A stretch of DNA of 34,787 nt. It comes from a bacterium (GTDB lineage Bacteria > Oederibacteriota > PGYV01). The stretch is taken from the NCBI GenBank assembly GCA_029565735.1, contig JAKQNO010000125.1, positions 1 through 34,787 of the forward strand, read 5' to 3'. Shown here piece after piece: positions 1 through 34,787 of the stretch (position 1 is the first letter of the stretch; the number at the start of each line of letters is the position of its first letter). The position numbers and the translations under genes are program-made. The notes under the pieces are model-generated. The model was given only the letters and a program-made list of their open reading frames with translations. It ran no database searches and had not been told where the DNA came from.

Positions 1-2220
1 AATGGGAACAAGTTTTATAGTGTATGGAAGCCCATCGCCTTTTGCCCAGAACCTTATTCCCAAAAACGGCGTACAGTTGCGCGCGCCGCCTGTTGACATA
101 AGATTTGTTCCCATTCCGACAAAACCGTTGGCGTAAACATCAGTTACAGTTCCGGTCATACGCGCGCTGTAAGCGGTTGACGCGGCGCCGGAATTGTCCA
201 TCGCCCAGATTCCGCCGGGCTCAGGAACCACAACGCTTGTGCCGGCGTTAACGGAATCATCGTAGGTAAACCAGTCGCCGCCCCAGTTGTTTACACCGTC
301 AGCATCTTCGCAGTCATCAAGAAGTTCTGACGCCCCGAAGGTGGCTGTAATTGTCGGGGTCGGCGTGTGAGTTTCGGTAGGAACAGGAGTCGGCTCCCAT
401 AAATAAGGGAACAGCTCCACTTTATCAAGCGAAAAATTTATAGACGGTACCGCGTTATTTGTGCCCACCTGCCATTTAATTTCCTGCATTACCGGAAGAA
501 TTTCAGTTTCAAGGTCATATAAATTTGATGTCCACGCAGGCTGAGTAAACTGTCCAAAAGCTATTGAAACCTGCGTCCATGTGGTGGGCGGAATAAATTC
601 ATATTCATGGGAAGCCCAGTCAATGTAAACAGTGGAACCCGAACCTTTTGGCCCAAGCATAATTTTCCACGGCGTTACTCCGTCTCCTTTACACCAGAAC
701 CTGATGCCGCCGCCGTCGCCTGCCGTTGTATTTGTTATCCAGAAATCAGTTAAGTCAACAATGTCCTGCCCCGCAGGCTGAGTCTTAATTTCTTCTTTTA
801 ACTCTGTCCCTATTCCGACTGACGGGTAGTTTGGAGCTACAGCAGCAGCTTTAGAACCTGTAATGTGCAGATAAAAATCGCTTTCAGCGTCAGCTCCGCC
901 GGCTGTCATTGTTAAATGTTCACCTTCTGCCGGGAAAACAGTCGCGCCCAGCGTTTTGGCATCCGCCCATGTATACCAATAACCGCCCCAGTCATTGGCG
1001 GTGTTAAAATCAGGAAGATAATCATCAAAATAGTCAATAACCTGGCCGTCAGGCACAGGCGTCGGGGTTTTGGGAGGTTCCGGACTCATAATTCTGAAGT
1101 TAGGCATATTTCCTGACATAAACAGCAAAGTTAAAACCTGAAGCGCGCCGTTGTAATAGGATTCAGTCGCGCTGAAACTTGTAGTCCTGCTGTAAAAATT
1201 ATTAAGGTTTGTCTGGTCTGTTGTAGTCATAAACGCACATCCCGCAGGGCCTACAAAAGCGGCATTATTGTTGCCGCCGTAAGATGTGCCATTCTGATAA
1301 TAATATCCGTCAACAACTCCGGAAGGGCCTTTACCCGCAAAAAACGATGCTAATTTTGTGGTATATGTGTCAGCAGCCGCTGTTCCGTACCATGCGTAAT
1401 CCATTGCGGTTCTCCATGGCACGCGGCAGGAGTTGTAATCGTACTTTCTCCCGTCAACACCGTTTTTATCATAATTTATTGCGGCGCCGCCGGTTGTTAT
1501 GATTTCGCCTATAAGGCCGGTTGTTGAATTAGCAGCTGTATTTATCATTGTAAAACATTTATTGGCAATGGTTGCCCATCTGGTATCGCCGTCAACAGTC
1601 TGGAATTCCCTTAAGAAAGCCGTAATAAAATAAGAAGGGAAAGTGTGGTCATCCCACGCATCGCCCGGTTTTAAATGATTATCCGACAACACCACATCAT
1701 AGCTTTTTATGTTTGCAATTTCTGTAGTCGCCTGTGAAATATATGTCCTGCCTATGGTGCCGCTGCCGCCCCACTGCTTGTCCGCCATCAAAAACGCGAA
1801 CGCGATATCAATGTCAGCATCCGTGGCCGAACCCTTGTCAATTATATTTCCGTTGCCGTCCATAATCCATGGTAATAGCGTTCCTGCTTTTCCTGCCGCA
1901 GTACCCCTGTTTATTTTAAATTTTGCAAGCCCGTCAAATGTTGCCTGGTCGTCCATATATACAGATGCAAGCATTCCATACGCTATACCTTCAGATACAG
2001 TATAGCCCCCGCCATAACCGGGAACAGGTTCAGGGCTTACAACTTTCAAACAGCCGGTGCAGACAGAAGAATTCTGCACATATGTTGCTTTCCAGGTATT
2101 ATATTTACTTTGAATAGTACTGGCATTGGAATTTGTTGCGCGTATTCCATATGGATAATTGGCACTTTGCGGAAAAGGATAGTTGCCCGCGAATGAATAA
2201 GCCGCAAATAATAATAGATT
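1..2220 (-). pseudogene. GH8 family glycoside hydrolase with CBM-like modules, 5' end interrupted by IS30 element, 3' end beyond window
   Basis: Reading the minus strand from 2220 to 1 gives about 740 codons without a stop. The first residues (LLLFAAYSFA then GNYPFP) look like the end of a signal peptide and the mature start. The catalytic domain has GH8 hallmarks: GGGYTVSEGIAYGM with the putative general-acid Glu (codon at 1990-1992), ATDADIDIAFAF close to the GH8 signature (1801-1827), and NSCRVPWRTAMDYAWYG (about 1387-1440). GH8 enzymes cleave beta-1,4 glucans, chitosan or xylan outside the cell. A beta-sandwich-like module follows (about 1060-400), then a Pro/Thr-rich linker (about 405-350), then a second similar module starting DDCEDADGVNNWGG and cut by the window edge. 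No in-frame ATG, GTG or TTG exists before the reading frame closes at TAA 2233-2235 inside the IS. The gene therefore lacks its start and is probably inactive. Family assignment is firm; substrate is not known. Confidence 0.85.
2218..2220. repeat. Target site duplication, left (ATT)
   Basis: These three bases abut the left IS30 end and match the three bases after the right end (3299-3301). They are short, so the call rests on agreement with the inverted-repeat ends. Confidence 0.6.
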
Positions 2221-2232
2221 AGGCTCTAAGAT

Positions 2233-2272
2233 TTAACGCAACACTTTGATATGATTATAATATCAAAGGAGG
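2233..2272 (+). promoter_or_regulatory. IS30 transposase promoter, hairpin and RBS
   Basis: A candidate promoter reads TTAACG (2233-2238), 17 bases, TATAAT (2256-2261). AAGGAGG (2266-2272) precedes the ATG at 2285 by 12 bases. CTTTGATAT (2244-2252) and ATATCAAAG (2260-2268) form a perfect 9-bp inverted repeat overlapping the -10 and the start of the Shine-Dalgarno. An RNA entering from outside the element could fold and mask the RBS, a known way for insertion sequences to limit transposase made from read-through. Promoter placement is by eye. Confidence 0.5.
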
Positions 2273-2284
2273 CGTTAATCTTCA

Positions 2285-3289
2285 ATGGCGAATATAACGT
2301 ACGTAAGACTCAAGTTCGAAGAACGCGAGGAAATTAGCAGATGTTTAGCTTGCGGTTTTACAGCAAGCCAAATAGCAAGAAGATTAGGCAGACACAGAAG
2401 CACTATTACGAGAGAAATCAATAAAAGCGGAATAACGAACCAGTATCGAGCGGTACGATCAGACAAGCGGGCAAAACGTAACGCCAAGAAACGTCGGGGC
2501 GGCAAACGAAAAATTAAGAAGTACAAAGAACTCAGAAGATATGTGGAAAAACACTTAAAACTAAAGTGGTCGCCAGAACAGATTGCAGAAAGTATTAAAA
2601 TAGAGTATCCTGATGACATGACTATGAGAATATCACCAGAAAGTATTTATACATATGTTTATGTGAAACCTAAGGGGCGTTTAAAGAACGAGCTATTAAA
2701 ATCGTTCAGACGAGAACACCGTAGGCGTCACAAAAAAAGTAGCAGAATGGCAACAGCTATAAGAGGTTTAGAAGATATGACAAGTATAGATGAACGACCT
2801 GCGGAGATTGAAAATCGTTTAATACCAGGACACTGGGAAGGCGATCTTATTATAGGTAAAAATCGACAATCAGCAGTAGGTACGTTGGTGGAAAGAAAAA
2901 CTAAATTATTAAGGCTTGTTCGGTTAAAAAACAGAACCGCAAAAGAAGTAAAAAAGAATTTTGAAAAGATTTTCAAAAAAGAACCAAAACGGTTAATAAA
3001 AAGTTTAACTTATGATCAAGGCAGAGAAATGGCTGATCACAAGTTATTGAGCAAGGCTTTAAAAATAAAAGTATATTTTGCACATAAAGCCAGCCCTTGG
3101 GAACGAGGGACAAACGAAAATACAAACGGATTGATAAGGCAATTTTTCCCGAAAGGAACAGATTTTAACAAAGTGAGTTTGAAAGAACTCCGGTATGCAG
3201 AAAAACTGTTGAATGAACGTCCAAGAAAAACATTAGGATGGATGACACCGGAAAAAGCGTATTATCAAAGTGTTGCGTTAAAAACTTGA
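2285..3289 (+). CDS. IS30-family transposase
   Basis: This 334-residue DDE transposase moves the surrounding IS30-type element by cutting and joining DNA at its inverted repeats. The N-terminus has a helix-turn-helix (LACGFTASQIARRLGRH, about residues 20-40) for end recognition. The catalytic triad is visible: Asp in GHWEGDLIIG, Asp in SLTYDQGREMA, and Glu in RGTNENTNGLIRQFFPKG, the typical IS30 block. The C-terminal NERPRKTLGWMTPEKAY motif is also characteristic. Length fits the family (about 320-380). The ATG is chosen because AAGGAGG lies 12 bases upstream. The stop (3287-3289) falls just beyond the 20-base core of the right inverted repeat, so the gene fills the element. No frameshift is seen, so the enzyme may be active. 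Confidence 0.95.
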   Translation: MANITYVRLKFEEREEISRCLACGFTASQIARRLGRHRSTITREINKSGITNQYRAVRSDKRAKRNAKKRRGGKRKIKKYKELRRYVEKHLKLKWSPEQIAESIKIEYPDDMTMRISPESIYTYVYVKPKGRLKNELLKSFRREHRRRHKKSSRMATAIRGLEDMTSIDERPAEIENRLIPGHWEGDLIIGKNRQSAVGTLVERKTKLLRLVRLKNRTAKEVKKNFEKIFKKEPKRLIKSLTYDQGREMADHKLLSKALKIKVYFAHKASPWERGTNENTNGLIRQFFPKGTDFNKVSLKELRYAEKLLNERPRKTLGWMTPEKAYYQSVALKT

Positions 3290-3298
3290 ATCTGCCCT

Positions 3299-3301
3299 AT
3301 T
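3299..3301. repeat. Target site duplication, right (ATT)
   Basis: These are the right partner of ATT 2218-2220. Removing 2221-3301 restores a continuous minus-strand hydrophobic reading (LLLYLLNLLLFAAYSFA) across the junction. Confidence 0.6.
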
Positions 3302-3358
3302 TAATAAGTAAAGCAAAAGATTGAATAATTATATTGGTAATACCTGACAAACTATTGA

Positions 3359-3469
3359 TGCGAGGGGAATTATATTTTGCCGGGATTTAAGGGAAGGGTT
3401 TCAATCACAGGAGATTATGACAGCCCGATGCAGATATCGGGTTGTCCCGGAAACGAAATACCAAAGTAA
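3359..3469 (+). other. Possible C-terminal remnant of a lost gene (non-coding gap 3302-3582)
   Basis: In the gap between the IS and the polysaccharide cluster one frame reads protein-like to a TAA at 3467: LPGFKGRVSITGDYDSPM then QISGCPGNEIPK. It has no usable start and opens right after a TGA at 3356. An 11-bp hairpin with one G-U pair (3419-3429 with 3436-3446, loop GCAGAT) lies inside it, without a T-run. The reading may be the tail of a gene lost by rearrangement, or chance. The gap probably also holds the promoters of the GH8 gene and of the cluster, but none is convincing. Confidence 0.2.
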
Positions 3470-3582
3470 TTCTTATTACTTATTGTGACTTTTCCTGTAA
3501 AACCGCTTGTGCAAAAATTCTTCAGAGGCAATACGCTTAAAAATATGTTTACTAAAAAAATGACACTAAAAGGATTTTGAAA

Positions 3583-5880
3583 ATGGAAAAAAAGATAAAC
3601 TTAAAAAATAAAAAACCTCAATCCACGGACATGTCAAAGGACGGCAGTCGCAGGCTGATAAAAAAACTTAATGACCGGCTTGCATCAATGGAAGAAATTA
3701 TAAACAAAAAAGACGGCGAAATTGCGAATCTTTCCGCTTTGCTTCACGCGGCTTATAATTCGAAGCGCTGGAAACTTATCAGCCTGTTAGCTGAACCGTA
3801 TTCAAGGGCAAAAAAAGAGATTAAAGCTTTGCTTGGCACCGATAAAAATGTCACAAAGATGCCCGGGCTTTTTAATTCCGGATTTTTTGGACTGCCGGTT
3901 CCGTTTTTTTCAGTTTTAAAGTTTAAACAGACGGAAAAACCGCTGGTCAGTATTGTTATTCCCGTATACAACCAGTGGAATTACACATATTCATGCCTGC
4001 GCTCCATACTTAAAAATACAAAAGATGTCAGTTATGAAGTCATTGTTGCCGATGACAGGTCTTCGGATATGACTGTTAATATAGAAAAATTTGTAAAGAA
4101 TATCCGTGTGTCCCGCAATAAAGGAAACCGTGGTTTTTTAAATAACTGCAACAACGGCGCAAAAGAAGCCGCAGGCAAGTATATATTATTCCTTAATAAT
4201 GACACAAATGTCACCGCAAACTGGCTGAAATCCATGGTAAAGCTTGCGGAAGCTGATGAAAAAATCGGGATTGTTGGTTCCAAACTGATTTATCATGACG
4301 GCCGTATGCAGGAGGCCGGAGGGATAGTATGGAAAGATGCCTCGGCCTGGAATTACGCCAGATTTCAGGACCAAATAATACCGGAATGCAATTATGTCAA
4401 AGAGGTTGACTACTCCTCCGGAGCCTGCCTGCTGGTAAGAAAGGACTTCTGGTCTGAAGCGGGCGGGTTTGACCGCAGATACGCGCCGGCTTATTATGAA
4501 GATGTTGACCTGGCTTTTGAAGCCAAAAAAAGGGGTTACAAAACCGTCTACCAGCCCCGGTCAGTTGTCATTCATTTCGAGGGAGTTTCATGCGGAAAAG
4601 ATGAATCAAAAGGCGTCAAAAAGTACCAGGCGGTGAACAGGGTAAAATTTCTGAAAAAATGGCATAACGAGCTTGAGAGCCGCCATTTTTCAAACGGGAA
4701 CTGCGTTTTTCTTGCCAGGGACAGAAGCCGCTATAAAAAAACAATTGTAGTTGTTGACCATTATGTGCCCGAATATGACAAAGACGCGGGTTCAAGGTCT
4801 GTATACCACTGCATCAAGTACTTTATAAAGAAAGGCATGAATGTAAAATTTGTAGGCGACAATTTTATTCACACCGAACGTTACGCCGATGAACTGGAAC
4901 AAATGGGGGTGGAAGTGCTTTGCGGGCCTTGGTACGCGCGGAATTTCGCAAAATGGGTTGCGGAAAACGGAAAATACGTCGATTATTTTTTCCTAAGCAG
5001 GCCTCACATAGCGGATAAATATGTCAGCCTTATAAAAAGAGAAACGCGAGCGAAAATTCTTTATTATGGCGTGGATCTTCATTATTTGCGAGAATTGCGC
5101 CGGTACAAGACAGAAAAAGACACAGCACTGTTAAAGAGCGCGAAAGACTGGAAAAAAATGGAAATTGACATCATGAAAAAGTCTGATATTTCTTTTTTCC
5201 CGTCGGATTTTGAAATAAAAACAATACGTTCTATAGCGCCGGGTGTTAAGGCGCGGGTTATGCCGCTATATGTATATCATGATTTTCGTGACGAAGAATA
5301 TCTGCCCGATTCAAGGCAGAACATGATGTTCGTGGGCGGTTTTAAGCACATGCCAAACCTTGACGGCATGAAATGGTTCTGCAAAGAGGTAATGCCTGCT
5401 GTTGTAAAGAAACTGCCGCATGTAACACTTGATATTTACGGCTCCCATATACCTGATGAAATAATGAAGCTGCGCGGGCCTAATGTTCGGATAATGGGTT
5501 TTCTTCATGATAAGGATCACGCGCGCGTGTATGGCGGGCACAGGCTGGTTGTATCGCCATTAAGATACGGCGCCGGGATGAAGGGAAAGAATGTCGAAGC
5601 CATGTATAACGGAGTGCCTTTGATTACCACCAGCATAGGCGCCGAAGGGATAAACTGCGCTTCTGTTATCATTGCCGACGAGGCTTTATCATTCGCGGAA
5701 AAAATAATAGAAAATTACAATTCACCGGATCTGGCGGACATCAGCCGGAAGCTCAGGGAATACGTAAGGGATAACTTTTCAGAACGAGTCCTTGACAAGT
5801 CTTTTTCAGGGGTATTGCCGGCAGCAGCCGGCGCCAGGCCTGCCGCGCGGAAAAAAGACATAGCCGGAGCGCGCCGGTAA
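3583..5880 (+). CDS. Bifunctional glycosyltransferase, GT2 domain fused to GT4-like domain
   Basis: This predicted cytoplasmic enzyme of 765 residues opens the polysaccharide cluster and probably adds two successive sugars to the growing chain. Residues about 25-85 form a charged heptad-like segment (RLIKKLNDRLASMEEIINKK), likely a coiled coil. From about 120 to 340 is a GT-A fold GT2 domain: VSIVIPVYNQ, VADDRSS, LNNDTNV as the nucleotide-sugar/metal motif, then SSGACLLVRKDFW and APAYYEDVDLAF. From about 385 to 745 is a GT-B/GT4-type half: VVVDHYVPEYDKDAGSRS, FVGGFKHMPNLDGMKWF, then SPLRYGAGMKGKNVEAM with a donor-binding region. ATG 3583 is preferred because AAAAGGA lies 8 bases upstream; an in-frame TTG at 3577 is the alternative. 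The stop overlaps the next start by one base. Sugar specificities are unknown. Confidence 0.88.
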   Translation: MEKKINLKNKKPQSTDMSKDGSRRLIKKLNDRLASMEEIINKKDGEIANLSALLHAAYNSKRWKLISLLAEPYSRAKKEIKALLGTDKNVTKMPGLFNSGFFGLPVPFFSVLKFKQTEKPLVSIVIPVYNQWNYTYSCLRSILKNTKDVSYEVIVADDRSSDMTVNIEKFVKNIRVSRNKGNRGFLNNCNNGAKEAAGKYILFLNNDTNVTANWLKSMVKLAEADEKIGIVGSKLIYHDGRMQEAGGIVWKDASAWNYARFQDQIIPECNYVKEVDYSSGACLLVRKDFWSEAGGFDRRYAPAYYEDVDLAFEAKKRGYKTVYQPRSVVIHFEGVSCGKDESKGVKKYQAVNRVKFLKKWHNELESRHFSNGNCVFLARDRSRYKKTIVVVDHYVPEYDKDAGSRSVYHCIKYFIKKGMNVKFVGDNFIHTERYADELEQMGVEVLCGPWYARNFAKWVAENGKYVDYFFLSRPHIADKYVSLIKRETRAKILYYGVDLHYLRELRRYKTEKDTALLKSAKDWKKMEIDIMKKSDISFFPSDFEIKTIRSIAPGVKARVMPLYVYHDFRDEEYLPDSRQNMMFVGGFKHMPNLDGMKWFCKEVMPAVVKKLPHVTLDIYGSHIPDEIMKLRGPNVRIMGFLHDKDHARVYGGHRLVVSPLRYGAGMKGKNVEAMYNGVPLITTSIGAEGINCASVIIADEALSFAEKIIENYNSPDLADISRKLREYVRDNFSERVLDKSFSGVLPAAAGARPAARKKDIAGARR

Positions 5881-7985
5881 TGAAAAACATGGCCGGCATA
5901 AAGAGGTCCTTTATATACGCGTCCGGAATAGCGCTTATACTGATTCTGACGCTGTTTTTATTCAGGGGCTCCTCCGGCGACGGCATGGAATTTGACGAAG
6001 TATTCCGTGTAAATAATCTGATCCCGCTCATCAACCAGCAGGCCATGCCTTATGACCAGAGTATTTTCAGCATGGATATCTTTGGGCTTTCAATACCGCT
6101 TATTTATAAGACTTATATATCTTCGGTAAGCATCCTGCCATGGCTTCCGCTTGTTTTCTTTGATGATTATATTTATGGTATACGTTTTCTGTACGCTTTA
6201 TATTTCTTCCTGTCCTTTTCGGCGATGTTTGTCCTTCTTGCCCGATACGGTTATTTTGAAGCTCTGCTTATAACCATACTGGCCGCAACTTCGCCGTTGT
6301 TCATGCCGGAGGCAAGAATTGGATTCGCGGATTCGATGCATATTTTCTTTATGTGTATTTCTTTTTTATTAATCGGCGCTTTTTTTAAAAGCGAAAAAAA
6401 GAAGGCATCGTTTATTTTTTGGGCTTCTTTTTTTCTGTGCCTTTGCGTAAATATCAGGTTTTATTTTATTTGGGTTCTGTCTGCAGCCGTCATTACGGGC
6501 GTGATACTCTATTTTGACCGCTTGAAAACACTCTTTGGCTCATTCAGGTATGTGTTCGCGGCCGCGGCAGGCGCCATACTGGGATTAATAAACTTCATCG
6601 TATACAATATAGCAACCGGATTTGCGACCTTTAAACCAATTTTTTTGAAAATATTTTTTTCCTCCGAATACAATAAACACCCGATTGATTACAAACAAAG
6701 CCTTCCGTTTATTTCAGAGGCGGAGGCAAAGATAAACGCACTGTCGTCTTTTTTTGGGGGCTACGCCTATGTGTACCTTTCAGTGCTGGCCGCAATGACC
6801 TTATGTTATTTATTCATGGGGTATAAAATGATAAAAGATAAAAATACAGCGGAATTGAAGCCTTATCTGTTTGCGGTCATTTGTTTTTGGTTAATACTCT
6901 TTATGATTCTGATCAGCCCCAACACAACCAGGCCGGGGCACTATATTTATCTTGTTCCTTTTTTTGAGTTGTCCCTTTTTTCCCTCATATTGCTGGCATC
7001 AAAAGTATTTAATTCAAAAAGCCTGAAAAATGGCGGCCTTGCTTTTATCTGTTTACTTGCATGTTTTAGTTTTTACATTTCCGGCTCTGAAACGTCGAAA
7101 GTTTTACGCACAAAAGGAACCGGATACTTTTCACCGGCCATTTTCAGCCTTAATTCTTTTATATCGGAAAATAAGATCGATTCAGACGATATAGTGTTTT
7201 TTGAGTGGGGAAGTTATCCGCAGCTATATTTTATTAATAAGGGAAACTTCAGGATTAATACGCGGGTTTTTCAGCTGATTGATAAAAAAAATAAACAGGA
7301 AAGGTTTGCGGCTCTTGATTCTTTCTTTCGGAGCGGCGATGCGGCCGGCAGAGATTCAATCTATTTTCCGCTCTACACGGCAGAATCGGATTTTAATTCA
7401 AACTCACCCGGCCTGGCATCTGATATACTTGAGTTTATAAGCGCGAATGACGGCAGGGCGGTTAAGGTTAAGACCTTCTGTGAAACAAACGGAAAACCGG
7501 TAATTGACCTCTATAGGCTTGATGATGTCCCGGAATTTGCGGGCCGTCTGAAGCCATTTTGCCCTGATTTTTCTGAAACCGAAATGGCAAACGCAGAAAA
7601 TTCCATGATTGATTTCACCGGATATGTCCGGGCAGGCTGCGTAAAAAACGTTTATATTTCCGAAAATAATTCCGGCGGTAAGTGGGCCGGTAAATATTCC
7701 CGTTTTTTGCTCAGGCGCAATACGCAGGGCAGTCTTCTTATTACCGCGTATTTCCCGGACATGAAAAAATATGAAAATAACCGCATTGCCTTTACCGTTC
7801 TGGTAAACGGCGAAAGTATGCAGACAAATACTATACGCAGCGGAGGATTCCGCGTGTTTGATATTAAATTGAAAAACGAACCTCCAAGCCTGCTTGATAT
7901 AGGCGTTCTTTGCGATTCGCGGATAATAGCGGAAAATGACAAAAGAGAACTTGCTGTTTTTTTAGTTAAAATGGAATTAAAATAA
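5880..7985 (+). CDS. GT-C (ArnT/PMT-like) membrane glycosyltransferase with extracytoplasmic C-terminal domain
   Basis: The 701-residue product has an N-terminal membrane helix, then an acidic first loop (GDGMEFDEVFR, about residues 34-44) typical of the GT39/GT83 catalytic loop, then about nine to eleven further hydrophobic segments to residue ~420. The remaining ~280 residues are soluble and should face the periplasm. Such enzymes take a sugar from a polyprenyl-phosphate carrier and put it on an acceptor outside the inner membrane. The next gene encodes a polyprenyl-phosphate glycosyltransferase, a fitting donor maker. The last ~125 residues (from IDFTGY, through GKWAGKYSRF to FLVKMELK) resemble the whole ectodomain of the protein encoded at 9096. 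The ATG overlaps the previous TAA by one base; an in-frame ATG at 5889 is possible. Family call is from topology and the acidic loop. Confidence 0.7.
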   Translation: MKNMAGIKRSFIYASGIALILILTLFLFRGSSGDGMEFDEVFRVNNLIPLINQQAMPYDQSIFSMDIFGLSIPLIYKTYISSVSILPWLPLVFFDDYIYGIRFLYALYFFLSFSAMFVLLARYGYFEALLITILAATSPLFMPEARIGFADSMHIFFMCISFLLIGAFFKSEKKKASFIFWASFFLCLCVNIRFYFIWVLSAAVITGVILYFDRLKTLFGSFRYVFAAAAGAILGLINFIVYNIATGFATFKPIFLKIFFSSEYNKHPIDYKQSLPFISEAEAKINALSSFFGGYAYVYLSVLAAMTLCYLFMGYKMIKDKNTAELKPYLFAVICFWLILFMILISPNTTRPGHYIYLVPFFELSLFSLILLASKVFNSKSLKNGGLAFICLLACFSFYISGSETSKVLRTKGTGYFSPAIFSLNSFISENKIDSDDIVFFEWGSYPQLYFINKGNFRINTRVFQLIDKKNKQERFAALDSFFRSGDAAGRDSIYFPLYTAESDFNSNSPGLASDILEFISANDGRAVKVKTFCETNGKPVIDLYRLDDVPEFAGRLKPFCPDFSETEMANAENSMIDFTGYVRAGCVKNVYISENNSGGKWAGKYSRFLLRRNTQGSLLITAYFPDMKKYENNRIAFTVLVNGESMQTNTIRSGGFRVFDIKLKNEPPSLLDIGVLCDSRIIAENDKRELAVFLVKMELK

Positions 7986-8006
7986 ATAAAATTACCGGAG
8001 GGCCGG

Positions 8007-8954
8007 ATGAAACTTGTGATTAATATCCCGTGTTTGAATGAGGAAAAAACGCTGCCTCTTGTACTCTCTGAACTGCCAAAAAAACTTGACGGCATCGATA
8101 CGATAATAGTGCAGATAGTAGACGACGGTTCTTCCGACAATACGTCAAAAATCGCCATGGAATACGGCGCCAGAGTGATAAGGCACGAGAAGAACCTTGG
8201 TCTTGGGACTGCTTTCAAACACGGCATGGAAGCCGCGCTTGAAGCCGATGCGGATATTATGGTAAATACAGACGCGGATAACCAGTACCCTTCACGCTAT
8301 ATAAAAGACCTGATTAAGCCTGTCATCGACGGGCGCGCAGACATGGTGATAGGTAACAGGACACCATGGAAGATCAGCCATTTTTCAGGTTTTAAAAGGT
8401 TTCTTCAGTATTTTGGCAACATGCTTACCAGAAAAGTGGCAGGTTCAGCTACGCCCGATACCGTTTCCGGTTTCAGGGCTTATTCTAAAGAAGCCATGCT
8501 GCGGCTTAATATAACCACAAAATTTTCGTATGTACTTGACACGATTGTGCAGGCCGAGCGTAAAAATCTTAACGTGGCGTCGGTTCCCATAGAAACAAAC
8601 ACGCCGCTGCGCAGGTCAAGGCTTTTTAAGAATATATTACAGCATGTTTACAAGTCCGGAAGGAATCTGCTTAGATGTTATATTATTTATGAACCGTTTA
8701 TGACCTTTATGTGGCTAACCATGTTTTTTCTTGCGCCTGCCATGATACTGCTTATTAGGTTTCTGTATTTTTATGTAACAAATGGCGGTGCCGGGCATAT
8801 CCAATCGCTTGTGATATCGTCGTTTTTATTCGCGCTTTCCGGCATAATGTTCAGCCTTAGCATAATTGCAGAGATAATCGGCATGAACAGGACGCTGATC
8901 GAGGAACAGATATACCTGAAAAAAAAGGAATTCTACCAAAACAGGCGCCGCTGA
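8007..8954 (+). CDS. Polyprenyl-phosphate glycosyltransferase (DPM1/GtrB-like GT2)
   Basis: This 315-residue enzyme probably transfers a sugar from a nucleotide donor to undecaprenyl (or similar) phosphate on the cytoplasmic face. It has a complete GT2 domain: NIPCLNEEKTLPLVLSELP at the start, VDDGSSDNT, NTDADNQYPSRYI with the DAD metal motif, IGNRTPW, and SGFRAYSKEAM, the order seen in dolichol-phosphate mannose synthase-like proteins. Two hydrophobic segments at about 235-255 and 265-290 anchor the C-terminus. GGAGG sits 6-8 bases before the ATG. It lies 21 bases after the GT-C gene, so the two are probably co-transcribed and act as donor maker and user. The sugar is not predictable. Confidence 0.87.
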   Translation: MKLVINIPCLNEEKTLPLVLSELPKKLDGIDTIIVQIVDDGSSDNTSKIAMEYGARVIRHEKNLGLGTAFKHGMEAALEADADIMVNTDADNQYPSRYIKDLIKPVIDGRADMVIGNRTPWKISHFSGFKRFLQYFGNMLTRKVAGSATPDTVSGFRAYSKEAMLRLNITTKFSYVLDTIVQAERKNLNVASVPIETNTPLRRSRLFKNILQHVYKSGRNLLRCYIIYEPFMTFMWLTMFFLAPAMILLIRFLYFYVTNGGAGHIQSLVISSFLFALSGIMFSLSIIAEIIGMNRTLIEEQIYLKKKEFYQNRRR

Positions 8955-8973
8955 TCAAAACATGGCTTTATTC

Positions 8974-9051
8974 CATCCTGAAACCGCATTTGCATACTGT
9001 TGATGTGATTTCAGGATGAATATAGACAAGGCGCTTAACTTGTTATAGTAT
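8974..9051 (+). promoter_or_regulatory. Inverted repeat and candidate internal promoter upstream of the 9096 gene
   Basis: The only sizeable gap inside the cluster (141 bases) has a perfect 10-bp inverted repeat, CATCCTGAAA (8974-8983) and TTTCAGGATG (9009-9018), without a T-run. Behind it is TAGACA (9023-9028), 17 bases, TAGTAT (9046-9051). This could be an internal promoter with an operator or leader hairpin just upstream. Placement is by eye. Confidence 0.4.
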
Positions 9052-9095
9052 AAAAAACCGGGATTTATATGAATTATTAAATCAGGAGGGAAAAT

Positions 9096-9674
9096 ATGGA
9101 TAGTGAAACAAAAGGCAAAGAAACAGGCAGTTCAAATGGCGGTTTAACGGCAAAGGTTATTATCGCAGCCGTTGTGGCGGCCGCAGCCGTGCTTTTGGTT
9201 GCTTTAAATTTGAGCCTGTTTTCCTTTAACGGCATAAAATTTACGGATGATGAAAAAAATAAAGTCTCATATTCGGCCATTGATTTCACTCCGGTTGACT
9301 TAATGGAAAAATCAGCCGGAATATATTTTAAAAACATTTTTTCCGGAGAAAAGCATAATTTTGGAAAATGGGCAAAGAGCCTTTCCGGCTACCTGTTCAA
9401 ATACAGCGGTGAAAAATATGCCAGATTTGAACTGTATTATATGGATCTTGAAAAATACAGCAGAAAAGACATACAGCTGAAGGTTTACGCAAATGGAAAA
9501 CTTGTATATCTATATGATGTTACAGGCGCGGACGGAATCCGCATATTTGACGTGCCGCTTAACGAAGTAAGCGGCAAAACACTAACCTTGGCCGTTGTAA
9601 GCAACGCGTCGCTGGGAAAAGTTTTTGACGAAAAGGTCAGGGCTGTTTTTGTAAGAAAGATAGGATTACATTAA
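9096..9674 (+). CDS. Membrane-anchored protein carrying the GT-C tail-like domain
   Basis: I do not recognise a named family. The 192-residue product has a polar Gly/Ser/Lys-rich N-terminus, one strong membrane helix (about residues 19-45, Ala/Val-rich) and an extracytoplasmic domain. That domain (about 59-192) lines up with the last ~125 residues of the GT-C protein encoded at 5880. Shared anchors in order are IDFT, GKWA, an aromatic Y-x-F/L pair, DLEKY versus DMKKY, an NG turn before a strand, IFDV versus VFDI, and a closing hydrophobic strand with RK or KM. It looks like a beta-sandwich, perhaps binding the polysaccharide or partnering the glycosyltransferase. AGGAGGG lies 5 bases before the ATG, one of the best RBSs here. 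Its stop overlaps the next ATG by one base. Confidence 0.7.
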   Translation: MDSETKGKETGSSNGGLTAKVIIAAVVAAAAVLLVALNLSLFSFNGIKFTDDEKNKVSYSAIDFTPVDLMEKSAGIYFKNIFSGEKHNFGKWAKSLSGYLFKYSGEKYARFELYYMDLEKYSRKDIQLKVYANGKLVYLYDVTGADGIRIFDVPLNEVSGKTLTLAVVSNASLGKVFDEKVRAVFVRKIGLH

Positions 9675-10285
9675 TGAATGAAAAAAATATAGGCGGCAAT
9701 TACTTCGATAAGTACGGCAGCGCCAATTTGGCGGTCAGGTTTGTAATGAATCAGTTCTTAAAAACTATGAACACCATTATAAACGGAGAAAAGTTTGATT
9801 CAATGCTTGATGCCGGCTGCGGCGAAGGGCATCTTACAAATATAATAAATGAATCGCTTGAAAAAAACGGGCGGCACACAGCCATTACGGCACTTGAGTA
9901 TGACGGAAAAACCCTTGACAAAGCAAGGATACTGTACCCGAACCTGAATCTGGTACAGGGTAACATCCTTGAACTGAAAGGAAACTACGATTTACTATTA
10001 GCTTCAGAAGTCCTTGAACATATAAATGAATATGATGCTGCTATACAGCAGTGTAAAAAAACGGCTCCGGTCTGTGTTTTTTCCGTTCCAAATGAGCCCT
10101 GGTTCAGAATGGCCAATTTATGCAGGCTAAAATATCTAAAACGCCTTGGCAATACCCCGGGACATGTAAACAACTGGACGAAAAGCGGGTTTCGCAGGAT
10201 TTTAAGCCGTCACTTTGAATATGTCATGATTAAGACTGCCGCAATTTGGAATATCGCGCTCTGTAAGAAGCCCAATATAATTTGA
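9674..10285 (+). CDS. Class I SAM-dependent methyltransferase
   Basis: The 203-residue protein has a compact Rossmann methyltransferase core: motif I LDAGCGEGHLTNI (about 46-58) for SAM binding, an acidic residue ending strand 2 (ITALEYDG), NLNLVQGNIL, and LLLASEVLEHINEYD as the post-motif block typical of Methyltransf_11/23-type proteins. FSVPNEPWFRMAN follows. In this cluster it probably methylates a sugar hydroxyl or the chain terminus, which in some ABC-exported O-antigens ends elongation; that role is inference. The ATG overlaps the stop of the upstream gene by one base, indicating translational coupling. The C-terminus lacks any extra domain. Confidence 0.82.
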   Translation: MNEKNIGGNYFDKYGSANLAVRFVMNQFLKTMNTIINGEKFDSMLDAGCGEGHLTNIINESLEKNGRHTAITALEYDGKTLDKARILYPNLNLVQGNILELKGNYDLLLASEVLEHINEYDAAIQQCKKTAPVCVFSVPNEPWFRMANLCRLKYLKRLGNTPGHVNNWTKSGFRRILSRHFEYVMIKTAAIWNIALCKKPNII

Positions 10286-10312
10286 ATTTTGCGAGCCATA
10301 GGAGGGCCTGTT

Positions 10313-11290
10313 TTGTTTAAAATCACGGAAAACGTGAAAAAGATTTCAGGATGGCTGTTTTTGCCTGCTGTCATCCTGCTTGTTTTTTACTATATAAAAA
10401 CACATATGCCGGAGTTTACCGCGCTTTCCTTTATCAACGCGCAGCTGATACCGGCGCTTATATTAATACAGCTTGGTGTTTCTGTTGCGCTGGGGCTTAT
10501 TATTAAATACCTTCTTGAACCTTTTGGAATCAGGCTGGGCTTTAAAGAATGGTTCGGCCTTTCCGTAGTGACAACTTTTTATAATACAATTACGCCGTTC
10601 AGAGGCGGAATGGTGGCAAGGGCGCTATACCTGAAGGAAAGGCACAACTTTTCATACACCAGTTTTCTTGCCACCATGTCGGGCATATATGTTGTAAATT
10701 TTTTCATTCAAAGCACAGCCGGCCTGCTGAGCGCGGCAGCGATATATTTCCAAAGCGGGATATTCAGTCCGGCCATTTCTGTTATTTTTGGGGGATTCTT
10801 TCTTGCGTCTCTGGTTATGCTGATGTTCTCGCCGGAGATGCCGGATTCAAAGAACCCGGTTCTGAATAAAGCCGCTCAAATATTCAACGGCTGGAACGGA
10901 ATAAGAAAAAACAGGAAAATTGTCATCACGGTTGTCTGTACAGCTTTTTTACAGTTATTTTTGACTGCGGCCGGATTGTTAATATCATATAAGGTTTTTG
11001 GCATTGATGTCAGTATCGCGCAGTCTGTTTTTTTGTCGTCTATATCACTGCTTGGTATAGTCATTTCCATTACGCCGGGCTCGCTGGGCGTAGCAGAGGC
11101 TATTACGGTATTCTCGTCGCTGGCACTTGGAATAACGGTGGCGCAGTCGCTTTCGGCGGCTGTGCTTATAAGGCTTACTTCGCTGGCAGTCATTTTTACC
11201 CTTGGCCCTGTTTATTCGTATATTCTCATTAAAAAGGATAAGAAAAGCGCGGCCTCTAAAAAAACCTTTAATAAAGAAGGAGAGGCATAG
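10313..11290 (+). CDS. LPG-synthase-type/UPF0104 membrane protein (flippase-like)
   Basis: The product has about 325 residues and roughly eight hydrophobic segments. The family pattern includes FGIRLGFKEWFGLSVVTTF then YNTITPFRGGMVARALYLK (about residues 65-115), and a C-terminal SITPGSLGVAEA motif. This matches the membrane part of lysylphosphatidylglycerol synthetase and the AglD/UPF0104 family, often found in polysaccharide clusters and thought to act in lipid or lipid-linked sugar translocation. The precise role is unresolved. The start is TTG at 10313, because AGGAGG (10300-10305) lies 7 bases upstream; an upstream TTG at 10289 would place the Shine-Dalgarno inside the coding region. The stop abuts the wzm ATG directly. 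Confidence 0.78.
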   Translation: MFKITENVKKISGWLFLPAVILLVFYYIKTHMPEFTALSFINAQLIPALILIQLGVSVALGLIIKYLLEPFGIRLGFKEWFGLSVVTTFYNTITPFRGGMVARALYLKERHNFSYTSFLATMSGIYVVNFFIQSTAGLLSAAAIYFQSGIFSPAISVIFGGFFLASLVMLMFSPEMPDSKNPVLNKAAQIFNGWNGIRKNRKIVITVVCTAFLQLFLTAAGLLISYKVFGIDVSIAQSVFLSSISLLGIVISITPGSLGVAEAITVFSSLALGITVAQSLSAAVLIRLTSLAVIFTLGPVYSYILIKKDKKSAASKKTFNKEGEA

Positions 11291-12058
11291 ATGGACAGGA
11301 ATATGCGCAGGACGCTGGACCTTTTCCTGATGTTTACCGGCAGGGAGATAACCCTGAAGTATAAAAGGTCATATCTTGGTTTTATCTGGTCTCTTATGAA
11401 TCCCATACTGACCGCCCTGGTGTTTTTTGTCGCATTCAAGCTCTTTATGCGTTTCGAGATAGAGGACTACACCCTTTTCATGCTTAGCGCGCTTTTTCCG
11501 TGGACATGGTTTTCAGCTTCCGTCTCTATGTGCATTCACTCCCTGACCGGCAATATATCGCTTATAAAAAAAATAATATTTCCAAAACGTTTGCTTGTTG
11601 TATCGGTGATCACCGGCCAGATGGTAACGCTGCTTATTTCCATACCAATACTTGCAGTACTGCTGTATTATTACGGAAAATCGCCGTACTTAAGCTGGCT
11701 GTATATCATACCCATCCTGCTTACCGTGCAGTTCTTTATAATTCTGGGGATAAGTATGGCCTTAGCCATGTTAAACGCATATTTCCGCGACATGGAACAT
11801 ATAACAAATGTCACCCTTAACATGCTTTTCTGGATGACTCCGGTCATGTATCCGCTTGCAATGGTGCCGGAAAAATACAGGATATTTCTGGCTATGAACC
11901 CCATGACATACCTTATTCAGAGCTGGAGAGATGTTATAATGACCGGAAGAGTAAACTGGGTTAATGTTCTTATAGCTGCAGTGACAGCCGCAGTGTGTAT
12001 GTTGCTTGGCAGTTTTATTTTTGCCGTTAAGGATAAAAAACTGGATGAAGTGCTGTGA
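11291..12058 (+). CDS. wzm: Polysaccharide ABC transporter permease (Wzm/TagG-like)
   Basis: The 255-residue integral membrane protein has six predicted helices and is the ABC2-type permease of a polysaccharide exporter. Family features are the amphipathic N-terminus ending LKYKRSYLGFIWSLMNP, SALFPWTWFSASV, the loop ISLIKKIIFPKRLL, and the C-terminal WMTPVMYPLAMVPE and NPMTYLIQSWRDV motifs, all typical of Wzm/TagG/RfbA proteins. Its partner ATPase follows with a 4-base overlap (GTGA). Two permeases and two ATPases should form the channel that exports lipid-linked chains finished in the cytoplasm. GAAGGAGA lies just upstream of the ATG, which immediately follows the preceding stop. Confidence 0.92.
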   Translation: MDRNMRRTLDLFLMFTGREITLKYKRSYLGFIWSLMNPILTALVFFVAFKLFMRFEIEDYTLFMLSALFPWTWFSASVSMCIHSLTGNISLIKKIIFPKRLLVVSVITGQMVTLLISIPILAVLLYYYGKSPYLSWLYIIPILLTVQFFIILGISMALAMLNAYFRDMEHITNVTLNMLFWMTPVMYPLAMVPEKYRIFLAMNPMTYLIQSWRDVIMTGRVNWVNVLIAAVTAAVCMLLGSFIFAVKDKKLDEVL

Positions 12059-12795
12059 ATATGATAACCGCTGAAAATGTATGGAAAAGTTACCCGGTGA
12101 ACAGAGACAAGCCGGGTTTTAAAGAGTTTATAGTCAATGCTCCTGAATTTATTGGAAAAAAAAGCGGGCTCTTTTGGGCGCTTAAAGGCCTGAATTTTTC
12201 CGTAAAAAAAGGCGAATGCCTTGGGGTCATAGGAAAAAACGGCGCCGGGAAAAGCACACTGTTATCCCTGCTGCTTGGTACATCGCTGCCGGGAAAGGGC
12301 ACTTTGACCGTAAACGGCAAACGGACCCCGCTGCTTGAACTTGGAGCGGGATTCCATCAGGACATGACCGGGCGTGAGAATCTGGTGATGAACGGGATAC
12401 TTCTGGGGCTGACCAGGAAGGAAGCGCTTGCCAGGCAGGATGCAATAATTGATTTTTCCGGGCTCTCGGAATTTATAGACAGGCCTCTTAGGACTTATTC
12501 AGGCGGTATGTATATGCGGCTGGCTTTTTCCGTGGCTGTGCATACAGATCCCGAAATACTGCTGATAGATGAAATACTTTCCGTCGGAGACGAATTTTTC
12601 CAGAAAAAGTCAGGGGATGCCATTACCGGGCTTATAAAGCGCGGTACAACAACCGTGCTTGTGTCTCATAATATGGAAAGCATCAGGAATATTTGCAGCA
12701 GAGTGATATGGCTTGAACATGGCGTTATTATGGCGGATGGAATTCCCGGCGAGGTTATCGGCAAATATCTTAATGAAGGCGGCAAAGATGTTTAA
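12055..12795 (+). CDS. wzt: Polysaccharide ABC transporter ATPase (Wzt/KpsT-like, no C-terminal carbohydrate-binding domain)
   Basis: This 246-residue ATPase powers export of the polysaccharide through the Wzm permease. Walker A is GKNGAGKST (about residues 59-67), the ABC signature is YSGGM (about 148), Walker B is ILLIDE (about 169) and the switch His is in VSHNME (about 204). The N-terminal insert with PGFKEFIVNAPEF is typical of the Wzt/TagH/KpsT branch. The protein ends soon after the switch region, so it lacks the extra C-terminal domain that reads the chain terminus in O9a-type Wzt. Export may therefore not require terminus recognition in this protein. The GTG at 12055 overlaps the wzm stop (GTGA); ATG 12061 is a near alternative. 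The next gene overlaps its end by 8 bases. Confidence 0.92.
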   Translation: MNMITAENVWKSYPVNRDKPGFKEFIVNAPEFIGKKSGLFWALKGLNFSVKKGECLGVIGKNGAGKSTLLSLLLGTSLPGKGTLTVNGKRTPLLELGAGFHQDMTGRENLVMNGILLGLTRKEALARQDAIIDFSGLSEFIDRPLRTYSGGMYMRLAFSVAVHTDPEILLIDEILSVGDEFFQKKSGDAITGLIKRGTTTVLVSHNMESIRNICSRVIWLEHGVIMADGIPGEVIGKYLNEGGKDV

Positions 12796-14992
12796 AAAAA
12801 TTGTTAATCTTATGGTGCCGCCGGATTCCCGCCGCAGGCTTTTTGCCAGAGCTTTACTTAAGCTGGTTAAGAACCCTTCACTGATACCGCATGTTATGAA
12901 CCGGACAAACTGGAATAAATTCATTTATTTCAGGGGCGTACTGCGGCCTGAAGAAATAGAAAAACGGCTGGACAGAAAATTTGCCGAATACGGCGGCGCG
13001 CAGAGCCGTGTGCTGCCCGGGGATGGGAACGGTTATCTTAATCATGTTTTCAGGACCAACAGCCGGAAAGATTCAGCGTACGCGGATATTTCCGATGTTG
13101 AACCGGAAAATAAAAGCGGAATCAGAAAGATTGCTTTTTACCTGCCGCAATACCACCCTATACCTGAAAATGACTGCTGGTGGGGAAAGGGTTTTACGGA
13201 ATGGAATAATGTGGGCCGTGGAATCCCGCAGTTTACAGGACATTATCAGCCAAAACTGCCGGGTGAGCTTGGATATTATGATCTTAGGGTTCCGCAGGTA
13301 AGGCGCCGGCAGGCGGAACTTGCCGCACAATACGGAATATTTGGTTTTTGTTTTCATTTTTATTGGTTTGCGGGAAAAACGCTTCTTGAGGCTCCGCTGA
13401 AAGACTTTGCGGAAGATGAATCTGTCACCCTGCCGTTTTGCATAAATTGGGCAAATGAAAACTGGACGCGCTCGTGGGACGGTCTGGAAAGGGAAGTCCT
13501 GATAAAGCAATCCCATTCTGAAAAGGATGACATAGCTTTTATAGAACATATTTCCTCATACTTAAAACACCGCAATTATATCCGGATTAATACCCGGCCG
13601 CTAATTCTTGTTTACAGGCCGTCATTATTGCCTGACGCCCGGTCCACAGCCCAAAGATGGAGAAAGTGGTGCCGCAATAACGGCATAGGTGAAATTTATC
13701 TTGCGGCCACTCATACTTTTGAGCATATTAATCCTGAAAGCATCGGGTTTGACGCGGCGGTGGAATTTGCACCGAACACCTTTCCTCTTGAAGATATTAC
13801 ATCAAGCGCAGAAGTGGCAAACCCGGATTTTACCGGCCAGGTTTTTGATTACAGGGATGCAATAAGGCATGCAATGCGGTATAAAAAACCGGATTATAAA
13901 AAGTTCAGGGGTATATGCCCGGGCTGGGACAATGATCCAAGAAAACCCGGAAATGGTATTATCCTCGCGAATTCATCCCCTGAAGCTTACGGCGAATGGA
14001 TGGATCTTTTGTGCGATTACACTAAACAGAATTTTGAAAAGGAAGAAAGGCTGGTCTTTATCAACGCGTGGAATGAATGGGCGGAGGGCGCGTATCTTGA
14101 ACCGGACAGAAAATACGGATACGCTTACCTGCTGGCAGGGGCAAAGGCGCGCGGCAGAAAACGCGGATTTTTAACCGCAAATCCTTTTGAGGAAAAAATA
14201 AATTCCGGGAAGAATGATACCGCAGTCATTGCGCACGTGTATTATCCCGAACTCTGGGAAGAGCTTTGCGGGTACCTGTCAAACATTAAAAGCGGGTTTG
14301 ATTTATTTGTTTCAGTGCCGGAAGGGGTTGAAATTAATGACGCGGACATATTCGCAAAATTCGGCGGAGCCAGGATATACAGGCATGAAAACAGGGGGCG
14401 TGATATTTTCCCGTTCCTGCGCATACTTTCCCTTATTGAAAATTGCGGCTACAGGTATGCATTGAAAATACACACAAAAAAATCATCACACAGGAAAGAC
14501 GGGAACGAATGGCGAAGGGATCTGTACCGTGGCGTTGCGGGGACGTATGGGATAGACTTAAAAATCAGGAATATCTTTGATTCCAGTCCAAAAACTGGTA
14601 TCATAGCTCCGGGCAGCCATATACTAAGTTCGGATTATTATTGGGGGCAAAATGCCGCAGCCGTGAAAAAACTGGCCGGACGGGCCGGATATGGGCCTTT
14701 AACGGAAAAATTTAATTTTGCCGCAGGTTCAATGTTCTGGTTCAGGCCCCGGGTTTTCAAGCCGGTACTTGACCTTAATATACTTGACTGTGAATTTGAA
14801 AAGGAAGAAGGCCAGCTTGACGGCACTTTGGCCCACTCTCTTGAGCGTTTTTTCGGCCTTATGGCGTTGAAAAGCGGGTTTAAAATAGTTCCGTCGGACG
14901 GCGTGGATGGCGGTACTGAAAAAAAATATAAGTATGCTGATGCGGCACGGCGCACCGGTAAGGAGATGCCTGACGGTGAATGTGAAAAATAA
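12788..14992 (+). CDS. WbsX-RgpF fusion glycosyltransferase
   Basis: This 734-residue protein joins two polysaccharide-assembly domains. Residues about 114-450 are WbsX-like (GH99-like fold): IAFYLPQYHPIPENDCWWG, GFTEWNNV, FGFCFHFYWFAGKTLLE, INWANENWTRSWDG, and VFINAWNEWAEGAYLEPD with conserved Trp and Glu. Residues about 478-720 match rhamnan synthesis protein F (RgpF): AVIAHVYYPELWEEL, ENRGRDIFPFLRIL, and YALKIHTKKSSHR. Both families are glycosyltransferase-like proteins of O-antigen and rhamnan loci. The short N-terminal region is basic. ATG 12788 is chosen because it overlaps the Wzt stop by 8 bases and the family homology begins well inside; the longer in-frame start at 12713 lies within wzt. 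Fusion suggests two linked sugar additions. The donors are unknown, though rhamnose is plausible. Confidence 0.86.
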   Translation: MFKKIVNLMVPPDSRRRLFARALLKLVKNPSLIPHVMNRTNWNKFIYFRGVLRPEEIEKRLDRKFAEYGGAQSRVLPGDGNGYLNHVFRTNSRKDSAYADISDVEPENKSGIRKIAFYLPQYHPIPENDCWWGKGFTEWNNVGRGIPQFTGHYQPKLPGELGYYDLRVPQVRRRQAELAAQYGIFGFCFHFYWFAGKTLLEAPLKDFAEDESVTLPFCINWANENWTRSWDGLEREVLIKQSHSEKDDIAFIEHISSYLKHRNYIRINTRPLILVYRPSLLPDARSTAQRWRKWCRNNGIGEIYLAATHTFEHINPESIGFDAAVEFAPNTFPLEDITSSAEVANPDFTGQVFDYRDAIRHAMRYKKPDYKKFRGICPGWDNDPRKPGNGIILANSSPEAYGEWMDLLCDYTKQNFEKEERLVFINAWNEWAEGAYLEPDRKYGYAYLLAGAKARGRKRGFLTANPFEEKINSGKNDTAVIAHVYYPELWEELCGYLSNIKSGFDLFVSVPEGVEINDADIFAKFGGARIYRHENRGRDIFPFLRILSLIENCGYRYALKIHTKKSSHRKDGNEWRRDLYRGVAGTYGIDLKIRNIFDSSPKTGIIAPGSHILSSDYYWGQNAAAVKKLAGRAGYGPLTEKFNFAAGSMFWFRPRVFKPVLDLNILDCEFEKEEGQLDGTLAHSLERFFGLMALKSGFKIVPSDGVDGGTEKKYKYADAARRTGKEMPDGECEK

Positions 14993-15914
14993 AGTCAGAG
15001 TAAGCGTAATAATACCTACATACAACGGCGGTGACAAACTTAAAGCGCTGCTTGAATCACTTGCCGGTAATAGAACGGTCAATGAAATTATAATTGTTGA
15101 TACCCGGTCGGATACGGATATGCAGTCAATGGCAGACAGGTACGGCGCAAAACTGCTGCAGGTTGAAAAAGAATCATTTGACCACGGCCTTGTCAGGAAC
15201 ATCGGAGGCAAAGCGGCCTCGGGTGATATACTTGTATATATGACACAGGATTCGATGCCCGCGGACAACCTGGCAATAGATAATATTATCAGGCCTCTGC
15301 TGGATGATGAAAAAGTGGCTGTATCTTACGGCAGACAGCTGCCAAGATTGGACGCAAGCCCGTTCGCGGCGCATTTGAGGGCCTTTAATTATCCTGAAAA
15401 TGGCGGGTTAAAAACATCGGCTGACCGGGATCTGCTTGGAATCAAAACAGCCTTTATTTCCAATTCATTTTCCGCGTACAGAAAAAAAGTCCTTGAAGAG
15501 ATAGGCTGGTTCGCTACGGGGTTGCTGCTGGGAGAGGACTTTCACGCCGGCGCGGTGTTGATAGACAAAGGATACGGGATTTTTTATGCGGCAGATGCGC
15601 GGGTGCGCCATTCCCATAATTACACTACACTCCAGGAATTCAGGAGATATTTTGATATTGGGGTGGTTCACACGAAAGAATCGTGGATACTGAAAAAGTA
15701 CGGTAAAGCGGAAAGGGAAGGTTGCAAGTTCGTCTTTTCAGAGATTGATTATCTGCTGAAAAACGGCAAGGGCCTTCTTATACCGTTTTCTTTACTTAGG
15801 GCTTTTGTGAAGTTTGCCGGCTACTGCCTGGGGCGGCGCTATATGCTGCTGCCGCGGTGGTTTGTTATCCATTGCACCATGGGACAGAATGTGAACAACG
15901 GAATATATGACTAA
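14976..15914 (+). CDS. Rhamnosyltransferase-like GT2 glycosyltransferase
   Basis: The 312-residue GT2 enzyme has RVSVIIPTYNGGDKLKALLE at its start, IVDTRSDTD, then the rhamnosyltransferase-type stretch SFDHGLVRNIGGKAASGDIL, VYMTQDSMPAD (the acidic donor/metal motif), and SYGRQLPR followed by FNYPENGG. That combination is typical of RfbN/WbbL-type proteins that transfer rhamnose from dTDP-rhamnose, so rhamnose is the favoured donor. GTG 14976 is chosen: AAGGAG (14960-14965) lies 10 bases upstream and it leaves only a 17-base overlap with the previous gene. Upstream in-frame ATGs (14934, 14940) lack an RBS. The end overlaps the next start by 8 bases. Confidence 0.85.
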   Translation: MNVKNKVRVSVIIPTYNGGDKLKALLESLAGNRTVNEIIIVDTRSDTDMQSMADRYGAKLLQVEKESFDHGLVRNIGGKAASGDILVYMTQDSMPADNLAIDNIIRPLLDDEKVAVSYGRQLPRLDASPFAAHLRAFNYPENGGLKTSADRDLLGIKTAFISNSFSAYRKKVLEEIGWFATGLLLGEDFHAGAVLIDKGYGIFYAADARVRHSHNYTTLQEFRRYFDIGVVHTKESWILKKYGKAEREGCKFVFSEIDYLLKNGKGLLIPFSLLRAFVKFAGYCLGRRYMLLPRWFVIHCTMGQNVNNGIYD

Positions 15915-17142
15915 ACGCCTGGTTACTCCGGCTTTAGCGCGTGAAAAATTACACGGCTTGATATTTTTATGCCTTGCCGCGTATTCGGCAACCTGTATTA
16001 TATCCATAACGTTATGTGAGATTTTTTTTGTCCTTGCTCTGCTTTTATGGGCCGCGGACGCTTTTGCGGGCGGCAGGAAACTTTCCGGGGAATTTAATAC
16101 TTATCTCACTCTTCCTCTGGCGGTTTTTGCCGTCATTCATATCATAGCGGCTATTTTGGGCATAGACCCCGCAAACAGCATAAGGGATTCGCGAAAACTT
16201 TACCTGATACTTATGTTCTTCGTGGCAGCCAAATATCTTGACTCTTTGGAAAAAATAGAAAAAATAGTTATGTTTTTTGCAGCCGGTTCTTTATTTATCG
16301 GGGCGTATGCTGTCTGCTCGTCAATTAGCGCGGCGCATGCCGGCAATGCGGCGGGTTTCAGAGCCGCGTCATTTTCGGGCACGCCTATGCACCTGGGAGG
16401 CATGCTGACAATGTCTGTTGTATTTTTGTTCACGGTTATAGCGGGGCGTATTAAAAAGGGTAAAATTAAGGGTTATTTTACCCTCTTTGCCTTTTTTGCT
16501 CTCATATTATCGGTTGCCGGTCTTATGCTGACTTATACCAGAAGCGCATGGCTGGCTTCGGCGGTTGGGATTGTCATTGCCGCGTTTTTTACAGATAAAA
16601 AGCTCTTTGCCGCTGTTCTTATCGTGTTTGCCTTATCCGTATTTGCGCTAAAGGATACTTCCGTCGGGAAAAGGGTTGCTGACGCGGTCTCAAATACAAC
16701 CACTAATACGGCAGTAGAGCGGATCCTGATGTGGAAAAGCGGATTGAAAATAATCCGGGACAATCCCGTTCACGGCATAGGCACGGCGAATGTCGGATTG
16801 GTATACCCGAAATACCGTGATAAAAAAGCGTTTGAACCGAACCAGGGACACCTGCATAACAACATTATTCAGGTAGCGGCAATTGACGGCATACCGGGCG
16901 CCGCCGCAATTCTCTGGATGTTTGTCCTGTCGTTCTTTGTACAATACAGGCTTTTTATAAAACTAAAAGGGGATGAAAAACAATATATTCTGTCAATCCT
17001 GGCCGTAAACGTTTCATTTTTTATAAACGGGCTCTTTGAATATAACCTTTTTTCATCCCAGGTTGTGCTGATGTACTGGTTCTTTATGGGTATATCCGCG
17101 GCCCTGTACGGCAAAAAAGAGCAAAAAACCGTACAAGCCTGA
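15907..17142 (+). CDS. O-antigen ligase family protein (WaaL/Wzy_C)
   Basis: This polytopic protein of 411 residues has about ten to twelve hydrophobic segments. It carries the O-antigen ligase (Wzy_C) pattern: AGLMLTYTRSAWLASAVG (about residue 200) opening the core, then a large loop with LKIIRDNPVHGIGTANVG and HLHNNIIQVAAIDGIPGA (about 300-335), where the conserved His and Arg residues act in glycan transfer. Such proteins join undecaprenyl-linked chains to lipid A-core or another lipid on the periplasmic side. In an ABC-exporter cluster a ligase, rather than a Wzy polymerase, is expected. It closes the cluster, and the ATG overlaps the upstream stop by 8 bases. The acceptor lipid cannot be told from sequence. 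Confidence 0.85.
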   Translation: MTKRLVTPALAREKLHGLIFLCLAAYSATCIISITLCEIFFVLALLLWAADAFAGGRKLSGEFNTYLTLPLAVFAVIHIIAAILGIDPANSIRDSRKLYLILMFFVAAKYLDSLEKIEKIVMFFAAGSLFIGAYAVCSSISAAHAGNAAGFRAASFSGTPMHLGGMLTMSVVFLFTVIAGRIKKGKIKGYFTLFAFFALILSVAGLMLTYTRSAWLASAVGIVIAAFFTDKKLFAAVLIVFALSVFALKDTSVGKRVADAVSNTTTNTAVERILMWKSGLKIIRDNPVHGIGTANVGLVYPKYRDKKAFEPNQGHLHNNIIQVAAIDGIPGAAAILWMFVLSFFVQYRLFIKLKGDEKQYILSILAVNVSFFINGLFEYNLFSSQVVLMYWFFMGISAALYGKKEQKTVQA

Positions 17143-17314
17143 ATATTAAACCGCTTCCTGCTGCAATTTTCTTGTTTTTACCCACCGGTTTTCAGCTAAG
17201 AATAATCAGAAATTTATCCCGTTACCTGCATCTGCGGCCAAATTATACGGTTATAAAGACGGCCTGGCCTTTTGCAAAAGGCTTGCCTATGCCGGAAATA
17301 ACATCTTAAATGGC

Positions 17315-17425
17315 TTTAAAAGAATGAAAAGGGCAGTCATTTTTACGTTTGCCGGCAAAGAATACTTATCCACATTTAAAGACTTCAAAGGGATGAAAAG
17401 GGCGGTCGTTTTTACGTTTTGTCGG
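17315..17425 (+). repeat. Imperfect direct repeat in the 351-base gap 17143-17493
   Basis: Two copies of about 40 bases (17315-17355 and 17383-17425) share ATGAAAAGGGC, TTTTTACGTTT and a final CGG. One frame reads both copies, MKRAVIFTFAGKEYLS and then MKRAVVFTFCR before a TAG at 17426, and stays open back to 17151 without a usable start. This may be a decayed gene or a duplicated regulatory segment. The rest of the gap before 17436 shows nothing recognisable. Confidence 0.5.
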
Positions 17426-17435
17426 TAGGATTTAC

Positions 17436-17464
17436 TTGATTTTCGTAAAAATATACGATAAGAT
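17436..17464 (+). promoter_or_regulatory. Promoter with candidate operator for the RHH module
   Basis: TTGATT (17436-17441), a 17-base spacer and TAAGAT (17459-17464) form a good sigma70-type promoter. In the spacer TCGTA (17443-17447) and TACGA (17454-17458) are a perfect inverted repeat, where a ribbon-helix-helix repressor could bind and autoregulate. GGAGG before the ATG at 17494 is a strong RBS. Confidence 0.55.
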
Positions 17465-17493
17465 TACATTAGAGTAAAAAATGGAGGTAAAAC

Positions 17494-17730
17494 ATGCGCA
17501 CAATTACGGTAACGCTGAAAATGGACAGGGCAAAAAAAGAGGCTTTTTACAATTATTGCCACGAGCAGGGGCTGATAGTTGGCAAATTCTTTGAAAAAGC
17601 TGCGGAAAATGAAATGGAAAGACAGCTTATTGCCAAAAGCAGGGATGTATTTGCGAATTTCGAAAAACAAAAGAAAACCGCTGTTGATTTTGACGAGGTT
17701 GTCAAAACGCTCGGAATAAAGAGCAAATAG
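17494..17730 (+). CDS. Ribbon-helix-helix protein, probable antitoxin
   Basis: This 78-residue protein starts with a beta strand, MRTITVTLKMD, followed by two helices (KKEAFYNYCHEQG and KFFEKAAENEMERQL), the outline of a CopG/Arc-type ribbon-helix-helix DNA-binding dimer. The C-terminus is charged and probably extended (VDFDEVVKTLGIKSK), as in antitoxins that wrap a partner. The next gene starts 3 bases after its stop. A palindrome inside its own promoter suits autoregulation. It fits a type II toxin-antitoxin operon, but the partner is not a clear toxin, so the antitoxin role is inference. GGAGG lies 7-8 bases before the ATG. Confidence 0.65.
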   Translation: MRTITVTLKMDRAKKEAFYNYCHEQGLIVGKFFEKAAENEMERQLIAKSRDVFANFEKQKKTAVDFDEVVKTLGIKSK

Positions 17731-17733
17731 CCC

Positions 17734-18036
17734 GTGCGCTTGGTTAAGATGGTTTTGAAATTTTTACAGAAATTTCTGCTTTTATCCATAGATGACAAGA
17801 AGGTAATAACGCACATCCGTGCTGATATAGGCAGGAAAAGAGAATTCAACAGGAACGAAGGATTCATAAGGACGGAAACCGGGCAGGATAAGGCCGCGCA
17901 GGGATTTGTGTATGAACCTTCCTTGGATTCAAGGATAAGTAAATTAAGACGAACCGGGCCTTATTTCAGGATATGGTTTAAGGCCCTGAAAAACGGCGAC
18001 ATTTACTTTGTCGATTTTGAGAAACTAAATTTCTAA
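17734..18036 (+). CDS. Small basic protein, possible toxin partner
   Basis: I do not recognise the family with certainty. The product is about 100 residues and basic, with a hydrophobic amphipathic start (MVLKFLQKFLLLS), a helical Arg/Lys-rich middle (IRADIGRKREFNRNEG) and an ending GPYFRIWFKALKNGDIYFVDF. That ending resembles the final strands of RelE/ParE-type toxins (a Gly-x-Tyr-Arg strand pair), but the match is loose. The gene lies 3 bases after the ribbon-helix-helix gene and must be co-transcribed with it, which is the main reason to suspect a toxin. GTG 17734 and ATG 17749 are both possible starts; neither has a strong RBS, consistent with translational coupling. Confidence 0.5.
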   Translation: MRLVKMVLKFLQKFLLLSIDDKKVITHIRADIGRKREFNRNEGFIRTETGQDKAAQGFVYEPSLDSRISKLRRTGPYFRIWFKALKNGDIYFVDFEKLNF

Positions 18037-18175
18037 AAAATTCGTCAGGCATTAAAACAACAAAAACAAAAAAATATAGGGTAATTTATGGAAAACGAAA
18101 AAGGGGGTAAGCAGTACTATCGGGAAGATGGACAAAGAAATAAGAAGTTCGGGAAAAGTTTTAAAGGCTGAAAAC

Positions 18176-18267
18176 AAAAATAGGCAAACATACAAAATAA
18201 AAAATCTGCCTGAAAAGATATATAAAAAATAATTTGTCAGGTATCAAATCAAGACCTGACCCTGATT
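18176..18267 (+). repeat. REP-like repeat, left copy
   Basis: These 92 bases recur in the same orientation at 20911-21002 with two differences. The 3' end carries TCAGGTATCAAATCAAGACC then TGACCC, the REP-like motif. Weaker similarity extends upstream to about 18140. Both copies end a decayed frame closing with KNLPEKIYKK. The two copies flank the MBOAT-SGNH gene pair. The left copy lacks the opposite inverted arm seen at the right copy, so it looks truncated. Apart from a possible 27-codon ORF (18089-18172), the rest of the gap 18037-18175 shows nothing recognisable. Confidence 0.8.
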
Positions 18268-18284
18268 TTTACGGGTAAACTTTA

Positions 18285-18293
18285 TGGTATAAT
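18285..18293 (+). promoter_or_regulatory. Extended -10 promoter candidate for the MBOAT-SGNH pair
   Basis: TGGTATAAT (18285-18293) is an extended -10 element; the -35 is poor. Transcription would begin near 18300 and leave a leader of about 130 bases before the TTG at 18431. I see no known riboswitch in that leader. Confidence 0.4.
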
Positions 18294-18430
18294 TTTTAAC
18301 GATTTTAAAGGGCGGTAATCGGCGCGAAACACAGGCGAGTAATTAAATAGAAAGGGAAGTGTTTTTTATATACTGCTGTTTTGATTTAATAACAATATAG
18401 TGGTAATTATCGGAATTATTGAGGTGATTT

Positions 18431-19849
18431 TTGGTATTTAATTCACTGGAATTTTTTATACTTTTATTTGTGGTTTTTTCACTATACTGGTTTTTAAAAC
18501 ATAAGCATCAGAATTTTCTGCTGCTTGTGGCAAGTTATTTTTTTTACGGCTGGTGGGACTGGAGATTTCTGTCCCTGCTGGCTTTAACGTCCGTAATCGA
18601 TTATTTCTGTGCGATTTGGATAGAAAATTCCGGGGATGAGAAAAAAAGAAAACTGATATTATACCTGAGCGTTATTTCAAACCTTGGCGTACTGGGCTTC
18701 TTTAAGTATTTCAATTTCTTCGGCGATTCATTGGCCTCGGCGCTTGGTATGTTTAACATAAACGTAAACAGTTTTACGCTTGATGTTATACTGCCTGTCG
18801 GTATTTCTTTTTATACATTCCAGTCACTAAGTTATACCATTGATGTTTATAGGAGGACATTAAAGCCGGCGCGCAGTTTTTGGGATTTCGCGCTGTTTGT
18901 TTCTTTTTTCCCTCAGCTTGTGGCAGGCCCTATAGAACGGGCCGCTCACCTTATCCCGCAGGTTCTATCGGAAAGAAAATTCAGTATTGATAATATTTAC
19001 GAGGGAGGTTTTCTTTTATTCTGGGGCCTGTTTAAAAAAATATATATTGCTGACAATCTGGCAATCATAGCGGATAAAGCCTTCGCTAACTACCAGATAA
19101 TGGATGGTTTTGGAATACTGCTTGGAGTTTATGCTTTTGCTTTTCAGATTTATTGCGATTTTTCCGGTTATTCGGACATGGCAAGGGGAATCGGAAAACT
19201 GCTGGGATTTGATATTATGATAAATTTCAACCTTCCGTATTTTTCCAAAAACCCTTCGGATTTTTGGAAAAAGTGGCATATTTCGCTTTCCACATGGTTA
19301 AGGGATTATTTATATATTCCTTTGGGCGGCAACAGGAAAGGCAGATTTATGACTTATAGAAATCTATTCCTGACAATGCTGCTTGGAGGTTTATGGCACG
19401 GCGCGGCATGGAACTATGTTTTATGGGGTTTTTATCACGGTGCGCTTCTTGCCGCCCACAAAGCTTTAAAGCCTGTTCTTGAACGTATCATAAAAGACGC
19501 AGGACCTGTTTTATCCAAAACCTTCGGATTGTTTTCAATAGTTTTCATGTTTCACCTTACCTGCGCGGGCTGGCTTCTTTTCAGGGGGGATTCGGTTGCC
19601 CAAATAACGGCGATGTCAGGAAAAATACTGTTTGAATTCGGAGCTGTAAATCCGCGGGAGATTGCCAATGTTTTGTGTTTTGCCGCTCCGCTTATAATGG
19701 TTCAGATTTTTCAGTATTTTTCCGGCAGACTTAATGCCGTATATGAAGCACATTACTCCTATAAAGCCGCATTTTATTACATCTGCCTTATGTTGATTCT
19801 TCTTTTCGGTTCATTTGGCGGTAAGGAGTTTATTTATTTCAAATTCTAA
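18431..19849 (+). CDS. MBOAT family O-acyltransferase (AlgI-like)
   Basis: This 472-residue membrane enzyme probably moves acetyl groups across the inner membrane for O-acetylation of an exported polysaccharide. It begins with VFNSLEFFILLFVVF, the classic AlgI/DltB-like start, and has about ten to twelve hydrophobic segments. Family motifs are SFFPQLVAGPIERAAHLIPQ, KWHISLSTWLRDYLYIPLGG, and GLWHGAAWNYVLWGFYHG with the catalytic His at about residue 323. The start is TTG with GAGGTGA just upstream. The second gene overlaps its end, and AlgI-type proteins commonly work with a periplasmic SGNH partner, as here. The substrate could be the polymer made by the upstream cluster, but the pair sits between repeats and may be an independent cassette. 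Confidence 0.93.
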   Translation: MVFNSLEFFILLFVVFSLYWFLKHKHQNFLLLVASYFFYGWWDWRFLSLLALTSVIDYFCAIWIENSGDEKKRKLILYLSVISNLGVLGFFKYFNFFGDSLASALGMFNINVNSFTLDVILPVGISFYTFQSLSYTIDVYRRTLKPARSFWDFALFVSFFPQLVAGPIERAAHLIPQVLSERKFSIDNIYEGGFLLFWGLFKKIYIADNLAIIADKAFANYQIMDGFGILLGVYAFAFQIYCDFSGYSDMARGIGKLLGFDIMINFNLPYFSKNPSDFWKKWHISLSTWLRDYLYIPLGGNRKGRFMTYRNLFLTMLLGGLWHGAAWNYVLWGFYHGALLAAHKALKPVLERIIKDAGPVLSKTFGLFSIVFMFHLTCAGWLLFRGDSVAQITAMSGKILFEFGAVNPREIANVLCFAAPLIMVQIFQYFSGRLNAVYEAHYSYKAAFYYICLMLILLFGSFGGKEFIYFKF

Positions 19850-20786
19850 CAATACCTCAAAACAGACATTTCCCATAGCGGCGATAATTACAATAATACT
19901 CTTTATAATAACGATGCTGTTTTTGGGAGACACAAAAATGGAATCTAAAGAAAAATCGGAATTGTTGTCAACGCTGTCTGATATGCATAAAAACAATAAT
20001 GTAATTTACATTCTGACAAATTCAAGGGCCGGATGGACTTTTAATGACAATAACTTGGATAAACTGATATCCGCAAACAGCGGATACAGGGCTGTAATTT
20101 TCTCCATAAACGGAGGCATTCCAAGATCTTTTTATGGATTATTAGAATTTGCGCTTCTCGATGCGATCCGCCCGCAAGACGCGGCTGTAATTTTCATTGC
20201 TCCGGAAATGCTGAACAGAAACAGTTCTTTTATGTCCGGCTGCGTTGAGGCGTTTTTCAGATGGAAACATTTTCCTGAACTTTTAACTTACGGAAATTAC
20301 GAACTGATAAAAAAATTTTTAACAGGCAACAGCCTGCCTATAATGAAATATAGGACGGATATTACCGGCGCCGTGGATATTACGGAAGGTGAAGGGCTGG
20401 ATGCCGGTGAAAAAAAAGAACTTGTTCTGTCCAGGTTCAAAGACGATTATCTTAATAATTTCAAAATTGATGATTATCAGCTTGCCGTATTAAAGAAAAC
20501 AATAAAAGAGATTAATAAAGCAAACGCTAAAACAATCATTGTTCTGCCTCCGTTCCCTGACGGACTTAGAAATATGATTGGACCGGATATGGTTCAGGAA
20601 TACGTAAAAAAGATTTCGGATATTGCTTCCGAAACAGGGACGGAATTAGTAGATTACGTCACAAATTACAGCGGTAAAGAGTATTCATATTACGACGGTT
20701 CTCATTTTGACCCTTTGTCAGGAAAGAAGTATTCCGAAAAATTTGTATCAGATTTACTGCAAAATTTAAATGAAGAAAAGTTGTAA
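19815..20786 (+). CDS. SGNH-hydrolase-like protein partnering the MBOAT enzyme
   Basis: The product (up to 323 residues) has an N-terminal membrane anchor (FPIAAIITIILFIITMLFLG) and an extracytoplasmic alpha/beta domain. YYDGSHFDPLSGKKY near the end (Asp294, His297) is the Asp-x-x-His block of SGNH/GDSL-type acetyltransferases such as AlgJ/AlgX and DltD-like proteins. TNSRAGW near the start of the domain may hold the nucleophile Ser. It probably finishes O-acetyl transfer from the MBOAT protein to the glycan. The start is uncertain: TTG 19815 has no RBS, whereas AAGGAG (19823-19828) is ideally placed for a rare ATT start at 19836. Either way it overlaps the MBOAT gene. Confidence 0.75.
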   Translation: MAVRSLFISNSNNTSKQTFPIAAIITIILFIITMLFLGDTKMESKEKSELLSTLSDMHKNNNVIYILTNSRAGWTFNDNNLDKLISANSGYRAVIFSINGGIPRSFYGLLEFALLDAIRPQDAAVIFIAPEMLNRNSSFMSGCVEAFFRWKHFPELLTYGNYELIKKFLTGNSLPIMKYRTDITGAVDITEGEGLDAGEKKELVLSRFKDDYLNNFKIDDYQLAVLKKTIKEINKANAKTIIVLPPFPDGLRNMIGPDMVQEYVKKISDIASETGTELVDYVTNYSGKEYSYYDGSHFDPLSGKKYSEKFVSDLLQNLNEEKL

Positions 20787-20791
20787 AAAAA

Positions 20792-20998
20792 GGGGTCAGG
20801 TCTTGACTTGATACCTGATATAATAGTATTACATCTACAAAACATGATAAAAAACTTAACAAGCTAAAAATAACTGGTAAACGCATAAGACGTTCCGGCA
20901 AAGTATTAAAAAAAATAGGCAAACATACAAAATAAAAAATCTGCCTGAAAAGATATATAAAAAATAGTTTATCAGGTATCAAATCAAGACCTGACCCT
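20792..20998. mobile_element. MITE/REP-type element with 28-bp terminal inverted repeats
   Basis: The left end starts GGGTCAGGTCTTGACTTGAT and continues to 20820. The right end (20970-20997) is its complement with one mismatch. The ~207-base interior holds only a short basic decayed frame (GKRIRRSGKVLKKIGKHTK) and no transposase. Termini of this style occur around REP-associated Y1 transposase (RAYT) families; that link is by resemblance. It fills most of the 348-base gap 20787-21134 and its 3' half is the right copy of the direct repeat. Confidence 0.7.
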
Positions 20999-21002
20999 GA
21001 TT
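20911..21002 (+). repeat. REP-like repeat, right copy
   Basis: This is the direct-repeat partner of 18176-18267, 90 of 92 positions identical by eye. It includes the right terminal inverted repeat of the MITE-like element. The remainder of the gap (21003-21134) has a possible TATAAT at 21107-21112 and the RBS of the next gene. Confidence 0.8.
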
Positions 21003-21134
21003 ATTAAATACAGTGGTGCCGGACCTTGAAACAGAAAGTAAAAAACACTTTATTTATCAGCGAAAAATACAAAGCAACCCCTACGCTGTCTGATACGTCT
21101 AAATCTTATAATCAATAATTTCGCAGGAGGGAAC

Positions 21135-21479
21135 ATGGAAAATATTACGGTTAAGAAAAAATTTAATTTCAGGGCTTTTGTTTCTATTTTAAGTTCTCTT
21201 TGCTTTATTACGCTTCCGGTATCAGGCATATTGATGCACGAGGCGCGGGAAAGCAATAATATATTTAATAATCATCTCTGGATGGGCGCCCACAATATTT
21301 TTGCGGCCATTTTTATGATAACGGTTATATTTCACCTCAGATATAACTGGAAAGCGCTTACCGGGTATCTTCGCTGCGGTATGGAAAAAGCAAGGAATAT
21401 AAGCGTGGAATTCGTATCAGGCGCTGTTATATTTTTAGCGGTACTCGGGCTTACAATACTTCATGCTTATAAAGGTTAA
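21135..21479 (+). CDS. DUF4405-like small membrane protein
   Basis: The 114-residue protein has three or four hydrophobic segments (about 13-30, 50-68, 92-112) with His residues near their ends: GILMHEARE, LWMGAHNIFAAIF and FHLRYNWKAL. This matches DUF4405, a family related to small heme-binding cytochrome b-like membrane proteins, often near electron-transfer or flavinylation genes. No redox gene is adjacent here, so the role stays open. AGGAGGG lies 5-6 bases before the ATG. It is convergent with the minus-strand gene ending at 21568. Confidence 0.75.
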   Translation: MENITVKKKFNFRAFVSILSSLCFITLPVSGILMHEARESNNIFNNHLWMGAHNIFAAIFMITVIFHLRYNWKALTGYLRCGMEKARNISVEFVSGAVIFLAVLGLTILHAYKG

Positions 21480-21530
21480 ATTTCAGATGTTATAAGGGGT
21501 TTTTACGGCTTTATAATCATTCCGGACAGT

Positions 21531-21569
21531 AAAAAAGGGAATTTATAACTCTGAACCCAATTTCCCTTT
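21531..21569 (-). terminator. Candidate terminator between convergent genes
   Basis: AAAGGGAATT (21534-21543) pairs with AATTTCCCTTT (21559-21569), with one bulged base. On the minus strand the stem is followed by TTTTTT, so it probably ends the acetyltransferase-like gene, whose stop codon it overlaps. It may also stop plus-strand transcription weakly. Confidence 0.5.
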
Positions 21570-22386
21570 ATTGCAATTCCTCGGGGCCGCCTGCCACTGC
21601 GTCATTACACCTTACACACTGTGCATCCCCGCAATGCGTTATAGAAGGGTCAGCTTTAATTAAAGCAGACGCTGTCTTTAAGACTTTGTCAGCGGAATAA
21701 CACGCCCATTCAGACTGCCCGACAGATATTTTTTGCATATACCGGTCAAGAGCAGATGAAAGATTAAAAAAACCTTCAGAGCAGCCGCCTGCCTGTGCGC
21801 GTATTATGTTTTCGTTCTTATCATAAGCCCACCTGATGAACATATTTCGGCCTGATAATTGTTCCGCAAGGTGTAAAGCGGTCATTTTATTCAGTTTTGT
21901 CCCGGCCATTAGAATAAAGCCGTCCTGTGCGGCAATAGCTTTTATTGGCGCAAATACATCCATAGACTGCTGGGTTTTTATTATTTTATCCGCGTCCGGG
22001 CCTATAGCAGCGAACGAACAAAGCGGATGATTGCCGCGGATTCTGTCTTTTGTGTTCACAACAGTTGCCGCAAACACCCCCATATCTTTATCTATGACAT
22101 TGGAATCCGGGGTATATATTAATTTTTCTTTGGGAATTGGAGCATCTTTATAAAAAGCGTTTCTTATTAACCTGTCTTTGTCCGGACCGTGAACATAAAA
22201 CACCCATGAATGCGATGGCACAATTACAGTGCATCCGCTCTGTAAAAAAGAATCAAGTAAAGCTGCCGGTCCGCCTTCCAAACCGTCAGGGCCAAAAGAT
22301 TTGTATGACATATGTATGCATACAGGCTTCCCGGAAAGCTTTAAAGTATTAATGGCTGAAATTATTGTTTGTATTTTCATACGCAT
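21568..22386 (-). CDS. AAC(3)-family aminoglycoside N-acetyltransferase-like protein
   Basis: This 272-residue protein fits the AAC(3)/YokD (Antibiotic_NAT) family, which transfers acetyl from acetyl-CoA to an amine. Family signs are VCIHMSYKSFG near the N-terminus, GGPAALLDSFLQSGCTVIVP, VFAATVVNTKDRIRGNHPLCS with the Arg...His-Pro stretch, and FAAIGPDADKII. IAAQDGFILMAGTKLNKMTA then LHLAEQL follows, a usual position for the conserved Thr/His loop. Whether the substrate is an aminoglycoside or a sugar amine is unknown; many homologues are not resistance genes. MRM offers two close starts (22386 and 22380), neither with a clear RBS. A good promoter lies about 95 bases upstream. Confidence 0.82.
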   Translation of the reverse strand: MRMKIQTIISAINTLKLSGKPVCIHMSYKSFGPDGLEGGPAALLDSFLQSGCTVIVPSHSWVFYVHGPDKDRLIRNAFYKDAPIPKEKLIYTPDSNVIDKDMGVFAATVVNTKDRIRGNHPLCSFAAIGPDADKIIKTQQSMDVFAPIKAIAAQDGFILMAGTKLNKMTALHLAEQLSGRNMFIRWAYDKNENIIRAQAGGCSEGFFNLSSALDRYMQKISVGQSEWACYSADKVLKTASALIKADPSITHCGDAQCVRCNDAVAGGPEELQ

Positions 22387-22480
22387 ATAGTATCACAAAA
22401 TAAGGGAAATACAGCATTTGAAGTAATGAGCAATCCTGACAGTAAAAAGGAGATTAAAGACGGTGAACGGATATACAAGC

Positions 22481-22508
22481 ATTATATAGTTTTACTTCTC
22501 ACTTTCAA
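22481..22508 (-). promoter_or_regulatory. Promoter for the AAC(3)-like gene
   Basis: On the minus strand TTGAAA (22508-22503), 16 bases, TATAAT (22486-22481). Transcription would start near 22474, giving a leader of about 90 bases. Confidence 0.65.
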
Positions 22509-22546
22509 GCTCCGGCACCATTTTTTCTTGAAGATATGATACAGGT

Positions 22547-22918
22547 TTAACCTTCCGCAAGCCAGTCAAGCGCCTGTTCCAGCGGCTGGCCGGGATCAAA
22601 GACCTTTGCCCTGGAAGCGTTCCCGGCAAATAGCAGGTAGCCGTTCAGCATTACTTTTTTCAGGGGTGTAACACCATAGTAGCAATCCTTATAGCCAATC
22701 GAATAATGCTTCTTGCCCACCATCTTGGCTTTTTCCATAAAATCGGGTGACATTGCAGCGTTGGTAAAATTCATCAGATGGCGAACTTTTGGGCCTTTCT
22801 GAGGGAACATTTCATCTACCATTTCAAGCAGTTTAATCGCTTCATCAGGCACCCTGATATTTGAGAAGTCACTGTACAGTATTGATTTTCCTTTGTGGGT
22901 TATCCATTCGCATCGCAT
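22547..22918 (-). CDS. STAS/SEC14-like small protein
   Basis: The 123-residue cytoplasmic protein has the SpoIIAA/SEC14-like outline: ILYSDFSNIRVPDEAIKLLE (strand then helix), RHLMNFTNAAMSPDFMEKAK, GVTPLKKVMLNGYLLFAG, and the ending KVFDPGQPLEQALDWLAEG, the 'vF...eAldWL' tail typical of this family. Many members are uncharacterised. No kinase, phosphatase or sigma-factor partner is adjacent, so a partner-switching role is only a possibility. AGGAGG lies 9 bases before the ATG on the minus strand, with a consensus-like promoter immediately upstream. It is monocistronic. Confidence 0.7.
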   Translation of the reverse strand: MRCEWITHKGKSILYSDFSNIRVPDEAIKLLEMVDEMFPQKGPKVRHLMNFTNAAMSPDFMEKAKMVGKKHYSIGYKDCYYGVTPLKKVMLNGYLLFAGNASRAKVFDPGQPLEQALDWLAEG

Positions 22919-22949
22919 CTATATGAACCTCCTGGTTTTTGGATGTGTA

Positions 22950-22977
22950 ATTATAACACACCTGCCGGACGTTTCAA
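22950..22977 (-). promoter_or_regulatory. Promoter for the STAS/SEC14-like gene
   Basis: On the minus strand TTGAAA (22977-22972), 16 bases, TATAAT (22955-22950), followed by a short leader with AGGAGG. It has the same layout as the promoter at 22481-22508. The rest of the gap to 23180 shows only the dnaE RBS. Confidence 0.7.
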
Positions 22978-23180
22978 TATTGAATACGAAAAAATGCAGT
23001 GATGCTGTTTTTTAAAAACAGTATGTTAATTGCCCGGTACTTAGCTTTTATTTAAGACTTCAGTAAAATAATAAGTAAATTTAAGCATATTTGCCCAAAA
23101 CCCGTATAGTCAATTTTACCGATATATGTTAAAATTATCCCGATTTACAGGTAAAAATACAGCAATAACCCGGAGGAGAT

Positions 23181-26100
23181 TTGGTATCTAAATTCATACA
23201 CCTGCACCTGCATACAAAGTACAGCATGCTTGACGGCATGTGCAGGTTTGAAGACATGATTAAGGCGGCTAAAGACAACAAAATGATGGCTTGCGCGGCC
23301 ACAGAACACGGCAATATGTACAGCGCTGTGGAATTCTATACCGCCATATCACACGCCGGGATAAAACCAATCCTTGGGCTTGAAACCTATATTGTGGACG
23401 ATATCAAAAACAATCAAAGAAAGAAAAATCACCTTGTTTTGCTTGTAAAAAACGAAATTGGCTGGAATAACCTTATTCAGATTTCCTCATACGCCTTTAC
23501 CGACGGCTTTTATTATAAGCCTACAATTGACAAACCCTTTTTAAAAGAACATTCCGAAGGGTTGATAGCACTGTCATCCTGCGTGCAGGGCGAAGTGCCT
23601 TCAAAACTTATTTCTGACGATTTTGAAGGCGCTAAAAAATCCGCCGAAGAATACCTTTCAATGTTTAAAGAAGGCAACTATTACCTTGAAATTCAGAACC
23701 ACGGCCTTGAAGAAGAGCTTCTGGCAAACCGCGGGTTAAGGGAACTTTCAAAATCTCTTTCAATACCGCTTGTCGCCACAAACGACGTGCATTACATGAA
23801 AAAGGACGACGCCCGCGCGCATGACATCCTTTTATGCATTCAGACCGGCAAGACATTAAAAGAATCCGACAGGATGAGTTTTAAGACCGATGAATTCTAT
23901 TTTAAAAATTACGATGAAATGCTTTCGGCTTTCCCGGAAGATAAAGCCGCAGTTGAACGGACTTTTGAAATAGCGGAAAAATGCAACTTTGAACTTCCTA
24001 AACTGCCGCCGGGCAAGTGCCACATGCCCAAATACACAATTACCGGATGGGACGGCACTTATAATGAATACTTTGACAAAATAACAAAAGAAGCGCTTGC
24101 TTTAAAATACCCCGGAGATTTATTAACCCTTGAGATCCAGAAACGTTTTGACCACGAACTTGCCGTGATAAAAAAGATGGATTATACGGGTTACTTTCTT
24201 ATAGTCCGCGATATAATAAAATACGCTCGCGACAATAATATACCGGTGGGACCGGGCAGGGGAAGCGCGGCAGGCTCCTTAATATCTTATGTGCTTGGAA
24301 TTACAAGCATTGACCCAATCAAATACGAACTTCTCTTTGAGCGTTTTCTTAATCCGGACAGGGTATCACCGCCCGATATAGACCTTGATTTTTCCGACGA
24401 GGAAAGAAACCGCGTCGTGCAGTATATCGTTGACCGCTTTGGCAAGGACAAGACAGCGCAGATAATCACCTTTCAGCAGCTAAAACCGCGCGCTTCCATA
24501 CGCGACGTGGGCCGCGTGCTTGATGTCCCTCTGCGCGACGTGGATATGCTTGCCAAAAAAGTACCGGAAGGGCCGGCGGTTAATTTCGCGGAAGTTTTAA
24601 AAGACAGCGCGTTTGTTTCGTTTGTGAATTCTGAAAAAACATACGAAGAAATAGTCAACTACGCCATAAAAATAGAAGGGATGCTCCGCCAGGATTCCAC
24701 GCACGCGGCAGGTGTTGTGATAGCGCCTGACGCGCTTACAAAATTCGTGCCCATAGCCGTGCCAAAAGACAAGGACGATTCCGAAGGCGGCACTTTAAAT
24801 TATATGACGCAGTGGGAAATGGGTTCTTTGGAAAAAATGGGCCTTATTAAATTTGACATACTTGGATTAAGAAACCTTGCCGTGATTAAAAAGGCAATAA
24901 ATAACATCAAAGAAACACGCGGCATTGAAGCGTCCCCTGACGACGGAACATTTGACAATCCAAAAGTATATAAACTTCTTGCCGAAGGCAACACGCAGGG
25001 CGTTTTCCAGCTTGAAAGCGAAGGCATGAGGGACCTTGTTAAAAAAATTATCCCTGACTGCCTTGAAGACATTATAGCGATAATATCGCTGTTCAGGCCC
25101 GGTCCGATGAAAATGATAGACGAATACATACGCAGGAAAAAGGGTACGGAAAAAGTCACCTATGATTTTCCGGAACTGGAGCCTGTCTTAAAAAACACAT
25201 ACGGCATCGCCATATATCAGGAACAGGTAATGCAGATAGCCGTTAAAGTCGCCGGATTTTCCATGGCTGAAGCGGATAATTTAAGAAGGGCTATGTCCAA
25301 GAAAAAAGCGTCCGATATGGAAAAAATAAAGGTCAAGTTTATGAAAGGCACCCTGGACCGCGGCATTAAACCGCAGGCGGCAGAGGAGCTTTTTGACAAA
25401 CTTGAACAGTTTTCCCAGTATGGCTTTAACAAATCTCACGCAGCGGCTTACGCGGTGGTTGCTTATCAGACCGCGTATCTGAAAGCCCTATACCGTCCGG
25501 AATACATGGCGGCGCTTCTTACATCCGTTATGCACAGCATTGACAAGGCGGCTGTATATGTTGAAGACTGCGCGGCAAACGGCATTAAAGTGCTTGCGCC
25601 GGACATAAATAAAAGCGACGTGGATTTTAAAGTTGAAAAGAACTCCATACGTTACGGGCTTGCCGCGGTTAAAAATGTGGGGACATCCGCCGCGGAGGAT
25701 ATATGTTCAAAGCGCAGGGAAAAAGGCGAATTTAAGGACCTGTACGACTTCTGTGAAAAAGTAAGCCTGCGCTGCGTTAATTCCAAAACCATAGAATCGC
25801 TTGTAAAAAGCGGCGCGTTTGATTTTACCCTTATGCACAGGGCGCAGATATTTGCCTGCATACCCGACGCCATGAAAAGGGCGGAAATGGCCCAGCGCGA
25901 CATGGAAAGCGGACAGTTCAGCCTTTTTGAAACCGCGCCAAAAGACATAAAAATTCCGGATATTCAAAAGTGGAGCGAAAGCGAACAGCTGTCATTTGAA
26001 AAAGAGGTGCTTGGTTTATACGTTTCTTCCCACCCGCTTGCAAGATACAGAAAACTGCTGGAAAGCGTATCCCAGCCCATAAACGAACTTTTAACCGGCA

Positions 26101-26615
26101 AAGTGAATTCCGGAGAACAGGTGATTATAGGCGGCATTGTCCATGATTTGGCAAAAAAAATAACCCCAAGCGGGATGGAACGCGTTCATTTTCATCTTGA
26201 AGGGTTAACCGGCAGGATAAAAATAATAGCCGGCGATAAATTTCCAAAAGATAAAAACTCCATCTTTTCCAACAGCCTTATGTGCATGATACGCGGCAAA
26301 CTTGTTTTTATGGATACAGAACCCTTTGTAAGTATGGAAAGCGTGATAAACCTGGATGACGCTTACAGCGCCCTTGGCAAATACCTGCACATAACCGTGC
26401 GCGAGCTTGGCCTTGAACAGCTTACGCTTCAGGAAATGAAGAACCTGTTATCGCAGAGCAAAGGCCTGTCCGAAGTTGTAATGCATATCATAACCGGCGA
26501 CGGCAGGGAAGCCCAGGCCGTGCTTGAAGAAAAAGTAAGTGTAAACGAAAACCTGCTTATTTCGCTTGAAAAACTTGCAGGTGAAGGCAATGTAAGGTTA
26601 AGCTGGAAAAAATAA
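23181..26615 (+). CDS. dnaE: DNA polymerase III subunit alpha
   Basis: This 1144-residue protein is the main replicative polymerase, of full DnaE1 length. It starts with a PHP domain (HLHLHTKYSMLDG, TEHGNMYSAVEFY, LGLETYIV, NHLVLL, SSCVQGE, NDVHY). The metal-ligand set H9, H11, D18, H43, E68, H84 and the Asp-x-His pair appears intact, so a PHP proofreading activity is possible. The palm has GRGSAAGSLISYVLGI and the catalytic PDIDLDFSDEERNRVV (about residue 400). FRPGPMKMIDEYIRRK and QYGFNKSHAAAYAVVAYQTA follow. The C-terminal third has the helix-hairpin-helix and an OB fold (SGEQVIIGGIVHDL). The start is TTG 23181 with GGAGGAG just upstream. Most neighbours are unrelated, so it is probably transcribed alone. 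Confidence 0.97.
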   Translation: MVSKFIHLHLHTKYSMLDGMCRFEDMIKAAKDNKMMACAATEHGNMYSAVEFYTAISHAGIKPILGLETYIVDDIKNNQRKKNHLVLLVKNEIGWNNLIQISSYAFTDGFYYKPTIDKPFLKEHSEGLIALSSCVQGEVPSKLISDDFEGAKKSAEEYLSMFKEGNYYLEIQNHGLEEELLANRGLRELSKSLSIPLVATNDVHYMKKDDARAHDILLCIQTGKTLKESDRMSFKTDEFYFKNYDEMLSAFPEDKAAVERTFEIAEKCNFELPKLPPGKCHMPKYTITGWDGTYNEYFDKITKEALALKYPGDLLTLEIQKRFDHELAVIKKMDYTGYFLIVRDIIKYARDNNIPVGPGRGSAAGSLISYVLGITSIDPIKYELLFERFLNPDRVSPPDIDLDFSDEERNRVVQYIVDRFGKDKTAQIITFQQLKPRASIRDVGRVLDVPLRDVDMLAKKVPEGPAVNFAEVLKDSAFVSFVNSEKTYEEIVNYAIKIEGMLRQDSTHAAGVVIAPDALTKFVPIAVPKDKDDSEGGTLNYMTQWEMGSLEKMGLIKFDILGLRNLAVIKKAINNIKETRGIEASPDDGTFDNPKVYKLLAEGNTQGVFQLESEGMRDLVKKIIPDCLEDIIAIISLFRPGPMKMIDEYIRRKKGTEKVTYDFPELEPVLKNTYGIAIYQEQVMQIAVKVAGFSMAEADNLRRAMSKKKASDMEKIKVKFMKGTLDRGIKPQAAEELFDKLEQFSQYGFNKSHAAAYAVVAYQTAYLKALYRPEYMAALLTSVMHSIDKAAVYVEDCAANGIKVLAPDINKSDVDFKVEKNSIRYGLAAVKNVGTSAAEDICSKRREKGEFKDLYDFCEKVSLRCVNSKTIESLVKSGAFDFTLMHRAQIFACIPDAMKRAEMAQRDMESGQFSLFETAPKDIKIPDIQKWSESEQLSFEKEVLGLYVSSHPLARYRKLLESVSQPINELLTGKVNSGEQVIIGGIVHDLAKKITPSGMERVHFHLEGLTGRIKIIAGDKFPKDKNSIFSNSLMCMIRGKLVFMDTEPFVSMESVINLDDAYSALGKYLHITVRELGLEQLTLQEMKNLLSQSKGLSEVVMHIITGDGREAQAVLEEKVSVNENLLISLEKLAGEGNVRLSWKK

Positions 26616-26750
26616 AACGCACCCGGCATTTAGTTTTATGATTAATACCGTGCAGTCAGCGGTGTTTTTTGCTATTATGAATTAACAATTTATCCGGTAA
26701 ACGCGCAGAATAAAGCGCGCGCGGAAACAAAAGCCACAGGAGGGCAGGCA

Positions 26751-27725
26751 ATGAATAAAACAAGGTTAACAGTCTTTTTTTGCGTCATGTTTTCAGCCCT
26801 GAACGTCTTCGCGCAGAACCTTATAGAATACAAAGTTGTTGAAGGCGACACTCTTTGGGAAATAAGCGGCAGGTTAACCGGCAAAAAAATGAACTACGAA
26901 AAAATAGCCGCTTATAACAAACTTTCCAATGCCGACCGTATCTACCCAAAACAGATTATTAAAATTGACCTTAATGAATTAAAATCTTCCGATAATATCG
27001 TAAATAATTCTCCGGCCCCGATAAAAACAACTGTAAAAACAGCAGCATCCGTGGTAAACACAGCGGTAAGAACAGCCGCGTCGCCCGCCGCAGTCAAAAC
27101 AGCCGTAAAGAATACCCCTGTACCGGAAGCGCCGCCGGCGGCTGATATAAGTTTTACCGAAGAATTCAACGGCGTTAAATTGCACCCGGCTCTTGTATGG
27201 TCGGACAACAAAAAAGACTGTTCTTATGAAATCAAAGACGGCCTCCTTTACATACAGGCGCGCGGCGACGGCCACGATATTTTTATGGATTCAAATACGG
27301 ATGCTCCCAAAATGCTGGCTGATATAACCGGCGATTTTACAATTGAAACAAAGATGAATTTTACCGCAAAAAACAACGGTAACGGCGCGGGCATTGTAAT
27401 CTGGCAGGATAACCATAATTTTTTAAGAATAGACCGCGTGCTTCATTTCCAGACCCGCAATGTAATTAACGTTTCCGGCGCGGCCGGCGGCAAGTGGTTC
27501 TATTCGGAAGAAATCCCTTATACGCTGGAGCTTTCGTACTTGAAAATGCAGAGAATAGGGAACTTATTCACCGCTTCCTGCAGCGTTGACGGCAATATAT
27601 GGTTTAATTTCACACCGGTTGAATTTCCGGTTTCATCTTCTGTTAAAGCGGGTTTGTTTGTGCTTAACCAGTGGAATAACGGCAATTCCGAAGCTTCTTT
27701 TGAATACTTAAAGATTACAAAATAA
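26751..27725 (+). CDS. Secreted LysM protein with C-terminal DUF1349-like domain
   Basis: The 324-residue product has a Sec signal peptide (LTVFFCVMFSALNVFAQ, cleavage near 22). A LysM domain (about 26-73: YKVVEGDTLWEISGRL ... RIYPKQIIKIDL) binds peptidoglycan or chitin-like glycans. A low-complexity Ala/Val/Lys/Thr linker (about 80-130, with TAVKTAV-like repeats) leads to a concanavalin-like domain of the DUF1349 type (about 133-324: FTEEFNGVKLHPALVW, ETKMNF, GAGIVIWQDNHNFLRID, GLFVLNQW). It probably sits at the cell wall and binds sugars; no catalytic residues can be assigned. AGGAGGG precedes the ATG. It leads a three-gene envelope group with the SpoIID protein and a transglutaminase-like lipoprotein. 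Confidence 0.82.
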   Translation: MNKTRLTVFFCVMFSALNVFAQNLIEYKVVEGDTLWEISGRLTGKKMNYEKIAAYNKLSNADRIYPKQIIKIDLNELKSSDNIVNNSPAPIKTTVKTAASVVNTAVRTAASPAAVKTAVKNTPVPEAPPAADISFTEEFNGVKLHPALVWSDNKKDCSYEIKDGLLYIQARGDGHDIFMDSNTDAPKMLADITGDFTIETKMNFTAKNNGNGAGIVIWQDNHNFLRIDRVLHFQTRNVINVSGAAGGKWFYSEEIPYTLELSYLKMQRIGNLFTASCSVDGNIWFNFTPVEFPVSSSVKAGLFVLNQWNNGNSEASFEYLKITK

Positions 27726-27749
27726 AATAATACCGACAAGCGGTGAAAA

Positions 27750-29027
27750 ATGAAAACTGTCACAATTAAATCAGCCTGCTTAACAGCGGCAATGGCGTTC
27801 ATATTTACCTCCTGCGTCTCAATGCGCAGCACATTTCCGCCCGGCCATATTGACGTGGCTCCGAAAAAAGCCTCAGCTGCCGCAGCTTCAGAAAGTGTAA
27901 CAATAGCGGAAAACGAAGACGTAAAACCCGCGGCAACGCCTTCTTCGGGCTGGCACCCTGACGATTACGAAGAAAACGGCGAGGAAAAAATACTGATTAT
28001 CAATGTCCTGATAAATAAATTCAGCTCGCCTTTCACGCTTTCTTCGGATTCGGATATAATTATTAAAGAAAGCGGCAAAAACCTTGGCAGAAGCTGCGAA
28101 ATAAAGTCAATAGCCGGCGCAGTAGCCATAAACGGCGATGCGACGCGTTTTACATCGGCCGAATTAACTTCGGCGTCGGTTATCAGCCTTGCCGGGAAAA
28201 AATACCGCGGAAGTTTTATAGTGCACGCCGAATCAGAAAAAATACTTGCTGTTAACAGGCTCTCAATAGAAGAATATCTTTACGGCGTATTGCCGTCGGA
28301 AATTCTGCCTTCATGGCACGCCGAAGTTTTAAAATCACAGGCTGTTGCCGCAAGGTCTTTCGCTTTTTACAATAAGTTAAACTCCAAAGACAACCGCTAC
28401 GACCTTGACAGCACGGTAATTTCACAGGTATATAAGGGTTTTGGCGTGGAACATAAAAACACAAACGCGGCAGTTGACGCCACGCGCGGGCTTATAATGA
28501 CTTACAATTCCGATGTTGTACAGGCTTTCTTTCACGCGAACAGCGGCGGAAAAACCGCGGACTGCAAAGAAGTCTGGGGAGGCTCGCTTCCTTACCTTAA
28601 AGTTGTTGATGACTATTACTGCAAAGACGGAAAGCATTATTCCTGGAAATATACGGTAAGCCTTTCTTCCCTTGAAGAAAAACTTGAAAAATCCGGCAAT
28701 TCCACAGGAGAGATTTTTGATATAACTGTTCCCGAACGTTCCGAAAGCGGAAGAGCTTTAATGGTAAAAATAAACACAAGTTCGGGCACGGTTTTTATCA
28801 AAGGAAATCAGTTCCGCACAGCCCTTGGCGTTGACGCTTTAAGAAGCACAAACTTTAATGTCAGAATAGAAGGCAAAGAAGCGGTTTTTAACGGTTTGGG
28901 CTGGGGGCACGGCGTGGGGCTGTCGCAGGAAGGCGCGGCAGGAATGGCTGAAAAGGGTTATCCCTATAAAGATATTCTGAAATTTTACTATAAGGGAGTA
29001 AATATTAAAAAAGCGGTTTTAAAATAA
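27750..29027 (+). CDS. SpoIID/LytB domain lipoprotein
   Basis: This 425-residue envelope protein has an N-terminal signal ending AFIFTSC with Cys22 as likely lipid anchor. The SpoIID domain (about 150-425) is well preserved: NRLSIEEYLYGVLPSEILPS with the Glu equivalent to the catalytic one, VLKSQAVAARSFAFYNK, VYKGFGVEHKNTNAAVDATRG, FFHANSGGKTADCKEVWGG, and GLGWGHGVGLSQEGAAGMAE near the end. SpoIID proteins are lytic transglycosylases acting on denuded peptidoglycan. Outside spore-formers they serve in wall remodelling or division. No other sporulation gene is present. It starts 24 bases after the LysM gene and ends 3 bases before the next gene, so the three are probably one operon. Confidence 0.92.
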   Translation: MKTVTIKSACLTAAMAFIFTSCVSMRSTFPPGHIDVAPKKASAAAASESVTIAENEDVKPAATPSSGWHPDDYEENGEEKILIINVLINKFSSPFTLSSDSDIIIKESGKNLGRSCEIKSIAGAVAINGDATRFTSAELTSASVISLAGKKYRGSFIVHAESEKILAVNRLSIEEYLYGVLPSEILPSWHAEVLKSQAVAARSFAFYNKLNSKDNRYDLDSTVISQVYKGFGVEHKNTNAAVDATRGLIMTYNSDVVQAFFHANSGGKTADCKEVWGGSLPYLKVVDDYYCKDGKHYSWKYTVSLSSLEEKLEKSGNSTGEIFDITVPERSESGRALMVKINTSSGTVFIKGNQFRTALGVDALRSTNFNVRIEGKEAVFNGLGWGHGVGLSQEGAAGMAEKGYPYKDILKFYYKGVNIKKAVLK

Positions 29028-29030
29028 AAA

Positions 29031-30032
29031 ATGAAAAAAATTCTATGTTTAATTTTATTACTTATATTTCTGCTGTCAGCAGGCTGTTCCAAAAAGGATT
29101 CATTTGAAAATGACTTAAACGCGCTGCTGCCGCCTGAAAATGCCGAAGATTTTGACCTTACCATGACGCTTCTTGAAATATCCCGCCTTTTTGACCCGTC
29201 AGCCGATCCTGCCCTTATGAATAATGAATTGCAGCAGATGGCCGACAGGATTAAAACCGATTTAGGCGACGAAGCAAACGATGAAAGAATTGTTGAAATC
29301 TTTAACAAACACATCTTTGAAGACGAATCTTTCAAATACAATAAAAGTGTTATTGACTCAAAGGACAATAATAAACCGCTTTCTCCGCAGGAATGGCTTG
29401 ATATACGCCTTATGCATAAAGTTATTTCCAGAAGGGACGGAGTTTGTTCGGAACTGTCCTATATTACCCTTATGCTTGGCGAAAAAACCGGGCTTCCTAT
29501 CTGCATAATAGGCGTGCCCGGCCACGCTTACGCAAGGTACCAGCCCGCGGGCAAAAGCCCGATTAACATAGAAGCCACAAGCAGCGGAAACGAATACTAT
29601 GATTACGAAGATAAATACAACCCTGTCTGCCGCGGCGAATCCGAATATTACGGAAAATGCATGAGTGACAGGGAAGCGGTGGGATTCTATCTTGGAATTT
29701 TAGGCGGGGTATTCCGCAGTATGAAGGATTATAAAAAATCAGACCCGTTATTTAAAAAAGCACTGGAGCTGTGCCCCAAAAATCCCGGTTTTTACTGGGA
29801 TAACGCGGAAATGCACTGGCGCGTGGAAGACTTTGAAGGAGCCATTGTTCTTATGGAAAAAGCGCTGGAAATTGACCCTGAAAGCTCCGAGCTAAACGCA
29901 TGCACCGGATGGCTTTATAAGAGCATAAAACGGAATTTTAAAGCCGAACAATACTTTGAAAAAGCGCTGCGCCTTGACCCAAATTCCCGCTTTTCCGCGG
30001 ACAACCTTGAAGAATTAAAGAAAACAAAATAA
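29031..30032 (+). CDS. Lipoprotein with SirB1/transglutaminase-like domain and TPR repeats
   Basis: The 333-residue product is a lipoprotein: signal peptide with lipobox LSAGC (Cys19). Residues about 30-215 match the transglutaminase-like superfamily branch found in SirB1 proteins (Transglut_core2). RRDGVCSELSYITLMLGEKT holds the conserved Cys139 and is followed by IIGVPGHAYARY with the conserved His. Residues about 225-330 are TPR repeats (KKSDPLFKKALELCPKNPGF, AIVLMEKALEIDPESSELN, AEQYFEKALRLDPNSRFS). Known relatives are poorly characterised; an enzymatic role is possible because Cys and His are kept. The start is 3 bases after the SpoIID stop. The last gene in the window has the same two-domain plan without a signal peptide. 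Confidence 0.82.
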   Translation: MKKILCLILLLIFLLSAGCSKKDSFENDLNALLPPENAEDFDLTMTLLEISRLFDPSADPALMNNELQQMADRIKTDLGDEANDERIVEIFNKHIFEDESFKYNKSVIDSKDNNKPLSPQEWLDIRLMHKVISRRDGVCSELSYITLMLGEKTGLPICIIGVPGHAYARYQPAGKSPINIEATSSGNEYYDYEDKYNPVCRGESEYYGKCMSDREAVGFYLGILGGVFRSMKDYKKSDPLFKKALELCPKNPGFYWDNAEMHWRVEDFEGAIVLMEKALEIDPESSELNACTGWLYKSIKRNFKAEQYFEKALRLDPNSRFSADNLEELKKTK

Positions 30033-30055
30033 GTATCCCTTATTATTAAAATCAT

Positions 30056-30084
30056 TTGCCATTACGCCTTTTATCTGCTATATT
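30056..30084 (+). promoter_or_regulatory. Promoter for the candidate small RNA / bipA leader
   Basis: TTGCCA (30056-30061), 17 bases, TATATT (30079-30084). Transcription should start near 30091, ahead of the structured RNA. It lies just after the stop of the transglutaminase-like gene. Confidence 0.6.
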
Positions 30085-30091
30085 TAGTTTG

Positions 30092-30255
30092 TAAGATGAG
30101 GTAGAGGTAGAAGTGGAAGAGAACCGGAAACAGAAAGTGCAGCAGAAACCGCTTTAGCAAAGAAATTGCTTTGGCAGCAGAAGTTGCATTAAGAAACAGG
30201 TTCTGTTCAGCTTTTACCCGGGCTCGATAAAAGCAGGAGCCCGGGGTTTTTTTTT
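30092..30255 (+). ncRNA. Candidate structured small RNA (rod-shaped, ~165 nt), family unknown
   Basis: No ORF fits here, but the sequence folds strongly. A 20-base closing stem (30106-30125 with 30199-30218) pairs at 18 positions, two of them G-U. Then come a purine-rich bubble (30126-30135 and 30191-30198), an 8-bp stem (30136-30143 with 30183-30190), an internal loop of seven bases on each side, and a terminal stem AGCAA...TTGCT with loop AGAAA. A promoter precedes it and a textbook terminator follows. Promoter-rod-terminator with a central bubble recalls 6S RNA, but the bubble is small and I cannot confirm the family. It may instead be a leader element controlling bipA downstream. Confidence 0.55.
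30217..30255 (+). terminator. Intrinsic terminator 1 upstream of bipA
   Basis: CCCGGGCTC (30217-30225) pairs with GAGCCCGGG (30237-30245) as a 9-bp GC-rich stem, followed by a run of nine T. It ends the candidate small RNA; its first two bases can alternatively pair in the RNA's closing stem. Confidence 0.9.
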
Positions 30256-30278
30256 ATACAGGTATTGCGGATATTCAA

Positions 30279-30309
30279 AGAGACGCGGTATCACGGCGTC
30301 TCTATTTTT
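30279..30309 (+). terminator. Intrinsic terminator-like hairpin 2 in the bipA leader
   Basis: AGAGACGC (30279-30286) pairs perfectly with GCGTCTCT (30296-30303) and is followed by ATTTTTT. It lies 39 bases before the bipA ATG with no convincing promoter in between. The same 8-base stem recurs in the terminator after bipA. Confidence 0.65.
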
Positions 30310-30348
30310 TATATATGGACCATTCTAAAATGGCAGGAAGGTTATCAG

Positions 30349-32169
30349 ATGAACAGGATTAAGAATATTGCAATTATCGCCCATGTTGACCACGGCAAAA
30401 CCACCCTTGTTGACTGCATCTTAAAGCAGGCGGGCGTTTTTAAAGCGCACCAGAAAGTTGAAGAACGCGTAATGGACAGCAATGACCTTGAACGCGAAAG
30501 GGGCATAACCATATTTTCAAAAAACGCCGCTTTTAATTACCGCGGATATAAAGTCAATATAGTTGACACACCCGGCCACGCCGATTTTGGAAGCGAAGTC
30601 CAGCGCATACTGTCAATGGTTGATTCCGTGCTTCTTCTGGTTGACGCGTTTGAAGGCACAATGCCGCAGACAAAATACGTGCTGAAAAAATCCCTTGAAC
30701 TTGGGCTTATGCCCATTGTTGTCATAAACAAAATAGACCGCGTGAACGCTGACCCTGACGAAGTATTAAATCAGGTTTTTGACCTTTTTGTGGAATTAAA
30801 CGCAGCTGACCACCAGCTTGATTTTCCGGTAATTTACGCTTCCGGAAGGGACGGGTACGCAAAGCTTCACCTTAAGGATGAATCAAAGGACATGACTCCG
30901 CTTCTGGATATGATAATTGACCACGTTGCAAACACATCCGGAGACAGGACAAAACCTTTTCAGTTTCTTACATCCGCCATCAGCTATGACAATTATATAG
31001 GAAAAATAGGTACCGGAAAAATACACAACGGTTCTGTCCGCACGGGCGACAGTGTGACTTTGATAAAAAGAGACGGGCCTCCTGAAAATTACAGAATCAC
31101 AAAAATTCTCACTTATGAAGGCATTAACAGGGTTGAACTTAAGGAAGCCTTTGCCGGAGATATAGTATCGCTGGCCGGCATGGACACAATAGACGTGGGA
31201 GAAACAGTAACCGACCCCGAACACCCGGAAGACCTTCCCGCAATTGATATAGACAAACCCACGGTGGCCATGACATTTATGGTAAATAATTCGCCTTTTG
31301 CGGGGCGCGAAGGCAAGTTTGTAACTTCAAGAAATATCTGGGACAGGCTTATGAAAGAGCTTCAGACAAACGTGGGAATAGTTGTTGAACCCACCGACGC
31401 CCCGGATTCTTTTATCGTAAAAGGCAGGGGCGAGCTTCAGCTTTCAATACTTATAGAAAACATGCGCCGCGAAGGGTTTGAACTGCAGGTTTCCAAACCT
31501 CAGGTAATTTTCCGCGAAATTGACGGAGAAAAATGCGAACCTATCGAACACGCCATAATTGACGTGGACGCCGCTTTTGTGGGCGTTGTAATGGAAAAAC
31601 TTGGCGTAAGAAAAGGGGAGCTGATAAACATGGTTCCCGGCAAGGACGGATATACGCGCCTTGAATTCCACGTGCCCACAAGGGGGCTTCTGGGCTTTAG
31701 AAATGAATTTATGACAGAGACCCGCGGCACAGGCATACTTAACCACAGTTTTCACGAATACGGCCCCTATAAAGGCGATGTACCCACAAGAAATAAAGGC
31801 GTGCTTATAGTGCTGGAAGACGGCGTATCTGTGGCTTACGCGCTTGACAAGCTTAAAGACAGAGGCGCTTTCTTTATCTCGCCGGTAACCGAAGTATACG
31901 CCGGAATGATAGCAGGCGAAAATTCGCGCGAAAGCGATATGATTATTAACGTCTGCAAGGGAAAGAAGCTGACCAATATGCGCGCTTCGGGCACGGATGA
32001 CGCCATTAACCTGGAACCGCCGCGCAAATTCAGCCTGGAACAGGCAATGGAATATATCGCAGATGACGAACTGCTTGAAATCACCCCCATTAACATAAGG
32101 ATGAGGAAAAAAATCCTTGACCCGACAAAAAGAAAAAGGACAGAAATCGCCCTGGCTAACGAGGATTAA
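30349..32169 (+). CDS. typA: Translational GTPase BipA/TypA
   Basis: The 606-residue protein is of normal family length. BipA is a ribosome-associated GTPase involved in 50S assembly and growth under cold or other stress. G motifs are clear: AHVDHGKTTLVD (G1), RERGITI (G2), VDTPGHADFG (G3), NKIDR (G4). Domain II, the EF-G-like domain III (FVTSRNIWDRLMKELQTNVG, GRGELQLSILIENMRREGFE) and the BipA-specific C-terminus (FRNEFMTETRGTGILNHSFH, ENSRESDMIINVCKGKKLTN, EYIADDELLEITPINIRMRK) are all present. ATG 30349 is chosen because AGGAAGG lies 7 bases upstream and MNRIKNIAIIAHVDHG is the usual family start; a longer in-frame start at 30265 lies inside the leader hairpins. Expression may depend on read-through of the two upstream hairpins. 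Confidence 0.97.
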   Translation: MNRIKNIAIIAHVDHGKTTLVDCILKQAGVFKAHQKVEERVMDSNDLERERGITIFSKNAAFNYRGYKVNIVDTPGHADFGSEVQRILSMVDSVLLLVDAFEGTMPQTKYVLKKSLELGLMPIVVINKIDRVNADPDEVLNQVFDLFVELNAADHQLDFPVIYASGRDGYAKLHLKDESKDMTPLLDMIIDHVANTSGDRTKPFQFLTSAISYDNYIGKIGTGKIHNGSVRTGDSVTLIKRDGPPENYRITKILTYEGINRVELKEAFAGDIVSLAGMDTIDVGETVTDPEHPEDLPAIDIDKPTVAMTFMVNNSPFAGREGKFVTSRNIWDRLMKELQTNVGIVVEPTDAPDSFIVKGRGELQLSILIENMRREGFELQVSKPQVIFREIDGEKCEPIEHAIIDVDAAFVGVVMEKLGVRKGELINMVPGKDGYTRLEFHVPTRGLLGFRNEFMTETRGTGILNHSFHEYGPYKGDVPTRNKGVLIVLEDGVSVAYALDKLKDRGAFFISPVTEVYAGMIAGENSRESDMIINVCKGKKLTNMRASGTDDAINLEPPRKFSLEQAMEYIADDELLEITPINIRMRKKILDPTKRKRTEIALANED

Positions 32170-32227
32170 CAGGGAATATAAAAACGCAGCTAAGCAGCTT
32201 GGCAGCCGGGCAAAGACGGAAAATCAG

Positions 32228-32260
32228 AGAGACGCAACATGTTGCGTCTCTTTTTTTTTT
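32228..32260 (+). terminator. Intrinsic terminator of bipA
   Basis: A perfect palindrome (32228-32251: AGAGACGCAAC, AT, and its complement) is followed by ten T. It shares the AGAGACGC/GCGTCTCT stem with hairpin 2 upstream of bipA. Confidence 0.9.
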
Positions 32261-32375
32261 GGATGTTTGTATATGCAGTAATAATCGCGTCCCTTTAGTG
32301 CGCGGCAGTTGATTCAGATTTTCGGAACTGCCTTTGCCAATTCTTCAATCCGCAGTCTTACAGGGGCCGGGTATA

Positions 32376-32522
32376 TTTTTTCAGCGTGCGCCGTCCCCTA
32401 ACACTTGCGCTCGTAAACTCGCGCAAGCCCGGGGATTTTCGCTTCGCAGGCTCGCTCCAACCGCCGCATTAAACCGCCCCTGCCGTTTACACACTATACT
32501 TAGGCGGCGCACACCGAAAAAA
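32376..32522. mobile_element. Palindromic MITE-like element
   Basis: In the 582-base gap after bipA the arm 32376-32401 (TTTTTTCAGCGTGCGCCG then ...CCTAA) is nearly the complement of 32500-32522 (TTAGGCGGCGCACACCG then AAAAAA), with two substitutions and a 3-base indel. The ~98-base interior is GC-rich, unlike the flanks, with a nested hairpin CTTGCGC/GCGCAAG (32404-32410, 32421-32427). No protein-coding signal is credible. It looks like a short non-autonomous inverted-repeat element; the mobilising enzyme is not in the window. Confidence 0.6.
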
Positions 32523-32600
32523 CACACCCAACCCCTGTTTGTGTTCTTCTAATTTTCCAATTTCGAATTTTCATTTTTTGTTTTATATTTGTCTTTACTT

Positions 32601-32643
32601 CCGTCCCTCCGTCCCTCTGTCCCTCCGTGCATCCGTCCCTCTG
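32601..32643 (+). repeat. 8-bp tandem repeat, about five copies
   Basis: The unit CCGTCCCT is repeated about five times with substitutions, in a pyrimidine-rich tract that continues to about 32690. This is a short microsatellite-like array of unknown role. The rest of the gap (32261-32375 and 32523-32600) shows nothing recognisable. Confidence 0.75.
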
Positions 32644-32694
32644 CTTTATCATGCTTTCCGCTCTTTTCCCCTTTAATTCTTTCTTTCATTCCTA

Positions 32695-32700
32695 TATAAT
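32695..32700 (+). promoter_or_regulatory. Candidate -10 box for the last gene
   Basis: TATAAT (32695-32700) lies about 52 bases before the ATG at 32752; the -35 is weak. Between them is a 7-codon mini-ORF, MKKAGKK (32732-32755), whose TGA overlaps the gene's ATG as ATGA, allowing translational coupling. Confidence 0.4.
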
Positions 32701-32751
32701 GAAATCAAATTAGACGGGAGATAATGATAAGATGAAAAAAGCGGGGAAAAA

Positions 32752-34787
32752 ATGAAACTATCAGATGACTTCCTGAAGCGTTTTCAGTCTGTTTTTCCGC
32801 CCGATAAACACTCTTTTGAATTTGAAAATTCTATTTTTGGTTTGTCTTCGCTTATTGACCGTGAAAGTAGCGAAGAAGAAGCCCGCGCCGCGCTGCGCGC
32901 AATGTCCGGGGAAATCCGTAAAAAAATATCCGGCGACCCTGCACCCAGAGAAAAAATTAATCTTTTTAATTCGGTTTTTTTTGGCGAATGGGGATTTACA
33001 TGCGATTCGCAGGCAGACAGCTTTTTTGCGGGTAAAATAAAAAAAGAAAACTTTAACAATTCTCACGAACTCTTTGAATATCTTTCAATTCCGCGCGTAA
33101 CAAAAAATAAAACCGGTATTTCCTGTACTATAGGGCTGATATATCTTATGCTTGCCGAATCGCTTTATATTCCCGTTTATGGCGTGGTCTCTACAGTGCA
33201 TTTTATTCTTCGCTACGATGACGGCGATACGAAGTTTGATATCAACATTATGGATAAAGGCGCGCTTCGCGAATCGCCAAAGGCGGTCAGGGACGAAATA
33301 ATTTACGGCAAAACCCTTGAACATTACCACAGCGCGGGAATTTATCTTACCAAAATCGCCAAGCTGCTTGAATCTGAAAACCTTCATAATGAAGCGGCCC
33401 CGCTTTTAAAAAGAGCGGTTGAAATAAATCCCGACTTCGCGGAAACGCATTACATAACAGGGCATTCGGCCTATATGCAGAATAATCCGGCTTTGGCGGA
33501 AGAAAAATTCAAAAAAGCAGTGGACTTAAACCCCGTATATGCCGAAGCATATTTCTCTCTTGGCGTGGTTTGTTATAAAACCGGCAAAAAGGACGAAGCC
33601 ATAGCCTGGTTTAAAAAAGCCACCGGTATACGCCCTGACTTCGCGGAGGCCCATTACATTATGGGGATGATACACGCTTCCGAAAAAAGGATAGAAGAGG
33701 CAAAAGAACACTTTGCCGAAACACTTGAACTTAATCCGGAACATACAGACGCTTTCTATAAACTGGGACTTTTGTATTACGCGGAAAGAGATATGGCGAG
33801 GGCAGAGGCGGCTTTTACCAAAATCACGCAGATAAATCCGGCTTACGCGCCCGCTTGGCTTAACCTTGGGCTGATTTACGAAGGCAGAAAGCAGCATAGC
33901 GACGCGGAAAAATTCCTGCAAAAAGCCGTGGAACTTTCCCCGGAAAACCACACATACAAGTTTTACCTTGGCAGCCTTTATTACTCTGCCGGAAATTATG
34001 GCGCAGCCGCGGAATATTTTTCAAAAGCGGCGGAATCAAAAGAACTGCACGAAAAAATCCACTTTAAGTTTGGCGCATCCCTTTATTATTCCGGAAATGA
34101 AAAAGCCGCCGAAGAAGAACTTAAAAACTGCCTGCACCATTCACCGCCTGACATAAATGCCTTGTTTTTACTGGCGGAAATTGCCGAAAGAACAAACAGG
34201 GATAAAGAAGCGGAAAAATACATTGAAATGATTTTAAAAACCGAACCGGAAAATATAGCGGCTTTATATAAAGCGGCAATGATACATTATAAAAAAGGCA
34301 AAAAAGATGATGCCGAAAAGAAACTTATCGCACTTATGGAAAAAGACCCGTCAAACCATAACGCCCTGCAGCTTTTAGGGGATATACACGCCGAAAAAAA
34401 CAACTTTGAAAAAGCTTCTGAATATTACACTTTGGGGCTGAATTCATCCCCGGAATGCAGTGAATGCCGTTATGGGCTTGCGCTTTGCTGTAAAAACCTG
34501 AAAAAAGAAAACGATGCCATAATTCATCTTGAAGCAATTACAAAAAATAACCCCGGATACAAAGACACGGCAATGCAGTTAAGCGCGCTTTACGCTCAGA
34601 CGGGAAGAAAAGAGGAAAGCGAGAACATATTAAAGACAGCAATAAACTCTTCCGGCGGCGGGGCTGATATTCATTATAAAATGGGCGTCATTCATATGGA
34701 AAAAAATGAAACCGATAACGCTGAAAAAGAATTTCAAAAAGCCCTTAATCTGGATTCAAAACACGCCCTAAGCCATATCTGCCTTGC
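32752..34787 (+). CDS. SirB1/transglutaminase-like protein with long TPR array, 3' end beyond window
   Basis: The reading frame is open from ATG 32752 to the window end (678 codons). Residues about 1-200 resemble the transglutaminase-like domain of SirB1 proteins: KTGISCTIGLIYLMLAESLY with Cys125, then GVVSTVHFILRY with a His, the same order as in the protein at 29031. From about residue 205 the rest is at least thirteen TPR units of about 34 residues (for example AAPLLKRAVEINPDFAETHY, AEEKFKKAVDLNPVYAEAYF, AEKFLQKAVELSPENHTYKF). No signal peptide is seen, so it is probably cytoplasmic and a scaffold or peptidase-like protein of unknown target. The RBS is weak; coupling to the preceding mini-ORF is possible. 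Confidence 0.75.
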   Translation, partial: MKLSDDFLKRFQSVFPPDKHSFEFENSIFGLSSLIDRESSEEEARAALRAMSGEIRKKISGDPAPREKINLFNSVFFGEWGFTCDSQADSFFAGKIKKENFNNSHELFEYLSIPRVTKNKTGISCTIGLIYLMLAESLYIPVYGVVSTVHFILRYDDGDTKFDINIMDKGALRESPKAVRDEIIYGKTLEHYHSAGIYLTKIAKLLESENLHNEAAPLLKRAVEINPDFAETHYITGHSAYMQNNPALAEEKFKKAVDLNPVYAEAYFSLGVVCYKTGKKDEAIAWFKKATGIRPDFAEAHYIMGMIHASEKRIEEAKEHFAETLELNPEHTDAFYKLGLLYYAERDMARAEAAFTKITQINPAYAPAWLNLGLIYEGRKQHSDAEKFLQKAVELSPENHTYKFYLGSLYYSAGNYGAAAEYFSKAAESKELHEKIHFKFGASLYYSGNEKAAEEELKNCLHHSPPDINALFLLAEIAERTNRDKEAEKYIEMILKTEPENIAALYKAAMIHYKKGKKDDAEKKLIALMEKDPSNHNALQLLGDIHAEKNNFEKASEYYTLGLNSSPECSECRYGLALCCKNLKKENDAIIHLEAITKNNPGYKDTAMQLSALYAQTGRKEESENILKTAINSSGGGADIHYKMGVIHMEKNETDNAEKEFQKALNLDSKHALSHICL

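Follow-up and report, generated by a model that had tools for sequence, protein, structure and literature searches.

The window analyzed here, a 34,787-nt stretch of DNA, corresponds to contig 41 in a draft genome of 2.47 Mb. It carries a bipA/typA gene whose product belongs to a widespread family of ribosome-associated GTPases with links to growth in the cold and to ribosome assembly. The gap between this gene and the transglutaminase-like gene upstream of it had been described in an initial annotation as containing a rod-shaped RNA with its own promoter and terminator. All of the parts that were claimed are indeed present in the sequence, and the features of this region are as follows.

30056–30084, + strand: sigma-70-type promoter TTGCCA-N17-TATATT with an extended -10 (TG) (TGCTATATT), made up of TTGCCA (30056–30061), a spacer of 17 nt and TATATT (30079–30084); the best promoter in 8 of 8 loci of the order is TTG-N17-TATATT
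30091–30255, + strand: predicted leader or small RNA, conserved in 7 genomes, with its 3' end within the U-tract
30106–30125, + strand: 5' strand of the closing helix, GGUAGAAGUGGAAGAGAACC, in which GGUAGAAGU is invariant in 7/7 sequences
30136–30190, + strand: inner rod, an 8-bp helix (30136–30143/30183–30190) plus a capped hairpin (30151–30175)
30199–30218, + strand: 3' strand of the closing helix, GGUUCUGUUCAGCUUUUACC, in which GCUUUUACC is invariant and the last CC is common to the terminator
30217–30255, + strand: intrinsic terminator CCCGGGCUC/GAGCCCGGG (-20.9 kcal/mol), a 9-bp stem (30217–30225/30237–30245) followed by U9 (30247–30255); sequence kept in 7/7 and partly in G003, a genome of the same order
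30280–30310, + strand: second terminator-like hairpin, GAGACGC...GCGUCUC followed by UAUUUUUU, kept in the genus
30335–30341: Shine-Dalgarno (SD) sequence of bipA, AGGAAGG
30349–32169, + strand: bipA/typA GTPase (domains GTP_EFTU, EFG_C and BipA_C), the presumed target

The 5' end of the RNA at 30091 was placed about 7 nt past the -10 box. The closing helix has exactly 18 of its 20 positions paired, and it, the 8-bp stem, the capped hairpin and the strong terminator directly behind the rod were all located as described. The hairpin at 30280–30310, between the RNA and bipA, had been missed; it is conserved at two further loci (L003 and L004), and another locus (L012) has a hairpin at a similar place. 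The assertion that such nested pairing is unlikely to arise by chance is borne out by comparison with shuffled sequences. The minimum free energy of the whole RNA is -55.9, while shuffled versions average -37.7 (z = -4.75), and the rod without its terminator reaches -37.1 against -23.1 (z = -4.82), with none of 200 shuffles as good in either case. No ORF of 30 aa lies within the RNA, and a protein-coding or leader peptide function was rejected, the short GTG frames of the homologues differing in length and encoding unrelated peptides.

DNA and covariance-model searches covering 45 genomes of the phylum located the element, always as a single copy, in 7 of them. Three of these carriers belong to the window's genus (family f1) and four to family f6, two families of a single order; conservation in relatives, the absence of which, together with that of covariation, had been named in advance as grounds for dismissing the RNA, was found. 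All 7 homologues are predicted to form a rod that shares this closing helix, and GGUAGAAGU and GCUUUUACCCGGG are invariant in them, wobble pairs included, meaning that the primary sequence itself is under selection. Aligned with its counterparts in the genus, the RNA of the window is identical at 142/156 and 140/154 positions (~91%), compared with 0.55–0.58 identity at fourfold sites of bipA in the same comparison. Within the genus the inner rod is nearly invariant, bubbles included. In f6 its place is taken by a different hairpin, mostly more fully paired, and the inner rods of the two families could not be reliably aligned. In the covariation analysis suggested earlier, 97.7% of cells are paired, but no pair is changed on both sides. 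This lack of demonstrable covariation stems from the near-invariance of the helices, that is, from lack of divergence, and no contrary changes were seen. Overall, we regard it as almost certain that the element is real and under selection.

Outside f1 and f6, matches were weak (E 0.1–1 at L073, L014, L015 and L145–L147), and no convincing match to the RNA was found at the bipA loci searched in other phyla. Apparent extra copies on contig C44 of the window's genome proved to be short purine-rich repeats rather than copies; those at G000:C44:37202-37276 (L009/L010) resemble the 5' strand of the rod (GAAACAGAAAGTGCA...) and are apparently low-complexity sequence.

The RNA had been proposed to be a divergent 6S RNA, a new small RNA or a sensor domain for bipA. 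A second, divergent 6S RNA is suggested by the paired ends and rod shape that it has in common with 6S RNA (RF00013) and, in this genus, by an internal purine bubble. That bubble, described earlier as central, is present in the window's genus but is not maintained in family f6, in which most rods are almost fully paired; a large central bubble is a trait of 6S RNA that is not conserved here. Moreover, the window has no Rfam match at the gathering threshold (best E 0.31), and 6S is absent among the matches up to E = 10. A canonical 6S RNA is encoded elsewhere in the window's genome (contig C120, 90 bits) and is present in all 7 carrier genomes, and the bipA RNA differs from 6S also in its linkage to one gene. 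We therefore set the 6S assignment aside as highly improbable. SRP RNA was likewise rejected, the genome having its own copy on contig C79. The element is a conserved, undescribed, lineage-restricted structured RNA and is not 6S.

Among the three proposals a leader or sensor of bipA is the best supported, by linkage to bipA only, by the absence of a detectable promoter downstream of the RNA and by the CC that helix and terminator have in common. The terminator ends 61–93 nt before the bipA ATG in 7/7 carriers, and the genes upstream vary: transglutaminase/TPR in f1; PilZ, LiaF-like and one unassigned gene in f6; and ComM/YifB in G003 (locus L014). In the other members of the order no bipA match was found at E <= 1e-40, and no convincing RNA either. 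The site upstream of the RNA is the best promoter at 8/8 bipA loci of the order, scoring 9.8–13.3 (p <= 0.035 against shuffles). In the interval from terminator to ATG of these 8 loci, the best score is 2.1–8.0 (p 0.15–0.99), none above shuffles. The scan used an E. coli-type matrix, and several control bipA loci also have no good site, so a promoter of bipA could have been missed. In other families of the phylum, used as controls, a promoter with a short leader lies near the bipA ATG in many cases, not all, and its absence here is for this reason suggestive rather than proof.

The main rival to a leader function is a stand-alone sRNA that acts in trans, on mRNAs or on a protein such as RNA polymerase or an RNA chaperone, with bipA transcribed either from a promoter of its own that escaped recognition or through readthrough at a constant low level. 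The RNA forms a compact, self-contained unit with its own promoter and a strong terminator, and the second hairpin would insulate bipA from it. Within the genus its unpaired bubbles hardly vary, suggesting that it has a partner with sequence specificity. Against this, the RNA always lies beside bipA even though the upstream gene changes, it is missing where bipA is missing, and the scan found no promoter for bipA. In addition, the bipA leader of G003 (L014, 2837–2901) has kept this promoter and a terminator related to the one here but has lost the rod. While the RNA is indeed new, being conserved and outside every Rfam family, an independent role in trans is not indicated, and we consider a stand-alone sRNA possible but clearly the less probable reading.

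On balance, we think it somewhat more probable than not, judging from sequence and predicted folds, that the RNA is a 5' leader of bipA that acts by premature termination. Transcription would start from the promoter at 30056–30084 and produce a rod closed by GGUAGAAGU.../...GCUUUUACC. The default product would be an RNA of ~165 nt ended at the intrinsic terminator, which in this genus is followed by the second hairpin, and bipA would be made by readthrough only. Readthrough might be set by competition between the closing helix of the rod and the terminator for the CC at 30217–30218. If the rod were held closed by a protein, a ligand, the state of ribosome assembly or low temperature, the base of the terminator would lie 2–5 nt off the U-tract and polymerase could read into bipA. 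Actual termination, the control of readthrough and the direction of the switch are the steps that we infer.

The bases at issue are the CC at 30217–30218, which is needed both by the closing helix (pairing with GG 30106–30107) and by the base of the terminator. The closing stem and the terminator, reported together earlier, are both present, but they cannot be complete together because the outer GG:CC uses the same CC. Enforcing the closing-helix pairing costs 0–1.8 kcal/mol, and at 37 C the closing pairs have an occupancy of 0.46–0.53 in 6/7 sequences, the two states being about equal. Both helix and terminator need this CC, at about equal energy, so readthrough could depend on which of them holds it. 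When the 3' arm of the terminator is absent, the rod pairs with 2–5 nt of the terminator's 5' arm. The overlap of helix and terminator is likewise 2–5 nt, only 2 nt in two genomes, which is too small to prove a switch. Two nucleotides of overlap would be little for a classical antiterminator, and exchanging GG/CC pairs is inherently near-isoenergetic. The complementary GCUUUUA/UAAAAGC in the terminator loop was also considered as an antiterminator and rejected, as it occurs in the window only and the loop is not conserved in the homologues.

At 5 C the occupancy of the closing pairs is 0.52–0.76 in 6/7 sequences, with no consistent rise in the seventh, a slight shift that the energy models are too imprecise to be relied on for. 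A modeled shift towards the rod on cooling would fit a gene linked to the cold. A more specific version of the leader reading, in which a 2–5 nt exchange between rod and terminator would set the level of BipA in a bipA-specific manner, promoted by cooling or by some factor related to the ribosome, appears unlikely. It would entail an attenuator that pulls the base of the terminator off its U-tract without forming a full antiterminator hairpin.

The arrangement of promoter, structured leader, terminator, short SD spacer and single gene follows the same order as in known attenuation leaders (ribosomal-protein leaders, riboswitches and T-boxes), in which an upstream helix also has bases in common with the terminator. 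The bipA RNA differs from these in having no known aptamer or Rfam match, in an overlap of only 2–5 nt and in an inner domain that is not conserved between families. That the inner rod changes so quickly speaks against a conserved pocket for a small molecule. Two other observations weigh against a leader function. Readthrough would have to pass a very strong terminator and, in the genus, a second one behind it, and the linkage to bipA, seen in only two related families, could in part reflect inheritance.

The passage of tandem terminators is where a processive antitermination element of the put, EAR or LoaP type comes into consideration, the rod in that case modifying polymerase so that it passes both. 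In put, EAR and LoaP RNAs an element near the promoter is followed by terminators, with no recognisable second promoter. Here, too, a conserved rod comes right after the promoter and is followed by one or two strong terminators with no recognisable second promoter, and such an element would account for the tandem terminators of the genus. The likeness is one of layout only. Known elements of these types serve long operons or phage units, whereas in the window a single gene, bipA, follows, with 580 nt between it and the start of the next, and no known element was matched in Rfam. We thus judge processive antitermination to be very unlikely.

For the preferred reading, a leader that terminates ahead of bipA, the wider distribution of terminators is also informative. 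In every carrier examined, a stem and U-tract precede bipA, with a predicted stem energy between about -18 and -22 kcal/mol, and few bipA genes of other phyla have a terminator in this position. In four genomes of another family of the phylum, f12 (L106, L107, L108 and L111), an unrelated GC-rich terminator-like hairpin, GAAGCCGG...CCGGCTTC TTATTTTT, lies 30–33 nt before bipA, behind a TATACT -10 box situated ~73 nt before the bipA ATG. The putative terminator leader of f1 and f6, taken together with the unrelated hairpin of f12, suggests that bipA may repeatedly have been placed under attenuation within the candidate phylum Goldiibacteriota/FCPU426. In the part of the literature that was covered, no description of RNA regulation of bipA/typA or of a leader RNA for it was found, and control of this gene by RNA is apparently undescribed so far. 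The element provides a defined sequence with which such control can be tested, and represents a so far unlisted RNA family from a phylum without cultured members.

As for the gene itself, the bipA of the window is closest to that of MAGs of candidate division FCPU426/Ca. Goldiibacteriota. The best bipA match, L011 (JAJFUW010000064.1), is titled Spirochaetia and is probably mislabelled; its RNA matches that of genome G012, which belongs to the same order. Within the first 198 aa, bipA of the order matches Delongbacteria MAGs at ~76%, compared with up to 69% for the other families of its own phylum, and the gene possibly originated by transfer. Downstream of bipA, the gene at 32752–34787 also appears to encode a long TPR protein, the start of which resembles the transglutaminase/TPR gene at 29031–30032.
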